From: Echinicola pacifica DSM 19836 | GTDB taxonomy: Bacteria > Bacteroidota > Bacteroidia > Cytophagales > Cyclobacteriaceae | Length of the DNA stretch: 64,000 bases | Assembly: GCF_000373245.1 (NCBI RefSeq) | Contig: NZ_KB890740.1 | Coordinates: 228 to 64,227 of the forward strand | Direction: 5' to 3' | Shown: one piece after another, positions 1 through 64,000 of the stretch | Position numbering within the stretch: the stretch's first letter is position 1 | How the letters are laid out: every line of letters starts with the position of its first letter | Notes under the pieces: generated by a model | Database searches by the model: none | The model's input: only the letters and a program-made list of their open reading frames with translations | Told to the model about the DNA's origin: nothing | Program-made: the position numbers and the translations under genes

Positions 1-573
1 TATAATTTTGAATTAAAATCAATAAAACCTTCCATAATGTACATTTAGCGTAATTAGACCGCTTTTAAGAAGCCAATCCCCCAAAAATAAGGAGGCTTTT
101 TCTCCTAAATAAGTAGTCATACTCCCCATTCTGAAGGCTAGTTCCCTCCTCTTTCCTTATAATCGAACCTTCTCGCCTCCCTACCCCCTCATTTTAGATA
201 GCTTAAGCCTCCCCGGATTGTTGCTAGCGACTGGCTTTTATGAAGCTTTAGCCCTCAGCCTAGGCTGTCAAAGCCTAGGCCATGCAGCTAAGCTTATATT
301 CTAAAGCAATCCACCTCTGTTTCATGCAATCCTATATAGTTTCCTTTATTATATATATATAGGACCTAAACGCACTTAAGCCAACTGATCTTTATAAACT
401 GCTGGATTTCCATAGAAAGTGAAAACTGCAGAAGCTAAAAACTACCATCAATGTCTAAGTCGGATGAACTATCGGAAATATGAAATACACCATACACTAT
501 TCTGTATTCTTCTTTTTTAAGGTATTCCAACCTAAAGGACCACACCTTTTCCTTTCTAGTAAAAAACACGTAG
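1..573. other. Non-coding region before the repeat array
   Basis: No credible gene is seen on either strand. The one notable element is the long inverted repeat listed separately at 243-296. The stretch just before 574 has no clear similarity to the array that follows. It could hold the end or regulatory region of a gene outside the window. Confidence 0.5.
243..296. repeat. Imperfect palindrome with perfect 9-bp core stem
   Basis: GCCTAGGCT at 258-266 and AGCCTAGGC at 272-280 form a perfect 9-bp stem with a 5-nt loop. An outer pair (AAGCTTTAGC on the left, GCTAAGCTT on the right) extends it to about 54 bp. There is no T-run on either side, so it is not a standard intrinsic terminator. Its function is unknown. 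Confidence 0.5.
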
Positions 574-1411
574 CTGATTTTATCCTTCATATACCCCCCA
601 TCATAATTGCAACTATCTGGACCAGGGAATAACCCTCAAAGCCGACTTATACTATATATACACTAAACCGTGAAAGGTATTCCAATTATCCCGTTCGCTC
701 AGTTGAAATAGTGGGATTATAGGTATGCTTAGCAGAGTGGATACTTCATACTACTCCGCTCCTTTTATCCTTTTGTACTCCCCTCATTTTAATTGCCAAG
801 GAAAGGATCAGGTCCAAGCATCAAAAAGCCGACTTATACTATATATATACACTAAACCGTGAAAGGTATTCCAATCCCCATTCCTTCAGTGGTAATAGTG
901 CAATTATAGCTGCCCTTAGCAGGATTGGTAGGTCATACTACTCCGCTCCTTTTATCCTTCAGTACTCCCCTTATTTTAATTGCCACGGAAAGGATCAGAT
1001 CCAAGCATCACAAAATCGACTTATACTATATATATACACTAAACCGTGAAAGGTAATCCAATCCCCATTCCCTTAGTTATAATAGTGCAATTATAGCTAT
1101 GCTTAGCAGGATTGGTAGTTCATACTACTCCGCCCATTTATCCCTTAGTGCTCCCTTCATTATAATTCCCACAGAAAGAACAAGATCCAAGCATCAAAAA
1201 GTCGACTTATACTATATATATATCCTACACTGTAATCGGTACTCCAATTATCCCGTTCGCTCAGTTGAAATAGTGGGATAACCACTGCGCTTAGCAGGAT
1301 TGATACTTTATACAACTCCGCCCATTTATCCCTTTGTGCTTCCTTCATTATAATTATCACCGACTGGATGCAAGCCCCCATAAGCGGACTTATACTCTAT
1401 ATATATAGTCA
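574..1411. repeat. Tandem array of ~187-bp repeats (about 4.3 copies)
   Basis: The phrase GACTTATACTATATATA recurs at about 643, 831, 1018, 1204 and 1387 (the last is slightly altered), giving periods of 188, 187, 186 and 183 bp. The array starts with a partial unit (about 574-640) that matches the 3' part of the unit, and ends in a partial copy at 1383-1411. Copies 1 and 4 share a middle segment with TTATCCC and CAGTTGAAATAGTGGGAT, while copies 2 and 3 share a different version, so the array is mosaic. Reading frames inside it are short and not conserved between copies. It is non-coding in all likelihood; the function is unknown. Confidence 0.85.
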
Positions 1412-1412
1412 C

Positions 1413-1441
1413 AAAAAAAAGGGAGACTCAGTGAGCCTCCC
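1413..1441 (-). terminator. Rho-independent terminator of the DUF1080 operon
   Basis: On the minus strand a GGGAGgCTCA/TGAGtCTCCC hairpin is followed by eight T. It lies about 27 bp after the stop codon of the DUF1080 gene at 1468 and sits exactly between that operon and the repeat array. Confidence 0.85.
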
Positions 1442-1467
1442 TTTCTTCCTATTGTACTTTATAGTTC

Positions 1468-2076
1468 TTATAGCTTACGAAGCTTAATATTTCTCCATGA
1501 AACTTTGATTCCTCCACCATCGTGAATTTGAAGACAAATCCCGCCTTCTCCAGCTCCGATTTTAGCATCAGAAAAATCCACCATTTCAGTGCCATTCACC
1601 CAGCTGATCACTCGGTCACCTTCCACACGGATTTTCATCTTGTTCCACTCGCCAAATTTCAGGGCCTTATCTTTCTCAGCATCTGGCTTCACCAACCATC
1701 CTCTACCGTAAGACTCATAGATTCCGCCAGTATCATGACCCGGAGGGGCCACTTCCACTTGCCATCCTGACACCTTGGTGCCATCCACACTGGAGCGAAT
1801 AAACACACCACTATTTCCATTGGCACTTTGCTTAAACTCCAGCTCTAGTTCAAAATCCTTGTACTCTTCATTGGTACCTAAGTAACCGTAACCTTTGTCA
1901 GGACCGCTTTCGCAAACCAATAGTCCATCCTCTACATACCACTTTTCGGTACCATATATCGTCCAGCCATCAAGGTTTTTACCATTAAATAATTTTACTT
2001 TCTTACCCGCAATATCTCCAGCGGTAAGGACTGCCATGATAGGCAATAATAAAAGCAGCGTTTTTATTGATTTCAT
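1468..2076 (-). CDS. DUF1080 (3-keto-disaccharide hydrolase-like) secreted protein
   Basis: A 202-residue protein with a signal peptide (about residues 1-19). One DUF1080 domain (PF06439, concanavalin-like jelly roll) follows: LFNGKNLDGW near the start, then NGNSGVFIRS, and WRNIKLRKL at the end. DUF1080 proteins are abundant in Bacteroidota and Planctomycetota; some act on 3-keto-glycosides and others are carbohydrate-binding modules of larger enzymes. The gene starts inside the stop of its upstream neighbour (ATGA overlap at 2073-2076), so the two are translationally coupled. It ends before a strong terminator. The exact substrate cannot be read from the sequence. Confidence 0.85.
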   Translation of the reverse strand: MKSIKTLLLLLPIMAVLTAGDIAGKKVKLFNGKNLDGWTIYGTEKWYVEDGLLVCESGPDKGYGYLGTNEEYKDFELELEFKQSANGNSGVFIRSSVDGTKVSGWQVEVAPPGHDTGGIYESYGRGWLVKPDAEKDKALKFGEWNKMKIRVEGDRVISWVNGTEMVDFSDAKIGAGEGGICLQIHDGGGIKVSWRNIKLRKL

Positions 2077-2843
2077 AGTTTTCTAATTTTAATATTTTTG
2101 TACCAAGTTTTTGCTCCGTGATCCTGAAGACCAATATATCCCTGCTTAGCTACGCCATAATCAGGAAAATCCTTCCATTTGCCTTCCGTTTTTCTTTTCT
2201 CCCAATCCGCAGACCAAGGATCAAAAGAAACCGTCTTCTTACCATTGAGATAATATTCGGCTTGGTCTTCCGTAAATACAATTCGCGTAGTATTCCACTC
2301 CCCAGCAGGCTTCACAGCACCTTCAAAATCCGGCGTGTACATGCCATAATCAGCACCGATAGATTGCCACATCTCTAGTTTTTCAGGAAAACCGATCTGA
2401 TCAATCACCTGATATTCTGGTGCAGTATAATAAGGAGCATCATGCTTGTCCTCATCCACTATATGGTAAAAAATACCACTATTTCCACCTTCTGCAATCT
2501 TCCAGTCCAACTGAAGCTCAAACTCACCAAATTCCTCAGTGCCGTAAACTACATCCCCTCCAATATCTCCACCTTTGCCAAGCGCTACAAACATCTCATC
2601 CTCAATAATCCATCCAGATGGAAGCTCGCCTTGATTATAGCCTCTCCAGCCATCAGCCTTCTTTCCGTCAAAAAGCAATTGCCATCCAGCATCTTTTTCC
2701 GCTGCTGACAAACTGTTTTCCTTCGATACATTTTGGGTTTCAGCAGGCTGCTCAGTAACTACCTCCGCAGACTCCTGTTTTCCACCGCTGCATGCAGCCA
2801 TAATCGCGGCTATTGCAAAAACGCTCAGTGTTCTTTTTTTCAT
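2073..2843 (-). CDS. DUF1080 lipoprotein
   Basis: A 256-residue protein and first gene of a two-gene operon. The N-terminus MKKRTLSVFAIAAIMAAC carries a lipobox with Cys at residue 18, followed by a low-complexity linker rich in E, Q and T (to about residue 45). The DUF1080 domain fills the rest: LLFDGKKADGWRGY, GGNSGIFYHIV and the terminal WYKNIKIRKL. It is a diverged paralogue of the next gene, with which it shares the C-terminal signature and a 4-bp overlap. A role in processing or binding sugar at the outer membrane is inferred from the family; 3-keto-glycoside hydrolysis is possible but not shown. The ~230 bp upstream are AT-rich and hold the presumed promoter, but no clean -7 box was found. 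Confidence 0.85.
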   Translation of the reverse strand: MKKRTLSVFAIAAIMAACSGGKQESAEVVTEQPAETQNVSKENSLSAAEKDAGWQLLFDGKKADGWRGYNQGELPSGWIIEDEMFVALGKGGDIGGDVVYGTEEFGEFELQLDWKIAEGGNSGIFYHIVDEDKHDAPYYTAPEYQVIDQIGFPEKLEMWQSIGADYGMYTPDFEGAVKPAGEWNTTRIVFTEDQAEYYLNGKKTVSFDPWSADWEKRKTEGKWKDFPDYGVAKQGYIGLQDHGAKTWYKNIKIRKL

Positions 2844-3076
2844 TTGTGCTTAGTTTAAAATGGTTTTTTATCTTTATTTCTTCCTCCTTTTAGCCCATAT
2901 ACTGGCATTCATAAGGAAAAGAAAATTTTTTAGTTCATATTATTACAAATCCTAGATCATAAATATAATATTATTTAACAATAGTATAATGGTTAGTTAA
3001 TTTTTTTCATTAATAATTTTCCTATTCCCTTGCCCTAGACCGTTCATAATATGGCTTTTGAGGACGATCACCTCCA

Positions 3077-3775
3077 TTATATAGTACAATATAAGATTTT
3101 AGGCTCCTCCACTCCCGCTGCTGCCACCAATTCTCCCCTTATATTCCAGACCGCAGACCTACCACAGGCTTCAAAATCCCCGCAGGAACCTATGGCATTC
3201 ACCATAAGAAGATCCTTGGAAAACTTGCCTGCCATTTCGGCATAAAAAGGGTAGGCTCTTTCGATCCCTGAAGCATTATTGGCCACCGATACTAAAAATA
3301 CCTCGGCACCTCTATCGCTCCTATCGGCATAATGTTTTTCATGCAAAGTTTCATAGCATATCCCTAAACCAATGGTCCGCTCCCCTATATTAATAATAGG
3401 CGAAGAATTTCCTGCCTTATAATAAGGCTCCTCATCTGCATCCAGCAGCTCTTTATCATATTGGTGGATAGATCCATCAGGAAAAAACACAAGCATGCTT
3501 ATCATCAGATCTGCTTCTTTCCTTATCGGTAAGCCTATGCCTAAGACCATTCCCAGCTCCTTGCTCACTTCCTTAAATCGGTCCAAAACTGGATCTGTGG
3601 AACTAAAGCCAATAGATAGATCTGTATAAAGGTCATAGCCTGTCAGGGACAGTTCTGGAAAGAATATGGCTTCCGCCTGCTCTCTATAAGCCATTCTGAT
3701 ATATTCCTCATGTCCTTTAATATTAGACTCCAGTTCCCCGGCGAGGGATTTGTATTGTGCCAAAGCGATCTTCAT
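3077..3775 (-). CDS. Carbon-nitrogen hydrolase (nitrilase superfamily)
   Basis: A 232-residue cytosolic hydrolase. The Glu-Lys-Cys triad of the nitrilase superfamily is intact: E41 in FFPELSLTGY, K108 in YDKELLD and C140 in GLGICYE. The C-terminal region keeps the usual RSAVWNIRGELV turn. Such enzymes cleave amides or nitriles (omega-amidases, N-carbamoyl hydrolases, deaminated glutathione amidase); the substrate cannot be chosen here. At 232 residues it is at the short end of the family but complete. It is monocistronic. A MITE-like repeat (3828-3994) begins about 52 bp upstream of the start and may carry or disturb its promoter. Confidence 0.85.
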   Translation of the reverse strand: MKIALAQYKSLAGELESNIKGHEEYIRMAYREQAEAIFFPELSLTGYDLYTDLSIGFSSTDPVLDRFKEVSKELGMVLGIGLPIRKEADLMISMLVFFPDGSIHQYDKELLDADEEPYYKAGNSSPIINIGERTIGLGICYETLHEKHYADRSDRGAEVFLVSVANNASGIERAYPFYAEMAGKFSKDLLMVNAIGSCGDFEACGRSAVWNIRGELVAAAGVEEPKILYCTI

Positions 3776-3827
3776 AGGTTCCTGATTATGTGCCGGTAAA
3801 TGTCTAAAATCCCCTATGGGGAAATAA

Positions 3828-3994
3828 ACCCGAATTATGCATTAGCCTATCTATTACGACCAGAGACTACCTCTAAATCAGTCGCTACGCTGCCGTTTTC
3901 GATTTCACCATAGCGGCACTATGCTTCTACCTCAAAACAGCCTGATTTTCTTGCAGTTTTCAGCCCTCAATATGATTCCTAATGTAAAGTGCGG
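3828..3994 (-). repeat. MITE-like dispersed repeat, copy A
   Basis: The reverse complement of this segment aligns over its whole ~165 bp with 37471-37635, sharing for example GAAATCGAAAACgGCAGCgtAGCGACTG and the flanking ATTAGG/CCTAAT ends. The plus-strand left edge (CCCCTATGG...AACCCG...CATTAG) resembles the left edge of copy B, as expected for an element with imperfect terminal inverted repeats. No open reading frame is conserved between copies. It lies between the nitrilase start and the XRE/S24 gene end. Confidence 0.7.
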
Positions 3995-4231
3995 TATAAA
4001 AATAAAACTACAGGTAAAGCCGATTAAACCCAAAGATATATTATGAATTTCCTGGAGAAAATAAGGATGTTTATTTGGAGAATGTAAATGGCTATAAACC
4101 CCATAAAATCGCCTGTCTTGCGGGAAGGCCATTTAATGTCTTTACCTACAGCGCTAAAAAAATGAGGAGGCAAAACTAGAGGCTCCTTTTTATCAAAATG
4201 GGAAGGAATAGCAATTACACAATGATGGATA
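3995..4231. other. Intergenic stretch without recognised gene
   Basis: This follows repeat copy A. A 66-codon minus-strand frame at 3932-4132 crosses the repeat border and has no recognisable family, so I treat it as non-coding. No terminator with a clear T-run was seen for the XRE/S24 gene. Confidence 0.4.
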
Positions 4232-5002
4232 TTATTTAGAGGAATGGATAATTGAGCTTCTGAGATCGGTGATCATATCAGCAAGATCCTCCAATGTCAT
4301 ATCGCTGGACTTATCTTTTGGGCTGGGGAAATCAGTACTGATATAGGCTTTGGACTCCCATATCTCCAGCACCTCTTCTCCAGCAATCTCATAGGGTTGG
4401 AAAAGCTTATTGTCGGAGACCAAAAAGAGCTTGCCTTTTTCCTCTAGGTAGTTGAACACTCTTTTATAAACCACCCCTTCGGATTCGGTCACCAGGACAT
4501 AGGTCTTTCCTGACTTGATATCTGCCACTTGTTCCACATAAGCCCCGATCACCACTGTGCCAGAAGGCAATGGGAGCATACTATCTCCGCTAATCTCAAA
4601 GGCGCGATAGGTTTTATTTTTGGGCAACTGCGGCAGGTGAAACATCGGGAGTTCTTGCATATACTCAGGGTCAGAATAGCCATTCAGGTATCCCGCAGAG
4701 GCTTTCTGGGGCACCATGGCGATGGTCTCATTTTCCTCATGATCCAGAGGAATTGCCAAAATCTTCACTTCCTTATTGGCGCTGGACCTTCGGCCTTTAT
4801 GCTCTATATCATGAAAGAGTAGCTCATCCATAGCCAACCCAAAAATGGACACTAAATCAGAGAGCGTGCTTAATTTTGGTTCGGAGCGACCGTCTTCATA
4901 AGCAGAAATCATGGTCCTTTTTACCGCCAGTTTATCCGCCAGCTCCATCTGGGTCATGCTTTTCTGCTTTCGCAGGAAACGTAAATTTTGGGCTAAAAAC
5001 AT
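4232..5002 (-). CDS. XRE-family regulator with LexA-like S24 autoprotease domain
   Basis: A 256-residue repressor. Residues 6-62 form a Cro/CI-type helix-turn-helix (MTQMELADKLAVKRTMISAYE). The C-terminal half is an S24 peptidase domain with the nucleophile S141 in SGDSM, the general base K180 in VVYKRV, and a candidate self-cleavage bond A103-G104 in KASAGYL. Proteins of this build repress stress or SOS-type genes and inactivate themselves by autocleavage. Many Bacteroidota use such regulators instead of canonical LexA; that this one is an SOS regulator is inference. It follows a small gene by 12 bp, and both probably share the promoter near 5329-5336. Confidence 0.9.
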   Translation of the reverse strand: MFLAQNLRFLRKQKSMTQMELADKLAVKRTMISAYEDGRSEPKLSTLSDLVSIFGLAMDELLFHDIEHKGRRSSANKEVKILAIPLDHEENETIAMVPQKASAGYLNGYSDPEYMQELPMFHLPQLPKNKTYRAFEISGDSMLPLPSGTVVIGAYVEQVADIKSGKTYVLVTESEGVVYKRVFNYLEEKGKLFLVSDNKLFQPYEIAGEEVLEIWESKAYISTDFPSPKDKSSDMTLEDLADMITDLRSSIIHSSK

Positions 5003-5014
5003 CTGCGTCTAAGA

Positions 5015-5272
5015 TTATGCGCTATAAAGATAAAAGTTATGATCATCATGCCACTGATTTTTGAAAGAAAAACGATGCAGATCCATTCTTGATCGCTCCA
5101 TCTGCGCCATTCGCTCACGAATCTCACGGATCACATCACCTACTGCCCTATCTCCCTGGACCAGCAGATATCCGTATCGTGGATGCGCCTGATCCTCCAC
5201 GTAAAATTTCACCTGATGATTGCCTGATGGTAATAACTTACTCACGATTCTGATTTTTGGTGCCTGCTCCAT
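5015..5272 (-). CDS. Small hypothetical protein upstream of XRE/S24 regulator
   Basis: 85 residues, highly charged, with no signal peptide or membrane segment. A basic N-terminal part (KIRIVSKLLPSGNHQVKFYV) is followed by a helical stretch with many R, E and M (residues 45-70). I do not recognise the family. The gene is real by context: it has a Bacteroidota -7 box about 57 bp before the start and is separated from the XRE/S24 gene by only 12 bp. It could be a partner or a target of the regulator; nothing in the sequence decides. Confidence 0.6.
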   Translation of the reverse strand: MEQAPKIRIVSKLLPSGNHQVKFYVEDQAHPRYGYLLVQGDRAVGDVIREIRERMAQMERSRMDLHRFSFKNQWHDDHNFYLYSA

Positions 5273-5328
5273 GGGGATTACTTTTATTTTTTATGATGCA
5301 TCTAATGTAGCAATGTTCATCAAACAAA

Positions 5329-5336
5329 CAAAGATA
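5329..5336 (-). promoter_or_regulatory. Candidate -7 box (TATCTTTG) of the small gene-XRE/S24 operon
   Basis: The minus strand reads TATCTTTG, an exact match to the Bacteroidota -7 consensus TAnnTTTG, with a predicted leader of about 50 nt. No good -33 TTTG was found at the usual distance. Confidence 0.45.
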
Positions 5337-5812
5337 TGTTTTTAAAATCAACATTATTTTGACTGTAACTGTCACAAAAATTGAAAAAATGATTTTAACT
5401 CTCCAAAATATGGGCCCACACAGCCTTTAGGCGCTTTTAACTTGGTTAATATTAATCCCCTGTTCCCCCCTATATTTTCTTTGACTAGTATAAAAATAGC
5501 CTATAAAAACTTCCCTAACCTAAGAAGCTTAAACACCCCACAGCTCAGCCCTAAAGGAGGCCTTTTATTATAAATAACATAATTCGTCATAGAACCTACC
5601 TTCTAAGTAGTGCGACAAATTACCGCAGCTACCAGCGATCTAAGAGCTGAGCTCTATTCGGGGGATCCATTTCAAAGCACCTTTTTTGGTACTAATTATA
5701 AGTGTTTAGAATACCGCAAATCATTGCATATTTCCATTAGTCCTAAAAGAGGCTAAATATCAAACCTTCACCAATTAATATTGGTTAACAGTACCTATAA
5801 ACCTTAGTAACA
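5337..5812. other. Intergenic region between XRE operon and outer-membrane receptor
   Basis: This is the divergent region. It should hold the promoter of the receptor gene at 5813, but no clear consensus box was found. No reading frame, repeat or RNA gene was recognised. Confidence 0.4.
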
Positions 5813-8137
5813 ATGACTTTATCTAAATTCTATTTATTTTTTATTCTGTCAGGAATCAGCCTTGCCGCACAGGGGCAGGTTACCGTCAAGGGCCAGATTG
5901 TGGATGGGGAGAATGATGATCCGCTATTATTTGCTCAGGTGGCACTATTCGAAGCAGGAAGTGAAAACACGATTACCTATACCCAGTCGGATGAACAAGG
6001 GCACTTTTCCCTCGACACCAAAAAAGGAACCTATGATATTAAGGTATATCTCTTAGGGTATGAAAACAAAAAAATCAGCAGCCTCAACTTAAAGGCGGAT
6101 AAAGATCTGGGGCTGATTCCACTTACCTCTGAGGGAAAGCAGCTGGATGAGGTATTGGTCCAGTCCAGCACCATCCCTATGCGCACCGATGTGGAAGGCC
6201 TGGTCATCACTCCCGAACAGAATCTAGCCAATGTCGGAGGGACGCTCCTGGATATCCTTCGAAATACCCCATCCATCAGCGTCTCAGAGGATGGCTCCAT
6301 CTCCATGAGAGGAAGCTCAGGCACGAATATCCTGATCAATGGTAGAAACTCCTCCCTCAGTCAAAACCTTGATCAGATTCCCGCCTCAGCGATTGAGCAA
6401 ATCAAGGTCATCAATAATCCAAATGCTCGGTATGATGCGGAAGCTGAAGGAGGGGTCATCAATATTATCCTCAAAAGAGGAGAAGACATGGGTACACATG
6501 GCGGGGCCGAACTCACCTATGGCACCCGCAATCGGCTCAATACTGGGGCTCGATTTAACCATACCACCACCAAATACAATGTGTATGCAGGGTATAACTA
6601 TCGGGATTGGAAAAATCGTGGCGAAAGGACTGTATTTAGAGAACTGTATGAGGACAATGAATTACTCAACCAACGGACGGAAGGCAACGAGAGACAGCAG
6701 ACTCATAGTATGAATTATGGCGGGGACTATTATTTTGGAAACAATATCATCAGCTACCAAGGGGTGTACAATTCGGGCTTGCAGCGGGAAACTAATACCC
6801 TCTATTCGCGCATGGAGGATAGCCAAACTGACGAACTGATCCTCCAATATATCCGCGAAAATCAGGAAAGTGAAACTGATGATGTCTTTGACAATGCCTT
6901 GATCTACGAGCGCACCTTCGATGACAAAAGCCGCGAGCTCAAGGTGAGCCTTAATAATTCCTACCAAAACCAGTATAAAACGCAAAATATCTCCATCTAT
7001 AGGGACGCCTCCGAGCTACTTCCAGAAAACCTAAATGGCCAGGAAAAAGCACTAACGGACGAGAAGAGGTATATTACCGTGGTCCAGGCCGACTACGTGC
7101 ATCCTGTAAATGAAAAAGTAAAGTTGGAGATGGGGCTGAAATCCACCTTACGAAAATTTGATAATGACTATAAGTACTACCAATTAGATAGTGAAAATGA
7201 CTTTGTGGAGAATCCCGAGATAAGCAACCGCTTCCTGTATAAAGATCAAATTCATGCCGGGTATTTTATCTATTCCCGCACGGGCAAAAAATGGGATTTC
7301 ACCCTGGGTACCCGTGCCGAATATACCCATGTGGAAGGCTACCTCTTTAATACCGACGATCTCAACGTGCACGATTATATCAATTTATTTCCAAGTGTAC
7401 AAACCTTATATAAGGTCAACGAAGAAAACATCTTTAAATTCACCTATAGTCGCAGAATCGACCGTCCCACAGCCTGGAGGCTAAATCCCTTCCCGGACAT
7501 CACAGATTCGCTCAGTGTGCGTCGTGGAAATCCCAACCTTCAACCTGAAATGATCAACAGCCTAGAGCTGGGCCATATGGTAAACTGGGAAAAAGCCAGC
7601 CTTACCACAAACCTATTTTATCGTCATGTGGACGGGGTCCTCGACTATATTACCACGGTAGAAAACGGCATCTCCTATCAACAGCCTATGAACCTCAATA
7701 CCGCCCAAGCTTACGGGGTGGAGTTTATTGGTATGTGGGATATCAGTGCATGGTGGAATGTCAACGGCAGCGTATCCATGTTTCAGAGTAAAGTGGACGG
7801 CTCCAATATTGGGGAGGAATTTGTGAGTAAGGGCTTCTCGTGGAATTCCAAGATCACCACCGATTTCAGTCTCCCATATGCCCTCACCTTGCAGCTGGTG
7901 GGAGATTACGAATCTCCGGAGATAGAAGCGCAGGGACGGGACTATGCTCGCTATAGCATGGATGCGACCTTACTGAAGAATTTTATGGAAGACCGTCTGA
8001 GCGTATCGGTCAGTGTTCGCGATCTGTTTAATACACGCACCTTTGGCGGGTATAATCAATCAAGCAGCTTCTATCAGGAGTTCGAACGAAATTGGGAAAG
8101 CAGGATTGCTTTGGTGAGCGCTAGATATAATTTCTGA
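5813..8137 (+). CDS. TonB-dependent-receptor-like outer-membrane beta-barrel protein
   Basis: 774 residues. A signal peptide (1-21) is followed by a CarboxypepD_reg-like domain (about 23-105: VTVKGQIVDGENDDPLLFAQ ... VYLLGYENKKIS), a plug domain (about 110-220: RGSSGTNILINGRNSS, VINNPNARYDAEAEGGVINI) and a large barrel of the outer-membrane beta-barrel type (PF14905). The plug motif I-x-V-I-x-N-P-x-A-R-Y-D-A-E/E-G-G-V-I-N-I is typical of this branch, which is widespread in Bacteroidota and usually not tied to a SusD partner. The C-terminus ends in RYNF, as expected for barrel insertion. The substrate is unknown; these proteins often sit near peptide or metal genes, but here no partner is adjacent. 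Confidence 0.9.
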   Translation: MTLSKFYLFFILSGISLAAQGQVTVKGQIVDGENDDPLLFAQVALFEAGSENTITYTQSDEQGHFSLDTKKGTYDIKVYLLGYENKKISSLNLKADKDLGLIPLTSEGKQLDEVLVQSSTIPMRTDVEGLVITPEQNLANVGGTLLDILRNTPSISVSEDGSISMRGSSGTNILINGRNSSLSQNLDQIPASAIEQIKVINNPNARYDAEAEGGVINIILKRGEDMGTHGGAELTYGTRNRLNTGARFNHTTTKYNVYAGYNYRDWKNRGERTVFRELYEDNELLNQRTEGNERQQTHSMNYGGDYYFGNNIISYQGVYNSGLQRETNTLYSRMEDSQTDELILQYIRENQESETDDVFDNALIYERTFDDKSRELKVSLNNSYQNQYKTQNISIYRDASELLPENLNGQEKALTDEKRYITVVQADYVHPVNEKVKLEMGLKSTLRKFDNDYKYYQLDSENDFVENPEISNRFLYKDQIHAGYFIYSRTGKKWDFTLGTRAEYTHVEGYLFNTDDLNVHDYINLFPSVQTLYKVNEENIFKFTYSRRIDRPTAWRLNPFPDITDSLSVRRGNPNLQPEMINSLELGHMVNWEKASLTTNLFYRHVDGVLDYITTVENGISYQQPMNLNTAQAYGVEFIGMWDISAWWNVNGSVSMFQSKVDGSNIGEEFVSKGFSWNSKITTDFSLPYALTLQLVGDYESPEIEAQGRDYARYSMDATLLKNFMEDRLSVSVSVRDLFNTRTFGGYNQSSSFYQEFERNWESRIALVSARYNF

Positions 8138-8346
8138 TTCATCACCACCCCCCCTTTTATTATATGACTTAAGGAATAGCAGAAGTATTTCTCATGGTTC
8201 CTTCCTCAGCCTATTTATGGAAGAAATGCCACTATTGGACCTCGTCCCTACCATAAGTGCTGATCCTAGGCATTTTGCAGAAGGTTAAAAAGTTCTGAAT
8301 ACAAGTTCTTTAAATGAGCATAAGAAGCTATTGGGTCAATAGAATT

Positions 8347-8979
8347 TTACTTCCCTATTAACTTATATTCCAGCTTGAACATGGCCATGGTCCAATTAAA
8401 ATGATTGGGACCAAGGGAAAGTGAGGCAGGCACCAGCTCCATTGCCACCCGACTTGTAGGCTTATTAATCCGGATCGCCACCGCCGCCTTCGCTGCGCCA
8501 TAGACTCTATTAAAATACTCGGAACCCATAAAATTAGGCTCATAACCTCCAGTCCCTAATAGGCCACGGCTATAAGCTCCAAGAACGCCCACCGAGGAAA
8601 CGAGAGAAATATGCTTTATTCTGACCAAATCATAGTTGAGGTCAATCCCTATGCTGGATACCCTATAGAATTCATCTCTTCCTTTATACCCTCCTGCCCC
8701 TTTATAGGTTCCAAAGGTGAAATTAGGACTAAACCTCAGCTGATCCCTTCGGCCGATTTTATTCTGATAGGAGAAGGTATAGACCAAGCCCGATCGTCCT
8801 TCCACCGCTCCTCCATTATAGGAATATCCCATTCCCGCCGCGATGCTCTTGCTCTGACGGCTGCTGCATTGGCCATAGGAGGCAGAACTGAGCATTATAG
8901 CCACTATCATCAGCAATAAATGACTCCATTTTAGGGCCTTATAGTTAGCTAGAAAGAGATTCATCAGATTTTGCAGCAT
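8347..8979 (-). CDS. Predicted outer-membrane beta-barrel protein (paralogue 2)
   Basis: A 210-residue secreted protein. The N-terminus has a hydrophobic signal ending near residues 34-37 (SSASYGQ), and a downstream Met at residue 6 is an alternative start. Alternating glycine-rich strands suggest a small beta-barrel. It is clearly homologous to the gene just upstream: LRFSPNFTFGTYKG, VSSIGIDLNYDLVRI and GAYSRGLLGTGG align with the neighbour's VRFNPSILFGGFRS, LSSLGLDLHVDVARL and GALSRGMIGTGG. The two are separated by 2 bp and form an operon. No known family was recognised and the function is unknown. Confidence 0.75.
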   Translation of the reverse strand: MLQNLMNLFLANYKALKWSHLLLMIVAIMLSSASYGQCSSRQSKSIAAGMGYSYNGGAVEGRSGLVYTFSYQNKIGRRDQLRFSPNFTFGTYKGAGGYKGRDEFYRVSSIGIDLNYDLVRIKHISLVSSVGVLGAYSRGLLGTGGYEPNFMGSEYFNRVYGAAKAAVAIRINKPTSRVAMELVPASLSLGPNHFNWTMAMFKLEYKLIGK

Positions 8980-8981
8980 GC

Positions 8982-9575
8982 TTATTTTATTTTAAAATTC
9001 ACTGTTAAACTTGGATAGCCTAATACAAATCCCTGATTACCCACCAAGATTGAAACTGGGCGAAGCTCATAGCTGGTGGACTGCTTTTTTGGGGCAACCC
9101 TAAGTCCAAAAGACCCTTTTCCACCAATATAGAAATGAGAAAAGTACCTGGATTGCTGTGGAAGGCCATTACTATCTCCTCCTGTGCCGATCATACCCCT
9201 GGACAATGCCCCAAAAGCACCTCCCGAGATCATGAGCGAAAATGCGCCGAGCCTCGCCACATCCACATGGAGGTCCAGCCCCAGACTGCTCAGACGAAAT
9301 TCCTGGTCCCTGGCATCATTAATCCCTATGGAACGGAATCCTCCAAACAATATTGAGGGATTAAACCGGACTCTACCCTTAGCGTCAAGCTCTCTTAAAT
9401 AACCCAGATTATAAATCAGACCACTGCCACTTTCCGACTTGCCCTCTAGGACGCCCAGACCTATTCCCGCTTGAATGGCATTTCGTGAATATTCAGTTTC
9501 CTGAGCCCTAGCCCCAGAAGCCATCATCAGTAGCACTGAAAAGCAGGCCCCAAAACATATATGTGAAATCCTCAT
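8982..9575 (-). CDS. Predicted outer-membrane beta-barrel protein (paralogue 1)
   Basis: 197 residues with a signal peptide (about 1-24, ending SGARAQ). The rest is a small predicted beta-barrel closely related to the downstream gene (see 8347-8979), so the pair is a tandem duplication. Both keep the motif G-x-x-S-R-G-x-x-G-T-G-G near residue 130. This is the first gene of the two-gene operon, and its start lies at the edge of an 800-bp non-coding region. The family is not recognised; a structural or stress-linked envelope role would be speculation. Confidence 0.75.
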   Translation of the reverse strand: MRISHICFGACFSVLLMMASGARAQETEYSRNAIQAGIGLGVLEGKSESGSGLIYNLGYLRELDAKGRVRFNPSILFGGFRSIGINDARDQEFRLSSLGLDLHVDVARLGAFSLMISGGAFGALSRGMIGTGGDSNGLPQQSRYFSHFYIGGKGSFGLRVAPKKQSTSYELRPVSILVGNQGFVLGYPSLTVNFKIK

Positions 9576-10298
9576 CGTCTTTTTTTAATGCTGAAAGAAT
9601 TATTAAAATTACCTCGGGAATCTCCCTTTACCTAAAATTTAGATACGCAGTAGTACGCAGCATGATGGATTATATCATGGGTCAGCATGCTTTTATCCTC
9701 AAAAAATAGGCAGTGACCGTCAGCCCCTTTATTAATTCAGTATTTCTCTTTTTATTTGCCCAGGGCAAAATAAAAAACCGTAAACCATTTCCTAAAATCT
9801 ACTCTATAGCGTGGTGAAGAAAAGAATCCTGGAGCATTATATTTCCCTTAAAAACTTAAAAAAAGTCAAGCTCCTTCCAAAATAATGATTCAATAGGTAC
9901 TTACAGTTAGCCTATAGTTCACTCTGTACTTTATCTACCCGATTATCAGATATATACCTGTAGTTAAATATAAATATAGGATATTAAAATGACTTGAAAT
10001 CAAAAAAAACATACTCCCGAAACACCAATATTCCTCCTTCTTCTAAATCAAAAAGAGTTGTCTCAAAATTACTACATTCACGGTTGGGACTTTAACGCTA
10101 GATATCCACCAAAATCGCCCCCCCGTACAGGCAAGGACCCGGATATTACCAAACGCAGGCACTATTTGGAAAGAAAGGAGGTCCTGTATCAATTCTAAAA
10201 ATCAGACCTGGAGAGCACAAATAATTAACTATTACAAAGTGTAAGTTGAATAGATACAGGGTCAATTCAACAATGCTGAAAACGAGCATTTCCCTCAC
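9576..10298. other. Long intergenic region, no gene recognised
   Basis: About 720 bp between the barrel operon start and the Tex terminator. The part nearest 9576 should hold the barrel operon promoter. A more GC-rich block (about 10070-10200) looks different from its AT-rich surroundings and might be a remnant, but no coding signal was found on either strand. Confidence 0.4.
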
Positions 10299-10335
10299 AA
10301 AAAAAACAGCCGGCTAGACTTGGGTCCACCGGCTG
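10299..10335 (-). terminator. Rho-independent terminator of tex
   Basis: The minus strand carries CAGCCGG ... CCGGCTG followed by eight T, about 59 bp after the tex stop codon. Confidence 0.85.
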
Positions 10336-10393
10336 TAATCTATTGTATGGTTTATCATCTCCATCTCCACTTCTATTGGAGATATAAAATAAT

Positions 10394-12646
10394 TTATTTG
10401 CCAAATTTCCCCTTAAGCATGGCTAGTTTTGCGGCCATATCACCTTCAGGTTCTTTCTCTTCTCTTTTGGCTCTCTTGCCGCCACCGGCTTTTGCTTTTC
10501 CTCTTTCGGCAAAAGGATCCGACTTCATACTTAAGGCAATGCGTTTACGAGCAAGGTCCACCTCAATGACGGTAACCTCCACTTTTTGGTTGACAGTAAT
10601 GACCTCATTAGGATCCGATATATAGCGATCCGCCAGATGACTCAGATGTACGAGTCCATCCTGATGAACGCCCACATCCACAAAGGCCCCAAAGTTAGTA
10701 ATATTGGTGATGATTCCAGGAAGCTTCATTCCCACTTTGAGGTCTTTCATTTCATTTACTCCCTCCTGGAAGCTAAACACCTCAAAAGTCTCCCGTGGAT
10801 CTCGGCCTGGCTTGGCCAGTTCGGCCATGATATCCTGTAAGGTAGGCAGTCCTACGGTTTCAGTCACATAGTTTTTCAACAGTACTTTTTGGCGCAGCTC
10901 CTCACTATTCATAAGGTCCGTCACACTGCTCCCTATATCGCTGGCCATCTTTTGGACCAGACCGTAGCGCTCAGGGTGTACCGCACTTCTATCCAATGGA
11001 TTTGGGGCATTTTGAATTCTGAGAAATCCTGCGGCCTGCTCATAGGCTTTGTCTCCCAGACGAGGGACGCTTTTGATTTCCTCGCGGGATTTGAAAGGCC
11101 CATGTTCATTTCTATAGGCAACTATATTCTGAGCCAAGGAAGGCCCCAGACCAGACACATAGGTCAGCAATTGCTTGGAGGCGGTATTTACTTCCACTCC
11201 TACGCCATTCACACAGCTCATCACCGTATCATCCAGTGAGTTTTTTAGTGCCGACTGGTCCACATCATGCTGGTACTGGCCCACTCCTATGGATTTCGGG
11301 TCAATTTTCACCAGTTCGGCTAAGGGATCCATCAGTCTTCTGCCGATGGATACTGCTCCTCTAATCGTCAAATCCAAGTCAGGAAACTCCTCTCTCGCCA
11401 CATCAGAGGCGGAGTAAATAGAGGCCCCGCTTTCATTGACCATTACGATCAGCACATTGGCTGGCAAGCCGATTGACTTAAAAAACTGCTCCGATTCCCT
11501 ACCTGCCGTGCCATTACCGATGGCGATGGCTTCCACCTGATGCTTCTCCACCAAGTGTTTTACCATGGCAGCAGATTCTGCTTTCTTTCGCTGAGGCTCA
11601 TGAGGGTAGATGGCATCATAATGTAATACCTGCCCCTGAGGCCCTAAGCAGACCAGTTTACATCCAGTCCTAAAACCAGGATCGATAGCCATCACCGACT
11701 TCTCGCCGAGGGGAGCGCCTAGCAATAGTTGGCGGAGGTTTTCAGCAAAAACCTTGATCGCTCCTTCATCTGCTTTCTTTTTGGTAAATAACCTCACTTC
11801 AGTCTCCATAGAAGGCTTCATCAGGCGCTTATAGCAATCCTTGACCGCTAGTTTTACCTGCTCGGAGGAGGTATTCTGCGAGGAGATCACCTGCTTTTCC
11901 ATTATGGCGAGCGCATCCAGTTCCTCAGGACTGGAATCTAGCATAAGGAAGAGTTCTTTCTCTCCTCTCCTCATGGCCAAAACGCGGTGGGATGGGGCTG
12001 TCTTGATAGGCTCCGTCCAGTCAAAATAATCTTTATATTTGATCGCTTCCTCTTCCTTACCAGGGATTACCTTGGAGACGAATTTACCTTCTTCAATAAA
12101 TAGCTTACGCAATTTGGTACGAATCTCAGCATTTTCGTTGATCCACTCGGCCATAATATCGCGGGCACCATGTAGGGCTTCCTCGATATCTTTCACCTCT
12201 TTCTCTGCATCAATATACTTGCTGGCTTCCTGCTCAAGGTCAAGAGATTCCTGGGCAAAAATCAGCTCTGCCAAAGGTTCCAAGCCCTTTTCCCGGGCAA
12301 TGGTAGCCTTAGTTCTTCGCTTAGGCTTATACGGCAGGTACAAATCCTCCAGGGCCGTCATGGTCTCTGCCTTATTGATCTTCGCCTCCAATTCAGGGCT
12401 GAGTTTCTCTTGCTCTCTGATAGACTTAAGAATGGCCTCCCGCCTCTTATCAAGATCCCTCAATTGCTGCACTCGATCTCGGATAGCGGCAACTTGTACT
12501 TCATCCAGTGAGCCGGTTACCTCTTTACGGTACCTCGAAATAAATGGCACTGTGGCCCCTTCATCCAACAATTCAATAGTATCAGACACTTGTTTATGTC
12601 TGACATTTAGCTCTTCGGCTATCTTAAAATAATGATCGATATTCAT
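10394..12646 (-). CDS. tex: Tex family RNA-binding transcriptional accessory protein
   Basis: About 750 residues, the normal length for Tex. The Tex N-terminal domain opens with FKIAEELNVRHKQ ... LLDEGATVPFISRYRKE. A YqgF/RuvC-like fold follows (VMAIDPGFRTGCKLV), then tandem helix-hairpin-helix segments (LGPSLAQNIVAYRNEHGPF) and a C-terminal S1 RNA-binding domain (ITNFGAFVDVGVHQDGLVH) with a basic tail. Tex proteins bind nucleic acid and affect transcription, antitermination and stress tolerance. The start was placed at the Met opening MNIDHYFKIAEEL, because family members begin there; an in-frame Met 12 codons upstream (12682) is possible but lacks homologous sequence. Monocistronic, with its own terminator. 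Confidence 0.95.
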   Translation of the reverse strand: MNIDHYFKIAEELNVRHKQVSDTIELLDEGATVPFISRYRKEVTGSLDEVQVAAIRDRVQQLRDLDKRREAILKSIREQEKLSPELEAKINKAETMTALEDLYLPYKPKRRTKATIAREKGLEPLAELIFAQESLDLEQEASKYIDAEKEVKDIEEALHGARDIMAEWINENAEIRTKLRKLFIEEGKFVSKVIPGKEEEAIKYKDYFDWTEPIKTAPSHRVLAMRRGEKELFLMLDSSPEELDALAIMEKQVISSQNTSSEQVKLAVKDCYKRLMKPSMETEVRLFTKKKADEGAIKVFAENLRQLLLGAPLGEKSVMAIDPGFRTGCKLVCLGPQGQVLHYDAIYPHEPQRKKAESAAMVKHLVEKHQVEAIAIGNGTAGRESEQFFKSIGLPANVLIVMVNESGASIYSASDVAREEFPDLDLTIRGAVSIGRRLMDPLAELVKIDPKSIGVGQYQHDVDQSALKNSLDDTVMSCVNGVGVEVNTASKQLLTYVSGLGPSLAQNIVAYRNEHGPFKSREEIKSVPRLGDKAYEQAAGFLRIQNAPNPLDRSAVHPERYGLVQKMASDIGSSVTDLMNSEELRQKVLLKNYVTETVGLPTLQDIMAELAKPGRDPRETFEVFSFQEGVNEMKDLKVGMKLPGIITNITNFGAFVDVGVHQDGLVHLSHLADRYISDPNEVITVNQKVEVTVIEVDLARKRIALSMKSDPFAERGKAKAGGGKRAKREEKEPEGDMAAKLAMLKGKFGK

Positions 12647-13028
12647 AAATCCAGTCAAATTTGCGGTGCTAATGGAGCGCAATTTAAAGCTTCCTGTAGA
12701 GTTTTCTGAATGGAATTTGGTTTAATTCCCCAGTTCATGGATAACGATTTGTCAAAGAAGGCTTTGAATGTTTGATCAGTTCGGAAAATGGATACCATAG
12801 ATTGACCAAATTGAGAAACTTATTTTTAGGCTAATAGAACAGCATGCAAAATAAACAGCCATTGGTTCAAACTGTACTCAACTGACTAACAGACCAATGA
12901 ACCATAATGCAAGTCTATAAAACTCAAACACTTGCTCAATAAAGAGAATATCCAAAAGGCTAAAATTGGCGTTTGGCCAACCTTGGCTGGGGGCATGCGT
13001 ATGGTTATAAAATAACTAAATAGGATCT
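12647..13028. other. Divergent intergenic region tex / thioredoxin
   Basis: It holds the promoters of both divergent genes, but no consensus boxes stand out. A short dyad TTGGC/GCCAA occurs near 12968-12980. No gene was seen. Confidence 0.4.
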
Positions 13029-13616
13029 ATGGATTGGAAGAAGGAAATCAAAAGTTGGGCTATCATTCTGGGAGTATTCGGCATCATCTATGCCATGGGT
13101 TGGTATGCACCCATCATGGGAAAATTGCAATCTATCGTCTTATCCACCGGCCTGATCAAACCTAATCTGGAAAAAGCCAATGAAGTAGGCCGGGAATTTG
13201 ATTATTCCGGCAAATTCCTTGATCTCGATGGTCAACTTGTAGATTTACAATCTTACCGAAACCAAACGATTTTCATTAACCTGTGGGCCACTTGGTGCCC
13301 TCCCTGCATTGCCGAGATGCCTCATATAGAAAGCCTCTATCAGAAGATGAAGGATAATGAGTCTATTAGTTTTTTGATGATTAACCTGGACGAAGATCCG
13401 GAAAAGCCAGTAAGGTTTATTGCTAAAAAAGAATATACCTTTCCTGTCGTGCATGCCAGCTATGGTATCACCCCTTCCCTACGCCACCAAAGCATCCCTA
13501 CCACCCTGGTCGTTAGCCCTGAGGGAAAAATTATCTTTAGACAGGAAGGAATGAGTAATTTTGATACGGAAGAATTCAGGGAATTCCTGCTAAATGGACC
13601 CGATGAATCAAATTGA
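13029..13616 (+). CDS. TlpA-like membrane-anchored thioredoxin family protein
   Basis: 195 residues. An N-terminal transmembrane helix (about 10-27) anchors a periplasmic thioredoxin-fold domain (about 55-190). The redox motif is W-C90-P-P-C93 in NLWATWCPPC, and the cis-Pro loop is SIPTT. This build is that of TlpA/ResA-type thiol reductases, which reduce disulfides in periplasmic proteins or help cytochrome c maturation. The WCPPC motif is the TlpA/ResA type rather than the WCGPC of cytosolic thioredoxin. It stands alone; the partner is unknown. The c-type cytochromes at 44-47 kb are possible clients, but that link is only inference. Confidence 0.9.
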   Translation: MDWKKEIKSWAIILGVFGIIYAMGWYAPIMGKLQSIVLSTGLIKPNLEKANEVGREFDYSGKFLDLDGQLVDLQSYRNQTIFINLWATWCPPCIAEMPHIESLYQKMKDNESISFLMINLDEDPEKPVRFIAKKEYTFPVVHASYGITPSLRHQSIPTTLVVSPEGKIIFRQEGMSNFDTEEFREFLLNGPDESN

Positions 13617-13767
13617 CAGCTGATCAAAAAAGTTCACCTGTTCTAGTGCGATAAATCGCCTTATTTCTCAATTTTAACTAGCTTCAGCACCTAAACATCT
13701 TATTCTATTTAGAGTAGGGAGTTTAGATTTTCAGGAATAACTGCCAAATCACTATTGCCTAAGCACG

Positions 13768-14676
13768 CTATTGACCCTTGGTCAGGAAATCATAAATCAT
13801 GCGGGATACCTCCGAGATAAGCTGCTCGCCGGCAGGTTCATCAGATAGGTTTTTGGAAAGGATCACCAGCACATATTGGCGTCCGTCAGGAAGGGTAACA
13901 ATGGCCGAATCATGCCGGACACCCGTAATTCCCCCCGTTTTATGAGCTACTATGACCTCCTTGGGAAGTAGCCTTGGGATGAGGGTTCTGAAGTGTTGAT
14001 CCTCCAGAATTTTGATCATGGACTCAGATGCGGATTTACTGACGGCCTTTCCAGTGGCAATGGCCTTCATGATCAGCATCAGGTCATAGGCATTGGTGGT
14101 ATTGCTTAGTCCTCGGTCAAAAGCCTTCAAGTCCTCCACCCCTCGAAGAACCTCAATATCCATCGCCCCCAGCTCACGCATAGTATGGCTGATGTTCTTT
14201 GCATCGAGTTTTTCGATCAGGATATTTGTCGCTAGATTACTACTCCTCGTGATCATCTCATAATTCAATTCCCGATAGGTGCTATTTTTTCCTATCCGAT
14301 GGTATAAGCCCTCCTGACTATCCACCGACAGATCCATCTTATAAGGGCTTCCATCCACAATACTGCTAAATTGGTTGATCACCTTCACCGAATCATCCAT
14401 AGATAGATTTCCACTTTCCACCTGCTTAAATAACTCTATCATCACTGGGGTTTTCATCGTGCTTGCAGCATGAAATATAGCCTTATCATTGATCAGCAGT
14501 CTTATTGAATCCTCGTCCAGCAGCTCAAAGGCCAGAGCAAAGTCTCCCTGCACCTCCGCAAAATGTGAAGTGATCTGCGCCTCCAGGTCGGATATAGATT
14601 CTTTTTGGTCCTGGGATCCTGAATTACAGCCAAATGCAATTATGACTATAAACCATCCTATTAGTAGCTGTTTCAT
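13768..14676 (-). CDS. Class A beta-lactamase-like serine hydrolase (lipoprotein)
   Basis: 302 residues with a lipobox (IIAFGC, Cys at 17). The fold signatures of class A beta-lactamases are present: S72-T-M-K75 (SxxK), S145-S146-N147 in the place of SDN, and HKTG (KTG) near residue 247. The region after the second motif reads RGVEDLKAFDRGLSN where the omega loop with Glu166 is expected, but the spacing is not canonical. The protein may therefore be a true beta-lactamase (closest in style to the PER/CfxA-like Bacteroidota group) or a related DD-peptidase-like hydrolase. Resistance should not be assumed from the sequence alone. It stands alone, with the rhamnosidase gene starting its 3' end 56 bp upstream on the same strand. 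Confidence 0.8.
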   Translation of the reverse strand: MKQLLIGWFIVIIAFGCNSGSQDQKESISDLEAQITSHFAEVQGDFALAFELLDEDSIRLLINDKAIFHAASTMKTPVMIELFKQVESGNLSMDDSVKVINQFSSIVDGSPYKMDLSVDSQEGLYHRIGKNSTYRELNYEMITRSSNLATNILIEKLDAKNISHTMRELGAMDIEVLRGVEDLKAFDRGLSNTTNAYDLMLIMKAIATGKAVSKSASESMIKILEDQHFRTLIPRLLPKEVIVAHKTGGITGVRHDSAIVTLPDGRQYVLVILSKNLSDEPAGEQLISEVSRMIYDFLTKGQ

Positions 14677-14732
14677 ATATCTAATTTACGGTAGATTTAC
14701 CTATTAATTTCCTTTATACTCCATCCCAGATC

Positions 14733-17414
14733 TTATTGACCCAAAGTCCAGCTGTACTCGCCGGAAGGCAGGGAATAGACGGTACTTCCATCCTTATCCA
14801 TCTTGCTGCTGATGCCACTCTCCTGAGCTGAGGGCAGAGAAAGTGTGCCTGGCAGTCGCAGGCTGGCAGTGGAGTTGGCGGGGATCACCACTTCGAAATG
14901 GATCTGTCCATTGGCTGCCCGCTCCCACTGAGAATGTATTCTGCCATAAGGCCCCTCATGACTTGCTTCAAAATGATCCAAATCCCCTGCAAAATGAGGC
15001 TGTAAAAGTATGTTTTTGAAGCCTGGCTGCGCTGGGTCTGGCTTGATGCCTCCTAGAGCTTTATATATCCACGCTCCGATCTCTCCAAACATAATATGGT
15101 TCATGGATATATCATTCTCCGAATCTATCCTCCAATTCTCATACAAGGTCGTGGCTCCATTCACGATCCACCAACCCCAGGAAGGGTAAGTCTCCTGAGC
15201 CGCCACACGATAGGCCACCTCTGCATGACCATTTTCACTAAGGGCATTAAGGATGGCCTTGGTACCCAAAAGGCCCACATCCAAATGGTAATCGTCTTGC
15301 TCCACACGGTCAGCAAGGTTTTGAGCCAGCTTGCTTCGTAGATGCTCCGGCACGATGTCCCATTGGAGCGCTACGCTCAGTTCCGTTTGATAGCCAGAAC
15401 CGTATATGGCCCTCTCTTCATCTAGGTATTTATCATTAATGGCCTGTTGGATTTTTTGAGCAAGAATATCATATCTCTCTGCATTTTCCCGATCGCCCAG
15501 CAGCTGGGCTGTATGCGCTAATATCCTTGCATCCACCAAGTAATACGCTGAGGAGGTATATTCCACCGGAGATTTGGACTTGACGGGCACCCAGTCGCCC
15601 AGGCCCCAGGTGGTCAATCCCTCCGGGCTGATCTCCGTAATATGATCTACATAGCGCTGCATGGCTTCATAGTTTTCCTCCAATATGCGCTGGTCCCCGT
15701 AGAACAGGTAAACATTCCATGGGATGAGGCAAATGGTACTGGTCCAGTCCGGACCATTTCCCCACTCATATCCCCAGCCTGAAGTGGGGATGATGGAGGG
15801 CAGCACGCCGTTTGGCTGCTGCTCATCACGGTGGTCATCCATCCATTTCTCGTATATTTTGATGCCTTCATAGGAATATAAGCCAGTTTCCACCGCTATA
15901 TGTGCATCTCCCGTCCAGCCATTTTTTTCTCGCTGGGGACAGTCTGTGGGATAGCCAAATAGGTTCGCCAGATATGAATTATTAGTCGCCCACCAGATCG
16001 CATCCAAGGTGGCATTAGATGAGGATATCTCTCCCACCTGAGGCACATCACTGTACATAAAATAGGCTTTGAGATGATCCTTGGAAAGCTTCACGGGCCT
16101 GTCAGCTGTCACCTCCACATATTGGAAACCCTTATAATTAAACCTGGCAGCAAATTGCTCCTCTCCTTTACCACTAAGGATAAATATATCGGTCTGGAAG
16201 GGGTCGCTATCATCTGTGGGACGATAGTGCACATCAATATTGGAGAGGTCCACACTGCCGTCTGGGGCTAGCCTTTCGCCATGCTTCAGGCGAAATAGGG
16301 TCCCCCGCTCTCCACTAATCGTAAACTCACTGACACCAGAAATATTTCTTCCTATATCAAACACAAAAGTGGAATCATTCAGCTGGCTTATGGATTGGGC
16401 TTCGATCGTCTCATTATACCGAATGGGAGGCATTACCTGAGCGACTATTTTCTCCGCCGGAGCGGAGCGGAAGATCACCCCTTTCCATTCCTTATCCTCA
16501 AAATGAGGCCTATCCCATCCCTGCTGCTCTAGTCTGGCGTCATAATGCTCCGCAGTATAAATGCTATTGAAAACCACTGGACTCAGAGAGGTCTTCCAGT
16601 CCTTGCCAGTGCTGATCACCTCTCTGCTGCCGTCTTTATAGCGGATGTGTAAGTCCATGCTGAAGGTGGGCCGATTTCGCCATGGCGCATTATGGAAGTT
16701 CCACACCGCCGTGGATTGATGATTATACCATCCATTGCCAAGCAGAACCCCAAGAGCATTCTGACCCTGAGTCAGGCTTTCTGTGATATCATGAGTGACA
16801 TACAGCAGCCTGCGGTCAAATCGTGTATAAGCTGGATCAAGCCTATGGTTTCCAATTCGCTGGCCATTTATGGTCAACTCATACAGCCCTCCCACAGCGA
16901 TATAAGCCCGGGCGGACTGGATCTCTTTGCTTATGCCAAACTCTCTCCTAAAATAAGGAGCCGTTTTCGTGTCCCTTGATTCATTGTCTCCGATCCAGGC
17001 CCCTTGCCAGTTTTCCTCATCCATCATCCCCGTTTCGAAGCTCGCCAGACGGGACTGCCCCAAGCTTTTGCCCTCTTGATTCCAGACCTCCACCGTCCAA
17101 TAATAACTCGTAAAGGGCTGCAATTCCTCTCCCAGATATATTATCAGCTGACGGTCACCTGCCTGCTTTTGGCTATCCCAAATTAGCTTTCCCTGGCCAC
17201 CGAAGGCAGTGGAATCTGTGGCCACTCGCAGTCGATACGCCGACTGAGCCGCACCTTGCAGGTCTGAATTCATCTGCCATGTAAATCGCGGTTGACTGCT
17301 GTCCAGTCCTATTGGTTCCACCATATACTCCGTCTTTAGCGCTTTTTGCGCTTGGGCTTTTTGAAAAATTAAAAGAGCTATACAAAAAGTGATGATTCGG
17401 TGTAAGGTGTTCAT
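14733..17414 (-). CDS. Alpha-L-rhamnosidase (GH78)
   Basis: About 893 residues from the chosen start, normal for GH78. A signal peptide (MNTLHRIITFCIALLIF, cleavage after AQA) marks it as exported. Domains in order: N-terminal Ig-like domain with PRFTWQM, jelly-roll domain (YIAVGGLYELTINGQRIGNH), concanavalin-like domain, (alpha/alpha)6 barrel and C-terminal beta domain. The catalytic segment DCPQREKNGWTGD (about residues 491-503) and the later ATTLYENW supply the acid and base glutamates of the family. It releases terminal alpha-L-rhamnose from glycans such as rhamnogalacturonan or ulvan-type oligosaccharides. The start was placed at Met 16 of the longest frame (ATG at 17414), where the signal peptide begins; ATG codons at 17420 and 17459 are alternatives. 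Confidence 0.92.
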   Translation of the reverse strand: MNTLHRIITFCIALLIFQKAQAQKALKTEYMVEPIGLDSSQPRFTWQMNSDLQGAAQSAYRLRVATDSTAFGGQGKLIWDSQKQAGDRQLIIYLGEELQPFTSYYWTVEVWNQEGKSLGQSRLASFETGMMDEENWQGAWIGDNESRDTKTAPYFRREFGISKEIQSARAYIAVGGLYELTINGQRIGNHRLDPAYTRFDRRLLYVTHDITESLTQGQNALGVLLGNGWYNHQSTAVWNFHNAPWRNRPTFSMDLHIRYKDGSREVISTGKDWKTSLSPVVFNSIYTAEHYDARLEQQGWDRPHFEDKEWKGVIFRSAPAEKIVAQVMPPIRYNETIEAQSISQLNDSTFVFDIGRNISGVSEFTISGERGTLFRLKHGERLAPDGSVDLSNIDVHYRPTDDSDPFQTDIFILSGKGEEQFAARFNYKGFQYVEVTADRPVKLSKDHLKAYFMYSDVPQVGEISSSNATLDAIWWATNNSYLANLFGYPTDCPQREKNGWTGDAHIAVETGLYSYEGIKIYEKWMDDHRDEQQPNGVLPSIIPTSGWGYEWGNGPDWTSTICLIPWNVYLFYGDQRILEENYEAMQRYVDHITEISPEGLTTWGLGDWVPVKSKSPVEYTSSAYYLVDARILAHTAQLLGDRENAERYDILAQKIQQAINDKYLDEERAIYGSGYQTELSVALQWDIVPEHLRSKLAQNLADRVEQDDYHLDVGLLGTKAILNALSENGHAEVAYRVAAQETYPSWGWWIVNGATTLYENWRIDSENDISMNHIMFGEIGAWIYKALGGIKPDPAQPGFKNILLQPHFAGDLDHFEASHEGPYGRIHSQWERAANGQIHFEVVIPANSTASLRLPGTLSLPSAQESGISSKMDKDGSTVYSLPSGEYSWTLGQ

Positions 17415-17826
17415 GATCATTGGGGGGTGGGGAATATTAGTTTTTATTGTACAATTCAAGTTGGCGCTAGCCGATGCTATTGTTCAGCTAACTATTTTTT
17501 GACTTTGGTTCTATACTGATTGATCAATACGATAAAAAGAGCCGTCTGAGTTCTCAGCATTCCCTGTATATTTTAAGGAGATAGTGTTAAATCTAAGTCA
17601 AGTCGTGAATTCGTTTTCTTTATTAAGATATAATAAGCTTTTTATTAGCAAGATATCTAATCATTAGGTAAACAAATATATAATCGTTCTGATAATCATC
17701 CACTCAAATTTACCGGATCAAATTCCCCCAAAGGGTATTTACAGATGAGTTGTCCTTCTTATTTTTTGAGAGGCATTCCTATCCTATTTTGTATTTTAAG
17801 GGATTAGGCAAGGAGTAGGAATACCT
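17415..17826. other. Intergenic region upstream of rhamnosidase
   Basis: It should contain the rhamnosidase promoter. A dyad AGATAT/ATATCT with AGC/GCT inside spans 17626-17658 and could be an operator; this is weak. No gene was seen. Confidence 0.35.
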
Positions 17827-18702
17827 TTAAGAAATGGATTCATACCAGCAACTGGCGGCACCTATGAGGGCGGCTTGCTCCCCAAGGAGGCTTTTTCTGA
17901 TTGACACATTTCCGCATTCCCTGGCCACCTGGCTTTTCACTTCCGCCATGAACAGATCGGAGGAATGCGTGATACTTCCACCTAAGACCACCACTTCCGC
18001 CTCTTCCTCAGAGGCAAATCTGCTCAGAAACAAGCCCAGGTTTTGTCCAAATTCTGTGAAAATGGCTGTTTTTAGCGGCAAATCCTCAAGCTCTGCCAAG
18101 TCCCTTACCCCAATAATTTCCTTGCCAGTGAGCTCATGGTATTTCTGCAAAAACCAGCGACTGGAAAAATACTGCTCTGCTATACCCTCCTTAAAGGAAT
18201 CTCCCCACCTAGCGGCATCATGAGCTTCGGTACCATGGAAGAAGGCGGTTCCTGCGCCTGTGCCTAGCGTCATGCCTATTGCTCTTTTGAAGCCTTGGGC
18301 AGAACCCGCAAAGAGCTCTCCCTGGAGGAAGCAGGCCGCATCGTTTTTGAACCTGATCTGGCTGGTTTTTATGCCCAATTTACTCGCTAAAAGTTCCTTA
18401 ATATTCTTACCATACAGGGCTTCATATTTATCCTGAGTACTCCCTATAAAAGAGATCCCCGCATCATAATCAAAAGGGCCGGGCATTGCGATCCCTAATC
18501 GTAAGGACTCGAGCCCGAGTTCAGGAACTAAGGGCACAATCGCCTCGCACCACTGCTCCAATATCATTTTCTCCTCGCCCTTAGAATCCACAGGACAGCG
18601 CATCAGCCTCTTTTCCTGTAGTTTCCGAGCCTCCAAATCCACTATACCTGCTGTGATATGAGAACCTCCCACATCTATTCCTATGACTATTTGATTCTTC
18701 AT
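17827..18702 (-). CDS. ROK family sugar kinase
   Basis: 291 residues. The N-terminal ATP-binding motif IGIDVGGSHITAGIVD, the catalytic Asp in RFKNDAACFLQGE, and the glycine loop TLGTGAGTAFF identify an ROK (repressor/ORF/kinase) kinase without an HTH domain. The classic ROK zinc motif (CxCGxxGC) is absent, since the matching region reads GTEAHDAARWGDSFKEGI. The likely reaction is ATP-dependent phosphorylation of a hexose such as glucose, mannose or fructose. It lies 3 bp after the end of a decayed GH92 alpha-mannosidase remnant on the same strand, so mannose was a plausible ancestral substrate of this operon; that is inference. The gene itself is intact. Confidence 0.88.
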   Translation of the reverse strand: MKNQIVIGIDVGGSHITAGIVDLEARKLQEKRLMRCPVDSKGEEKMILEQWCEAIVPLVPELGLESLRLGIAMPGPFDYDAGISFIGSTQDKYEALYGKNIKELLASKLGIKTSQIRFKNDAACFLQGELFAGSAQGFKRAIGMTLGTGAGTAFFHGTEAHDAARWGDSFKEGIAEQYFSSRWFLQKYHELTGKEIIGVRDLAELEDLPLKTAIFTEFGQNLGLFLSRFASEEEAEVVVLGGSITHSSDLFMAEVKSQVARECGNVSIRKSLLGEQAALIGAASCWYESIS

Positions 18703-18705
18703 TGC

Positions 18706-19270
18706 TTATTTGTTTTTGATGGTGGTCCACTCTATCTCTCCGCCAGAAGCGATAAGGTCATGGGCAACAAAATTCCCCGACAAAGTCTCCCCATTTACTA
18801 TGTTTTTTTGAAGGTTTCGCACCTTTTCAGGGTTCACACTATTGAAAGATCTGCCTGAAGGATTGGTCCACAGGACCCTATCAAAAGATAGATTCGGTCA
18901 GCAAATACACTGTATCCGCTGAATTCAGTGGATACCAGCCCAAAGTGCTCCTAAACTTCCAGAAAAGACATTTCTCCAGCAATCGTCCATCCCTGAGAGG
19001 GCCAGACTATGCTCCCCAATTCCATAGTAATCCACCAATAGCTTATCTATTATTGCTTGGGATTGCTCCGCTATACCCACAAAATAGTAAGAATATGGTG
19101 CTTCATGATCTGGCTGGTTCCTCAGACAGTAGGGTCTCAGGAAGCCAGTCACATTCCTTGCAATATATTCAGGATTCCAAGGTTTTGTAAACAAAGTATC
19201 TAATTTTTGCTTAAAAGGATGCTTTCTCCCATAGATTCCCCCGGTGCCTGTCTTTTGCGGAGGTAGAAAT
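18706..19270 (-). pseudogene. C-terminal remnant of a GH92-like alpha-mannosidase
   Basis: Three minus-strand frames together give a GH92 C-terminus. Frame 1 (about 19270-18925) has KQKLDTLFT, VTGFLRPYCLRNQPDHEAPY, DYYGIGEHSLALSGMDD and ends at a TGA. Frame 2 continues with LGWYPLNSADTVYLLTESIF and stops at 18881. Frame 3 continues with DRVLWTNPSGRSFNSVNPEK to HDLIASGGEIEWTTIKNK and a TAA at 18706. Family members read NEPxHxxPY, GNEDxGxxSAWYVFSALGFYP and NGxxxxxxxxTHxxLxxGGxLxFxM here. At least two frameshifts lie between about 18950 and 18880, and the N-terminal ~70% is missing. The former gene would have ended 3 bp before the ROK kinase start. Confidence 0.8.
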
Positions 19271-19475
19271 GATAGGTAATACCACTAATGGCCATTAGCG
19301 CATTGGGCTGGTCAATTTTACGGAATATGATAACAAATGACCTTTTTTAATCCAATTATTAATATCAAATCGAAAATCAAAATTGGTTTTTCCAAGAATC
19401 TTTTCAAAAAATTGTTTCAAAATTAAATAATCATTAAATTATAAGAACATTTTTTACAAACTCAACCATTAAAGT
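19271..19475. other. AT-rich upstream region of the Anbu operon
   Basis: A very AT-rich stretch just before the ATP-grasp gene. It must contain the operon promoter, but no TAnnTTTG box was found. Confidence 0.4.
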
Positions 19476-20900
19476 ATGGATTTAAGCAACTATCAGTGCA
19501 AGGGGCTTTTTGATGAAATGTTTCTGGAAGACGGAACTTGTAGGCCTCATTATCAACAATTTGAAAAACTCTTACAAAAAGCGCATCCCAAGAAACTCAA
19601 ACAGGTTCAATTTTCGGCCAATAAAACCCAGTTGGCCATGGGCATGACCTTCAATGTGTATCATAATGAGGAAGGATTAGAGAAAATCCTACATTTGGAT
19701 ATCATTCCACGGATCATCCCCAATCAGGAATGGCTGGAGCTCGAGGCGGGCCTTAAGCAGCGGATAAATGCCATAAATAAGTTCTTACAAGACATCTATA
19801 ATGAGCAAAAGATCCTTAAGGATGGTATAGTGCCTAGGGACTTAATAGAAAATAGCAAGGATTTCCTGAAGCCTTGTATAGGCCTGACGCCCCCTAAGGG
19901 CATCTGGTGTCATATCACCGGGACGGACCTGATCAGAGATATCAATGGAAAGTATTATGTACTGGAGGATAATCTGCGCTGCCCTTCCGGGGTATCCTAT
20001 ATGCTCGAGAGCCGTGAAATCATCAAGAAGGCCTTTCCTAATATCCTCAACAAAACGGGGGTCATGCCTGTCTCCAACTATCCTGCACGCCTACTTCAGA
20101 TGCTCCAGCACCTCTCCAATAAAACTAAACCCGTGGTGGGGGTGCTGACACCTGGTATTTACAATTCCGCCTATTTTGAGCACTCTTACTTAGCGCTACA
20201 GATGGGGGTCGAGCTGGTTACAGGGGAGGATTTAGTGGTCAAGGACAAGAAAGTATATATGCAAACCACGCAGGGATTTGAGCAGATAGACGTGATTTAT
20301 AGACGAATTGACGATACTTTCTTAGACCCTGAGGTCTTTAATCCAGACTCTATGCTGGGAGTTCCCGGATTATTTGAAGCATATAAAGCCGGCAATATTG
20401 CGCTAGCAAATGCCCCGGGCACAGGCGTAGCGGATGATAAGGCCGTCTATGCTTATGTACCAGAGATCATCAAATACTACCTCAATGAAGAACCTATTCT
20501 CAATAATGTACCTACTTATCTCTGTCGAAATCCCGAAGATAGACAGTATGTCTTGGACCATATAGAAGAGCTGGTGGTCAAGGAGACCAATGCTGCGGGT
20601 GGCTATGGCATGCTCATCGGACCAAAATCCACTGCTGAGGAGCATGAGAAATTTCGCCAGCTGATCAGCGCTAATCCTAATAACTATATCGCCCAACCGA
20701 CACTCTCCCTATCCACGGTGCCCACGCTGATCGAGGAGGGTATCGAATGCCGCCACGTGGACCTTCGTCCCTATATTTTATATGGAGAGGAAATCGATGT
20801 GGTGCCTGGAGCGCTGACCAGGGTGGCTCTAAAAAAGGGCTCACTTGTGGTCAATAGCTCACAAGGCGGTGGAAGTAAAGATACTTGGGTACTCTATTAA
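19476..20900 (+). CDS. Circularly permuted ATP-grasp protein (COG2308)
   Basis: 474 residues, cytosolic. It belongs to the circularly permuted ATP-grasp family (DUF404/DUF407, COG2308): RPHYQQFEKLL near the start, YYVLEDNLRCPSGVSYMLE, LTPGIYNSAYFEHSYLA, YRRIDDTFLDP, and VVKETNAAGGYGMLIGP. By family, these are predicted to ligate an amine and a carboxylate using ATP (amide or peptide bond formation). It is the first gene of a four-gene operon with alpha-E (12 bp downstream), an Anbu peptidase and a transglutaminase. That neighbourhood recurs across bacteria and suggests synthesis, and Anbu- or transglutaminase-mediated processing, of a peptide-like product. The true product is unknown. Confidence 0.92.
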   Translation: MDLSNYQCKGLFDEMFLEDGTCRPHYQQFEKLLQKAHPKKLKQVQFSANKTQLAMGMTFNVYHNEEGLEKILHLDIIPRIIPNQEWLELEAGLKQRINAINKFLQDIYNEQKILKDGIVPRDLIENSKDFLKPCIGLTPPKGIWCHITGTDLIRDINGKYYVLEDNLRCPSGVSYMLESREIIKKAFPNILNKTGVMPVSNYPARLLQMLQHLSNKTKPVVGVLTPGIYNSAYFEHSYLALQMGVELVTGEDLVVKDKKVYMQTTQGFEQIDVIYRRIDDTFLDPEVFNPDSMLGVPGLFEAYKAGNIALANAPGTGVADDKAVYAYVPEIIKYYLNEEPILNNVPTYLCRNPEDRQYVLDHIEELVVKETNAAGGYGMLIGPKSTAEEHEKFRQLISANPNNYIAQPTLSLSTVPTLIEEGIECRHVDLRPYILYGEEIDVVPGALTRVALKKGSLVVNSSQGGGSKDTWVLY

Positions 20901-20912
20901 CTAAAATTTATT

Positions 20913-21893
20913 ATGCTAAGTCGTGTTGCAAATTCTATATATTGGCTGGGGAGATATCTCGAAAGGGCAGAAAATTACGCCCGCTTTATTGATGTAAACT
21001 TTAATCTGATGCTGGACCTGCCTCCGGGCATGAAAGCTCAGTGGGAGCCACTGATCCTAGCGACCGGTGACCATGAGATGTATTTAAAAAATAAAACCAC
21101 TTTCGATAAGCGATCGGTAATATTTTTCATGGCATTGGATCGAAACAATCCTAACTCCATCATCTCCAGCATTACCAATGCCCGGGAAAATGCCCGGATC
21201 ATCCGAGAGAACTTAAGTAAAGAAACCTGGGAGAAAATCAATGAACTCTACCACTTCCTGATTCGGTATAACGAGAGGAAAATCTGGGACAATAAGGATC
21301 CTAGAAGCTTTTTTGAGCAGATCAAGGTGCAGATTCAGCTCCTCTATGGGCTGGCAGATAGTACCGTCGCCCGTACGGAGGGCTGGTACTTCCGGACCTT
21401 GGGCATGTACCTGGAGCGTGCCGATAAGACTAGCCGAGTGCTGGATGTAAAGTACCATACGCTGCTCCCCTCTCCTAAGGAAGTGGGTGGACCTTTGGAT
21501 TTCCTGCATTGGACGGCCTTGCTGAAATCCGTTTCTTCCTTCAATACCTACCGGAAGATGTATGGAACGATTGACTCCAGCGGAGTGCTGGAATTCCTGA
21601 TCTTCAACCGGCAGTTTCCACGCTCCATTTTCTTCTGTCTCAAAGAAGCGGAAGATTGTCTGCATATGATTTCTCATACCAGTTCTAATGATTTTAAAAA
21701 TGGAGCGGAGAAGGAAATTGGAAGTTTACGGTCAAAATTAGCTTTTAGTGATATCGATGATATCATCAATAGGGGACTGCATGAGTCGATTGATGAAATT
21801 CAACAGAAAATAAATATTATATCATCAGAAATAGAATTAACTTTCTTTCAAGTTAAACCGAGTAATACTACTCAAAAACAAGAAGAAGCATGA
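20913..21893 (+). CDS. Alpha-E domain protein (COG2307, DUF403)
   Basis: 326 residues, all-helical. The family signature MLSRVANSIYWLGRYLERAE opens the protein, as is nearly invariant in COG2307. Further conserved stretches are WEKINELYHFL, FRTLGMYLERADKTSRVLDVKYH and FLIFNRQFPRSIFFCL. The biochemical role is unknown; the family always accompanies the permuted ATP-grasp protein and is thought to work with it. The stop codon overlaps the start of the Anbu gene (ATGA at 21890-21893), so the two are translationally coupled. Confidence 0.92.
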   Translation: MLSRVANSIYWLGRYLERAENYARFIDVNFNLMLDLPPGMKAQWEPLILATGDHEMYLKNKTTFDKRSVIFFMALDRNNPNSIISSITNARENARIIRENLSKETWEKINELYHFLIRYNERKIWDNKDPRSFFEQIKVQIQLLYGLADSTVARTEGWYFRTLGMYLERADKTSRVLDVKYHTLLPSPKEVGGPLDFLHWTALLKSVSSFNTYRKMYGTIDSSGVLEFLIFNRQFPRSIFFCLKEAEDCLHMISHTSSNDFKNGAEKEIGSLRSKLAFSDIDDIINRGLHESIDEIQQKINIISSEIELTFFQVKPSNTTQKQEEA

Positions 21894-22633
21894 CCTTTTG
21901 CTTAGGGATAAAAACCAAACACGGAATAGTAGGGCTTAGCGATACTAGGATCACCTCCGGCAATGAAACCACAACATCTAAGAAAGTCTTTGTGGTCAAT
22001 AAGAACAAGCATAGTTTCTTTGTCATGACCTCGGGCCTGCGCTCCGTAAGGGATAAGGCTATCACCTATTTTACCGAGGCAATAGGACAGCAAGATGATA
22101 AATTCAATAAATTATACAAGACGGTAAACGAACTGGGCAATCAAATAAAGCAGGTAGCCACAGAGGATAAGGAGCATTTGGAGGAAGCTGGCCTGCAGTT
22201 TAACCTCCACGCCATCATAGGAGGTCAGCTCCAAGATGATGAGGAGCCTAAGCTTTATTTGCTATATCCACAGGGCAACTGGATAGAAATTCAGAAAGGA
22301 ACTCCCTTTGTGATTATTGGCAATAGTGGCTTTGGGAATCCTGTGCTGCGTCGATCCATTACCTTTGATGAAAGCTTGGAATTTGCGATCAAAAGCGCCT
22401 TCCTGGCCTTCGATGCCACTCGGATTTCTGCCAATGATGTGGACTTTCCTATAGACACCGTGGTGCTAAAAAATGGTACTTTCTCCATTACAGAACATCG
22501 ATTTGAGCAAAACGAATTGGTACACATCTCTGATTACTGGAATACGCAGTTGAAAGAGGCCGTTACCCATTTGCCAGCGGATGCACTAAATAGGGCGTTT
22601 GGTTACCAGGAGGCTCAACTCGATGAACATTAA
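21890..22633 (+). CDS. Anbu-type proteasome-like peptidase (COG3484)
   Basis: 247 residues. It starts M-T-F-C-L-G-I, so removal of Met exposes Thr as N-terminal nucleophile. The proteasome triad is completed by D18 (LSDTRIT) and a lysine at 31 or 32 (TTTSKKVFVV). A later GNSGFGNPVLRR is typical of the Anbu (ancestral beta subunit) branch of the Ntn hydrolases. Anbu proteins assemble into open helical or ring structures rather than the closed 20S barrel, and their substrates are not settled. The gene overlaps the alpha-E gene by 4 bp and the transglutaminase gene by 11 bp. The clustering with ATP-grasp and transglutaminase points to a shared pathway. Confidence 0.9.
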   Translation: MTFCLGIKTKHGIVGLSDTRITSGNETTTSKKVFVVNKNKHSFFVMTSGLRSVRDKAITYFTEAIGQQDDKFNKLYKTVNELGNQIKQVATEDKEHLEEAGLQFNLHAIIGGQLQDDEEPKLYLLYPQGNWIEIQKGTPFVIIGNSGFGNPVLRRSITFDESLEFAIKSAFLAFDATRISANDVDFPIDTVVLKNGTFSITEHRFEQNELVHISDYWNTQLKEAVTHLPADALNRAFGYQEAQLDEH

Positions 22634-23486
22634 GAAACGCCTCCGCATCAAACATTGGACAGCTTATACCTATGATAGTCCTGTAGAACTGACGCCTCAG
22701 AAAATCCTCCTTTCTCCATCCACCAGGAGGCATGTGCATATTCTGTCTCATAAGACCGAATTTTTGCCTCATCCTCAGGGCGTAAATCAACGCCTGGATA
22801 TGGAAGGGAATCTCTTTCAGCAAATTTGGTTTAATCAAAAGATCAATTATTTCGAAATCAATAACCTAATAGAGCTGACTACTTCGGCGGTAAATCCCTT
22901 TGAATTTATCATCGAAAAAGGCTTCGAACAGGTGGATCAATTTGGCAATATTACCTTCCATTATACAGACGAAAAAAAGACCTTCCTGAGCCCTTACCTG
23001 ATTCATCAGGTGTCCTCTCCCATCCGCAGTCTCTCTGCTCAATACCTCAACAAAAGTGATGGAGTGGTAGATTTCATGGTAAAGATTACCGCACACCTGC
23101 ATCAGGTATGTGACCATATCATCAGGGATGATCCGGGAATCTGGGAACCTGAAAAGACTTTAAAAGAAGAAAAAGGCTCATGCAGGGACCTTGCTTGGTT
23201 GCTGATAATGATCCTCAGGGCAGAAGGAATTGCCAGTCGCTTTGTAAGTGGCTATGCTTATAATCCTGAGCTAGACGAAAACCACGAGCTTCATGCCTGG
23301 GTGGAAGCCTATTGTCCCGGAGCTGGATGGATCGGATTGGATCCAAGCTTGGGATTACTGACCGACCACGGCTATATCCCCCTATCAGCAAGCTATCTCG
23401 CTCACCTGACGCTTCCCGTGATCGGCACCTTCTCCGGAATTGCCTCCTCAAATCTTGAAAGCACTGTAGAAATTAAAGAGTTCTAA
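22623..23486 (+). CDS. Transglutaminase family protein (COG1305)
   Basis: About 287 residues from the chosen start. A beta-rich N-terminal domain (RIKHWTAYTYDSPVELTPQ) precedes the transglutaminase-like domain with the Cys-His-Asp triad: Cys in GSCRDLAWLL, His in LHAWVEAY and Asp in GLDPSLG. No signal peptide, so it acts in the cytosol, unlike many transglutaminase-like proteins. The family may make or cleave isopeptide bonds. The ATG at 22623 was chosen because the protein then starts MNIKKRLRIKHWTAYTYDSP as in relatives and overlaps the Anbu stop by 11 bp; an in-frame start at 22599 adds eight non-homologous residues. Last gene of the operon, followed by a terminator. Confidence 0.9.
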   Translation: MNIKKRLRIKHWTAYTYDSPVELTPQKILLSPSTRRHVHILSHKTEFLPHPQGVNQRLDMEGNLFQQIWFNQKINYFEINNLIELTTSAVNPFEFIIEKGFEQVDQFGNITFHYTDEKKTFLSPYLIHQVSSPIRSLSAQYLNKSDGVVDFMVKITAHLHQVCDHIIRDDPGIWEPEKTLKEEKGSCRDLAWLLIMILRAEGIASRFVSGYAYNPELDENHELHAWVEAYCPGAGWIGLDPSLGLLTDHGYIPLSASYLAHLTLPVIGTFSGIASSNLESTVEIKEF

Positions 23487-23501
23487 AACTTACTATTTGG
23501 T

Positions 23502-23547
23502 AAAGGGATAAGCGATTATTTACCATGCTTATCCCTTTATTTTTTTA
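23502..23547 (+). terminator. Rho-independent terminator of the Anbu operon
   Basis: AAAGGGATAAGC ... GCTTATCCCTTT forms a 12-bp perfect stem followed by a T-rich tail, 15 bp after the transglutaminase stop. Confidence 0.9.
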
Positions 23548-23980
23548 ATCTTTCCATAATCTCAGCCCCTTCCTCCTCACAAAAGGAAAAAATTCCCTGG
23601 CATACTATATAGATCCATTCTTCAAACATTCACCTGCCATAGCCTAGAAGGTGATTATAGAGATATATGGTACTAAACCTTTTTAGCAAGGCACACTACT
23701 ACTCTTTCTAACAAACTTCACATACAAATAACTCTAAACGGGTTCCTTAGTCCTGCTTTATTTAATATCTTTAAAGATGCATAATAGCGGAGAATGAATC
23801 TAACCATAATCCACCAAGCCTCAGCCTGCTAAAATGGAAGACGATATATGGCGATTGCAATGCAAAAAAACATATGCTACACATTGAAGATGAGTTAATT
23901 ACACTATAATTAGCGATAAATAATAAAGAAATCATACCCTACTCATCCCAGATTAAGGTATGAACTAAATAAAATAAACT
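23548..23980. other. Intergenic region, no gene recognised
   Basis: About 430 bp, moderately AT-rich. It must contain the promoter of the EEP-family gene at 23981. No structured element stood out. Confidence 0.4.
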
Positions 23981-24841
23981 ATGAAAAAATATTTCTCCCT
24001 ACTATTCCTTCTTCTGATGGTATATGGCTTCACCGCCCCGGCATTACAGGCACAACAGGATGACCTGACCATCGCCACCTTCAACCTTCGCTATGACAAT
24101 CCTGGTGACGCCCCCAACAACTGGGATAATCGTAAGGAAGTGGTAGTAGATCTGATTCAATTTCATGAATTTGAAATCTTTGGGATCCAGGAAGGACTTC
24201 ATCACCAAGTAGAGTATTTGGACCAGGAGCTGGGCGACTTCAGCTATGTCGGGCATGGTCGTGATGATGGGAAGGAAAAAGGTGAGTATGCAGCTATATT
24301 CTATGATAACACAAAATTTAAGGTGCTGGAAAGTGCTATCTTTTGGTTGGGAACAGATACCACCAAACCGATAAAGGGCTGGGATGCCGCCTTGCCAAGA
24401 ATCTGCACTTGGGCCAGAATGGAGGACTTAAGATCTGGCAAGCAATTTTACTTCTTCAACACTCATTTTGACCATGTAGGGACCGAAGCTCGCCAGGAGA
24501 GTGGCAAATTGATCCTAAGCAAAATCAAAGAGGCTGATAAGGCGGGGATTCCGGTGATGCTCACAGGAGACTTTAATGTCGATCAGGAAAATCCTGCCTA
24601 TTTATTGCTGGAGGACTCCGAGGAACTGAAAGATTGCTATGAAGCCGCTGCGGTCCAATATGCGAATAACGGAACATTTAATAGCTTTGACAGCTCCAAA
24701 ACCACCAACAAACGTATAGATCATATTTTTGTAAGTGAATTTTTGGAGGTTAAGAAATACGGAATTCTGACCGATACCTATAAAAACCGCTACCCATCGG
24801 ATCACTTCCCTGTCATGGCGGTGATTGAGTGGGGCCATTGA
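23981..24841 (+). CDS. Secreted endonuclease/exonuclease/phosphatase (EEP) family protein
   Basis: 286 residues with a signal peptide ending near LQAQ (residue 25). The EEP/DNase I fold signature is complete: N35 in TFNLRYDN, E71 in FGIQEGLHHQ, NTHFDHVG, TGDFNVDQ, RIDHIFVS and the final SDHFPVMA. Members of this secreted Bacteroidota group (PF03372) resemble sphingomyelinases, inositol phosphatases or nucleases; the substrate is not clear from the sequence. Monocistronic, with a strong terminator right behind. Confidence 0.9.
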   Translation: MKKYFSLLFLLLMVYGFTAPALQAQQDDLTIATFNLRYDNPGDAPNNWDNRKEVVVDLIQFHEFEIFGIQEGLHHQVEYLDQELGDFSYVGHGRDDGKEKGEYAAIFYDNTKFKVLESAIFWLGTDTTKPIKGWDAALPRICTWARMEDLRSGKQFYFFNTHFDHVGTEARQESGKLILSKIKEADKAGIPVMLTGDFNVDQENPAYLLLEDSEELKDCYEAAAVQYANNGTFNSFDSSKTTNKRIDHIFVSEFLEVKKYGILTDTYKNRYPSDHFPVMAVIEWGH

Positions 24842-24871
24842 GGAAACACAACTTAGCAGTAATTATAAACC

Positions 24872-24907
24872 AAAGCAGTCCAAGGCTCTCGCCCTGGACT
24901 GCTTTTT
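24872..24907 (+). terminator. Rho-independent terminator
   Basis: AAAGCAGTCCA ... TGGACTGCTTT with a T-run (24903-24907), 30 bp after the EEP-family stop codon. Confidence 0.9.
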
Positions 24908-25408
24908 CATATCATCTTATTTTTTAATTACGGGAACATCCAGTTGAATAATCTGCGGATAAAACTCAGAGTTCCATTATTTTACTTCCGATGGATATCG
25001 CCATTTGAGCCCCATGGAAACTATATAGGTCCTTTCTTAATGGATTCTAGTCATTGTCTGCGATCAGGAAGATAGTAAGGCAAGATCAGCTCCTTTGCTT
25101 AGTTCATATTTTCATCAACTATTAAAACAGCAACTTTAGGGAGCCAAATGGCAAGGCAAGGACATCAGAAACTCCAAAAGTCATAATGATCTCCTGCTTT
25201 TTGGAATATAATACTGAAAACCTACACTTGTTCCCATTTATGACTGATTTGCGAATTAATGCGTCTTACTGTCACCAATCCTTGGAATGGCCACCTTATT
25301 TGGCCAAGCCATTCTCAACACCCAAGCGGGCAGAATTAGAAGCGGTAGCCAATTTTAGAAGATAAGGCGAGGAAGAACTTTATTAACCTTACTAACCTTT
25401 GATCACTT
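24908..25408. other. Intergenic region, no gene recognised
   Basis: About 500 bp between the EEP terminator and the fragment at 25409. Its more GC-rich patches may be decayed coding DNA, but no family could be recognised on either strand. Confidence 0.35.
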
Positions 25409-25622
25409 CTAAAACTTTACCCCGAAACTGATCCCATATGATTTTACTAATAGTCTATTGGGACGTTCATTCGTATATCCTAATAAAGGAATCGAACCTT
25501 CCAAATCAAAATAGTTTTGTTCAAAAAAGATATTCGCATTTAAATTAAACGCATCCCGTTTGAGAAAAGGAAAACCCAAGCCTAGTCTTAAATTATTTCC
25601 ACTATTGAACTTATCCACGCTA
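25409..25622 (-). pseudogene. C-terminal fragment of an outer-membrane barrel protein
   Basis: Just after the DinB stop, a different minus frame reads VDKFNSGNNLRLGLGFPFLK, then DAFNLNANIFFEQNYFDLEG and ends SYGISFGVKF. Alternating strands and a terminal aromatic (VKF) are typical of the last strands of an outer-membrane barrel. The open frame continues upstream into the DinB gene (to 25753) only as an out-of-frame shadow, so there is no N-terminus, signal peptide or start of its own. I read it as the tail of a barrel gene left by a deletion or recombination with a breakpoint at the DinB 3' end. Confidence 0.6.
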
Positions 25623-26126
25623 TTATCTCTCCCAAAAGAAGGGAGGCTCGATCCCCATTGCGCGGAGGTAAACATAGGCCTGGCCTCTATGGTGAATCTC
25701 ATTGTCCACAAAATAGAGTAAGGTGTTATAGTTGAGACCTTCATATTGGCCAAAGGCCACCTCTAACTGCTGAAATCGCTCAGGACTAATCGTAGGCCAA
25801 GTATCATCGATGATCTTAGTCACCTTATCCCAAAGCTCCAAAAGACCAGCCTTGGTGGAAGGCATGGACTTGGTATGATCAAACTCCTCCACCTTCTCCC
25901 ATTTGCCAGTCGCTAGGCTTTCAACTCCGGGACCTGCAATCTCGATCATCTCCATCACCATTTGCGCAAATGGGCGCATCCCTCCTATCGAAAAACTAAA
26001 CAACTTATCCTCCGGAAAAGCCTCAATGGCTCTTCTTGTAAGGCTTCTGTGCCCCTGCCAATGACCCAACATGGCTGCTGTGCTGATAAATAATTCCTGG
26101 CTGCTTGCTACTTCCTGCGTTTTCAT
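25623..26126 (-). CDS. DinB family protein
   Basis: 167 residues, four-helix bundle. The DinB/YfiT-like metal site is suggested by His residues in LGHWQGHRSLTRR and NEIHHRGQAYVYLRAMGIEPP, the last being the hallmark of the family C-terminus (PF05163). Family members act as metal-dependent thiol-linked transferases or are of unknown function; they are not the DNA polymerase IV also called DinB. The protein ends normally (FFWER), but its stop codon abuts a barrel-protein fragment in another frame. Confidence 0.88.
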   Translation of the reverse strand: MKTQEVASSQELFISTAAMLGHWQGHRSLTRRAIEAFPEDKLFSFSIGGMRPFAQMVMEMIEIAGPGVESLATGKWEKVEEFDHTKSMPSTKAGLLELWDKVTKIIDDTWPTISPERFQQLEVAFGQYEGLNYNTLLYFVDNEIHHRGQAYVYLRAMGIEPPFFWER

Positions 26127-26481
26127 GTTTTTGTCTTTAAATGGTAAATATTAATTTGTATTACAAAGAAAACACCTGCTAGTGACAGCCCTATGTCAGC
26201 AGTGCTCAGCTATTTTTAAAAAACTTATCAATGCTCCTCCACTCCATTTCCATCAGGTCCCCATATCATGATAAGAATAGGAAATATTAGTAAGGTATAT
26301 CCCTCACGAAGCACTTAGCCAAGAAGTTCATAGGCCTAAGCCCCCTACCAAAACTGATCTAAAACACACAATAACCTTTTCCTACTGAGTCTTAACCGCT
26401 GATTTTGAACAAAATTCACTCGTCACTTGTATTTAGTAGTCGTATATATTATATTTACAACTACATTAAAATAGTATAATT
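26127..26481. other. Divergent intergenic region DinB / DUF2798 operon
   Basis: Contains the promoter regions of both genes and the palindrome listed at 26435-26465. No gene was seen. Confidence 0.4.
26435..26465. promoter_or_regulatory. 31-bp imperfect palindrome, candidate MarR operator
   Basis: AGTAGTCGTATATA, a 3-bp spacer and TATTTACAACTACA are inverted repeats matching at 11 of 14 positions. The site ends 16 bp before the DUF2798 start codon, where it would overlap the promoter of an operon that ends with a MarR gene. Autoregulation by that MarR protein is inferred. Confidence 0.55.
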
Positions 26482-26712
26482 ATGAAATTTACTCACAAAC
26501 AACGAAAGATCACCTTTGGCCTGCTAATGGCATTTTTCATGGCTTTTACCATGTCCTTTCTCATGGTCCTTATTAATGTGGGCTTGACCCCTTTCTTTTT
26601 GTCCATTTGGATGAAAAGTTTTGCATTAGGTTTTGCAGTGGCGGTGCCCACTTCCATGCTCGCTGCCCCACTTTCTCAGAAATTAATCAACAAACTAGCT
26701 CCTCATGAATGA
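26482..26712 (+). CDS. DUF2798 small membrane protein
   Basis: 76 residues with two transmembrane helices (about 12-32 and 41-64) and the family motif PTSMLAAPLSQKLINKL at the C-terminus (DUF2798). The function is unknown. First gene of a three-gene operon; it overlaps the EVE gene by 8 bp. Its expression is probably controlled through the palindrome just upstream. Confidence 0.88.
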   Translation: MKFTHKQRKITFGLLMAFFMAFTMSFLMVLINVGLTPFFLSIWMKSFALGFAVAVPTSMLAAPLSQKLINKLAPHE

Positions 26713-27145
26713 TAAGAAACCCAGATATTGGATCATAACCGCCTCCAAGGAGCATGTCAAGGAAGGGGTGAGCGGGGGCTTTGCTCAGGCTTGCCATGGA
26801 AAAGCCAGTCCGCTAAAAAAGATGAAAAAAGGAGACTTTGTCATTTACTATTCCAGCAAAGAGTTCTTCAATAAGCCTCAAAAATGTCAGCAATTTACGG
26901 CGATAGGCCAGGTGCTATCGGAGGCTCCTTATTCTTATGAAATGTCAGCGGATTTTTGTCCTTCTCGATTAAATATTGAATTTTTGGAGACTAAGGATTT
27001 GTCTATACTCCCTTTGATCGAAAGTTTGGATTTTATTCCTAACAAATCCAAATGGGGATACCCATTTCGATGGGGCACACTATCCATTAGTAAAGGCGAT
27101 TTTGATACTATAGCTAACTTAATGATCATTGATGAAGGAAATTAA
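26705..27145 (+). CDS. EVE domain protein (UPF0310)
   Basis: 146 residues, a single EVE domain (PUA-like fold): RYWIITASKEHVKEGVSGGF near the start, GDFVIYYSSKEFF, FTAIGQVL and GYPFRWGTLSISKGDF. EVE domains are thought to bind modified bases in nucleic acids, and some regulate translation or restriction. The gene is nested between DUF2798 (8-bp overlap) and MarR (14-bp overlap). The pairing with MarR and DUF2798 is unexplained. Confidence 0.9.
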   Translation: MNDKKPRYWIITASKEHVKEGVSGGFAQACHGKASPLKKMKKGDFVIYYSSKEFFNKPQKCQQFTAIGQVLSEAPYSYEMSADFCPSRLNIEFLETKDLSILPLIESLDFIPNKSKWGYPFRWGTLSISKGDFDTIANLMIIDEGN

Positions 27146-27575
27146 TTTTGATTTCGACAAACCAGAGGATAGTCTTGGCTATTTACTTTGGCAAACGACG
27201 ATGCAATGGCAACGACAGATGAATCGTGCTTTGGAGAAAATAAATTTGACACATACCCAGTTTGTGATCTTGGCCGCCTTAGGCTGGCTACAAAAAAAAT
27301 CTAATGCGGTGACCCAAAAAGAGATTGCTGACCATAGCAATACCGATAGGATGATGGTGTCCAAAATACTGCGCACCCTGCAGAAAAACGAATTGATAGA
27401 GCGAAGGGAGCATGAGACAGACACTCGTGCAAAATGTGTATTTCTAACTCCAAAAGGGCGAGAAATACTCCAAAAGGCCATTGAAATCAAGACATTATCA
27501 AATAATACTTTCTTCAGTAAACTATCCGATCCAGCTAATTTCGGGCAGGAATTGAGAAAGATTACAGGAAATTGA
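27132..27575 (+). CDS. MarR family transcriptional regulator
   Basis: 147 residues with a winged-helix MarR fold: LTHTQFVILAALGWL, VTQKEIADHSNTDRMMVSKI (recognition helix), LRTLQKNELIERREHETDTRAKCV (wing) and FLTPKGREIL. MarR proteins are dimeric repressors that respond to small ligands or oxidation; this one has one Cys (AKCVFL), not obviously a sensor pair. The start is the ATG at 27132; a TTG one codon upstream is less likely. It is the last gene of the DUF2798-EVE-MarR operon and likely acts on the palindrome at 26435-26465. Confidence 0.9.
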   Translation: MKEINFDFDKPEDSLGYLLWQTTMQWQRQMNRALEKINLTHTQFVILAALGWLQKKSNAVTQKEIADHSNTDRMMVSKILRTLQKNELIERREHETDTRAKCVFLTPKGREILQKAIEIKTLSNNTFFSKLSDPANFGQELRKITGN

Positions 27576-27666
27576 AAGGCACATATTGAACCTTATTATG
27601 GCTATGTCGCCTCCGGTTTCCTGAGGCGAAGAACTAATTATCTCCATTAACCTCATCTTCCAAAAG

Positions 27667-27706
27667 CAAAAAGAAAGCTCCAGATCAAGTCCAGAGCTTT
27701 CTTCTT
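27667..27706 (-). terminator. Rho-independent terminator, mainly for the GH2 gene
   Basis: AAGAAAGCTC ... GAGCTTTCTT forms a long stem with A/T-rich flanks on both sides; on the minus strand it is followed by a T-run, about 20 bp after the GH2 stop. It may also stop transcription from the MarR operon. Confidence 0.8.
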
Positions 27707-27726
27707 TAAGGATAAGCGTAAAAATA

Positions 27727-30570
27727 TTAGTGGTCGAATATAAAGGTAAACTCCATATTAATGGCCTCATCATCATTGCCAACGATGGTTTGTGCATTCC
27801 CATGAGGCCCTAATTCATCTGCCGTGTGGAATTTGGTCCCTACAGGAGGGATATTTTTGACAAAGGAGATATTGCCTTCAGGAAAAGCAGGAATTCCCGC
27901 TCCATTCTTAGGGTCAGAAGGCTGTTTTGGGGTAAACATTCTCAGGAAAGTGAAAGGAGATTTACAGTAAACTTTAAATCCATTCTCATGCTTCCCCTGC
28001 ACATTTAGCCAGTATACATTGGAGAAAAATCCTTTAAATTCGGGATAAATAAAGCCTTCTTCCCCCGTTACAGTGTCATTATACTCATTCTCCCATAGGC
28101 CAAATTGCGTTCCTTTGGTTCTATTACGCCAGACCCGGTAAGGTCCATCCCCTATCCATTGCTTCGCTCTCACTTCCTCCTCCGGAAAGGAGAAAGTAAT
28201 GCCCTTATAGTCATCCAGGTTTTTTCTGCTCTTCATGCTCACCATTAGATCCAACTGTCCGCTGGGGTAAATGGTCCAGCTAATCTTATCAGAGCTTATC
28301 CGCTTTTCGGAAGACCACTGCTGGGTATTATCTTTCGCCTCAAAGAAGATGGTCAATATGAGTTGATCTCCCAGGCGTTCCTGTAACACCGTATCCACCT
28401 TCGCTGACTGTCCCAGGATCAAGGGGCCACCATTTAAAGGGATAGAGTTCCCTAAGCGCTCAAGCCCCATGATTTGCCCGTTAATTTTGGAGAATCTATA
28501 GGCAAAATCGGAGGTTTTGACAGTAATATGATCTCCTATGTCCTGTACCTCCAGCTCCTGATCGGCTGTAGCATGTGAGATAGGAAGTTGCTGCTGCTCG
28601 GGGGACTTTACAGGATATGACCAGGTGAATAATTCCTCTCCTTGTGGACCATGAGCAGTAAGGTATAGTACGTCGGCCGACTGCCAATCATCAATCAATG
28701 GGACCTGAAAGCTTCCCCTATGGCCAGGCTCCAAAGCAGGCAGGCTTAGCTCCTGTCTGGCAAGAATTTTCTCCGCTGGCGTAGTGGGTAAACCCGTAAA
28801 TTTCACCCATTTGGCGTACATTTTACAGTGATTCAACGCCGTAAAATGAAATCGATTTTCTATCGTAAACTTCCCATTAAATCCCTCACGGATAAATCGA
28901 TTTTCGATAAAAATGGGTGACCAAATTTCTTTTATAGTATAAAAACTAGCTTCTTTTTCGCCATATGGCCCAATTATCCCATCGGCAGCGTGATTTCCAT
29001 CGGAGTCCAGGACCCCATCCTTATCCACACGCACCACCGCCTCATCGGCAAAGTCCCACAGGAATCCTCCAGCGCCTAAAGGCATCTGCCACATAAGGTT
29101 CCAGTAATCCTCAAGTCCAGCCCCATGGCCCCCATCATACAGACCATGCATAAATTCGGTAGGGAAAAATATTTTATCCTGGGAATAGGCATCGTAAGCA
29201 AGTCCATGATATCCTCCATAATGCACGGTATTGGTTTTGCGGAATACCGCCCAAGGATGTATCACCTCACGCTGCTGGATATCCCACAAAGCGTAATCAT
29301 CGTCCAGCTCCGGGTTCCATCCGCCTTCATTCCCATTGGCCCAAAGGACTATCGAGGGATGATTGACATCTCTTACCACCGTCTCACGGACGAGTTTACG
29401 TCCCACCTGGGTATCTAATGCGGGGCTCTGCCAGGTGCAGACTTCGTCAATTACAAATAGTCCCAATGAATCACAAGCATCCAAAAAGTGCTTATCGGGA
29501 GGGTAATGAGACATTCTCACCGCATTCATATTCATCTCTTTCATCAGCTGAACATGCTCTATACTCAGTGCCTTGGACATGGTGCGGCCAGAAGTAGGAT
29601 AAAAAGAATGCCTGTTGACTCCTTTAAATTTTATCCTTTGACCATTGACATAGATCCCATCTCCTGCCCTTACCTGCACGGTTCTGAATCCAATCTTCTG
29701 CTGACGTTGATGAAGAATATTCTGCTCATGGTCTAGCAGATTGACCTGAAGGATATAGAGGTTCGGCGACTCAGGATTCCATTCCCGGACCTCTTTCGCG
29801 AAGGTCTTTAGCGTCCATTTCCCGGCCGTTCGGGAGGCGATGGTGATGGGTAATTCCTGTACTTCCTTTCCTTCATCATCCAATAGTCTAGCTTGAATTT
29901 CATGAACATTGGAGGAGTTAAAAAAAACATCCGCCACAATACTGCCATCCGCCCTGGCGTCAATAGCTAGTCTATCGATAGGATCTGCGGGGAGCACCTC
30001 AAGGTAAACAGGTCTGAAAATTCCGCCAAAAATCCAGAAATCTGCCTTGCGTTCAGCGAAATTTATAGACTCATTAGAGGAGCTCTTATTCACCTTCACC
30101 TCCAAGGTATTTTCTGCTCCATAATTCACCAAGTCATTGATCGTATAGTTGAACTCATAAAATGCACCTTGGTGAATTTCACCAGCTAGCTTCCCATTCA
30201 CTTTTACCTCTGCATCCGTCATCACTCCCTCAAACACCAACTTTACCGTCTTGCCTGCCCAAGTCTCTGGAGCCACAAAAGTCGTTTTGTACAGTCCATA
30301 TTCATTCAGCCGCTGCTCAAAGGGATCATGGCCATAATTATAGGCTCCAAATCCCTGCAACTCCCAACAGGAAGGCACCCCTATTTTGGACCACTTGCCG
30401 CTGTTCATACCTGCGGAACAATAAAAATCCCAGTCCACCATATCGTCTTTTCCCGTGCCAGAGAGGTATATTATCTGTGTTTGGCTCTCGCTTTCCTGCC
30501 TTCCATATACATTCAGAAAGGTAAACATCAGTAAAACGATCAAGCCCAAGGGCCTATTTTGTAATTTCAT
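27727..30570 (-). CDS. Secreted glycoside hydrolase family 2 (beta-galactosidase-like)
   Basis: 947 residues with a signal peptide (1-23, ending NVYG). Domains: N-terminal jelly-roll sugar-binding domain (about 45-195), Ig-like domain (200-300), TIM barrel (about 305-600; GDGIYVNGQRIKFKGVNRH) and C-terminal beta-rich domains, ending with a galactose-mutarotase-like part. The acid/base is E415 in WANGNEGGW and the nucleophile is likely E472 in FFPTEFMHG. The family covers beta-galactosidases, glucuronidases and others; the sugar cannot be fixed. It lies opposite to a membrane-bound regulator (30890), with phased direct repeats between them. Confidence 0.9.
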   Translation of the reverse strand: MKLQNRPLGLIVLLMFTFLNVYGRQESESQTQIIYLSGTGKDDMVDWDFYCSAGMNSGKWSKIGVPSCWELQGFGAYNYGHDPFEQRLNEYGLYKTTFVAPETWAGKTVKLVFEGVMTDAEVKVNGKLAGEIHQGAFYEFNYTINDLVNYGAENTLEVKVNKSSSNESINFAERKADFWIFGGIFRPVYLEVLPADPIDRLAIDARADGSIVADVFFNSSNVHEIQARLLDDEGKEVQELPITIASRTAGKWTLKTFAKEVREWNPESPNLYILQVNLLDHEQNILHQRQQKIGFRTVQVRAGDGIYVNGQRIKFKGVNRHSFYPTSGRTMSKALSIEHVQLMKEMNMNAVRMSHYPPDKHFLDACDSLGLFVIDEVCTWQSPALDTQVGRKLVRETVVRDVNHPSIVLWANGNEGGWNPELDDDYALWDIQQREVIHPWAVFRKTNTVHYGGYHGLAYDAYSQDKIFFPTEFMHGLYDGGHGAGLEDYWNLMWQMPLGAGGFLWDFADEAVVRVDKDGVLDSDGNHAADGIIGPYGEKEASFYTIKEIWSPIFIENRFIREGFNGKFTIENRFHFTALNHCKMYAKWVKFTGLPTTPAEKILARQELSLPALEPGHRGSFQVPLIDDWQSADVLYLTAHGPQGEELFTWSYPVKSPEQQQLPISHATADQELEVQDIGDHITVKTSDFAYRFSKINGQIMGLERLGNSIPLNGGPLILGQSAKVDTVLQERLGDQLILTIFFEAKDNTQQWSSEKRISSDKISWTIYPSGQLDLMVSMKSRKNLDDYKGITFSFPEEEVRAKQWIGDGPYRVWRNRTKGTQFGLWENEYNDTVTGEEGFIYPEFKGFFSNVYWLNVQGKHENGFKVYCKSPFTFLRMFTPKQPSDPKNGAGIPAFPEGNISFVKNIPPVGTKFHTADELGPHGNAQTIVGNDDEAINMEFTFIFDH

Positions 30571-30889
30571 TTCTTATTCTATTATGGTTATTTTATTAAT
30601 TGGGTATAGCATTTTTCTTATTTGAAGTCTGGCGATTAGATCCAGCTGGTTTTTATTTCCTGCGGTGGGTTTTCCACCACTGCTTTTGAGGCGGGCTATT
30701 TCTTAACTTAATAGCCTTTGCTTTCCCTACTCTGGGTCTAAGGCAGAATCAATGGATCAATTAAGGAATAATTTATCAAAATTGACTACATTTAACGTCA
30801 CTTTAACGGTTCCTATAACGGTTTTTAACCTCAGGCCTAACAGGATATCAATACCCTAATTATCAAATAATTAGACCCTAAATAACCAG
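30571..30889. other. Divergent regulatory region GH2 / membrane regulator
   Basis: Holds the promoters of both genes and four TTTAAC-type direct repeats (see 30791-30830). No gene was seen. Confidence 0.4.
30791..30830. promoter_or_regulatory. Four helically phased TAAC repeats
   Basis: TTTAACG, TTTAACGG, TATAACGG and TTTAACC start their TAAC cores at 30793, 30804, 30816 and 30826 (spacings of 11, 12 and 10 bp). Direct repeats about one helical turn apart are typical of binding sites for winged-helix activators of the OmpR/PhoB type. They lie 60-95 bp upstream of the membrane regulator gene. Confidence 0.45.
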
Positions 30890-32065
30890 ATGCTCAGCCA
30901 AGAAAAGAAAAATTCGATTATCGAGAAGATAATTGCCAGTAATTCCCTGAAGAATGCACCTACCAGCATTGCTTTATTGCGGTATTTGGCGCAGGCCTAT
31001 AGGGAAAATAGGGACCTAAAGGAAAGCATTATTGATTTGGAGTTTTTTGGGGGAGATCCAGTTTCTAGCAAAAGCAATCCACGGGTAAGGGTCAATATCT
31101 ATAACCTTCGCAAGCGCTTGCAGGCCTATTATGAAGAAGATGGAGCGCAGGATAGCTGGAAGATCATAATCAAAAAAGGTCAATATGGGCTTTCCTTTGA
31201 GAAAACCTCGAGCAAAAGTAGATTTTTGCTGCCAGCCATTTCCATCCGTATATTCCCTTATTTACTTTCAGCGATACTTCTAGGGCTGCTGATTTATCAG
31301 GGTATCCCTAACACTAATCCTAAGATCTGGAAGGGGTTTTTCGAGAATAATCAGCCTACTCACCTGTATATTGGGGATGCTTTTGGGTATGGCGGCAAGA
31401 CCATTTCAGGAAATGAAGGCTGGACCAGAGATTTTGAAGTGAATAATGTGGAAGAATATTATAATTTGGTCAAGCAGGACCCACAGCTGCAGCATACCAC
31501 CCACAGCTCTACCTTCTATTATTCCACACGGATGGCAGAATATTCCACCTATTATTTGAGTAAGCTCTTCACCAGACACGAGCAGGATTTTGACATTAAA
31601 TATGCGACACAAAGTACCTTTGCGGACTTCAAAAGTGGAAATACCATCTATGTAGGTAGGATGAAAGACCAAAAAGACTTCATCTATCTATTTAATGAAG
31701 CCAATCCCTATGTACAAATTCATCAGGATAGGCTCCAGCTAAAAGGCCATCCTCAACTTATGGATTCTACCATCATCATCAATTCCACTACGATGGAAAG
31801 GGACTTCACCATTGTGGCACACCTGCCTGGGCCTTATCATTCAGAGCAATTTTATTTCTTCTCCAATCATGATATTGGCGTGATGGCTGCGATGGAATTC
31901 TTCACCAATTTGGATTCTTTAGAGCGCTTCGCTCAAAAAAAACTCACCAATAGCCCCTATTTTACAGCGCTTTATATGGCAGAGGGCCAAGGTCGCATTA
32001 ACCTAAAATTAGAAGAAATCCTCATCGTCCCTCATGAGTCAGACTCAGATTCCCAGCGTCCTTAG
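30890..32065 (+). CDS. Membrane-anchored winged-helix one-component regulator
   Basis: 391 residues. Residues 20-104 resemble the DNA-binding-type domain seen at the N-terminus of some soil-bacterial adenylate cyclases and response regulators (NPRVRVNIYNLRKRLQAYYE ... IIIKKGQYGLSFE). A single transmembrane helix (about 113-138, ISIRIFPYLLSAILLGLLI) leads to a periplasmic domain of about 250 residues without recognised family. The build suggests a CadC/ToxR-style regulator: a cytosolic DNA-binding part and an external sensor. It is divergent from the secreted GH2 gene, and the 320-bp gap holds four phased repeats. Control of the GH2 gene in response to a periplasmic sugar is a reasonable inference. 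Confidence 0.75.
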   Translation: MLSQEKKNSIIEKIIASNSLKNAPTSIALLRYLAQAYRENRDLKESIIDLEFFGGDPVSSKSNPRVRVNIYNLRKRLQAYYEEDGAQDSWKIIIKKGQYGLSFEKTSSKSRFLLPAISIRIFPYLLSAILLGLLIYQGIPNTNPKIWKGFFENNQPTHLYIGDAFGYGGKTISGNEGWTRDFEVNNVEEYYNLVKQDPQLQHTTHSSTFYYSTRMAEYSTYYLSKLFTRHEQDFDIKYATQSTFADFKSGNTIYVGRMKDQKDFIYLFNEANPYVQIHQDRLQLKGHPQLMDSTIIINSTTMERDFTIVAHLPGPYHSEQFYFFSNHDIGVMAAMEFFTNLDSLERFAQKKLTNSPYFTALYMAEGQGRINLKLEEILIVPHESDSDSQRP

Positions 32066-32095
32066 ACTGAAGATAATCGCTGCTATTTAACCTCA

Positions 32096-32935
32096 CTAAA
32101 TACTCCCAAAGACCGCAGAAGTCATGGTCAGTGAGCCTCCCAGCACCTTATCATTGAAAAATGTCGTTTCCTCCCCTGGGTCTTTCATCCCCAAAGTATA
32201 GAGAAGCGGCAAGTAATGATCCGGACTAGGAATGGCCAATTGTGCTGCCTTCCCTAGTGTATGAAAATTCACCAAAGCGCGATGATCCCCTTCGCGAATC
32301 AAATGCTTAAACGTATCATTCATCTCGATTGCCCAATCGTAGCCGAACTCAGGTTCCTTGATTTTGTCCCAGGCGATCATCCCTAGATTATGGACCATAT
32401 TACCACTTCCGATGATCAAAACGCCCTTTCTGCGTAGATGAGTGAGCTCCTGTGCCAGTTCATAATGGTACCTAGGTGACTGATAATAATCGATGCTAAG
32501 CTGTAACACCGGAATTTCCGCTTTGGGATACATATGCCGCAGCACTGTCCAGGTACCATGATCCAAGCCCCATTCATGATCAAGACCCACCGAAGTACTC
32601 GAAATACTTTCCGCTATCTCCTTGGCCAATCCGGGAATTCCGGGTGCCGGATACTGTACCTCAAAAAGCTGCTGCGGAAAGCCCCCAAAATCATGAATGG
32701 TTCTGGGAAAATCCATCGCAGTAATCTTAGTTCCTCGCCCCAGCCAATGTGCCGAAACCACCAAAACCGCCACTGGCTGCGGTATTTCTCGGCCCAACTG
32801 CTTCCAATAATCCGTAAAATTATTGTCCTCTATCCCATTCATAGGCGAGCCATGACCTACAAAAAGTACCGGCATCCTCTGGCCAGTCTCCTTTAAATTC
32901 TCCGTAAACCGCTTAAAAGCCTTTAAATCATTCAT
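32096..32935 (-). CDS. ygiD: Extradiol ring-cleavage dioxygenase, DODA/YgiD type (LigB superfamily)
   Basis: 279 residues, cytosolic. Metal-binding His residues typical of the class III extradiol dioxygenases (LigB) appear at H28 (FVGHGSPMNG), H63 (VVSAHWLGRG) and H182 (GSGNMVHNLG), with DHGTW (H126) as a further conserved motif. YgiD/DODA proteins cleave 4,5-DOPA and related catechols in vitro, but their physiological role in bacteria is not settled. Monocistronic. The next gene on the other strand starts 209 bp away; two GTCTATACATT repeats lie between them. Confidence 0.9.
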   Translation of the reverse strand: MNDLKAFKRFTENLKETGQRMPVLFVGHGSPMNGIEDNNFTDYWKQLGREIPQPVAVLVVSAHWLGRGTKITAMDFPRTIHDFGGFPQQLFEVQYPAPGIPGLAKEIAESISSTSVGLDHEWGLDHGTWTVLRHMYPKAEIPVLQLSIDYYQSPRYHYELAQELTHLRRKGVLIIGSGNMVHNLGMIAWDKIKEPEFGYDWAIEMNDTFKHLIREGDHRALVNFHTLGKAAQLAIPSPDHYLPLLYTLGMKDPGEETTFFNDKVLGGSLTMTSAVFGSI

Positions 32936-33144
32936 CCTTTCTGCATCTTAGGTACATACTATTTTACTAACCTCTTTTCTCAAATAAAAATTCATGTCTA
33001 TACATTGATTATTGATTTTTAGTCGCTATCCGCCTTTTCTTCAAAGTCTATACATTCATTTTTAATTGAATTTTGCGCTGAAATCTTTGGCCTGATACCT
33101 GCTGGTTTTATATCTTAAGGAGTTGAAACCAGTATTCCCTCAGG

Positions 33145-33846
33145 ATGGACTTAAAGGCACATTACCAATCACTTTTTGACGCTTCCATGCAGAAGTTGGA
33201 GCTAGGTCAATATGAAATGGATTCTCTAATCGACAGTCCGCGAGACCTTAGAAGGGGGATCACCGTATTGGCGCGGCCAGATGCAGCCACTTCGGAAGAA
33301 ATCATAGGCTTTCTGGGCGAATTAAAATCCCTCGATCCGCAGCAGTATTATTACCCTGCCCCCGACTTACACCTTACCATTTTATCGCTTATTTCATGTT
33401 ATTCCGGATTTCAATTGGATCAAATCCAGCCCGAAGAATACATTCAGTTGATCCAAAGCAGCCTGACGGGTCTGAGTCCATTTAGGGTGAGATTTCAGGG
33501 AGTGACACTTAGTCCAGCTGGTCTCTTAGTCAAGGGCTATCCAGAGGATCAGAGTCTTCAGTATTTGAGGGAGGTCCTGCGCTATAACTTTAAGGCCTCG
33601 CCTCTGGAGCAGAGCTTGGACAAGCGATATACGATCCAGACTGCCCATAGTACGATCATGCGATACAGAAAGCCATTGGCTAAAATCTCCGAATTCATGG
33701 CATTTGTTCAGGAAAATAAGGACCGGGATTTCGGGAGTTTTGAAATTTCCTGTGTGGAGCTGGTGTATAATGACTGGTACCAAAGGGCACAGAATGTCCA
33801 ATTACTTGCCCGGATTGACTTACAAAATAAGACAGTACTAAGCTGA
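33145..33846 (+). CDS. 2H phosphoesterase (2'-5' RNA ligase-like)
   Basis: 233 residues. The two H-x-T motifs of the 2H phosphoesterase superfamily are present: H76-L-T78 (PDLHLTILSL) and H168-S-T170 (TAHSTIMRY), with the normal spacing of about 90 residues. Such enzymes cleave cyclic or 2'-5' phosphodiester bonds in RNA or nucleotides. The extra N-terminal stretch (residues 1-45) and long C-terminus are not explained by a known subfamily. Monocistronic. Confidence 0.8.
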   Translation: MDLKAHYQSLFDASMQKLELGQYEMDSLIDSPRDLRRGITVLARPDAATSEEIIGFLGELKSLDPQQYYYPAPDLHLTILSLISCYSGFQLDQIQPEEYIQLIQSSLTGLSPFRVRFQGVTLSPAGLLVKGYPEDQSLQYLREVLRYNFKASPLEQSLDKRYTIQTAHSTIMRYRKPLAKISEFMAFVQENKDRDFGSFEISCVELVYNDWYQRAQNVQLLARIDLQNKTVLS

Positions 33847-33965
33847 GGTTTTCGACCTTTTCGCAGATTGAAATTCATTGCTCAAAAGTCCTGCTCCCAA
33901 GTCTTCCTTAGTTAAAAATCAATTGCATTTCTGGCAATATACTGCTGCCTGCTTCTATTTCATAC

Positions 33966-34001
33966 AAAAAAAAGCCTCTTCGGAAGGTCTCCGAAAAGGC
34001 T
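33966..34001 (-). terminator. Rho-independent terminator of kduD
   Basis: On the minus strand AGCCTTTTCGGAGACCTTCC pairs with GAAGAGGCT (inner TTCGGA/TCCGAA), followed by eight T. It lies about 26 bp after the kduD stop codon. Confidence 0.85.
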
Positions 34002-34026
34002 GATAGTTTTAGTAGTAGAATATGGA

Positions 34027-34815
34027 TTATTCTTCGCCGTGAGGCTTACCAATAGTGGCTAAAATTCCTCCGTCCACATAAATAATTTGTCCATTGACAA
34101 AGTTACTGGCTTTGGAAGCCAGGAAAACGGTGGCACCTTGCAAGTCTTCAGGATCTCCCCATCTGCCTGCCGGTGTTCTGTTGATGATAAAATCGTTGAA
34201 CGGGTGTCCATCCACACGAATAGGTGCGGTCTGGTCTGTTGCAAAATACCCCGGGCCGATGCCATTGACCTGGATATTATACTTGGCCCACTCCGTCGCC
34301 AGGTTTTTAGTAAGCATCTTCAAACCTCCCTTGGCGGCAGCATAACCAGAAACGGTATTTCTACCCAGTTCACTCATCATCGAGCAGATATTGATGATTT
34401 TTCCTCCGCCCTTTTCCTTCATGCCTTTGGCAACACGCTTGGACATAAGAAATGGAGAAATCAAATCCATATTGATCACTTTGGCAAAATCAGCTACTTC
34501 CAGCTCCAAAGCAGGGGTACGCTGGATCATGCCGGCGTTGTTCACCAGAATATCGATGGTGCCAAATTTACTTTCTATCTCAGAGAGCTTTTCATCCACT
34601 TCCTTCTCGTTGGTCACATCGAAGAGGTAGCCATGAGCTTCCACCCCATCAGCGGCATATTCTGCCAGGGCTTTCTCCATTTTGGCAGGAGTGTGACCGT
34701 TGACGATCAAGGTGGCACCGCTTTTAGCCAGGGATTTGGCCATCGCCATACCCAAACCGTGAGTAGCGCCTGTCACCAAAGCTACTTTTCCGGAAAGATC
34801 AAATAATTCCTTCAT
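34027..34815 (-). CDS. kduD: 2-deoxy-D-gluconate 3-dehydrogenase (KduD, SDR family)
   Basis: 262 residues, classical short-chain dehydrogenase. The cofactor motif is TGATHGLG (T15-G22), NNAG follows, and the catalytic residues are S145, Y158 and K162 (YAAAK). KduD reduces or oxidises 2,5-diketo-3-deoxygluconate/2-keto-3-deoxygluconate with NAD(H). Adjacent to kduI with a GC-rich hairpin in the 102-bp gap, so both lie in one transcriptional unit. Together they turn unsaturated uronate (from lyase and glucuronyl hydrolase action) into KDG. It has its own terminator. Confidence 0.95.
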   Translation of the reverse strand: MKELFDLSGKVALVTGATHGLGMAMAKSLAKSGATLIVNGHTPAKMEKALAEYAADGVEAHGYLFDVTNEKEVDEKLSEIESKFGTIDILVNNAGMIQRTPALELEVADFAKVINMDLISPFLMSKRVAKGMKEKGGGKIINICSMMSELGRNTVSGYAAAKGGLKMLTKNLATEWAKYNIQVNGIGPGYFATDQTAPIRVDGHPFNDFIINRTPAGRWGDPEDLQGATVFLASKASNFVNGQIIYVDGGILATIGKPHGEE

Positions 34816-34859
34816 TATTGGTTATTCTTTAATTGGTTGTTAATGATTTGGTAAATGAA

Positions 34860-34888
34860 CCCCGGGAGGCCAGGTCAGCCTCTCGGGG
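34860..34888 (-). promoter_or_regulatory. Intercistronic GC-rich hairpin between kduI and kduD
   Basis: CCCCGgGAGGC ... GCCTCtCGGGG, a near-perfect 11-bp stem, sits 45 bp upstream of kduD. There is no T-run in the minus direction, so it is more likely an mRNA-stability or processing element than a terminator. Confidence 0.5.
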
Positions 34889-34917
34889 AAGAAATAATGT
34901 TAATTGCTGACGCAATA

Positions 34918-35757
34918 TTATCTTAAGTCGGTAGGAGCTACCTTGTCCATATCTCCATAATCAAGGTTTTCACCAGCCATACCCCAGATAAAGGTATAAT
35001 TGGAAGTACCGCTACCAGAGTGAATGGACCAGGCTGGGGAAAGTACCGCCTGATGATTTTTCATCCAAATATGACGGGTCTCCTGAGGCTGCCCCATATA
35101 GTGACATACCGCAGCAGTCTCGGCTAGATCGAAGTAAAAATAGGCCTCCATTCTTCTGTCATGTGTATGGGCAGGCATGGTATTCCATACAGAACCGGGC
35201 TTCAACTGGGTCATTCCCATCTGAAGTTGGCAGGATTCCACCACACTGTTGACGATCAACTTGTTGATCACCCGGTGATTGGACTCTTCCATAGATCCTA
35301 GCTCCACTTTTTCGGCATCATCAAGGCCTACTTTCTTGGTGGGGAATGAAGTATGAGCAGGAGCTGAATTAAAATATAAATAGGCCTGACCTTCAGTAGA
35401 AGGGTGAAATACCACCTCTTTGGCACCACTACCTATGTATAATGCCTCTTTGGTGCCCAACTGGTAGTCTGTACCGTCAACAGTCACCTTCGTAGATCCA
35501 CCCACATTGATAATTCCTAGTTCTCTGCGATCCAGAAAATGCTCAGCTTTCAGTTGCTCCACCGTCTCCAGCTCCAAGGCTTTGCTCACCGGTGCAATTC
35601 CCCCAACAATATATCGATCAAACATGGAGTAAACTCCCGTGATCTTATCATCTTGAAAAATATCCTCGATCAGGAAATGATCTCTTAGCTTTTGAGTGTC
35701 ATAATTCTTTACATCATCTGGATGTGATCCATAACGGGTTACGATGTTCGTATGCAT
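34918..35757 (-). CDS. kduI: 5-dehydro-4-deoxy-D-glucuronate isomerase (KduI)
   Basis: 279 residues, the family length. The zinc ligands match those of E. coli KduI shifted by one: H197, H199 and E204 (PAHTHDRRMEAYFY) and H246 (WSIHSGSGTSNY). KduI isomerises 5-keto-4-deoxyuronate to 3-deoxy-D-glycero-2,5-hexodiulosonate, the substrate of KduD, in uronate degradation. First gene of the kduI-kduD unit, with a very good Bacteroidota promoter (TTTG-N18-TAATTTTG) 37-66 bp upstream that contains a LacI-type operator core. Confidence 0.96.
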   Translation of the reverse strand: MHTNIVTRYGSHPDDVKNYDTQKLRDHFLIEDIFQDDKITGVYSMFDRYIVGGIAPVSKALELETVEQLKAEHFLDRRELGIINVGGSTKVTVDGTDYQLGTKEALYIGSGAKEVVFHPSTEGQAYLYFNSAPAHTSFPTKKVGLDDAEKVELGSMEESNHRVINKLIVNSVVESCQLQMGMTQLKPGSVWNTMPAHTHDRRMEAYFYFDLAETAAVCHYMGQPQETRHIWMKNHQAVLSPAWSIHSGSGTSNYTFIWGMAGENLDYGDMDKVAPTDLR

Positions 35758-35793
35758 GTTAATTGTATCGTTTTATTGGTGTGAAAATTATTT

Positions 35794-35823
35794 CAAAATT
35801 ACTGGTGCAATCGATTACCCAAA
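35794..35823 (-). promoter_or_regulatory. kduI promoter with embedded LacI-type operator core
   Basis: On the minus strand TTTG, an 18-nt spacer and TAATTTTG match the Bacteroidota sigma factor consensus. The spacer contains AATCGATT (35809-35816), a perfect palindrome that fits the AANCGNTT core of LacI-family operators. Repression of kduI-kduD by a LacI-type protein is inferred; no LacI gene lies in the window. Confidence 0.6.
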
Positions 35824-35960
35824 TTCCTTGCCAAGCCCAAGAATTTTGATTAAACTAATATATACTTTAACCTTTTACTTTGCCTGAATATACAAACTAA
35901 GAAATGTGCAACTGATTGCATTAATAAGAGGTCAATTCCCCTTTGCTAAACAAAACTAGC

Positions 35961-36051
35961 ATAATTCACGAGAAATGAAACCCGGGCACTCTGCCTTTCC
36001 CATGAATTATGAAAGGCAAGAGGCGAAGCCGTCATTACTTCGTGAAATTAT
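35961..36051. repeat. Long imperfect palindrome downstream of DUF4861 gene
   Basis: ATAATTCACGAGAAATGA (35961-35978) pairs imperfectly with TCATTACTTCGTGAAATTAT (36032-36051); inside, TGCCTTTC (35992-35999) and GAAAGGCA (36011-36018) form a perfect 8-bp stem with an 11-nt loop. This is a large cruciform-capable structure of about 91 bp between the DUF4861 stop and the kduI promoter. It is unlike the MITE repeats at 3.9 and 37.5 kb. Confidence 0.6.
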
Positions 36052-36093
36052 CCTCATCTGGACTATATAAATAGGATACTTCTACCCTTTTCA

Positions 36094-37329
36094 TTATTTG
36101 ATGCTCACCACTAGCGGGTTTTGCAAGGACTGAGAGAAGTCTCTCAGGTAAGCATCCCATTCGGCGACTGAGCTATACTGCCCGCTTTTCTTCCAGCCAA
36201 ATCCAGCATAATAGCTTATACTTCCGTCTGACGGGCTAGCGAGTACGAGCAATTGGCTACCATCGCGGTAATCTACTCTATGGTCTATGGATTTCTGCAC
36301 CTGGTCGGGGCTGATCACGATACCCAAGCCAAGCTCACTCTTATCCATCGGCTCCCAATAGCGATAGATACCCGCTTCATCATTCAACATTACCTGTCCT
36401 TCCTTATTGTGAAGGGTGATTCCAGTAGTAATATTTGGTATTTTCTGGTCACTGTGGAAGGTGGACACATGGTGAGTCATATTACTGCCTAGGTCCAGAC
36501 TAATCGTTTTGACTTCTGATACCATCTGCCCATTGGCTTCCCATGGCGCATAAGTGAGCTCAAATAGGGTGCGGATCGGCCCAACGGCGATGCGTTTATA
36601 ACTGACAAAATTTCGGGAAGTATAAAGGGAGTCATTAGCCCACAGTCCTGTACCTCCAATGCCTCGGCTGGATCCCACGTGGTAGGGATCGTGACCTTCG
36701 CCGGTATCGATATGATAAGCCCCTTTTTTCTCATCATTTTCCTTATACCATTTGTCAATAATCGGATAATCCACCCGTTTTAGCCAGCAGTCCATTCCGC
36801 TGGAAAGAGTGCCATCGGGAAGTTTTTGTTCTATTCTACGTTGGGCATCCGGGCCATAGGTCCTGAAAGCGACACGGTCATTTTCCCAAGTATAATCATC
36901 CGTTCGCTCAGGCACAAACCGCGAAAAAGTCTGCTGCTCGGAACTTGCTGGCTCCTCCCCTTCTGCCAGAGGTCTGACTGAATACTGAGCTTCCTGGCCA
37001 GCAGCAAGGTTCACTTGAAAAAGCCACTGATCCATTTTTTGGTCACTGTCCAGATCCACCCATTGGCTTAAGAGCACCTTGCCTGATTCATCAATAAGGG
37101 CCAGCTTCTCAGCACCGTATTGATCTATAAGGCTCCGAAAGTCATCTGCGTTCAATTCTACGGTAGCCATTTTTCTAGCCACCTCAGCAGGGTTTTTGAC
37201 GTTTATTGTGATCTGATCTGTAGAGGATTGGCAAGCGGTCGTGGCAAGTAAAATCCCTGAAAAGCCCATTGCTCCAGCAGTCCTAAGGCGATTGAGGAGT
37301 GAAGAGGGCCTGATTTTAATCGACTTCAT
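36094..37329 (-). CDS. DUF4861 family lipoprotein
   Basis: About 411 residues from the chosen start. MKSIKIRPSSLLNRLRTAGA opens a long signal region, and the lipobox is ATTAC (Cys about residue 33). The body matches the DUF4861 family: FVPERTDDYTWENDRVAFRTYGPDAQ, KGAYHIDTGEGHDPYHVGSSRG, YAPWEA and FHSDQKIPNITTGI. Family genes are frequent in polysaccharide loci that also encode KduI/KduD and unsaturated glucuronyl hydrolases; the activity is not established. The start at 37329 (Met 12 of the longest frame) was chosen because the signal begins there. Its neighbours support a role in uronate polymers. Confidence 0.85.
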   Translation of the reverse strand: MKSIKIRPSSLLNRLRTAGAMGFSGILLATTACQSSTDQITINVKNPAEVARKMATVELNADDFRSLIDQYGAEKLALIDESGKVLLSQWVDLDSDQKMDQWLFQVNLAAGQEAQYSVRPLAEGEEPASSEQQTFSRFVPERTDDYTWENDRVAFRTYGPDAQRRIEQKLPDGTLSSGMDCWLKRVDYPIIDKWYKENDEKKGAYHIDTGEGHDPYHVGSSRGIGGTGLWANDSLYTSRNFVSYKRIAVGPIRTLFELTYAPWEANGQMVSEVKTISLDLGSNMTHHVSTFHSDQKIPNITTGITLHNKEGQVMLNDEAGIYRYWEPMDKSELGLGIVISPDQVQKSIDHRVDYRDGSQLLVLASPSDGSISYYAGFGWKKSGQYSSVAEWDAYLRDFSQSLQNPLVVSIK

Positions 37330-37851
37330 AAAAATAATTTGGTTTAATTGATGGAAAATCACATTCTTCCTCTAAAGTACTGCCTATCCTGCCAATTCCC
37401 CAATAAGCAAGTGCAAAAAATAAGCATTCGGCAAATATTGATGGGTTTATGAAATACCCCTATGGTTCAACCCGCAATAGGCATTAGGAATTATAAGGTG
37501 GGGTGAAACCACAGTAAAATCAGCCGGTTTGAAGATAGAAGCGTAGCGCTGCTAGGATGAAATCGAAAACAGCAGCAAAGCGACTGCTTGTGAAGATGTT
37601 TCAATCCATAATAAATAGGTCAATGCCTAATTCGCCTTCACTACAAATAATATCCAATGGGCAGCATTTAAGCACAAGGAAACCTCCTAAAGGGTCAAGC
37701 TAAAGCCATCTAGGGAGTAAGAATGAACAGACGTTTCCCTATTATGAACAAATAAAAACTATCAAAGCCTGTGATTTTTATCTAGTTTAAATTAATTTTT
37801 ACCATTGAATAGTTAAACCGTAAACCTACAGTAAACCTAAGTCTAATTACT
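37330..37851. other. Divergent region DUF4861 / Gfo oxidoreductase
   Basis: About 520 bp holding MITE copy B (37471-37635) and three TAAACC repeats (37814, 37821, 37832) close to the oxidoreductase start. No gene was seen. Confidence 0.4.
37471..37635 (+). repeat. MITE-like dispersed repeat, copy B
   Basis: Aligns with the reverse complement of 3828-3994 along its whole length (see there). Ends are TAGGCATT (left, about 37479) and AATGCCTA (right, about 37622), i.e. terminal inverted repeats. The central GAAATCGAAAACAGCAGC and AAGCGACTG core is shared with copy A. It sits between two divergent carbohydrate genes. Confidence 0.7.
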
Positions 37852-39213
37852 ATGCCCAAAAACACCTTCAACCGCCGGCACTTTATCAAAGGCACGGCTG
37901 CCGGACTAACCTTAGCTTCCTTTGGAGCTTTTAACCTTAGCCTGGCAGAAAACCAAAAATCCTATCGTGTAGCCTTGATCGGCACGGGTTGGTATGGAAA
38001 GAGTGATCTTTTCCGCTTGATCCAAGTGGCCCCAGTGGAGGTGGTAGCCCTATGTGATGTGGATAGAAAACGCCTCAGGGAGGCTGGAGAACTGGTAAGT
38101 CAAAGGCAGGCTTCCGGGGCTAAGCCCAAGCTTTACGCAGATTACCAGGAGATGCTGGACGAAAATGAGCTCGATATTGTGCTAATAGGGACTCCTGATC
38201 ATTGGCATGCCTTGCAGGCTATTGCCAGCATAAAAGCGGGGGCTCACCTCTATCTTCAGAAACCAATCAGCGTCGATGTACTCGAGGGAGAAGCGATCCT
38301 CGCAACCGCCCGGAAGCATAAGGCCGTGGTCCAGGTGGGCACCCAACGGAAGAGCACCCCACACCTAATAGAAGCCAAAAAAGAGATTGTTGATAAGGGT
38401 TTATTGGGAAAAATCTCCCATGTGGAAATGTGCTGCTACTATCATATGCGTGCCAATGGTAATCCTGCGGAGCAGCCTGTACCTGATTTTCTCGATTATG
38501 AAAACTGGACGGGTCCTGCCCCTTTGCGCCCCTATGATAAGCTCCCGCACGGGAGTTGGTGGCGTACATTCATGGCCTATGGCAATGGAATAATGGGCGA
38601 TATGTGCGTCCATATGTTTGATACGGTGCGCTGGATGCTAGACCTGGGATGGCCCCAAAGAATCAGCTCCACAGGTGGCATTTATGTCCAAAAAGAGGGT
38701 AAATCCACCATTGCCGATACCCAAACCGCTATTTTCGAATATAATGAACTCAACTGCGTCTGGCAACACCGCTCCTGGGGAACAGCCGATGACCCCGAAT
38801 ACCCATGGGCTTTCATCTTATATGGTGAAAAAGGCACCCTCAAAGCCAGCGTCATGAAGTATGATTTTATCCCGCAGGGAGAAGGGGAAGCAATCCATGG
38901 AGAGGTGGTTTATGAACGAGAAAAATACCCCGAAGACCTTACCGAGGAGCGCATTGAGCTCCATGCCGCTCCGGCCACCAGAAATCATATGCTGGACTTT
39001 CTACAGTCCATCGACCAAAAATCTAGGCCGGTAGCCGATATTGAGGAAGGTCATATTTCCTCTGCCTCTTGCATCTTAGCCAATATGTCCATGGCCCTGG
39101 GCCGGCCTTTGATCTATGATCCTGACAAAAAAGAAATTAGCGGAGACCCTGAAGCCACCGCATTGCTAAAAAGAACCTATAGGGAGGGATGGGAACATCC
39201 CTGGAATCAATAA
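37852..39213 (+). CDS. Gfo/Idh/MocA family oxidoreductase with Tat signal
   Basis: 453 residues. The N-terminus carries a twin-arginine signal (RRHFIKGTAAG, residues 8-18), so the protein is exported folded with its NAD(P). The Rossmann motif is ALIGTGWYGKSD (residues 41-52), and the EKP-like catalytic motif is LQKPISVD (K137-P138). Tat-type Gfo/Idh/MocA proteins are common in Bacteroidota sugar loci as dehydrogenases or glycosidases acting through NAD redox cycling; the substrate is unknown. Three TAAACC repeats lie within 40 bp upstream of the start. Transcribed alone with a terminator at 39289. Confidence 0.92.
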   Translation: MPKNTFNRRHFIKGTAAGLTLASFGAFNLSLAENQKSYRVALIGTGWYGKSDLFRLIQVAPVEVVALCDVDRKRLREAGELVSQRQASGAKPKLYADYQEMLDENELDIVLIGTPDHWHALQAIASIKAGAHLYLQKPISVDVLEGEAILATARKHKAVVQVGTQRKSTPHLIEAKKEIVDKGLLGKISHVEMCCYYHMRANGNPAEQPVPDFLDYENWTGPAPLRPYDKLPHGSWWRTFMAYGNGIMGDMCVHMFDTVRWMLDLGWPQRISSTGGIYVQKEGKSTIADTQTAIFEYNELNCVWQHRSWGTADDPEYPWAFILYGEKGTLKASVMKYDFIPQGEGEAIHGEVVYEREKYPEDLTEERIELHAAPATRNHMLDFLQSIDQKSRPVADIEEGHISSASCILANMSMALGRPLIYDPDKKEISGDPEATALLKRTYREGWEHPWNQ

Positions 39214-39288
39214 GGGAGCAAAGTAAAATATAAAACTAAGGACCTAAATCGCCTTTCAGACAATTTCTCTATTGATCGACAAAATGTC

Positions 39289-39333
39289 AAACAGATAAGC
39301 ACCGGATATATTCCCTGCTTATCTGTTTTTTTT
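39289..39333 (+). terminator. Rho-independent terminator of the Gfo oxidoreductase gene
   Basis: AACAGATAAGCA ... TGCTTATCTGTT followed by a T-run to 39333, 76 bp after the stop codon. Confidence 0.9.
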
Positions 39334-39478
39334 GTTAGAGGCTCATTATAATAAGTAGAGTTATTCCTAATTGAGGAAACTTAAGCCAGCCACCTTTTCC
39401 CATTCGCCTCATTATAACTTGTCGCAAGAAATTTCGGAAGTACTAAGAAACTGGAATGCACCACATTTTTCTCCTGTT

Positions 39479-40843
39479 TTAGTCGGCGATTTTAATTTCC
39501 ATGATGGATGCAGCTGGGGTAAAACTTTCCACATGTCTCTGATATTCCTTTTGTATTTCTAGCAGCTGCTCAGGGTATTGATCGCTCACATTATACTTTT
39601 CGGAAGGGTCCGCCTCCATATTATACAGCAAGGGTGTTTCATGCCTCTTGGCTGGCTCCGCGCTATAAGAAGGTCTAGTAGTAAAATGGGCTTTCCAAGG
39701 ACCTTTCCGGATCGCGTACAATTCACTTCTATGATAATAATAGACAAATTCCCTCACCGCTTGCTCCTGACCGCTTAGCACAGGCATCAGATCCACCCCA
39801 TCGAGGACCTTGCCTTTAGGTAAAGGAATTCCCGCCAACCGGGCAAATGTGGGTAATAGGTCCATGGTGGTGCCTAATGCCTCGGTACTTCCTTTGGCAG
39901 GAATGGTCCCTGGCCACCAGAAGATCCCAGGAACACGCATACCTCCTTCATAGGTGGAGCCTTTGCCTTCAAATAATAAACCTGAAGAGCCACCCTCCTC
40001 TTTTTGGCTCAGCCAGGGGCCATTGTCACTAGTGAATATCACCAAGGTAGAATCATCAATCCCTAGATCCTTCAGCTCCTTTAATATCTCCCCCACACTC
40101 CAATCGAGCTCAGACACCACATCTCCATATAAGCCTCTCCTACTCTTACCCACAAAATCCTCAGAAGCATATAATGGGACATGGGGGAAATTGCTGGGAT
40201 AATAGAGGAAAAAGGGCTCCTCCTTATTTTCTCTTATAAACTTAACCGCTTCCTCTGTATATCGCTTGGTGAGTGTTTCCTGCTGAATGCCTCGCTCAAT
40301 GACCTCTTCATTTCTATACAATGGAAAAGGTGGCAACTTAGGGTTGCTGGCGGGTCTCATATCATTGGAATAGGGTGTCCCAAAGAAATAATCGAAGCCA
40401 TGGGTATTGGGCATAAATTCCGGAAGATGACCCAGATGCCATTTCCCAATCATCCCTGTCGAATAGCCGGCTTCCTTCAAAAGGCTGGCAATGGTAACCT
40501 CCGAGTGGGGCAAGCCAGCACCCGAATCAGGAAATAAGACTCCCCGGCCTTCCCCAGCCATGCCAAAGCGAATTGGCAAGCGCCCCGTCAATAAAGCCGC
40601 CCGACTGGGAGTACAGACATCCGCGCCCACATAGAACTGCGTAAAACGCATCCCCTCAGCCGCCATCTGATCCAGATATGGTGTCTGAATGGTCGGATGA
40701 CCATAACAGCCCAAATCGCCATAGCCCAAGTCATCTGCAAAAATGACAATGATATTAGGCTTGGAATTTTTCTGACCATAGCTGGGTAAGCTAAGCAGTA
40801 TTAAAAAGGTAAAAATGCAGATGGGGAAACTAAGGTTTTTCAT
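39479..40843 (-). CDS. Arylsulfatase-like sulfatase (S1 family)
   Basis: About 454 residues with a signal peptide (MKNLSFPICIFTFLILLSLP; start Met 16 of the longest frame, ATG at 40843). The sulfatase motif C77-T-P-S-R81 contains the Cys to be turned into formylglycine, and the metal site starts with FADDLGYGDLGCYGHP. Further S1 signatures: GKWHLGHLPEF, PFFLYYPSNFPH and FTSDNGPW. The enzyme should remove sulfate esters from polysaccharide or oligosaccharide in the periplasm. It needs an anaerobic sulfatase-maturating enzyme encoded elsewhere. With GH78, kduI and kduD in the window it fits a sulfated rhamnose/uronate polymer. Confidence 0.93.
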   Translation of the reverse strand: MKNLSFPICIFTFLILLSLPSYGQKNSKPNIIVIFADDLGYGDLGCYGHPTIQTPYLDQMAAEGMRFTQFYVGADVCTPSRAALLTGRLPIRFGMAGEGRGVLFPDSGAGLPHSEVTIASLLKEAGYSTGMIGKWHLGHLPEFMPNTHGFDYFFGTPYSNDMRPASNPKLPPFPLYRNEEVIERGIQQETLTKRYTEEAVKFIRENKEEPFFLYYPSNFPHVPLYASEDFVGKSRRGLYGDVVSELDWSVGEILKELKDLGIDDSTLVIFTSDNGPWLSQKEEGGSSGLLFEGKGSTYEGGMRVPGIFWWPGTIPAKGSTEALGTTMDLLPTFARLAGIPLPKGKVLDGVDLMPVLSGQEQAVREFVYYYHRSELYAIRKGPWKAHFTTRPSYSAEPAKRHETPLLYNMEADPSEKYNVSDQYPEQLLEIQKEYQRHVESFTPAASIMEIKIAD

Positions 40844-41090
40844 TAAGGTATAGGTTATTCGACTTTTATCAAATCGGTTTATCTTCAATTATGGTACTCT
40901 ATTCTTGTCTATAATACCATTTCAAACCTTTAAATTAGCTAAAACCTTTCATTGAACACCCTTAGGCCTGCTTTTATTAAGCCATAAATGCTCGGAGGGA
41001 AGAATCCATTAAATTCCTCCTCAACAATAATGGTTTCTGCAAAGACTTATTTATTTTTACCACTTCATAATTTACCAAACACCAATTTTT

Positions 41091-41372
41091 ATGACCCTAG
41101 ACGAGTTTAAAGCAAGCCTTTCCGATCCGAAAGCACCAAAACTTAGCCTCGCACTCCAAGCGCTGTGGCATGATGGCAAGGGAGACTGGACTCAAGCCCA
41201 CGATCTGGTCAATGACCTTACCGACAAGGATTCAGCTTATGTGCATGCCTATCTCCATCGTAAAGAAGGCGATGAATGGAACGCCTCCTATTGGTACAAA
41301 AACGCTGGTAAACCCAAGCCTTCCAAAAGCCTAGATGCCGAGTGGGAAGATTTGGTGAGCTACTTTTTATAG
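41091..41372 (+). CDS. Small conserved protein of unknown function
   Basis: 93 residues, acidic, no signal or membrane segment. The pattern MTLDEFKASLSDPKAPKLSL, LQALWHDGKGDWTQAHDLVN, DSAYVHAYLHRKEGDEWNAS and YWYKNAGKP matches a family of small proteins found across many bacteria, without assigned function. The repeated helix-turn-helix pattern with W and AHA/AYLHRK is TPR-like. Monocistronic. Confidence 0.8.
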   Translation: MTLDEFKASLSDPKAPKLSLALQALWHDGKGDWTQAHDLVNDLTDKDSAYVHAYLHRKEGDEWNASYWYKNAGKPKPSKSLDAEWEDLVSYFL

Positions 41373-41579
41373 GTTTTTGGCCAGTATTTTTATGCCAAAA
41401 CTCTCAAAAAACCCGCTTTCTCGCTACTATTTTCTACTGATAAATAACTAAAATCAGTATATTAATCGAAACCCTAATCCTTTTATTTTGTGTTTTTAGT
41501 GCTAGCGCACTAAAATAACTAGATCCATAAAATTCAAAAACCCCTCTAATTCTTAAACTAGGCCATAAAACCTAAATAC

Positions 41580-41593
41580 ATGACGTAAGTCAT
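41580..41593. promoter_or_regulatory. Candidate FNR/CRP-type operator 1 of hemN
   Basis: ATGACGTAAGTCAT, a palindrome with the TGA-N6-TCA spacing of CRP/FNR-family sites. Its centre is about 22 bp upstream of a second site of the same pattern and about -64 from the predicted start site. Confidence 0.6.
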
Positions 41594-41601
41594 AAAACGG
41601 A

Positions 41602-41615
41602 ATGATTCAAGTCAC
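41602..41615. promoter_or_regulatory. Candidate FNR/CRP-type operator 2 of hemN
   Basis: ATGATTCAAGTCAC, a near-palindrome with TGA-N6-TCA. Its centre is about -42 from the predicted transcription start, the usual activator position of class II CRP/FNR promoters. Both sites are separated by two helical turns. Confidence 0.6.
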
Positions 41616-41638
41616 TCTTTATCCTTTGCGTACCTGCT

Positions 41639-41646
41639 ATTTTTGT
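41639..41646 (+). promoter_or_regulatory. hemN -7 box (TATTTTTG)
   Basis: Exact match to TAnnTTTG, 28 bp before the start codon. No TTTG -33 element is present at the normal distance, which fits an activator-dependent promoter using the operator pair just upstream. Confidence 0.55.
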
Positions 41647-41673
41647 TAGCAATACTGGTATAAAATAATAGCA

Positions 41674-43014
41674 ATGGCGGATTTGATTGAAAAGTACAAC
41701 CAACCTCTTCCGAGGTACACGAGTTATCCTTCCGTTTCCCTATGGGAAGACAATATAAAAGAGGGAGAATGGATAAAACTAGTCCGCAAGTCCTACGATG
41801 ATTTTGGTAACGAAGAGGGATTGAATTTACACCTGCACTTTCCATACTGTGAGAGTCTCTGTACCTATTGTGGATGCACCAAGCAGAACACCAGTGACCA
41901 TGGCAAGGAGATTTCCTATATAGAAGCATTGAAGAAGGAATGGGATGCTTACTTAAAGCACCTTCCAGAGAAGCCAAAACTGGCAAGCATCCATCTAGGT
42001 GGAGGCAGCCCAACGTTTTTCTCAGCGGAGCATCTCAAAGAGGTGATTTCTTATATACAAGCCACCAGTACTCCACTCAATGACGCTCAATATAGCCTCA
42101 AAGGCCATCCTAATACGACCAGTTATGAGCATTTATTAGCGCTTAGCGAATTAGGATTTAAGCGCATTAGCTTTGGCATTCAGGATTTTGATCCTAGTGT
42201 ACAGCAGGCGATTCACCGCATACAGCCATTCAAAACAGTTCGGGAAGCTTCCTATTTGGCAAGGCTTACGGGGTTTACGAGTATTAATTTCGACCTGATC
42301 TATGGACTGCCACATCAGACCCCTGAGAGCATCATCCATACCATGGAGCAAGTGGGAACCCTCCGACCAGAGCGAATTGCCTTTTACAGTTACGCCCATA
42401 TGCCCTCTTCATTTCCAGCACAAAAAAGGTATGAAAACCACCTTCCTCCTGGGGAGATGAAGCAATTGCTCTATAAGGTAGGCCGTAAAACCCTCCAAAG
42501 GCTAGGCTATCAGGAAATAGGAATGGATCACTTTGCCCTTCCTGTGGATGAACTTCTTAAGGCCAAACAGCAAGGAACCCTGCATCGAAATTTTATGGGA
42601 TCTACCACCCACAGCGCTCGCATGCTTTTAGGCTTGGGAAATAACGCAATAAGTGATATTCACTACGCTTATGCTCAGAATCCAAAAATGGTGGATGACT
42701 ATAAAAAGACGGTGATGGAAGGAAAATTCTCCCCTGGCAAAACTCATCTCCTGCATAATGAAGATCATGAAATCAGAAATATAATTCTAAAAATGATCTG
42801 TCTGGAAAAAGTAAAACTCAATGAAGGCCCTCTTTCCATGGACCTGATCAGGAGACTTCAGGATATGCAAAAAGACGGCATTATCACAATTAAGGATGGC
42901 TGGGTCGAATTAACGGCCATCGGAAAGCCTTACCTGAGAAATGTATGCGCCGCATTTGATAAGCGACTGCAGGAAGGGAAGACCAAAACCTATGTATTTA
43001 GCAGAGCTATCTAA
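41674..43014 (+). CDS. hemN: Oxygen-independent coproporphyrinogen III dehydrogenase
   Basis: 446 residues, radical SAM enzyme. The cluster motif is C59-E-S-L-C63-T-Y-C66-G-C68 (CX3CX2CXC), the form of true HemN; HemW lacks the fourth Cys. YNQPLPRYTSYPS at the N-terminus, LHLGGGSPTFFS, RISFGIQDFDPSVQQAIHRIQ and DLIYGLPHQT follow the HemN pattern. It decarboxylates coproporphyrinogen III to protoporphyrinogen IX without oxygen in haem synthesis. Upstream are two palindromic TGA-N6-TCA sites, so control by oxygen or redox state through a CRP/FNR-family regulator is likely. Monocistronic. Confidence 0.95.
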   Translation: MADLIEKYNQPLPRYTSYPSVSLWEDNIKEGEWIKLVRKSYDDFGNEEGLNLHLHFPYCESLCTYCGCTKQNTSDHGKEISYIEALKKEWDAYLKHLPEKPKLASIHLGGGSPTFFSAEHLKEVISYIQATSTPLNDAQYSLKGHPNTTSYEHLLALSELGFKRISFGIQDFDPSVQQAIHRIQPFKTVREASYLARLTGFTSINFDLIYGLPHQTPESIIHTMEQVGTLRPERIAFYSYAHMPSSFPAQKRYENHLPPGEMKQLLYKVGRKTLQRLGYQEIGMDHFALPVDELLKAKQQGTLHRNFMGSTTHSARMLLGLGNNAISDIHYAYAQNPKMVDDYKKTVMEGKFSPGKTHLLHNEDHEIRNIILKMICLEKVKLNEGPLSMDLIRRLQDMQKDGIITIKDGWVELTAIGKPYLRNVCAAFDKRLQEGKTKTYVFSRAI

Positions 43015-43258
43015 GCAAAGGAATGGGGAAGAAAAAAATCTTCTCTCCTATAATTCTTCTTAAATAAAATCCACCGAAAATGGCCAAGGCAAAAAATACA
43101 TTCCTGGCCTTACCCCCCGGTACAAAAATTATAATTAGCTGATATTAGGCTTTTCTTTTCATTAAATGATCCTCTAGACAAAATGTCTTTGATCGGCAAT
43201 ATTCTGTCTAGAACTAAAGTCAGTAAAGAGTTTAAAAGTTGGTGTATTTTTATGTGCA

Positions 43259-43297
43259 GGGATCAGATTACCATTGGTATTTTGATCCCTTTTTTTA
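43259..43297 (+). terminator. Rho-independent terminator
   Basis: GGGATCA ... TGATCCC with the small palindrome ACCATTGGT in the loop and eight T behind. It lies 245 bp after hemN, a long distance, so the transcript carries a long 3' region or a separate small RNA ends here. Confidence 0.75.
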
Positions 43298-43589
43298 TCC
43301 TCCCTTTACAGACGAAGTGATTCCTCCACATCTAGAGCGCAATTATCGCCTCCTTCTTGTAAAGTGGAAATCTAAAAGAAAATTTAAGTCGAAGCGTTAA
43401 AGCTACTTGAGGTTCAGGTACCTATTATCTGAATATTAAAATTCATTTGTTTTTCTCCTCATAAACAAGCCTTAAAGAGGGCATATTTACCATTGAAATG
43501 GCGATTCATAGTATAATTTATAAGCTCACATCAAGCTATTTTGTATTAGTTAATTTTAGAAAATACCTTTTTCATTTAAATTTTTAGGC

Positions 43590-43597
43590 TAATTTTG
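43590..43597 (+). promoter_or_regulatory. Candidate -7 box abutting a start codon (TAATTTTG)
   Basis: Exact match to TAnnTTTG, ending 1 bp before the ATG at 43599. If used, transcription would start near 43602 and the first full ATG would be at 43605, giving a leaderless mRNA. Confidence 0.35.
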
Positions 43598-43598
43598 C

Positions 43599-43985
43599 AT
43601 GCAAATGCTCAAATCCATCATTTACATATGGCTATCTATGATCATTGTGCTCAACAGCATGGTGTTTTCGGTCATTAAGATGGATTATGCCATGAACAAG
43701 CAGTATATCATTGATAATTTCTGCGTCAATCAAGACAAGCCAGAAATGCATTGTGATGGGAAGTGTTTCTTAATGGAGAAGCTCAACGAGGCAAAACAGC
43801 AGCAAGAAGATCAACCTGGAAGTATCGATTTCAGTCGTGACTTTGGACTTTTTATCCTTCAGGAAAACACCATAGGATTTATATCCAACCATTTGATTAC
43901 CTATATCCATCAGTCCCCTTACGCTCCATCTATCCTTAATAAGGCCAGCATGGACATTTTTCACCCACCTCGTTTTTATTCTTAA
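43599..43985 (+). CDS. Small CX9CX3C membrane protein (island gene 1)
   Basis: 128 residues (126 from the Met at 43605). One N-terminal transmembrane helix (about 6-26) is followed by a conserved core MDYAMNKQYIIDNFCVNQDK with Cys at 42, 52 and 56 (CX9CX3C, in DKPEMHCDGKCFL), then a low-complexity stretch of Q and E and a C-terminus with His (HQSPYAPS, FHPPRFYS). It shares the CX9CX3C spacing and flanking residues with the protein at 48388. Related small proteins occur in Bacteroidota near metal-uptake and haem genes. A metal-relay or thiol role is inferred; function is unknown. Confidence 0.6.
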   Translation: MQMLKSIIYIWLSMIIVLNSMVFSVIKMDYAMNKQYIIDNFCVNQDKPEMHCDGKCFLMEKLNEAKQQQEDQPGSIDFSRDFGLFILQENTIGFISNHLITYIHQSPYAPSILNKASMDIFHPPRFYS

Positions 43986-44344
43986 TCCTTTTTTCTTTTC
44001 CTAAAATAGTCCTTCTAGTCCCATTGGGATTGGTTTGCGGCAGTTTATGGAATTCATTATCGATAGTATAGGGATTTTCTATTCTTCTGATCACTATCTC
44101 CACTATTCATTTCAGGCATAGCCTCATGAGTCCCGTTTCGTCTTTTCGGAAGCAGTTTGGGTACTTATATAGTCTATAGCGCTTCAATGAAAGGAGGTCT
44201 AGCGTCACTTGCTATGATCCGCATGCTTCATAAGTATTTTACAGGATCAATGGATTGCTAGTTCGCAAATCTCCAAAACCCACTATAAGGGGCGTTTTGG
44301 AGGTGATTAGAGTTGGTTTTCCCCTATATATTATACCTATAATT
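43986..44344. other. Leader region of the MbnH/MbnP-like operon
   Basis: About 359 bp before the first di-heme gene. A short hairpin TCCCATTGGGA lies near 44018, and GATCC ... GGATC occurs around 44216-44249. Probably holds the operon promoter; no exact -7 box found. Confidence 0.35.
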
Positions 44345-45469
44345 ATGCATTTACGAATCGTATCCCTGCTGATGCCGGTGGTGATCGGGGGAATGGTCTG
44401 CGCTTGCCAGGAAGATCTGGAGCAGACCGCCACTGATAATCCAATCCTCAAGCTGGAGCATCCTGATTATTTCACTAACGACATTGCCATGCCCGCTGAC
44501 AATCCACTGACAGAGAAAGGCTTTGCATTGGGCAGGATGTTATTTTATGAAAACAAACTTTCTCTGGACCAGAGTCTCTCCTGTGCTTCCTGTCACCAGC
44601 AGTCTAAAGCCTTCAGCGATGGGCTGCAATTCAGCCGAGGCGTTGATGGTCAGCTGGGAGATCGCAATGCCATGTCTTTAGCCAATCTGCACTGGACGAG
44701 CAGGTTTTTTTGGGACGGCAGAGCCGCAAGCCTGGAAGATCAAGCCCTGGAGCCTATTTCTGATCCTAGGGAAATGAATCTCCCCATCGAGGAAGCGGTG
44801 GCCAGGCTGCAGGCAGATGAGCACTATCCCGATTTATTTCAGGAAGCATTTGGCGAGGAGCTCATCACGGCGGAGCTGCTAAGCAAGGCCCTTAGTCAGT
44901 TTATGCGCAGCTTGGTATCGGGCGATTCCAAATTTGATCAGTGGATAAAAGAAGAGGTAGAGTTGACGGCTGAAGAGCAATTGGGCATGGAGCTTTTCTA
45001 CACCCACCCTGAGCCCTCCTTACAGATAAGAGGGGGCAATTGTGGGGACTGTCACCTTGGTTTCCTGACTTCTGGCAACCGAGACGATCTCCTGGGATTT
45101 CATAATAACGGCTTAGACAGCGATGAAAATCTGGCAGAAGGATTGGCCGCAGTCACTGGCCGCAGCTCCGACAAGGGGAAGTTCAAAGCCCCTACCCTCC
45201 GAAATATCGCCCTAACCGCTCCTTATATGCATGATGGTCGCTTCAATAGCCTGGAGGAAGTATTGGACCATTACGATCAGCATGTGCAAGAGAATAGTCA
45301 CCTTGATCTACTGGTTTTGGAAGCTAGCAATGAAATTATCGCTGGCGATCCGGAAGTAAAATTGCATCTCAGCGCTTCTGAAAAGAAGGCCATTATTGCC
45401 TTCCTACATACTCTTACCGATGAAAAATTCATCAGTAATCCCAAATTTTCAAATCCCTTTAATCAATAA
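44345..45469 (+). CDS. Di-heme MauG/cytochrome c peroxidase-like enzyme (MbnH-like) 1
   Basis: 374 residues. The start (ATG 44345) opens a lipoprotein signal (IGGMVCAC, probable lipid Cys at 21). Two c-type haem sites: C80-x-x-C83-H84 (CASCHQQ) and C233-x-x-C236-H237 (CGDCHLG). The conserved C-terminal TLRNIALTAPYMHDGR segment carries the TAPYxHxG of MauG-type enzymes. This family includes cytochrome c peroxidase, MauG and MbnH, which oxidises a tryptophan of MbnP. An MbnP-like gene follows 5 bp downstream, which favours an MbnH-like role. True peroxidase activity cannot be excluded. Confidence 0.9.
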   Translation: MHLRIVSLLMPVVIGGMVCACQEDLEQTATDNPILKLEHPDYFTNDIAMPADNPLTEKGFALGRMLFYENKLSLDQSLSCASCHQQSKAFSDGLQFSRGVDGQLGDRNAMSLANLHWTSRFFWDGRAASLEDQALEPISDPREMNLPIEEAVARLQADEHYPDLFQEAFGEELITAELLSKALSQFMRSLVSGDSKFDQWIKEEVELTAEEQLGMELFYTHPEPSLQIRGGNCGDCHLGFLTSGNRDDLLGFHNNGLDSDENLAEGLAAVTGRSSDKGKFKAPTLRNIALTAPYMHDGRFNSLEEVLDHYDQHVQENSHLDLLVLEASNEIIAGDPEVKLHLSASEKKAIIAFLHTLTDEKFISNPKFSNPFNQ

Positions 45470-45474
45470 ATAAG

Positions 45475-46218
45475 ATGAAAAAAATAGTTTTAATTGCGAC
45501 ACTCTTAGGCTCACTATGGGCTTGCGACTCCAATGTGGATCCACTTCCTACCAGTGCTTCGGTGACTTTTAACTTCACCCACCTAATCAATGGAGAGGAA
45601 TTTGACCTTGAAAATTCAATGATGGAGCTGCCCACAGGCGAGGTCTTTACTCCCAATAAGTTCAAATATTATATTTCCAATATCACCTTCACCAATACCT
45701 CTAACCAAGAAACCTATACCCTGGAAGATGGCTATTACCTAATTGACCAGGCGGGACAGAAGAGTTTTTCCTTTGTCATCCCGACAGCTGCCTACGACCA
45801 ACTAAGTTTTTATGTGGGGGTGGATCAGGAACGTAACCTGTCCATTGACCAGGTGGGTGACCTCGACCCGAGTAATGATATGGTGTGGAACTGGAATACC
45901 GGGTATAAGTTTTTGGTGCTGGAAGGAGAATGGCAATACGGAGAATCAGTCCGCGAGGGCCTTATCATTCATATAGGCAATAACGATCCTGCAAGCACGA
46001 TTAATTTCAGGGAAATCACCTTTGACCTTAATCAGGCAGCTATCGATTTGGAGAGGAATAGTGAGGTGAATTTAGATTTTGAGGCCGAGCTCAGTGCGCT
46101 CTTTGATGCGCCAAACGAGATAGTGATTCACGAGCTGGAAAACACCAGCATCATGGGTGGCGAATGGGCTATCAAAGTGGCTGAAAACTATCAAGAAGGC
46201 ATGTTTACCTTAAAATAA
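45475..46218 (+). CDS. MbnP-like copper-binding domain lipoprotein 1
   Basis: 247 residues with a lipobox (SLWAC, Cys 17). The MbnP-like domain (PF20243) reads SVTFNFTHLINGEEFDLEN, KFKYYISNITF, YYLID and LSFYVGVD, with the signature MVWNWNTGYKFLVLEGEW (W138 and W140) and LIIHIGNND (H166). In methanotroph MbnP a Trp is turned into kynurenine by the partner di-heme enzyme MbnH and helps bind copper. The gene is flanked on both sides by MbnH-like genes: 5 bp after the first and overlapping the second by 1 bp (TAATG). A periplasmic or surface copper-binding function is inferred. Confidence 0.85.
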   Translation: MKKIVLIATLLGSLWACDSNVDPLPTSASVTFNFTHLINGEEFDLENSMMELPTGEVFTPNKFKYYISNITFTNTSNQETYTLEDGYYLIDQAGQKSFSFVIPTAAYDQLSFYVGVDQERNLSIDQVGDLDPSNDMVWNWNTGYKFLVLEGEWQYGESVREGLIIHIGNNDPASTINFREITFDLNQAAIDLERNSEVNLDFEAELSALFDAPNEIVIHELENTSIMGGEWAIKVAENYQEGMFTLK

Positions 46219-47279
46219 TGCGAATTAGAAAGGGATATACCGCCGCCTATCTTTTGATCCTAGTGCTTGGGCTAAGTTCTTGTATGGAGGGTCTTCCGGA
46301 AGTGGAAGATCCTGCACCCAGGTATTTCATCCCTACATTGGCGGCCAGCTTACAGCAGTCCACCTTCCCCCAGCCAGAGTCCAATCTCCTTTCGGAGGAG
46401 GGCGTATTGCTGGGCAAAACCTTATTCTATGATCCCTTAATTTCTGCCAATGGCCAGGTAAGCTGCGGCACCTGCCATTCGTTGGAGCTGGCTTTTGGAG
46501 ATGGGATATCTCTATCTGCAGAGGGGGTATCCGGGAAGCCTCTGCACCGCCATGCCCCGGTACTCTTCAACCTCGCCTGGAATGAAGGCTTATTTTGGGA
46601 TGGTGGCTCGCGGAACCTGGAATCCCTGATCTTTGGGCCACTGACACATCCCGATGAGATGGGCGCGAATCTCAATGAGACCATAGCCTATCTAAATAGC
46701 AGTGGCAACTACCCGGAGATGTTTTATAGGGCCTTTGGAACGGATTCTATCACGAGTGCTGCCATAGGACGATCTCTGGCGCAATTTGTCCGCTCCATTC
46801 TATCCCAAAACAGTAAATATGACCAATGGAAATCAGGAGAAAATGCCTTGAACAGCCTGGAGCTGCAAGGCTATCAGCTCTATCAGGAGCACTGTAAAAG
46901 CTGCCACACAGAGGGACTATTTACCGATCTTGGCTATCATAATAATGGCCTGGACGCTTCATTTCCAGACCCTATGGAGCTGGAAGGCTTATACCTAGGA
47001 CGTTTCAGAATCAGTTTTGCAGACTCCGACCTCGGGGCTTTCAAGACCCCATCCCTGAGAAATATCGCGTTCTCTGCCCCTTATATGCATGATGGGAGGT
47101 TCGAAACCCTGGATGAAGTGCTGGACCATTATCGATCCGGAATTCAACATTCTCACAGCCTATCTCCCGCGCTCAGGGCTGGCATTACTATCACCGATGC
47201 CGAAAAGGAGGCCTTAAAGGCTTTCCTTCATAGCTTAAGTGATTATACATTTATTACTAACCAAGCCTATTTACCTTAG
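46218..47279 (+). CDS. Di-heme MauG/cytochrome c peroxidase-like enzyme (MbnH-like) 2
   Basis: 353 residues with a lipobox (GLSSC, Cys 22). Haem sites are C83-x-x-C86-H87 (CGTCHSL) and C226-x-x-C229-H230 (CKSCHTE). Conserved segments LRNIAFSAPYMHDGRF and DEVLDHYRSGIQHS match the first di-heme protein of this operon, from which it is diverged. The start codon overlaps the MbnP-like stop by one base. Two such enzymes with two MbnP-like proteins in one operon suggest dedicated pairs, perhaps with different tryptophan targets; this is inference. Confidence 0.9.
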   Translation: MRIRKGYTAAYLLILVLGLSSCMEGLPEVEDPAPRYFIPTLAASLQQSTFPQPESNLLSEEGVLLGKTLFYDPLISANGQVSCGTCHSLELAFGDGISLSAEGVSGKPLHRHAPVLFNLAWNEGLFWDGGSRNLESLIFGPLTHPDEMGANLNETIAYLNSSGNYPEMFYRAFGTDSITSAAIGRSLAQFVRSILSQNSKYDQWKSGENALNSLELQGYQLYQEHCKSCHTEGLFTDLGYHNNGLDASFPDPMELEGLYLGRFRISFADSDLGAFKTPSLRNIAFSAPYMHDGRFETLDEVLDHYRSGIQHSHSLSPALRAGITITDAEKEALKAFLHSLSDYTFITNQAYLP

Positions 47280-47288
47280 GAAAATATC

Positions 47289-48383
47289 ATGACCAAAAAA
47301 CCACTCGTAATACTTCTCCTGATCTGTCTCAGCAGTGTCCTCACTCCTGAAGCACAAGCCTGTGATAGCTGCAATTTCTTTGAATATAGCTTATTACAAA
47401 ACAGAAGTTATTTCGGAATCTTCTACCGTACCCGTCATTTTGGAGGATATGACCGCTATGGCTATTCGGGGACCTTGCCCAATACTGCCGCCAGCCTGAA
47501 CAGTGGATCTACCAACAGCCTAGCAAATCAGTACAGTCCCAATGCCCGCACCTCCGCGCCTGCGATCGTGGACCAGATAAACCCTGATCATCAGCTGATG
47601 CATGAGCCAGAGGGCACAGGTTTATATGTCAATAAAACGGACCAGGATTGGGAAACCTACCAAACGGTGGAAGTCCGAGGGAATTTCACCCTTAAGAACA
47701 AGTGGAACTTCACCTTCCTGCTTCCATATGAGTCCAATAAGGTGTATTATGAAAAGATGCTAGACCTGCCAAACCCCTCCCGTGACACCACGATGACCGT
47801 GCATGGATGGGGAGACCTGACCCTGGCGGCAGACTTTATTCACTATATCTATTCCTCCAAAGCCCGGCATACCTTCCGCCCAGGCCTTGCCGTGATCGCC
47901 CCTACTGGCCAGGCCCGAAAAGCCTCCGCTGTTGGAGGCCTTTATGATCCCATCATCCAGCCGGGAACGGACGCTTGGAGCTATGTATTACGCTTCAACT
48001 ATCAATTATTCATCAACAAAACAGGCTTAAATGCAGGAGCCAATTTCAAGCAATCTACCGAAGGCGCCCAAAGTTATCAGTTTGGAAATAGTGTCAACGC
48101 CTCTTTGGTGGGCTTTCACCAAGTGTCAATCGCGGAAAAGTGGCTGGTAATCCCCAATATTGGTGGGTACTATGAAAGCTCCAAAGAGGATACCTGGAAC
48201 GATGAAAACCAAAGCCTTACCGGTGGCAATGTGCTGTTTGGGCAAGCAGGAATGGACCTTAATCATCAGGACTGGACACTCAGCTTCCTGTATCAATCTC
48301 CTTTGACCCAAAACCTAAACGGCAACCAAATCCATCATCAAGACCGGATGAGCATAGGCTTTATCAAGGCATTTAAATTATAA
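47289..48383 (+). CDS. Outer-membrane protein with N-terminal CxxC (operon member)
   Basis: 364 residues with a signal peptide (about 1-24, cleavage at AQA-CDSC). The mature protein begins C-D-S-C-N, which could bind metal or form a disulfide. The rest is rich in beta strands and aromatic residues, with strand-like segments YQTVEVRGNFTLKNKWNF, WGDLTLAADFIHY and ending GFIKAFKL, typical of an outer-membrane transporter-like barrel. No named family was recognised. It follows MbnH-like gene 2 by 9 bp and precedes the CX9CX3C gene by 4 bp, so it is part of the metal operon and may form the outer-membrane export or import channel. Confidence 0.75.
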   Translation: MTKKPLVILLLICLSSVLTPEAQACDSCNFFEYSLLQNRSYFGIFYRTRHFGGYDRYGYSGTLPNTAASLNSGSTNSLANQYSPNARTSAPAIVDQINPDHQLMHEPEGTGLYVNKTDQDWETYQTVEVRGNFTLKNKWNFTFLLPYESNKVYYEKMLDLPNPSRDTTMTVHGWGDLTLAADFIHYIYSSKARHTFRPGLAVIAPTGQARKASAVGGLYDPIIQPGTDAWSYVLRFNYQLFINKTGLNAGANFKQSTEGAQSYQFGNSVNASLVGFHQVSIAEKWLVIPNIGGYYESSKEDTWNDENQSLTGGNVLFGQAGMDLNHQDWTLSFLYQSPLTQNLNGNQIHHQDRMSIGFIKAFKL

Positions 48384-48387
48384 TCAT

Positions 48388-48756
48388 ATGCGGCTATCAG
48401 TACTGATACTCCTATCAGTAGTGCTGTTAAAAATCCTTGGAAGCGCCATTCTCTACTTGGACTTCAAGCTACATCAAGAGCAACTTGCGAGGGAAAAGTG
48501 TGTGCAAAGAAATGAGCCCATCACCATCTGTCGCGCCAATTGTGTTCTTGTAAGCAAACTGGAGATCAGCAATGAGTCGGAGGAGAAGCAGCCAAGCATG
48601 AAGTCCAGTAAGGAGCTGGAGCAGTTTATAATTAGCGAAATGCCGCATTTCGACTTTTTAGGAATTGCCACCTCCGCTCCTATCCATGTATATTTCCCTT
48701 GGATCAATGAGGACTTTAGCAGCAATATCGAAAAACCTCCCGAGTATATATGTTGA
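48388..48756 (+). CDS. Small CX9CX3C membrane protein (island gene 2)
   Basis: 122 residues. One N-terminal transmembrane helix (about 2-25) precedes LDFKLHQEQLAREKCVQRNE and ITICRANCVLVSKL: the same CX9CX3C pattern (C38, C48, C52) as in the protein at 43599, with aligned upstream residues (hydrophobic-D-[YF]-K/A ... [QK]). The C-terminus ends in Cys. It lies 4 bp after the outer-membrane protein. Possible copper or thiol handling at the inner membrane is inferred; the family is not named here. Confidence 0.65.
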   Translation: MRLSVLILLSVVLLKILGSAILYLDFKLHQEQLAREKCVQRNEPITICRANCVLVSKLEISNESEEKQPSMKSSKELEQFIISEMPHFDFLGIATSAPIHVYFPWINEDFSSNIEKPPEYIC

Positions 48757-48893
48757 CGCCCACAATGATAAGTGGAGTTCATGCCAGAAGCAAAGATTTG
48801 TCTTTGTTAACCTCCATTCCATAGGAATGAGATGAGATTTCAGAAAGAAATCGAATTATTTTAGTCAATAGATTTTTACTCAATTATCAAAAA

Positions 48894-49691
48894 ATGAAAG
48901 TTAACTTTAAGTCAATAATAGCATTAGGAGCTATCCTAGCAGGTTTTTCATGTACTGAGAATATGGATGAGGCCATGATGGCCCCCGGCAATAGTACTGT
49001 TTCTCTCCATCTCTCCCACACTTTTGGGGAGGATGATTTCGTTTTGGATCAGACCTATACCAGTTCCAAGGGACAGGCCATTCAGTTTGACGAATTGCGA
49101 TACTGGATTTCGAATGTGGAGCTGCATACGATGGAAGGGGAAGTGGTCAGCATTCCCGATTCCTATTATCTAATCCAGCATATGAAGGAGCAGTTGGTAC
49201 AGGACAAATTTGTGCTTCCAGATTCGGTAAGGGAGCATGTGATACTGAAAGACGTGCCAACTGGCACTTATTCAAAAATCAACTTCTCCATAGGTATCGA
49301 TCCTGTTTATAATAATGACCTCACACTGATCGCAGGTGAGCTCAATGCTTTACAAAATATGGCGAGCGCCTCTTGGATGTGGTTTACGAGCTATATCTTC
49401 ACCAAGGTACATGGAACCGTGGGAACTGGAGAGGAAGCGATGGCCTTTTCATTCGAAACTGGCAGCAACGATTGCTATAAAACCGTCAGCCTGGAATTTC
49501 CTGAGCCTATCCTTCTGAGCGACACCGAGGATAATTTCATAAATATCAGCAATGATGTGGAGAAGCTATTGGGAGGAATTGCTTTTGATGAGACGATACT
49601 TTCTGGCACTACTTATACCATTGGGGCGAGTAAACCAGAGCAGATGATGAAGCTATCAGGCAATTTTGAGCAATCGTTGCAAGTGAAATAA
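48894..49691 (+). CDS. MbnP-like copper-binding domain lipoprotein 2
   Basis: 265 residues with a lipobox (LAGFSC, Cys 20). The MbnP-like domain is recognisable: STVSLHLSHTFGEDDFVLD, FDELRYWISNVEL, SYYLIQ, INFSIGIDP and the signature SWMWFTSYIFTKVHG (W161, W163), then FSFETGSNDCYKTVSL. It is strongly diverged from MbnP-like 1, including a Met-rich N-terminus (MDEAMMAP) that might bind copper. It lies 137 bp after the preceding gene, at the end of the operon, just before a terminator. Loss of the His seen in MbnP-1 (LIIHIG becomes FSFETG) suggests different chemistry. Confidence 0.8.
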   Translation: MKVNFKSIIALGAILAGFSCTENMDEAMMAPGNSTVSLHLSHTFGEDDFVLDQTYTSSKGQAIQFDELRYWISNVELHTMEGEVVSIPDSYYLIQHMKEQLVQDKFVLPDSVREHVILKDVPTGTYSKINFSIGIDPVYNNDLTLIAGELNALQNMASASWMWFTSYIFTKVHGTVGTGEEAMAFSFETGSNDCYKTVSLEFPEPILLSDTEDNFINISNDVEKLLGGIAFDETILSGTTYTIGASKPEQMMKLSGNFEQSLQVK

Positions 49692-49723
49692 TTTACTTTT
49701 ATCCTATAAGCTTAAAAACAACA

Positions 49724-49762
49724 AACCACCCTCAGCACTTCGGTTGAGGGTGGTTTTTTTTT
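49724..49762. terminator. Bidirectional Rho-independent terminator
   Basis: AACCACCCTCA ... TGAGGGTGGTT with a GCACTTCGGT loop; a long T-run follows on the plus strand and a T-rich stretch on the minus strand. It separates the MbnP operon from the convergent porin gene. Confidence 0.9.
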
Positions 49763-49785
49763 GTTTTAGCAATAATATAATAACC

Positions 49786-51117
49786 TCAAATTGCTACTTG
49801 AAACTGCATAACGGCCATGCCCTTCCTGCTGGTACTTTCCAGGGCTCCGCTGTTGGAATAGTCAAAGATAGGTCTGCTTTGGTAGCCCATGGTGAGCTTT
49901 ACACGATTTCCATCGATCAGCCAGTTTAGGCCACCATCATACATCAACATCGCATCCTCCAGCCGGTCAAAGTCTGAATATTGGGTGGAGAAATAAGCTT
50001 GTAAGGTACCCGACTTGCCCAATACCTCACGACCAAATAAGTAGCCCAGCTGAGCAAAAACCGTATTCCCGGTTCCGATGGTAGGGAAAGCATTGCCTGG
50101 GCCATTGAAGGTTCCGTTTTCATTGACCCCCGTGGCAGGATTCATAGCTCCAATATTTCTGATATAGTTTTTGCCATAATCACTGTAGGAATAGGCTGCA
50201 TAAGCGGTGATCGCATTGCCTTTGCTCGCGCTAATAGGCTGGTCCATAAAGAAATCCACGGAAAGAATAGTAAGGTTACTCCGCAGCGTATCTGTCTGAT
50301 TATCTGCATAATGCCACATCGCATCCTTTTGACTTAGGAATCCAGCGCCGATATTCATCACCCGTTTCTGGCCCAGGTAAGAGCCTGCCTGATAGGGAGT
50401 GGTATTGGATTCCTTATCCCAAAACATATATTTGAAATATCCATGTACCTGGGCATAGCCTGGTTCTGCCGCAAAGAGAGAATTATCTCCCAGCTGGTTG
50501 GACTGCGCGGTGGATAGCTCAGTGGACATAGGCTTAGAAACTGCTAATCTATAATCGAGCTGACCCAGTTGCCCCTTTGCATATACGCTGAATTTCCGCA
50601 CAAACTGGTCATTGATATCATTGGTGGTCTGCTGATACAGTGGGGCATCCAGCCCCAATATGGATCCTACAGATGGGGAGGAATATCTGGAAACGCCATT
50701 CCATCCGGTGAGGCCCGCTCCTAGGGATATTTTCTCCTTAACCACGGCATATTCGGCTAGGGCATCATGAAAAAAGAGGCCTTGCTTCCTCGGTGAGCGA
50801 TAGGAAAGGTTATTTTGTCCAAACTGGGTATAGAAAAACACCCGATCAGTAAGCTGGCCATACAGCACAATCCGTGTCCGCCGAAGCCCCACATCCAGCA
50901 GATGCTCATCGGCAGTTCCGAATACCTCCGAGCCAGGATTAGCAGCGGTATATCTCAGCCAAATCTGGTTTAGGAAGTTCGCCTTGATGTACTGAGAGCC
51001 ATCTTCGTTTAACTTGAATTTAAGTTCCTTTGGGAATTTGCTTGATTCGGTTTCCTGTGCATCCACATTGGCAAAAAACAGCCCTGACATGGCTGCACAG
51101 ATGATAAACTTTTTCAT
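49786..51117 (-). CDS. OprP/OprO-like outer-membrane porin
   Basis: 443 residues with a signal peptide (MKKFIICAAMSGLFFANVDA). The mature protein is a predicted 16- to 18-strand barrel with DVGLRRTRIVLYGQLTDRVF, FFYTQFGQNN, IDGNRVKLTMGYQSRPIFDY and the end AVMQFQVAI. It resembles phosphate-selective porins of the OprO/OprP group. It is convergent to the MbnP operon and divergent from the TonB receptor, so it may be independent of the metal genes. The transported substrate cannot be read from the sequence. Confidence 0.85.
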   Translation of the reverse strand: MKKFIICAAMSGLFFANVDAQETESSKFPKELKFKLNEDGSQYIKANFLNQIWLRYTAANPGSEVFGTADEHLLDVGLRRTRIVLYGQLTDRVFFYTQFGQNNLSYRSPRKQGLFFHDALAEYAVVKEKISLGAGLTGWNGVSRYSSPSVGSILGLDAPLYQQTTNDINDQFVRKFSVYAKGQLGQLDYRLAVSKPMSTELSTAQSNQLGDNSLFAAEPGYAQVHGYFKYMFWDKESNTTPYQAGSYLGQKRVMNIGAGFLSQKDAMWHYADNQTDTLRSNLTILSVDFFMDQPISASKGNAITAYAAYSYSDYGKNYIRNIGAMNPATGVNENGTFNGPGNAFPTIGTGNTVFAQLGYLFGREVLGKSGTLQAYFSTQYSDFDRLEDAMLMYDGGLNWLIDGNRVKLTMGYQSRPIFDYSNSGALESTSRKGMAVMQFQVAI

Positions 51118-51513
51118 AATACTTGTAAAAATGAAATATATTAAGTTGAATTTAACTCGTTTTTAGGGGTGCTTTCAGGGCTTTGCCTACGCAGATTAAG
51201 TAGGACAATAGATAGCATGGTTTCTATTCAGGTAAATTTTTAGGGGTATTCTAAAAAAACATCCCTGAAATTCTATCATACGGCCATTTTTTGGTCTCAG
51301 TTGGATGTTTTACCATTATTTTCATTTTTTTTTGACGCTTCTATTTGTCCACAAATCACCCTCTTCATGACCACGAGTCCCTTTCCACTGACTATGAGCA
51401 GCATCGGATCATCAAAATATATTATTTAGTCTTACCTAATATTTTATTTACACTACCTTAATATTTATTTTTGTATATATCGAAAAATATATTTAGAACA
51501 CCTTATAACTCAT
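51118..51513. other. Divergent region porin / TonB receptor
   Basis: About 396 bp. Contains the receptor's -7 box (51466-51473) and the porin promoter, for which no exact match was found. No gene was seen. Confidence 0.4.
51466..51473 (+). promoter_or_regulatory. Candidate -7 box (TATTTTTG) of the TonB receptor gene
   Basis: Exact match to TAnnTTTG with a predicted 5' leader of about 33 nt; the -33 element at the expected distance is TTTA rather than TTTG. Confidence 0.45.
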
Positions 51514-53880
51514 ATGAATAGATTTTTGACTGTATTGATACTGGTATTGATTACTAATACCATGGCATATTCACAGGATGTAGGTAAAATAATAGGGAAA
51601 ATAACCATTAGCGAATCCGATGGTGTATATGCCTCCGTCCAGCTTTTGCGCAGCAGTAGAGGGGTCATGACTGAGGCAGATGGTAGTTTTGTTCTGGACG
51701 ATATTAGTCCTGGAGAATATGAGATAGAGGTAAAATACATGGGGTATCAATCCAAGAAAGCAAGGGTGCAGGTATTGGCAGGAAAGACCGCTGAAGTAAA
51801 CCTGCATCTGCTAGAGGATAAGTTAGGGTTAAATGAAGTGGTCATCAGCGCCACGAGGTATGAGCTAGACAGAAAAGAATCTCCGGTGGTGGTAGGCGTA
51901 CTCAACTCCAAAATATTCAATGCGACCCAATCCATGGCGCTTTCGGAGGGACTAAACTACCAGCCAGGCGTACGTGTGGAAACCAATTGCCAAAACTGTG
52001 GCTTTACACAGGTGCGGCTGAATGGCCTTGAAGGTGCCTATTCGCAGATTTTGATCAATAGCCGGGCCGTATTCAGCGCCTTAAACAGCGTCTATGGCTT
52101 GGACCAAATCCCCGCGAATATAGTAGAAAGAGTGGAAGTGGTGCGCGGTGGAGGCTCAGCCTTATACGGCTCCAATGCTATTGGGGGAACCATCAACATC
52201 ATCACCAAGGAACCCGTAGAAAATACCTGGCAGATCGGTTCCAACTTTGCCTTAATCGACGGAAAGACAGTAGACAATACCCTAAACTTCAACGGCTCCA
52301 TGACCAGCGAGGACCTGAGCTCAGGCGTCACCTTCCATGGTATGTATCGGCAGAGAGGCAGCTATGATGCCAATGGGGACGGTTTTACCGAAATCACCCA
52401 GTTGGAAAATAATACCTTCGGAATGAAAACCTTCCTGAAGCCCGGCAAGAGAAATAAAATAAGCCTTGATTTCTCGGCCATAAAAGAATACCGGCGAGGC
52501 GGCAACCAACTGGATCTCCCCGCGCATCTTACTGATATCACGGAGCAACTCACGCATAACACCCTCATTGGCGGGATTACTTATGAGGCCTTTAGCGGCG
52601 ATCATAGAAATAATTTCTCCACCTATATATCAGGTCAGAAAACCACCAGAGATAGCTATTATGGGGGCTTAGGAGGCGGAAGAACCAAGGCCGACAGCCT
52701 GCTGGCCGCCAATGCCTATGGAAAAACAAATGACTTTTCCTTAGTGATGGGCAGCCAATTCTCCCGGAATTTCACCAATGAAGACATGCTCATCATGGGA
52801 TTAGAATACCAGATCAGTCAGGTCGAAGACCATATTCCCGGCTACCTAAGGACGATCGACCAGTCTGTAAATACCCTGGGTTTTTATGGGCAATATGAAT
52901 GGCGACCCAATGATAAGCTTACTGCCCTCGCCGGCGGAAGATATGATCTGACGCAGGTGGATGGATATTATCAGCTTGGACAGCTCAGCAGGGACTCCGA
53001 TATCAGCACCGCAGTACTTAGCCCACGGATCAACCTTCTGTACGACCTTAGAGAAAATCTGCAATTCAGGCTCGGTTATGCCCGGGGTTTTCGGGCTCCA
53101 CAAGCTTTTAATGAAGACCTACACATCAGTTCGGTAGGCGGAGAACCTACCTTTGTGATCCTTTCTGATGAGCTCCAAAATGAGCTTTCTGATGCTTATA
53201 CCAGCTCCCTAAATTATAGCCATACCATAGGTGATCTGCAATTCAGCCTCCTCGCTGAGGGATTTTATACCTTGCTGCATAGACCCTTCACGACTGTTAG
53301 CACAGGTAGGCGCCTGGAAAATGGCTCCATTGTAGAGGAGGTCATTAATGGTACAGGGGCAAAGGTCCGTGGCTTAAATCTGGAACTCAACCTGTCCCCT
53401 TCCTCCCCGATAAATATCCAATCGGGGATAACCTTCCAAAAGTCGACCTATAACAGCCCACAAGTGCTTTTTGAGACCGATCCGGTGCTAGAGAGTGAAC
53501 CCGTAGTGAGCAGCACCACCCTCCTACGATCTCCCAATAGCTATGGATATATCAGTGGGTCTTTTGCCTTATCGGAGCACTGGGGAATAGACCTCACTGG
53601 CGCCTATACCGGCCCCATGCTCCTGCCCCATATCATCTCCACCACCGGTTATATGGACCTGGTCCAGTCCCCTGATTTCTTTGATGCCAATCTAAAGCTT
53701 TCTTACCATTTTGACCTGATAAAGGGCTATCATCTCGAACTTGCGGGAGGAGTCCAAAACTTCCTCAACAGCTATCAAAGTGACTTCGACCGTGGTGCCT
53801 TAAGAGATTCCAATTATATCTATGGGCCTGGCCGGCCAAGAACATTTTTCTTCGGACTGAAAATTGGTGATTTCCACTAG
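51514..53880 (+). CDS. TonB-dependent receptor with CQNC plug motif
   Basis: 788 residues. A signal peptide (1-20) precedes a CarboxypepD_reg-like domain (23-100), the plug (about 105-235) and the barrel. The plug has V-E-T-N-C159-Q-N-C162-G-F, RLNGLEG, VERVEVVRGGGSALYGSNAI and INIITKEP. The two cysteines sit at the plug surface, where substrate could contact them. Receptors of this type often take up metal chelates such as haem, siderophores, cobalamin or copper complexes. Its place between the MbnP/MbnH-like operon and a thioredoxin gene favours copper or iron; this is inference. Followed 35 bp later by a thioredoxin gene. Confidence 0.92.
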   Translation: MNRFLTVLILVLITNTMAYSQDVGKIIGKITISESDGVYASVQLLRSSRGVMTEADGSFVLDDISPGEYEIEVKYMGYQSKKARVQVLAGKTAEVNLHLLEDKLGLNEVVISATRYELDRKESPVVVGVLNSKIFNATQSMALSEGLNYQPGVRVETNCQNCGFTQVRLNGLEGAYSQILINSRAVFSALNSVYGLDQIPANIVERVEVVRGGGSALYGSNAIGGTINIITKEPVENTWQIGSNFALIDGKTVDNTLNFNGSMTSEDLSSGVTFHGMYRQRGSYDANGDGFTEITQLENNTFGMKTFLKPGKRNKISLDFSAIKEYRRGGNQLDLPAHLTDITEQLTHNTLIGGITYEAFSGDHRNNFSTYISGQKTTRDSYYGGLGGGRTKADSLLAANAYGKTNDFSLVMGSQFSRNFTNEDMLIMGLEYQISQVEDHIPGYLRTIDQSVNTLGFYGQYEWRPNDKLTALAGGRYDLTQVDGYYQLGQLSRDSDISTAVLSPRINLLYDLRENLQFRLGYARGFRAPQAFNEDLHISSVGGEPTFVILSDELQNELSDAYTSSLNYSHTIGDLQFSLLAEGFYTLLHRPFTTVSTGRRLENGSIVEEVINGTGAKVRGLNLELNLSPSSPINIQSGITFQKSTYNSPQVLFETDPVLESEPVVSSTTLLRSPNSYGYISGSFALSEHWGIDLTGAYTGPMLLPHIISTTGYMDLVQSPDFFDANLKLSYHFDLIKGYHLELAGGVQNFLNSYQSDFDRGALRDSNYIYGPGRPRTFFFGLKIGDFH

Positions 53881-53915
53881 TTGGGAATCCCTTTAAATAG
53901 ATCAAACAAGGACTC

Positions 53916-54404
53916 ATGAAAAATAAACTCGTCTTACTTCTTCTCAGCAGCAGCCTCTTATCCACCTTCGCCCATGCTCAGGCATCCATTCGGTGGATGG
54001 ATTTTGAGCAATTGGAAGATTCTTTGGCGATTGCTCCCAAAGCCATCTTTATCGATTTCTATACCGACTGGTGCAGCTACTGCAAAAAGATGGACAAGGA
54101 GGTTTTTACGAAACCGGAAGTGGTCCAATGGATTAATAATGAGGTATATGCTGTAAGGATGGATGCTGAATCCCGAGATAACATTTACTTTGACGGGCGA
54201 TGGTGGAAGAATCGCCAAGCCACTGCCAAACGCGAGGGGTTTCACGAATTGGCCTTGCTGCTGGGCAGCCGGCAAGGTGAATTTGTCCCTCCGGTTTTTC
54301 TTCTGCTCGATGAACAGTTCACCGTTATCGACCGCAAATTCCAGTACCTCTCCAGTGAAAAGCTCATGGCTTGGTTGCGAAAAGAGCTAGTGAATAATCC
54401 CTGA
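53916..54404 (+). CDS. Secreted thioredoxin-like protein
   Basis: 162 residues with a signal peptide (about 1-21, ending AHAQA). The thioredoxin fold carries W-C-S-Y-C-K as active site (FYTDWCSYCKK) and the cis-Pro in FVPPVFLL. The extended insertion (residues 85-115) is typical of the thioredoxin_7 group (DUF255-like). It lies 35 bp after the TonB receptor, so both are likely cotranscribed; it may keep the receptor or CxxC proteins of the island reduced. This link is inference. Confidence 0.88.
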   Translation: MKNKLVLLLLSSSLLSTFAHAQASIRWMDFEQLEDSLAIAPKAIFIDFYTDWCSYCKKMDKEVFTKPEVVQWINNEVYAVRMDAESRDNIYFDGRWWKNRQATAKREGFHELALLLGSRQGEFVPPVFLLLDEQFTVIDRKFQYLSSEKLMAWLRKELVNNP

Positions 54405-54982
54405 CACCAATAATCACCGCCCATTACCTTCTCCATTTTATCAGTCAGAGTTAACCAATTAGCCCCCATTTCTTCTACTCAGGACGATGCAAAAGAAATG
54501 GATAAACAGCAGCCTACCCCCCTCGTCAACCACCAGCACAAATTATAGATATAAGCATCCCACGATTTGGTAGGAAAGCAAAGTAGGTAAAAGCTCGCGG
54601 GATATCTAAGTGATTGTGGCTAGAAAAAACCCTTATTTAAACCCTCCAATCTTCAGACCTGCTAAGATTATAAAGAAAACCACTGCCTATTATAATTTTA
54701 TTCTTGGTAAAGCCTAAACCTGTGGAAATAGCCACCAAACCACCTCGGGAAACTAGTATTATTAACTTTTTGGACGGAGATACAAAAACAAGGGTTCAAA
54801 TAGCATTAAAATAATAACTAATTTTAAACAAACATTTAACACTTATTATAAACCACCCTCCTATCTAATTTTGTAATTTAGACAAAATTTAAAAAATCAA
54901 TTTATTTATCAATAATATTTTTTAGATAGAAAAATATTAATTATTTTTCAAGCTTCGAAACTCTACTAAAAAACAAACAATT
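54405..54982. other. Intergenic region before the PEGA-like lipoprotein
   Basis: About 578 bp, AT-rich toward the 3' end, with a candidate promoter at 54866-54873. The 54480-54640 part is more GC-rich; no gene, repeat or known RNA was recognised. Confidence 0.4.
54866..54873 (+). promoter_or_regulatory. Candidate -7 box (TAATTTTG) of the lipoprotein gene
   Basis: Exact TAnnTTTG match; predicted leader of about 103 nt to the ATG at 54983. No TTTG at the -33 position. Confidence 0.35.
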
Positions 54983-55342
54983 ATGAAAAAGTCAATTAAT
55001 AGCATGGCCTTATTTCTATCAATGTTACTCCTAATCTGTAGCTGCGCAAGTAGTACAATGATCAGGACAATTCCGGCAGGAGGCAAACTGTATTTGAACG
55101 GTGAATATGCAGGAATCACCCCCTATAAGCACAGAGACACTAAAATTGTCGGTAGCACCACCGATGTAAGAATCGAAATGGAAGGCTATGAAGTATTTTA
55201 TGGCTACTTCTCACGAAATGAAAAAGCCGATGTGGGCGCCATTATCGGAGGTGTATTTTTGTTATTCCCCTTCATTTGGACTATGAAATACAAGCCGGAA
55301 AGAACCTATGAATTAAAACCAATAAGTACTGACAAACAGTAA
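54983..55342 (+). CDS. PEGA-like small lipoprotein
   Basis: 119 residues with a lipobox (LLLICSC, Cys 21). Residues 25-70 resemble a PEGA-type repeat (IPAGGKLYLNGEYAGITPYK ... VRIEMEGYE). A hydrophobic stretch (about 88-103, VGAIIGGVFLLFPFIW) could be a membrane segment. The function is unknown; surface-attached structural or binding role is possible. It stands alone, with a terminator 212 bp downstream. Confidence 0.8.
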   Translation: MKKSINSMALFLSMLLLICSCASSTMIRTIPAGGKLYLNGEYAGITPYKHRDTKIVGSTTDVRIEMEGYEVFYGYFSRNEKADVGAIIGGVFLLFPFIWTMKYKPERTYELKPISTDKQ

Positions 55343-55795
55343 TTTATAGGATACCATTAAATAGAAACCTTAATTAAGTTTAGCAATATAGGTAAATAAA
55401 ACCAGCTACTGATAAAAGCATAAAAACTTACAAATATAAATGTCCTAAGAATATACAATATTATTACAATTCATTTTAAACTTAAAGATGAATGTCTGTT
55501 TATTCTAAATATGAACCACTATATTTATTCTCTATGCTAGTTTCTATAACTATAAGCCCTCTTTCGAGGGCTTTTTTTCGTCCTTTTTTTAACGTAAATA
55601 CATTCAATCATCTTAAGCCCTTTGGCACTATGAGGAAAAATGAGGGAGGTAAAATGGAGGCTGAGATCGTAAAAGTATGCTTCTAGGTCAAGGCCTAAAA
55701 GTGTATAACGGAGATAGCTAAGCAAAAATCCCCATTATACACCTTCGATATTTGAATCTGTATAATGGTGAAATGGCAAAAAGTACTGAAACGTC
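55343..55795. other. Intergenic region, no gene recognised
   Basis: About 453 bp, AT-rich, with the terminator at 55554-55578. A 64-codon frame crossing the terminator is not credible as a gene. Confidence 0.4.
55554..55578 (+). terminator. Rho-independent terminator
   Basis: AGCCCTC TTTC GAGGGCT followed by seven T. It is 212 bp after the lipoprotein stop, so it could also end a short unrecognised transcript. Confidence 0.85.
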
Positions 55796-57094
55796 TTATT
55801 TATAATTTGTATGGACCATATATAGTATTTTCTGCATTTCTTTCTTTAGCTCGTCAGAGCTTATCACATAGTTATTATGCATAAAACTGAAATAAAGGAT
55901 TTTGCCACGCTGGGTTAGCAAATAGCCGCTAAGGCAATGTACACCGCTGAGCGTGCCTGTTTTGGCATAGATATAAGGATTTTCATCATCAGAAGGATAC
56001 CAGTTTTTTATAGTGCCTGACTGGCCCCCTGAAGGGAAATAGGCAAATATTTTTTCCTCAGGCACTTCCTTCCTGATTTTATCTAGGAGCTTAATAATAC
56101 TTCTAGGGGTAAATTTATTTTGACTGGAAAGGCCGGATCCATCCACCCATTGCGCTTCGTCTGGCAGATCCCCAAGGTATTTCTGCTTTACCTGATCGAT
56201 GGCCTCGTCCACATTTAGGGAATCAAACAACTCATCTGCTACCAAAACCATCAGCTGCTCAGCTAGGAAGTTATCACTTATCTTGAGCATTTGTTTATAA
56301 AGTGAATCTGCTGCTATCCCCTTGAGTTTTTGGTGACTTCTACCTTTGACATGATCCATACTTATCAGGCGAAGCTCTTGGTCCAGTGTATCCTGCAGCA
56401 TATTCATCGCCAAAGCACTGGAGGTCATAAAAGGCTTGTCGGTAGCAAATTCGAGACCTTTGGAGGCCATATTTATCCGAAAATCATTCTTCTTTTGATC
56501 GCGGAGGATTCTATATCCACTGGTGGTCAGGCTAGGGTCAATATGAATATTATCTTTAAAATAAGTGGGTGAAAAGGTCATCCCAGAGGCATTTTTTTCT
56601 TTTTGGAAGCGGACTATATTCCCATAAATCGGCAATGCGGATCGATCGGGTCCATAATAGTAATTATACCAATTCCAAGACCATCCAGAGGCATAGGCAG
56701 ATAGTTGATCAAAATTATCTGCTAGGTACAGTTGTTTATCAGAGTCCTTCAAGAGCTCCATCAGACTATTATCGCTAAAGTCCGGGTGCAATAATGAGGG
56801 GTCTCCTGTTCCCCAGAAGATCAATGAATCCTCATTTTCAAGGTAGTTGACGGCATTTACCTGCTCTCCGAGCACCTTATAAGCTGCATAGAAGGTAAAT
56901 AGTTTGGTATTAGAGGCAGGGGTAAAATACTTGTCTTCGTTCAGGGCATAGACCACCTTATCTTTTTGGGGATCCAGGAGCATAAATCCTGTAAAACCCT
57001 GTTCAAAAACGGTGGAATGCTTCATCGATTTTTTGACCTTCTGAGCGGTGCAAGCCGACAAAGCCACCAATGCTGCCAGTAAAAGCTTTTTCAT
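55796..57094 (-). CDS. dacB: D-alanyl-D-alanine carboxypeptidase/endopeptidase (PBP4 family, S13)
   Basis: 432 residues with a lipobox (ALSAC, Cys 15). The penicilloyl-serine transferase motifs are in place: S61-N-T-K64 (TPASNTKLFTF), S-D-N (KISDNFLAEQL) and K-T-G (YAKTGTLSG). This S13/PBP4-type enzyme trims or cuts peptidoglycan cross-links in the periplasm. It is monocistronic, and the neighbouring SusD gene ends 69 bp upstream with a hairpin between them. Confidence 0.93.
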   Translation of the reverse strand: MKKLLLAALVALSACTAQKVKKSMKHSTVFEQGFTGFMLLDPQKDKVVYALNEDKYFTPASNTKLFTFYAAYKVLGEQVNAVNYLENEDSLIFWGTGDPSLLHPDFSDNSLMELLKDSDKQLYLADNFDQLSAYASGWSWNWYNYYYGPDRSALPIYGNIVRFQKEKNASGMTFSPTYFKDNIHIDPSLTTSGYRILRDQKKNDFRINMASKGLEFATDKPFMTSSALAMNMLQDTLDQELRLISMDHVKGRSHQKLKGIAADSLYKQMLKISDNFLAEQLMVLVADELFDSLNVDEAIDQVKQKYLGDLPDEAQWVDGSGLSSQNKFTPRSIIKLLDKIRKEVPEEKIFAYFPSGGQSGTIKNWYPSDDENPYIYAKTGTLSGVHCLSGYLLTQRGKILYFSFMHNNYVISSDELKKEMQKILYMVHTNYK

Positions 57095-57109
57095 AGTCTT
57101 ATTTTAACT

Positions 57110-57143
57110 AAAAAAAATCTCCTGCATTGCTTGCAGGAGATTT
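57110..57143 (-). terminator. Rho-independent terminator of the SusC/SusD operon
   Basis: AAATCTCCTGC ... GCAGGAGATTT with a T-run on the minus strand, 20 bp after the SusD stop codon. Confidence 0.9.
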
Positions 57144-57163
57144 CATAAGTAGATGTGATTTTA

Positions 57164-58561
57164 TTAGTTGACGTCCCACCAAACTTTTCCGTAAAGGCTT
57201 TCTGTTCCTCCAAATTGGCGTTGAACTGCCTCATTATAATTTACGGTATTATTGAATTGTTCTGCTTCAATATATATTTGTCGGTTTGGAACATCTGCTC
57301 CACCTGGAGATACCATATTGTCAGGAAAACCAGTTCTTCTGTATTCTGCCCAACCTTCATATCCATGCATAAACAAGTGAATCCATCTTTGAGTGGCAAT
57401 TTGTTCAACTGCAGTGTTAGGATTATAGGCTATATCAGGTTGAGCCATAAATGAAGCAAGTGTCGAAATATCGGCTCCCCACTGGTTCATCGAATTTTCT
57501 ATTGCCAAATTATAATAATTTTCAGCCTCAGCATCACCCCCAGTAACCCATCCTATTTTGGCAGCTTCAGCCATAGCGAAAAGAGTTTGAGCATAAGTAA
57601 CTAAATAAACGGGTGAATCTTGTTCATGAATAGCAGAGCCTAATAATGAATACTTTTCGGTATCATAGTCTTCAGTATCTCCAAAGACAAGCCCTGTATA
57701 TTCGCCATCAGTCCGGTTTGGATTGCCATATATAGGCAATCTAGGATCAGCATAAGGCTTCATCTTATTCACTAAGGTCGTACTAAGAGCCCACCATTCT
57801 CTTCCTTGGAGGTCTATCTGACCGTACCAATAGTTTTGGAAATTTCCATCCTGCAAATGTTTAAAAACTAAATTATCGTCATTAGAAGCAAGCACTCCAT
57901 CTTGCATGGCAGCTGTAAACTCCTGCTGACCAAGTGTTGGATTAACTTCGGATAATCTTAAAGCCATCAGCATTCTAATGGTATTACCTAGCTTTACCCA
58001 TTTATCCATATCTCCATTATAAATAATATCATTACTGATAGTACCAGGAACCACCTGATCTTTTGCTTCTTTTAGGACTGCGAATAAATTAGTATATATG
58101 GATTCTTGCGTATCATATGCGGGTGTAAAATTATCGGCCCCTTGAAGCGCTTCGGTATAAGGAACATCTCCCCATCTATCCGTGGTGTGCCACATATAAT
58201 ATGACTTAAGGATCTTAGCCACGGCAAGTTGATTGGCCACAGGGCCTTCATTTCCACTTAGATCGTCTGATTCCAAAACGGCCTCTAAATTCATTAATGG
58301 CCCTTGATATAACCAATAGAAGCTGGTGCTACTTTGGGGATAAAGGGAGGCGTTTACATATTGAGTTTCAGAAAGATATTGGGACATAAATTCTCCAGAG
58401 GTGGTAGAACTTAAGCCTGGCAATGAAGTCATTGCATTGGCTATTAGTTGAGTGCCAGAAGCTTGACTAGGAGCATTTGGATTAATATTGATGTCCTCAT
58501 CAAAGTTATTACAAGCACTGGATAAAATAGCTATCGAAAATATTATGATTGATTTCTTCAT
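57164..58561 (-). CDS. SusD/RagB-like lipoprotein (SusD-like_2 type)
   Basis: 465 residues with a lipobox (AILSSAC, Cys 16) followed by the usual acidic NFDEDININPN. The SusD-like_2 pattern follows: helices with ILKSYYMWHTTDRWGDVPYT, and near the end FMAQPDIAYNPNTAVEQIAT, QRWIHLFMHGYEGWAEYRRT and PNRQIYIEA. It is the surface lipoprotein that, with SusC, binds and imports oligosaccharides or peptides. The SusD-like_2 branch is often found without glycan enzymes nearby, as here. It lies 12 bp after susC. Confidence 0.93.
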   Translation of the reverse strand: MKKSIIIFSIAILSSACNNFDEDININPNAPSQASGTQLIANAMTSLPGLSSTTSGEFMSQYLSETQYVNASLYPQSSTSFYWLYQGPLMNLEAVLESDDLSGNEGPVANQLAVAKILKSYYMWHTTDRWGDVPYTEALQGADNFTPAYDTQESIYTNLFAVLKEAKDQVVPGTISNDIIYNGDMDKWVKLGNTIRMLMALRLSEVNPTLGQQEFTAAMQDGVLASNDDNLVFKHLQDGNFQNYWYGQIDLQGREWWALSTTLVNKMKPYADPRLPIYGNPNRTDGEYTGLVFGDTEDYDTEKYSLLGSAIHEQDSPVYLVTYAQTLFAMAEAAKIGWVTGGDAEAENYYNLAIENSMNQWGADISTLASFMAQPDIAYNPNTAVEQIATQRWIHLFMHGYEGWAEYRRTGFPDNMVSPGGADVPNRQIYIEAEQFNNTVNYNEAVQRQFGGTESLYGKVWWDVN

Positions 58562-58573
58562 GGATTTTACTCT

Positions 58574-61500
58574 TTAAAAGGTGACGTTTAGATTAAACCC
58601 TAAAGACCTTACCGATGGTAATTGGCCAGACTCATACCAACCTATTGATTGGCTTCCCACAGAAATTTCTGCAGGATTAATGCCTTTGGGTGCATTTTGG
58701 AAGATCATTCCTAAATTCTTACCCATTATCGCCACATTTATATTCTCTACAGGAAAGTTTCCTAGCACATCTTTAGTAAAATTATAACCTATTCGGAATT
58801 CCTTAAACCTTACATAGGATGCATCATATAACCAATCTTCATAGATTCTCCTGCCTACAGTCCCATAATAGGTTTGTGGATTTACATAAGCAATTACTTC
58901 CTCTCCTGTTTCACTTGAAATTCCTTCCACTCTTACTCCACCACCAGAAGCGACATCATCTCTTACGTTGAAGCCTTTATCATTAGTCTCCACCGTGAGC
59001 GGATCTAAACCTGTTCTTACCGCTAGCATTTTTGACCGGCTAAAAAATTGACCTCCTACTTGGAAATCAATCATAGCTGAAATTTCAAACTTACCCACTC
59101 TAACCACATTCTGTAATCCACCATTAAAATCAGGCAACACTGTACCGAAATCGTAGGTTGCATCTGTATATAAAGGGATATTATTTCCTCCCAATAAAAT
59201 TTTACCTGTCGCCTCATCTCGCTGATAGGCTTGGCCTACCAAGCTTCCAAATGGCTTACCTTCATAGGAGTTTAGATAACTTGTAGTGGAAGAATAAGTA
59301 GTACTTCCATATTGATATACATCTATCCCTGGATAAAGCTCTACTACTTCATTACGGTTTCTGCTAATATTAAATGCGATATCCCAAGTTAACTTAGAGT
59401 TTTTAATAGCTGTTCCATTAATGGCCATTTCATAGCCCTTATTACGAATTTCACCAGCATTAATCGTTGCTGAACCATATCCACTTGCTCCCGACAGGTC
59501 AAGATTCAAAATTTGATTTTTATTGATCTGTTGATAGTAAGTAAATGCTACACCTAATCTGCCTTCAAAAAAATTCAGATCAAAACCTGCCTCGTAGGAA
59601 TGAGCAAAAGATGGCTCTAAGTTAGGATTGTTCAAATTATCTGGGACAGCTAAGGTATTTACGGGACCGTTTTCTCCCGTATATACAGTTCCTACATTAT
59701 AAAATGAGGTGGTGCCATATGGAGATAGATCGGATCCAGCCTGCGCATAACTCATTCTTAACTTACCTAAAGAAAGGACTTTCCAGTCTGTCAATTCACT
59801 GAAAACAAAACTACCAGAAATAGAAGGGTACCAGTAGGAATTATTAGCCTCTGGAAGTGTGGAGGAGTTATCGTTTCTCAATGATGCATCAAGGAAATAG
59901 GTTCCTTTATACCCTAATGAGACCATTCCATAAGCACTTTTAATTTGCTTATTCAACTCATAATTAGTGGTAGAAGGTCTATCTATGGAACCATTAATAT
60001 TGTAAAACCCGGGAGAAGATAATCCTCCTACCGTAGCCATGGATAAATAGGTATAGTTTCTATCATAGAAATTTGAACCCAAATTCGCATTAAGGGAAAA
60101 TGCTTCCCACGTTTTAGAATATTGAGCGAGTAGCTCGTAATTCATTTCTCTATTTTGATATTTTCCAATAGAATAGCCAGGAACACCTCTGCCTCCAAAC
60201 GCAGCTCTTGAATCGATATTCTGAGTATAGGTATCAGTCCTTACAAATCCACTCACTTTTAACCCAGGTAATACTTGATAAGTAAGCCCTACATCTCCAA
60301 AAAGTCTATCACGATTATCTTCACTATAATTTTCATTGGCAATAAAGTAAGGATTTGCCCAATATAATGGTGAAAAACTCGCTAACTCCCCAGTGGAAGA
60401 ACTTGGCCTTCTTAAATTCCAGTGGAAAAAACTCCCATCATCATATTTATAATTTTTGAGCCTCTCCATGTCCAAACTTCTCTGAAACCATTGCCCTAAA
60501 TACCTGGATCCATCTTCCGACCCTTGCCCAGGTCTTCTTCCACTATTCATCGCATAATTAATATTACTCGATATTCGTAATTTAGAAGTCATATCTACTC
60601 CTAAACTTACTCCAACATTATTACGCTTCAACATGGTGTTTGGCTCAACTCCTTGAATTCGGGTGTCATTTAAACTAATTCTATAATTAGAATTGCCGCC
60701 ACCACCAGTAATAGTAACGCCATTATTTACCGTAGATCCAGTTTCATAATAATCCTTTATATTATCAGGATGAGCCACAAATGGTGCAAGCTGCCCGTAT
60801 TCTGGATCTTGAGGATAAAAACTTTGCACATGGCGTACTAGTGTTCCGTCCATTTTAGGACCCCAACTCTCATCTACCTGCATATCAACATATTTGTCCC
60901 CGTTAGGAAGCGTACGCCATGTTTGACTAGAGCCTCCGCCATATTGATTTTGATAAGGCATTAGGTTAAAAACACTTTCTACAGACACAGATGAATTCAA
61001 TTGTACTTGAACATCAGAGCCTTTTTTCCCTTTCTTAGTAGTGATCATTACTACTCCATATTGACCTCGTATCCCATATAGTGCAGATGCTGCGGGACCT
61101 TTAAGTACATTTATGGTCTCAATATCCTCTGCATTTACATCCTGGCCTAAATTTCCATAATCTGTACCATCATCACCTGAAAAATTAGAATTTGAAATGG
61201 GAGTACCATCAATTACTATCAAAGGTTGGCTAGCTCCAGAAATTGAATTCACACCTCTGATTTTTATTTTCTGAGTTCCACCCATACTGGCTCCTGATGC
61301 TCCTTCTACTTGAACTCCAGCAACTTTACCCGCCAATGAGCCCAATACATTCTGCTCCTTTGCATAGGTAAGGTTTTCTCCATCTACTTGCTGAGTGGCA
61401 TAACCAATTGATTTTTCATCTCTTGTAATCCCTAAGGCCGTAACCACAAATTCACCCATCTCGGAAATGTCTTCCTCCATCGTGATATTGATCTGACTGC

Positions 61501-61768
61501 GATTGCTGATCTCTATGGTCTCTGTAACGTACCCAAGATAACTGAATACTAACACTTTCCCCTCACCGGTGTCCAGTGAATAGTTACCATCCAAATCTGT
61601 GACGGTGCCGTTGCTGGTTCCCTGAACCAATACACTCACCCCTGGCAATGGACTGCCCTCTGACTGTGTACTGACTTTACCACTTACCCTGCTTCCCTGC
61701 GCCATCACTTCGCCTAGCGCAAAAAACACAGCTAATAGTAAAATCATTCTTGTAAAGCTTTGCTTCAT
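58574..61768 (-). CDS. SusC/RagA family TonB-linked outer-membrane protein
   Basis: 1064 residues. A signal peptide (1-23) leads into the CarboxypepD_reg-like domain (SGKVSTQSEGSPLPGVSVLV, SYLGYVTETIEIS), the plug (TALGITRDEKSIGYATQQVD, IKIRGVNSISGASQPLIVID, NVLKGPAASALYGIRGQYGV) and a large barrel ending NLNVTF. SusC proteins pair with SusD lipoproteins to import substrate through TonB. The pair here stands alone, with no glycoside hydrolase or sulfatase adjacent, so it may import peptides or oligosaccharides made elsewhere. A -7 box lies about 94 bp upstream at 61862-61869. Confidence 0.95.
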   Translation of the reverse strand: MKQSFTRMILLLAVFFALGEVMAQGSRVSGKVSTQSEGSPLPGVSVLVQGTSNGTVTDLDGNYSLDTGEGKVLVFSYLGYVTETIEISNRSQINITMEEDISEMGEFVVTALGITRDEKSIGYATQQVDGENLTYAKEQNVLGSLAGKVAGVQVEGASGASMGGTQKIKIRGVNSISGASQPLIVIDGTPISNSNFSGDDGTDYGNLGQDVNAEDIETINVLKGPAASALYGIRGQYGVVMITTKKGKKGSDVQVQLNSSVSVESVFNLMPYQNQYGGGSSQTWRTLPNGDKYVDMQVDESWGPKMDGTLVRHVQSFYPQDPEYGQLAPFVAHPDNIKDYYETGSTVNNGVTITGGGGNSNYRISLNDTRIQGVEPNTMLKRNNVGVSLGVDMTSKLRISSNINYAMNSGRRPGQGSEDGSRYLGQWFQRSLDMERLKNYKYDDGSFFHWNLRRPSSSTGELASFSPLYWANPYFIANENYSEDNRDRLFGDVGLTYQVLPGLKVSGFVRTDTYTQNIDSRAAFGGRGVPGYSIGKYQNREMNYELLAQYSKTWEAFSLNANLGSNFYDRNYTYLSMATVGGLSSPGFYNINGSIDRPSTTNYELNKQIKSAYGMVSLGYKGTYFLDASLRNDNSSTLPEANNSYWYPSISGSFVFSELTDWKVLSLGKLRMSYAQAGSDLSPYGTTSFYNVGTVYTGENGPVNTLAVPDNLNNPNLEPSFAHSYEAGFDLNFFEGRLGVAFTYYQQINKNQILNLDLSGASGYGSATINAGEIRNKGYEMAINGTAIKNSKLTWDIAFNISRNRNEVVELYPGIDVYQYGSTTYSSTTSYLNSYEGKPFGSLVGQAYQRDEATGKILLGGNNIPLYTDATYDFGTVLPDFNGGLQNVVRVGKFEISAMIDFQVGGQFFSRSKMLAVRTGLDPLTVETNDKGFNVRDDVASGGGVRVEGISSETGEEVIAYVNPQTYYGTVGRRIYEDWLYDASYVRFKEFRIGYNFTKDVLGNFPVENINVAIMGKNLGMIFQNAPKGINPAEISVGSQSIGWYESGQLPSVRSLGFNLNVTF

Positions 61769-62323
61769 CTTAGCTTGTTTTAGGATTAATATTTATTAAA
61801 TCAATATTTCATTTTGAATAAGTAAAAATTCCAAACTTAAATTCTATTATTCGGTTCATAACAAAAATATTCAAAACATACTATTTAAATTTTGTGAATT
61901 TTTTATTAAGAAACAAACCCTAAAATAAAAATTTGATAATATTACTACCTTCGAATTTTCATAATTGCAATTTTAGGCATTTTTACAGAAAATACCTTAT
62001 TCACCTCAAAAAAGACTTCAAATGACAACCTATAAAATTAAAACCAATGTCATCTATCAATTTATAAGTGAGATTTTTAGGCATATTTTACTTAGTATGC
62101 AAAAAACACAAAATCAAACTAGACCAATAAACTTCCCTTTCTCCCACCATTTCATTGCTTACTAAACGCACTTTATGCCTCCTCTGACAAATCCCTTCAG
62201 CTGAATGCATGCTTCTAATCAGACTGACTGAAGGCCGACTCACAGCTCTAAGCCTAACTTCCCTAAGCATTCTCCGTACAGCATCAGTCAGTACCGAGTG
62301 GGCTGCCAATAAAAAAAAGCTCA
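61769..62323. other. Region upstream of susC, below the pyrophosphatase gene
   Basis: About 555 bp with the susC promoter near its left end. A more GC-rich block (about 62150-62310) between AT-rich flanks contains short inverted repeats such as TTCAGCTGAA; it could be a small RNA or decayed sequence. No known RNA family was recognised. Confidence 0.4.
61862..61869 (-). promoter_or_regulatory. Candidate -7 box (TATTTTTG) of the susC-susD operon
   Basis: Exact TAnnTTTG on the minus strand; predicted leader of about 90 nt to the susC start. No TTTG at -33. Confidence 0.4.
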
Positions 62324-62355
62324 TAAAAATAGCCCTAAAGTTTCCCCAGGGCTAT
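62324..62355 (-). terminator. Rho-independent terminator of hppA
   Basis: On the minus strand ATAGCCCT ... AGGGCTAT is followed by five T; 33 bp after the hppA stop codon. Confidence 0.8.
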
Positions 62356-62387
62356 AATTATAAAAAAAAAGTCAGTCTATAAACTCT

Positions 62388-64000
62388 TTATTGCTGGATC
62401 TGTACCTCCACGATCTCCTCTGCCTTGATCTCCAGCACCTCTATATCGTCATTTGCCGTCAATGCCTGATCAGGAACTTGAATAGCCTCCTTTTCTGCTG
62501 CCGAATGCGCCGGCCCCTCCGCGATATGTGGAGCGATAATCAGTGCCACAATGGAGGTAAGCTTAATCAATATATTCATTGATGGTCCGGAAGTATCCTT
62601 AAATGGATCCCCTACAGTATCTCCTGTGACAGACGCTTTATGCGGTTCTGAGCCCTTATACTCCATTTTTCCATTAATCTCCACTCCTTTTTCGAAGGAC
62701 TTCTTAGCATTATCCCAAGCGCCTCCGGCATTGTTTTGGAAGATCCCCATCAGTACGCCCGACACGGTCACCCCTGCCAATACTCCACCCAGCACCTCTG
62801 GCCCAAAAGCAAAACCCACCACAATCGGTACGATCAAGGCGATGGCTCCAGGGGCTATCATCTCTCTGATGGAGGCCTTGGTGGAGATTTCCACGCATTT
62901 GTCATATTCAGGCTTGGCCTTATACTCCATGATTCCGGGGATTTCCTTAAACTGTCTTCTTACTTCATTGACCATATCCATAGCGGCCCGGCCCACCGCA
63001 GCGATGGCGAGTGACGAAAAGATAAATGGAATCATGGCCCCTACGAAGAGTCCCGCCAGCACGTCGGCTTTATAGATATCAATGGAATGAATGCCCGCAA
63101 TCCCTACATAAGCAGCAAATAAGGCGAGAGCGGTAAGTGCGGCAGAGGCGATGGCAAAGCCCTTTCCTGTGGCGGCCGTGGTATTCCCGACTGCATCAAG
63201 GATGTCTGTTCTTTCCCTTACCTCCTTCTCACATCCAGCCATCTCGGCAATACCTCCGGCATTATCCGCTATCGGACCAAAAGCATCAATCGCTAGCTGC
63301 ATGGCGGTGGTCGCCATCATCCCGGCGGCAGCTATGGCCACACCATATAATCCTGCACTGAGAAAGGAAGTATAGATCCCCGCTGCCAATACCAAGATCG
63401 GCAATACAGTGGACTCCATCCCCACGGCCAATCCCCCAATGATATTGGTGGCATGCCCCGTGGACGACTGCCTAATAATGCTATTGACAGGTCTGCGACC
63501 CATAGCCGTATAATATTCCGTGATGATACTCATCAGCCCGCCGACTACCAGGCCGATCACCACTGCCCCAAAAACTCCCATTTTGGTAAATTCCGGAGAG
63601 TTGTCACGCATCATTACTAAGCTGCCTTCCGGCAACATTATATCTATTACAAAATAGGAAGATATCAATGTCAGCAGCATTGATATCCAATTGCCCTTAT
63701 TTAAGGCTGCCTGGACGCTGTCATTTTCATTGGAGATTTTCACAAATAAAGTACCGATGATGGAGAAGACGATTCCAAGACCGGCGATAACCATGGGCAG
63801 CACCACCGGCGCTATTCCTCCCATGGAGTCATTGGAGATGATTTCCCTTCCTAATACCATGGAAGCCAAAATCGTGGCAACATACGAGCCGAATAAATCA
63901 GCACCCATACCGGCCACATCTCCTACATTGTCGCCAACATTATCGGCTATGGTGGCAGGGTTTCTGACGTCATCTTCGGGAATTCCCGCTTCTACCTTTC
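62388..64000 (-). CDS. hppA: Membrane-bound pyrophosphatase (partial, C-terminal part)
   Basis: The gene enters from beyond the right edge; the frame is open to the last base (KVEAGIPEDDVRNPATIADN before the first internal Met at 63917). 537 residues are visible and about 150-200 N-terminal residues are missing. The pyrophosphatase signature GDNVGDVAGMGADLFGSY and the segment GNTTAATGKG are seen; Ala in the GNTTAA position marks the K+-dependent class. It pumps Na+ (usual for Bacteroidota) or H+ using PPi; the semiconserved Glu that decides lies outside the window. The C-terminal tail after HIAEGP is an acidic extension not typical of the family. Confidence 0.95.
   Translation of the reverse strand, partial: KVEAGIPEDDVRNPATIADNVGDNVGDVAGMGADLFGSYVATILASMVLGREIISNDSMGGIAPVVLPMVIAGLGIVFSIIGTLFVKISNENDSVQAALNKGNWISMLLTLISSYFVIDIMLPEGSLVMMRDNSPEFTKMGVFGAVVIGLVVGGLMSIITEYYTAMGRRPVNSIIRQSSTGHATNIIGGLAVGMESTVLPILVLAAGIYTSFLSAGLYGVAIAAAGMMATTAMQLAIDAFGPIADNAGGIAEMAGCEKEVRERTDILDAVGNTTAATGKGFAIASAALTALALFAAYVGIAGIHSIDIYKADVLAGLFVGAMIPFIFSSLAIAAVGRAAMDMVNEVRRQFKEIPGIMEYKAKPEYDKCVEISTKASIREMIAPGAIALIVPIVVGFAFGPEVLGGVLAGVTVSGVLMGIFQNNAGGAWDNAKKSFEKGVEINGKMEYKGSEPHKASVTGDTVGDPFKDTSGPSMNILIKLTSIVALIIAPHIAEGPAHSAAEKEAIQVPDQALTANDDIEVLEIKAEEIVEVQIQQ

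Follow-up and report, generated by a model that had tools for sequence, protein, structure and literature searches.

What does a compact operon in Echinicola pacifica DSM 19836 capture, and what is the small gene at its head? To our knowledge, copper uptake and its switching in Bacteroidota have been little studied. The locus lies in a 64,000-nucleotide stretch of contig NZ_KB890740.1 (hereafter, the window). A sequence-only reading had placed at 43599-49762 two di-heme proteins flanking an MbnP-like lipoprotein, followed by a second such lipoprotein and an outer-membrane protein in one direction, and these genes are indeed all found on the + strand (Table 1). However, these coordinates open with a small gene, here smA, which was left undescribed together with a second one, smB; the operon spans 43590-49756 in the order smA-MbnH1-MbnP1-MbnH2-OMP-smB-MbnP2. 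The short gaps reported for most genes are present from MbnH1 to smB (5, -1, 9 and 4 bp, the first two adjoining MbnH1 and MbnH2 to MbnP1), but two long gaps, the only ones, lie behind smA (359 bp) and smB (137 bp). The locus is a known kind of copper-capture operon, while its opening small gene is undescribed and looks like a copper sensor; the two sm genes, passed over earlier, hold most of its new information. Our favored reading, which we consider probable, is a copper acquisition operon of the MbnP/MbnH kind with two control points, its 5' end and the region before MbnP2, each governed by a small leader protein, sm.

Table 1. Features of the operon (positions in the window)
Feature	Position	Strand	Description
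Promoter element TAATTTTG	43590..43597	+	Fits Bacteroidota -7 TAnnTTTG; 7 nt before ATG 43605
smA	43605..43985	+	TM helix, C-x9-C-x3-C and C-terminal IFHPP; putative copper-sensing leader (arrest) peptide
smA-MbnH1 gap, 359 bp	43986..44344	+	Proposed site of conditional transcription termination
MbnH1 (HA)	44345..45469	+	Di-heme MauG/MbnH-type, upstream clade; lipoprotein signal judged by eye
MbnP1 (PA)	45475..46218	+	MbnP-type lipoprotein; predicted kynurenine at W138
MbnP1 WxW codons (W138-N-W140)	45886..45894	+	
MbnH2 (HB)	46218..47279	+	Di-heme MauG/MbnH-type, downstream clade
OMP	47289..48383	+	Predicted outer-membrane beta-barrel (by eye); CDSC right behind signal peptide
smB	48388..48756	+	Second sm, CVQRNEPITICRANC ... 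IEKPP, 5' of MbnP2
smB-MbnP2 gap, 137 bp	48757..48893	+	
MbnP2 (PB)	48894..49691	+	MbnP-type lipoprotein; W161/W163 but Glu188 and Ala159
MbnP2 WxW codons (W161-M-W163)	49374..49382	+	
Operon-closing intrinsic-terminator-like hairpin	49723..49756	+	14-pair stem, then T run

The likely start of smA is the ATG at 43605, 7 nt 3' of TAATTTTG, and MbnH1 probably starts at ATG 44345 rather than at TTG 44255. The terminator scan returned 8 sites of the closing type against 7.9 expected, and the hairpin at 49723-49756 has the longest stem.

MbnP1 and MbnP2 score 149.3 and 127.8 bits against the Pfam MbnP model PF20243 (cut-off 27), and MbnH1 and MbnH2, each with two CxxCH motifs, score 200.6 and 169.8 bits against CCP_MauG (cut-off 25.6). 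Since these curated cut-offs are far exceeded and PF20243 has no third match in the 5.44-Mb genome, the match is beyond chance, and the families named by the sequence-only reading stand. NCBIfam cut-offs are not reached: TIGR04052 (140 bits) gives 52.0 for MbnP1, of which it is the sole NCBIfam match, and 36.2 for MbnP2; TIGR04039 (362.85 bits), the top-scoring model for both enzymes, gives 277.9 for MbnH1 and 209.7 for MbnH2.

The tryptophan pairs W138/W140 of MbnP1 and W161/W163 of MbnP2 are present as claimed. In MbnP1, M136, the WxW and H166 align with GMAWNW and HVG of the solved protein 7l6g, which we take to be MbnP, and W138 is kept in 60 of 61 homologues. By alignment, the copper site would comprise the WxW together with H166 and M136, both presumed ligands; Manesis et al. 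(2021) reportedly described this site in MbnP. The first tryptophan, W138, which aligns within MAWNW of 7l6g, is likely the residue modified to kynurenine, as the earlier choice of the WxW as candidate would have it. MbnP2, judged by the same alignment, is a sibling with altered copper ligands and no plain 'duplicated substrate': it keeps the WxW, but Glu188 and Ala159 replace the presumed His and Met. Seven of the 61 homologues, MbnP2 included, have this Glu.

Both enzymes contain the MauG-type Tyr axial ligand and a Trp between the hemes, residues whose roles we presume to be those in MauG; MbnH1 has, besides the Tyr, a Gln/Pro/Glu pocket, and MbnH2 has Leu at the equivalent of MauG Gln103. 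Di-heme proteins of this superfamily, which also holds the cytochrome c peroxidases, could serve against oxidative stress, with MbnP a mere companion lipoprotein. We regard this as very improbable: the closest PDB structure to MbnH1 is 6e1c (presumably MbnH; E=7e-59, while the top-ranking peroxidase reaches 4e-39), and Tyr occupies the place of the Met of the aligned peroxidase 1iqc in 47/47 upstream and 71/73 downstream copies. Tyr at that heme-ligand place is a feature of MauG and MbnH. One MbnH clade holds 46 of the 47 upstream copies and none of the 73 downstream ones (support 0.991). Because upstream and downstream enzymes form separate old clades, MbnH1 and MbnH2 do not stem from a recent duplication, contrary to the 'duplicated enzyme' proposed before; as their phylogeny indicates, they are old position-specific subfamilies. 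With two clades, a division of labour in the chemistry turning Trp into kynurenine becomes directly testable.

The likeness to the MbnP/MbnH pair (PF20243; TIGR04052/TIGR04039; 7l6g, 6e1c) extends to both families, their adjacency, the WxW, the His, two hemes and the Tyr ligand, which supports the copper acquisition role suggested earlier. The Echinicola operon differs in that two old MbnH types flank one MbnP, scores fall below the NCBIfam cut-offs, the second MbnP is ligand-changed, and the barrel protein and sm replace the methanobactin genes. Such systems outside methanotrophs are less novel than had been supposed: the pair is reported to be conserved far beyond methanobactin producers (PMC3621798), and MbnPH-like genes are listed in operons headed by CruR (PMC9426467). 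MopE/SACCP and CorA/CorB of methanotrophs are described as copper-repressed, with Trp-derived kynurenine and a co-transcribed di-heme enzyme alongside; unlike here, the available part of that account mentions no leader gene (PMC3912023). MbnP is said to bear no marked sequence similarity to MopE or CorA (PMC3621798).

The OMP matches no family in Pfam or NCBIfam. Its CDSC cysteines, C25 and C28, are invariant in 20 sequences, and its homologues travel with sm-MbnP-MbnH modules, one being found behind MbnP in 49/67 cases with sm and in 2/63 without. The nearby receptor (51514-53880), earlier considered a possible partner, keeps its position in 9/9 other genus loci, but in Cyclobacterium and Algoriphagus no counterpart was observed next to the operon.

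The sm proteins match no Pfam or NCBIfam family model and occur in 118 of 296 sampled phylum genomes, E. pacifica included. They combine a membrane helix with three conserved cysteines, the last two forming CxxxC, and a C-terminal PP motif. CxxxC and the C-terminal PP are found in 105/105 members; the third Cys precedes CxxxC by 9 residues in 95 of these and has other spacings in 10. Among 66 non-redundant members, hydropathy reaches at least 1.6 in a 19-residue window before the Cys motif in 61, hydropathy being our measure of an N-terminal helix or export signal. In the same set, the spacer from the Cys motif to PP measures 66 +/- 1.8 residues (range 62-71), its sequence being near random (identity 0.258 against 0.207 in shuffles), and 64 members have PP 1-8 residues before the chain end; the motif reads FHPP in 25 of the 66, FRPP in 12 and RAPP in none. 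Values of pN/pS in 10 sequences are 0.45 for the spacer, 0.13 for the cysteines and 0.14 for IFHPP, and smB is 24% identical to smA. The fixed spacer length could alternatively reflect a small fold. PP alone can be a weak stall signal, which EF-P may relieve; the tested stall motifs are RAPP and RGPP, whereas sm ends in FHPP/FRPP or more variably (IEKPP in smB).

Which genes does sm precede? Linkage was defined as sm lying within 3 kb upstream on the same strand, in the 296 phylum genomes. By this measure, sm is found upstream of 40/99 MbnP and 30/66 OprC-like genes, and it heads operons of MbnP, OprC-type copper receptors, PepSY or SCO genes. Three of three annotated plasmid sm records, all with CxxxC and PP, lie beside such genes: sm-hypothetical-SCO-PepSY in a Spirosoma plasmid and sm-TBDT-PepSY in two Hymenobacter plasmids. 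For both sm-linked receptors that we compared with solved structures, OprC ranked first. Of the 29 large ORFs linked to sm, 11 contain the CxxxM(D/N) motif (8 under the strict pattern and 3 in addition), with HxM further on in 10/10 of those examined; the strict pattern is found in 0/139 other large ORFs. Together, CxxxM and HxM are described as the copper site of the OprC/NosA receptor (PMC8610252), though none of the OprC-like receptors in the 296 genomes exceeds the TIGR01778 cut-off, and the E. pacifica operon itself has no receptor of this type. Counting against a copper leader, 77 of the 150 listed sm lie near neither an MbnP nor an OprC-like gene, and the remaining sm-linked large ORFs belong to an NEQH...IRQP receptor class (11/29) or have neither motif (7/29).

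Could the sm genes be incidental, the operon being a copper-scavenging MbnP/MbnH system whose genes were simply duplicated and which an ordinary promoter controls? All MbnP/MbnH features are present, and MbnP genes lacking sm are common (63/130). We hold this to be quite unlikely, as the two MbnH lineages are no recent duplicates, sm also accompanies copper-type receptors where MbnP is absent, and the promoter element sits before sm.

The -7 promoter element of Bacteroidota has the consensus TAnnTTTG. We found it 5' of 51/105 sm (47/100 when repeated contigs are removed) and before only 15 of 345 other genes (P/H/OMP/TBDT); the 7-nt distance between element and ATG in smA recurs in 7/9 other genus loci. 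The following gene lies on the same strand in 79/79 cases, behind a median gap of 142 bp, against 9 bp for 103 MbnP/MbnH/OMP gaps; all 9 other MbnP-bearing genus loci have the long smA-MbnH1 gap (234-663 bp). Several observations count against a leader. The exact element is absent from about half of the sm, and smB, inside the operon and 4 bp behind OMP, has none; only 45/79 sm stand at a plain transcription-unit start (recognized by a switch of strand or by at least 100 bp of upstream gap). The gaps behind sm yielded neither a conserved RNA structure nor a conserved sequence: that of smA in the window (fold z -2.2) shows no sequence conservation, TAnnTTTG or Rfam match, and that of smB folds stably (z -2.7) but does not do so in 4 relatives.

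These data also bear on a simpler role, in which sm is an ordinary copper-binding membrane protein, a chaperone or accessory subunit acting in trans, giving Cu(I) to MbnP or receiving it from a receptor, with PP as a docking or cleavage motif. The conserved Cys triad and N-terminal helix, the company of copper proteins and the 4 bp between OMP and smB are all consistent with such a role. Nevertheless, the near-random spacer of fixed length, the place of PP, a promoter element close to the start codon, and the long gap behind are features of leader peptides, and for this reason we disfavor the chaperone, a possibility of perhaps one in several; sm also heads unrelated receptors besides MbnP.

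Small leader proteins with this layout have been described. In CruR, the copper-responsive upstream regulator of the DUF2946 family in cruR-crtA-crpH of Bordetella (PMC9426467, PMC12914433, PMC13038864), as in CutF, a Cys motif goes together with C-terminal prolines and with a position before copper genes (PMC9426467, PMC9973294). Like sm, CruR is reported to be a small exported protein whose Cys motif keeps a constant spacing to a C-terminal PP, heading TBDT, PepSY_TM, OprC-type and MbnPH-like genes with a long gap behind; it differs in having CXXC, a spacer of 45 and RAPP, where sm has CxxxC with a third Cys, a spacer of 66 and FHPP/FRPP. A sequence relation of sm to DUF2946 is not detectable: against PF11162, none of 30 members reaches E<=1 (most matches weaker than 0.1 are removed by HMMER filters), and comparison of the sm profile with 7 DUF2946-like proteins gave 0.6%. 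CutF of Rhodobacter resembles sm in its CxxxC and its PP near the C-terminus, and it is described as an exported chain that senses copper in cis while nascent, the role proposed for sm; it differs in belonging to DUF2946, in that copper switches the genes on, and in a stem-loop over the next start site (PMC9973294). The published catalogue of CutF-like proteins has many Bacteroidota members (PMC9973294), and sm could be among them. Were sm to act as CutF does, copper would prolong the stall and turn on genes for copper defense or use rather than scavenging. The CxxxC and the proline-rich C-terminus (PP) of CutF speak for this (PMC9973294), but we think it unlikely: the genes downstream of sm are of uptake type (MbnP, OprC-like, PepSY), as with CruR, and no stem-loop common to MbnP2 starts was found in 5 genus members.

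Under the leader reading that we prefer, transcription would start a few bases 5' of the sm start codon. Under copper shortage, the ribosome may stall at the C-terminal PP of nascent sm (IFHPP in smA), which would prevent termination in the long gap, or open the next start site, so that the operon is on. Copper bound by the three cysteines of the membrane-anchored nascent chain, a site held about 66 residues from the stall site, would release the ribosome and turn the operon off. The products would act outside the cytoplasm: MbnH1, MbnH2 or both may oxidize the first WxW tryptophan of MbnP1 to kynurenine, by which Cu(I) would be held, and the barrel protein, which has an N-terminal CxxC, may move copper through the outer membrane or along it.

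A survey of 2025 reported RAPP/RGPP leader ORFs before copper-related genes in a range of lineages, Bacillota and Bacteroidota being among the exceptions, and such leader ORFs before TonB-type receptor genes throughout Gram-negative bacteria (PMC12992588). For this Bacteroidota gap, sm is a ready candidate: one small gene family, with neighbours that mark copper genes and two motifs open to point changes. We would give about even chances to a broader proposal, that copper sensors acting as nascent peptides evolved independently in Bacteroidota as a family of their own, built from a Cys triad, a 66-residue ruler and an FHPP/FRPP stall site, and replacing DUF2946/CruR as the main copper-acquisition switch in much of the phylum, over MbnP/MbnH, OprC-type receptors and oxidase-maturation genes. 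The Echinicola operon would then carry a pair of such switches, one after the other, and the second would control an MbnP sibling with a WxW that may be oxidized for a purpose other than the known His/Met copper site. If this is true, nascent chains that sense metal by stalling have evolved at least twice, and sm, at 118/296 sampled genomes, would be a handle for finding unknown copper-uptake genes across the phylum.

The MbnP/MbnH operon proposed by the sequence-only reading is real: its families, gene order and conserved residues are all confirmed. As an operon it is a further example of an already known type, and its function is probably copper acquisition. Profile searches of the 5.44-Mb genome gave two matches only to PF20243, MbnP1 and MbnP2, both above the Pfam MbnP cut-off, and a profile of the small-gene family that we call sm (a membrane helix, three cysteines and a C-terminal PP) matched its two copies in the operon, smA and smB, and nothing else. 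The order sm-MbnH1-MbnP-MbnH2-barrel protein is seen at 14 of 49 named loci, belonging to Echinicola, Cyclobacterium and Algoriphagus, and also in a Cytophagales MAG (L151). Eleven genomes of the genus were examined, including that of the window; the ten that bear MbnP all have this order, and five of these ten have MbnP2. In the kinship sample, 40 of 59 genomes, among them that of the window, have PF20243.

Genes and other features of the MbnP/MbnH operon and the adjoining receptor region
Feature	Position	Strand	Remark
smA	43605-43985	+	
MbnH1 (HA)	44345-45469	+	
MbnP1 (PA)	45475-46218	+	
MbnH2 (HB)	46218-47279	+	
Predicted outer-membrane barrel protein	47289-48383	+	
smB	48388-48756	+	
MbnP2 (PB)	48894-49691	+	
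Terminator-like hairpin	49723-49756	+	
Porin-like gene	49786-51117	-	divergent; weak ExtI match
TonB-dependent receptor	51514-53880	+	CxNCGFTQVR plug motif
Thioredoxin-like gene	53916-54404	+	

The TonB-dependent receptor and the porin-like gene keep their place at 9/9 other loci of the genus. In Cyclobacterium and Algoriphagus neither was found next to the operon, and the receptor was left out of the system on this ground.

The two-tryptophan signature that had been pointed out in both lipoproteins is there, as W138/W140 in MbnP1 and W161/W163 in MbnP2. Across 61 MbnP ORFs (fetched loci, with the two of the window), W138 is conserved in 60, W140 in 54, H166 in 52 and M136 in 46. A single MbnP sequence found no match to the solved MbnP, and a profile was needed: built from 32 sequences, it had one match among solved structures, 7l6g (E=0.003), whose GMAWNW and HVG align with the WxW and His positions. 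In a 2021 study of MbnP, the first Trp of WxW reportedly becomes kynurenine, and a His and a Met are said to hold Cu(I). From the alignment, H166 and M136 of MbnP1 would be these ligands, and kynurenine would likewise form in MbnP here. MbnP2 retains both tryptophans and has Glu188 and Ala159 at the presumed His and Met ligand positions; the Glu variant is found in 7 of the 61 ORFs, namely five Echinicola MbnP2 and two from one other genome (G054). This MbnP with changed ligands is part of what is new here. At another locus (L076:6731-9435(-)), three tandem MbnP genes, two of them with the Glu variant, lie behind one MbnH and one sm.

Both MbnH proteins belong to CCP_MauG, with TIGR04039 (MbnH) as best NCBIfam model, below its strict cut-off; among solved structures, MbnH1 matches the di-heme enzyme 6e1c best (E=7e-59), ahead of the top peroxidase (E=4e-39). 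The enzyme had been described as duplicated. We collected 128 MbnH-like sequences (121 distinct; ORFs above 480 residues left out), 47 located upstream of MbnP, 73 downstream and 8 unplaced. One clade of their tree (support 0.991) holds 46/47 upstream and 0/73 downstream copies. The two types thus stand in separate old clades, and on this tree a recent duplication of MbnH is rejected. With residues named after MauG, the axial Tyr is present in 47/47 upstream and 71/73 downstream copies; the equivalent of Gln103 is Gln in 45/47 upstream versus 20/73 downstream copies, and is Leu in MbnH2. Among 130 MbnP genes (repeated contigs counted and contig ends left in), 33 have both MbnH types, 45 the downstream type only, 16 the upstream type only and 36 none nearby. 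Since so many have one type only, a single MbnH may suffice elsewhere. The existence of two fixed, position-specific MbnH types is another part of what is new. Upstream of smA, here and at 8/9 other loci of the genus, lies a Radical SAM gene (41674-43014, +; Pfam Radical_SAM, HemN-like by reading), which may be connected with providing heme to the di-heme enzymes.

Sequence comparison places smA and smB in one family. ORFs were called by a simple greedy procedure taking the first start codon, and seven contigs repeat earlier genomes (L135, L136, L137, L150, L165, L167, L173), so that the 105 sm collected from all loci correspond to 100 distinct ones. CxxxC and a C-terminal PP are present in 105/105, with a third Cys nine residues before CxxxC in 95/105; in an alignment of 30 members, the invariant positions are the three Cys and two Pro. 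Among 66 sm less than 50% identical, 66 +/- 1.8 residues (62-71) separate the last Cys from PP, PP lies 1-8 residues from the C-terminus in 64, and the end motifs include 25 FHPP and 12 FRPP. Spacer identity in this set is barely above random (0.258 versus 0.207 when shuffled). The pN/pS for smA in ten Cyclobacteriaceae, with synonymous sites near saturation, is 0.45 in the spacer, 0.13 in the Cys motif and 0.14 in the terminal IFHPP. A constant length but freely varying sequence linking the metal motif to the terminal PP is how a nascent-chain ruler would be expected to look.

Neither DUF2946 nor any convincing Pfam or NCBIfam family was found among the 30 members, a few of which individually show weak similarity, scattered over unrelated families, and a search of solved structures gave nothing meaningful (best E=3.1). 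Membership in DUF2946 was rejected, as there is no profile match and no detectable homology. Among the titles listed in literature searches, with subscription papers and supplements outside their reach, none describes sm; we do not claim that it is absent from print.

The position of sm is suggestive of a leader. The gene after sm is on the same strand in 79/79 cases, at a median distance of 142 bp versus 9 bp for 103 gaps among neighbouring MbnP, MbnH and barrel-protein genes. The Bacteroidota promoter element TAnnTTTG occurs no more than 40 nt ahead of an in-frame start codon in 51/105 sm genes (47/100 without repeated contigs) versus 6/130 MbnP, 7/129 MbnH, 1/52 barrel-protein and 1/34 receptor genes (p about 1e-24). 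The exact element lies 7 nt before the ATG at 7/9 other loci of the genus, as it does before the ATG of smA at 43605, so that the message may be near-leaderless ahead of sm. Against a leader role, smB lies 4 bp behind the barrel-protein gene and has no promoter element; moreover, the exact element is absent before about half of the sm genes, and only 45/79 sm are a plain start of a transcription unit. As for RNA structure, no Rfam element or riboswitch matched in 43000-54500 up to E=1. The 359-bp gap behind smA folds at z -2.2, and no conserved DNA was seen in it across ten members of the genus. The region of the MbnP2 start folds well (z -2.7 and -3.2 in two runs); however, this fold is not seen in four relatives (z -2.0 to +0.4), and we therefore do not claim a CutF-like stem-loop there.

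We found sm in at least 118 and MbnP in 77 of 296 genomes of the phylum (own included). Within 3 kb and on the same strand, sm precedes at least 40 of 99 MbnP genes and at least 30 of at least 66 OprC-like genes; among 150 sm listed, 73 are explained by one of these two genes and 77 are near neither. At MbnP-free loci a receptor follows sm, with PepSY_TM, BNR and YtkA among its neighbours. OprC was the best solved match of both sm-linked receptors searched. CxxxM(D/N) is present in 11 of 29 sm-linked large ORFs, with HxM also in 10/10 of these examined (by comparison, the strict form of the first pattern is in 0 of 139 large ORFs without sm, a set of receptors and others); CxxxM and HxM form the four-residue copper site of OprC, according to the portion available of PMC8610252. 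The remaining sm-linked ORFs comprise 11/29 of an NEQH...IRQP receptor class (L085, L086, L088, L089, L091, L093, L094, L097, L098, L102, L106), often with a PepSY_TM or BNR-repeat gene next and whose substrate may be copper, and 7/29 with neither motif. Searches with smA also revealed plasmid copies, annotated as hypothetical and ending in LRPP or DHPP, in the orders sm-hypothetical-SCO-PepSY (one Spirosoma plasmid) and sm-receptor-PepSY (two Hymenobacter plasmids). Other outer-membrane proteins adjoin sm at L050:9954-10865(+) and L073:5937-6995(+), both Met-rich, and at L104:7423-8445(+), with a weak Phenol_MetA_deg match; they are possibly another copper protein.

Two copper leader peptides invite comparison. 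In the available text of PMC9426467, CruR of Bordetella is small and exported; it carries CXXC and a C-terminal RAPP, set apart by a conserved spacer of 45 residues, and is proposed to stall without copper and thereby shield its operon from Rho, copper turning the operon off; its relatives precede receptor, PepSY, OprC-type and MbnPH-like genes. Stalling at RAPP was later demonstrated in vitro (PMC12992588), and the accessible part of that report lists receptor-linked RAPP/RGPP leaders throughout Gram-negative bacteria and copper-linked ones in various lineages, none of them in Bacteroidota. CutF, as described in the accessible part of PMC9973294, combines CxxxC with an end rich in PP, and its effect is opposite to that of CruR; the CutF-like proteins there include many from Bacteroidota, and sm may be among them. 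Layout and clients are shared between sm and CruR, whereas the Cys motif, spacer and end motif differ and no homology is detectable; we therefore describe sm as working like CruR but do not file it as CruR. Separately from sm, DUF2946-like matches (E<=0.01) occur in 14/118 genomes of a phylum sample, one over the cut-off, and none was found in the Echinicola genome. At 7/10 of the DUF2946-like loci fetched (L125:1399-1791(+), L126:1495-1866(-), L127:1369-1773(+), L128, L130, L132, L134) there is a small ORF with R(A/G)PP at its end, located elsewhere than the sm genes in those genomes. These ORFs are His-rich, are followed by a lipoprotein-like ORF in L126 and L127, and may be true CruR relatives.

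Taken as a whole, we favour, with reasonable confidence, a copper-acquisition operon controlled by sm as a nascent-peptide copper sensor, in which sm would stall and sense copper; a Cys spacing that varies in some members, and the absence of the exact promoter element before roughly half of the sm genes, slightly lower our confidence. What would be new, together with the two MbnH types and the MbnP with changed ligands, is a proposed cis-acting copper sensor, similar to CruR and CutF, that heads the operon and recurs across the phylum.
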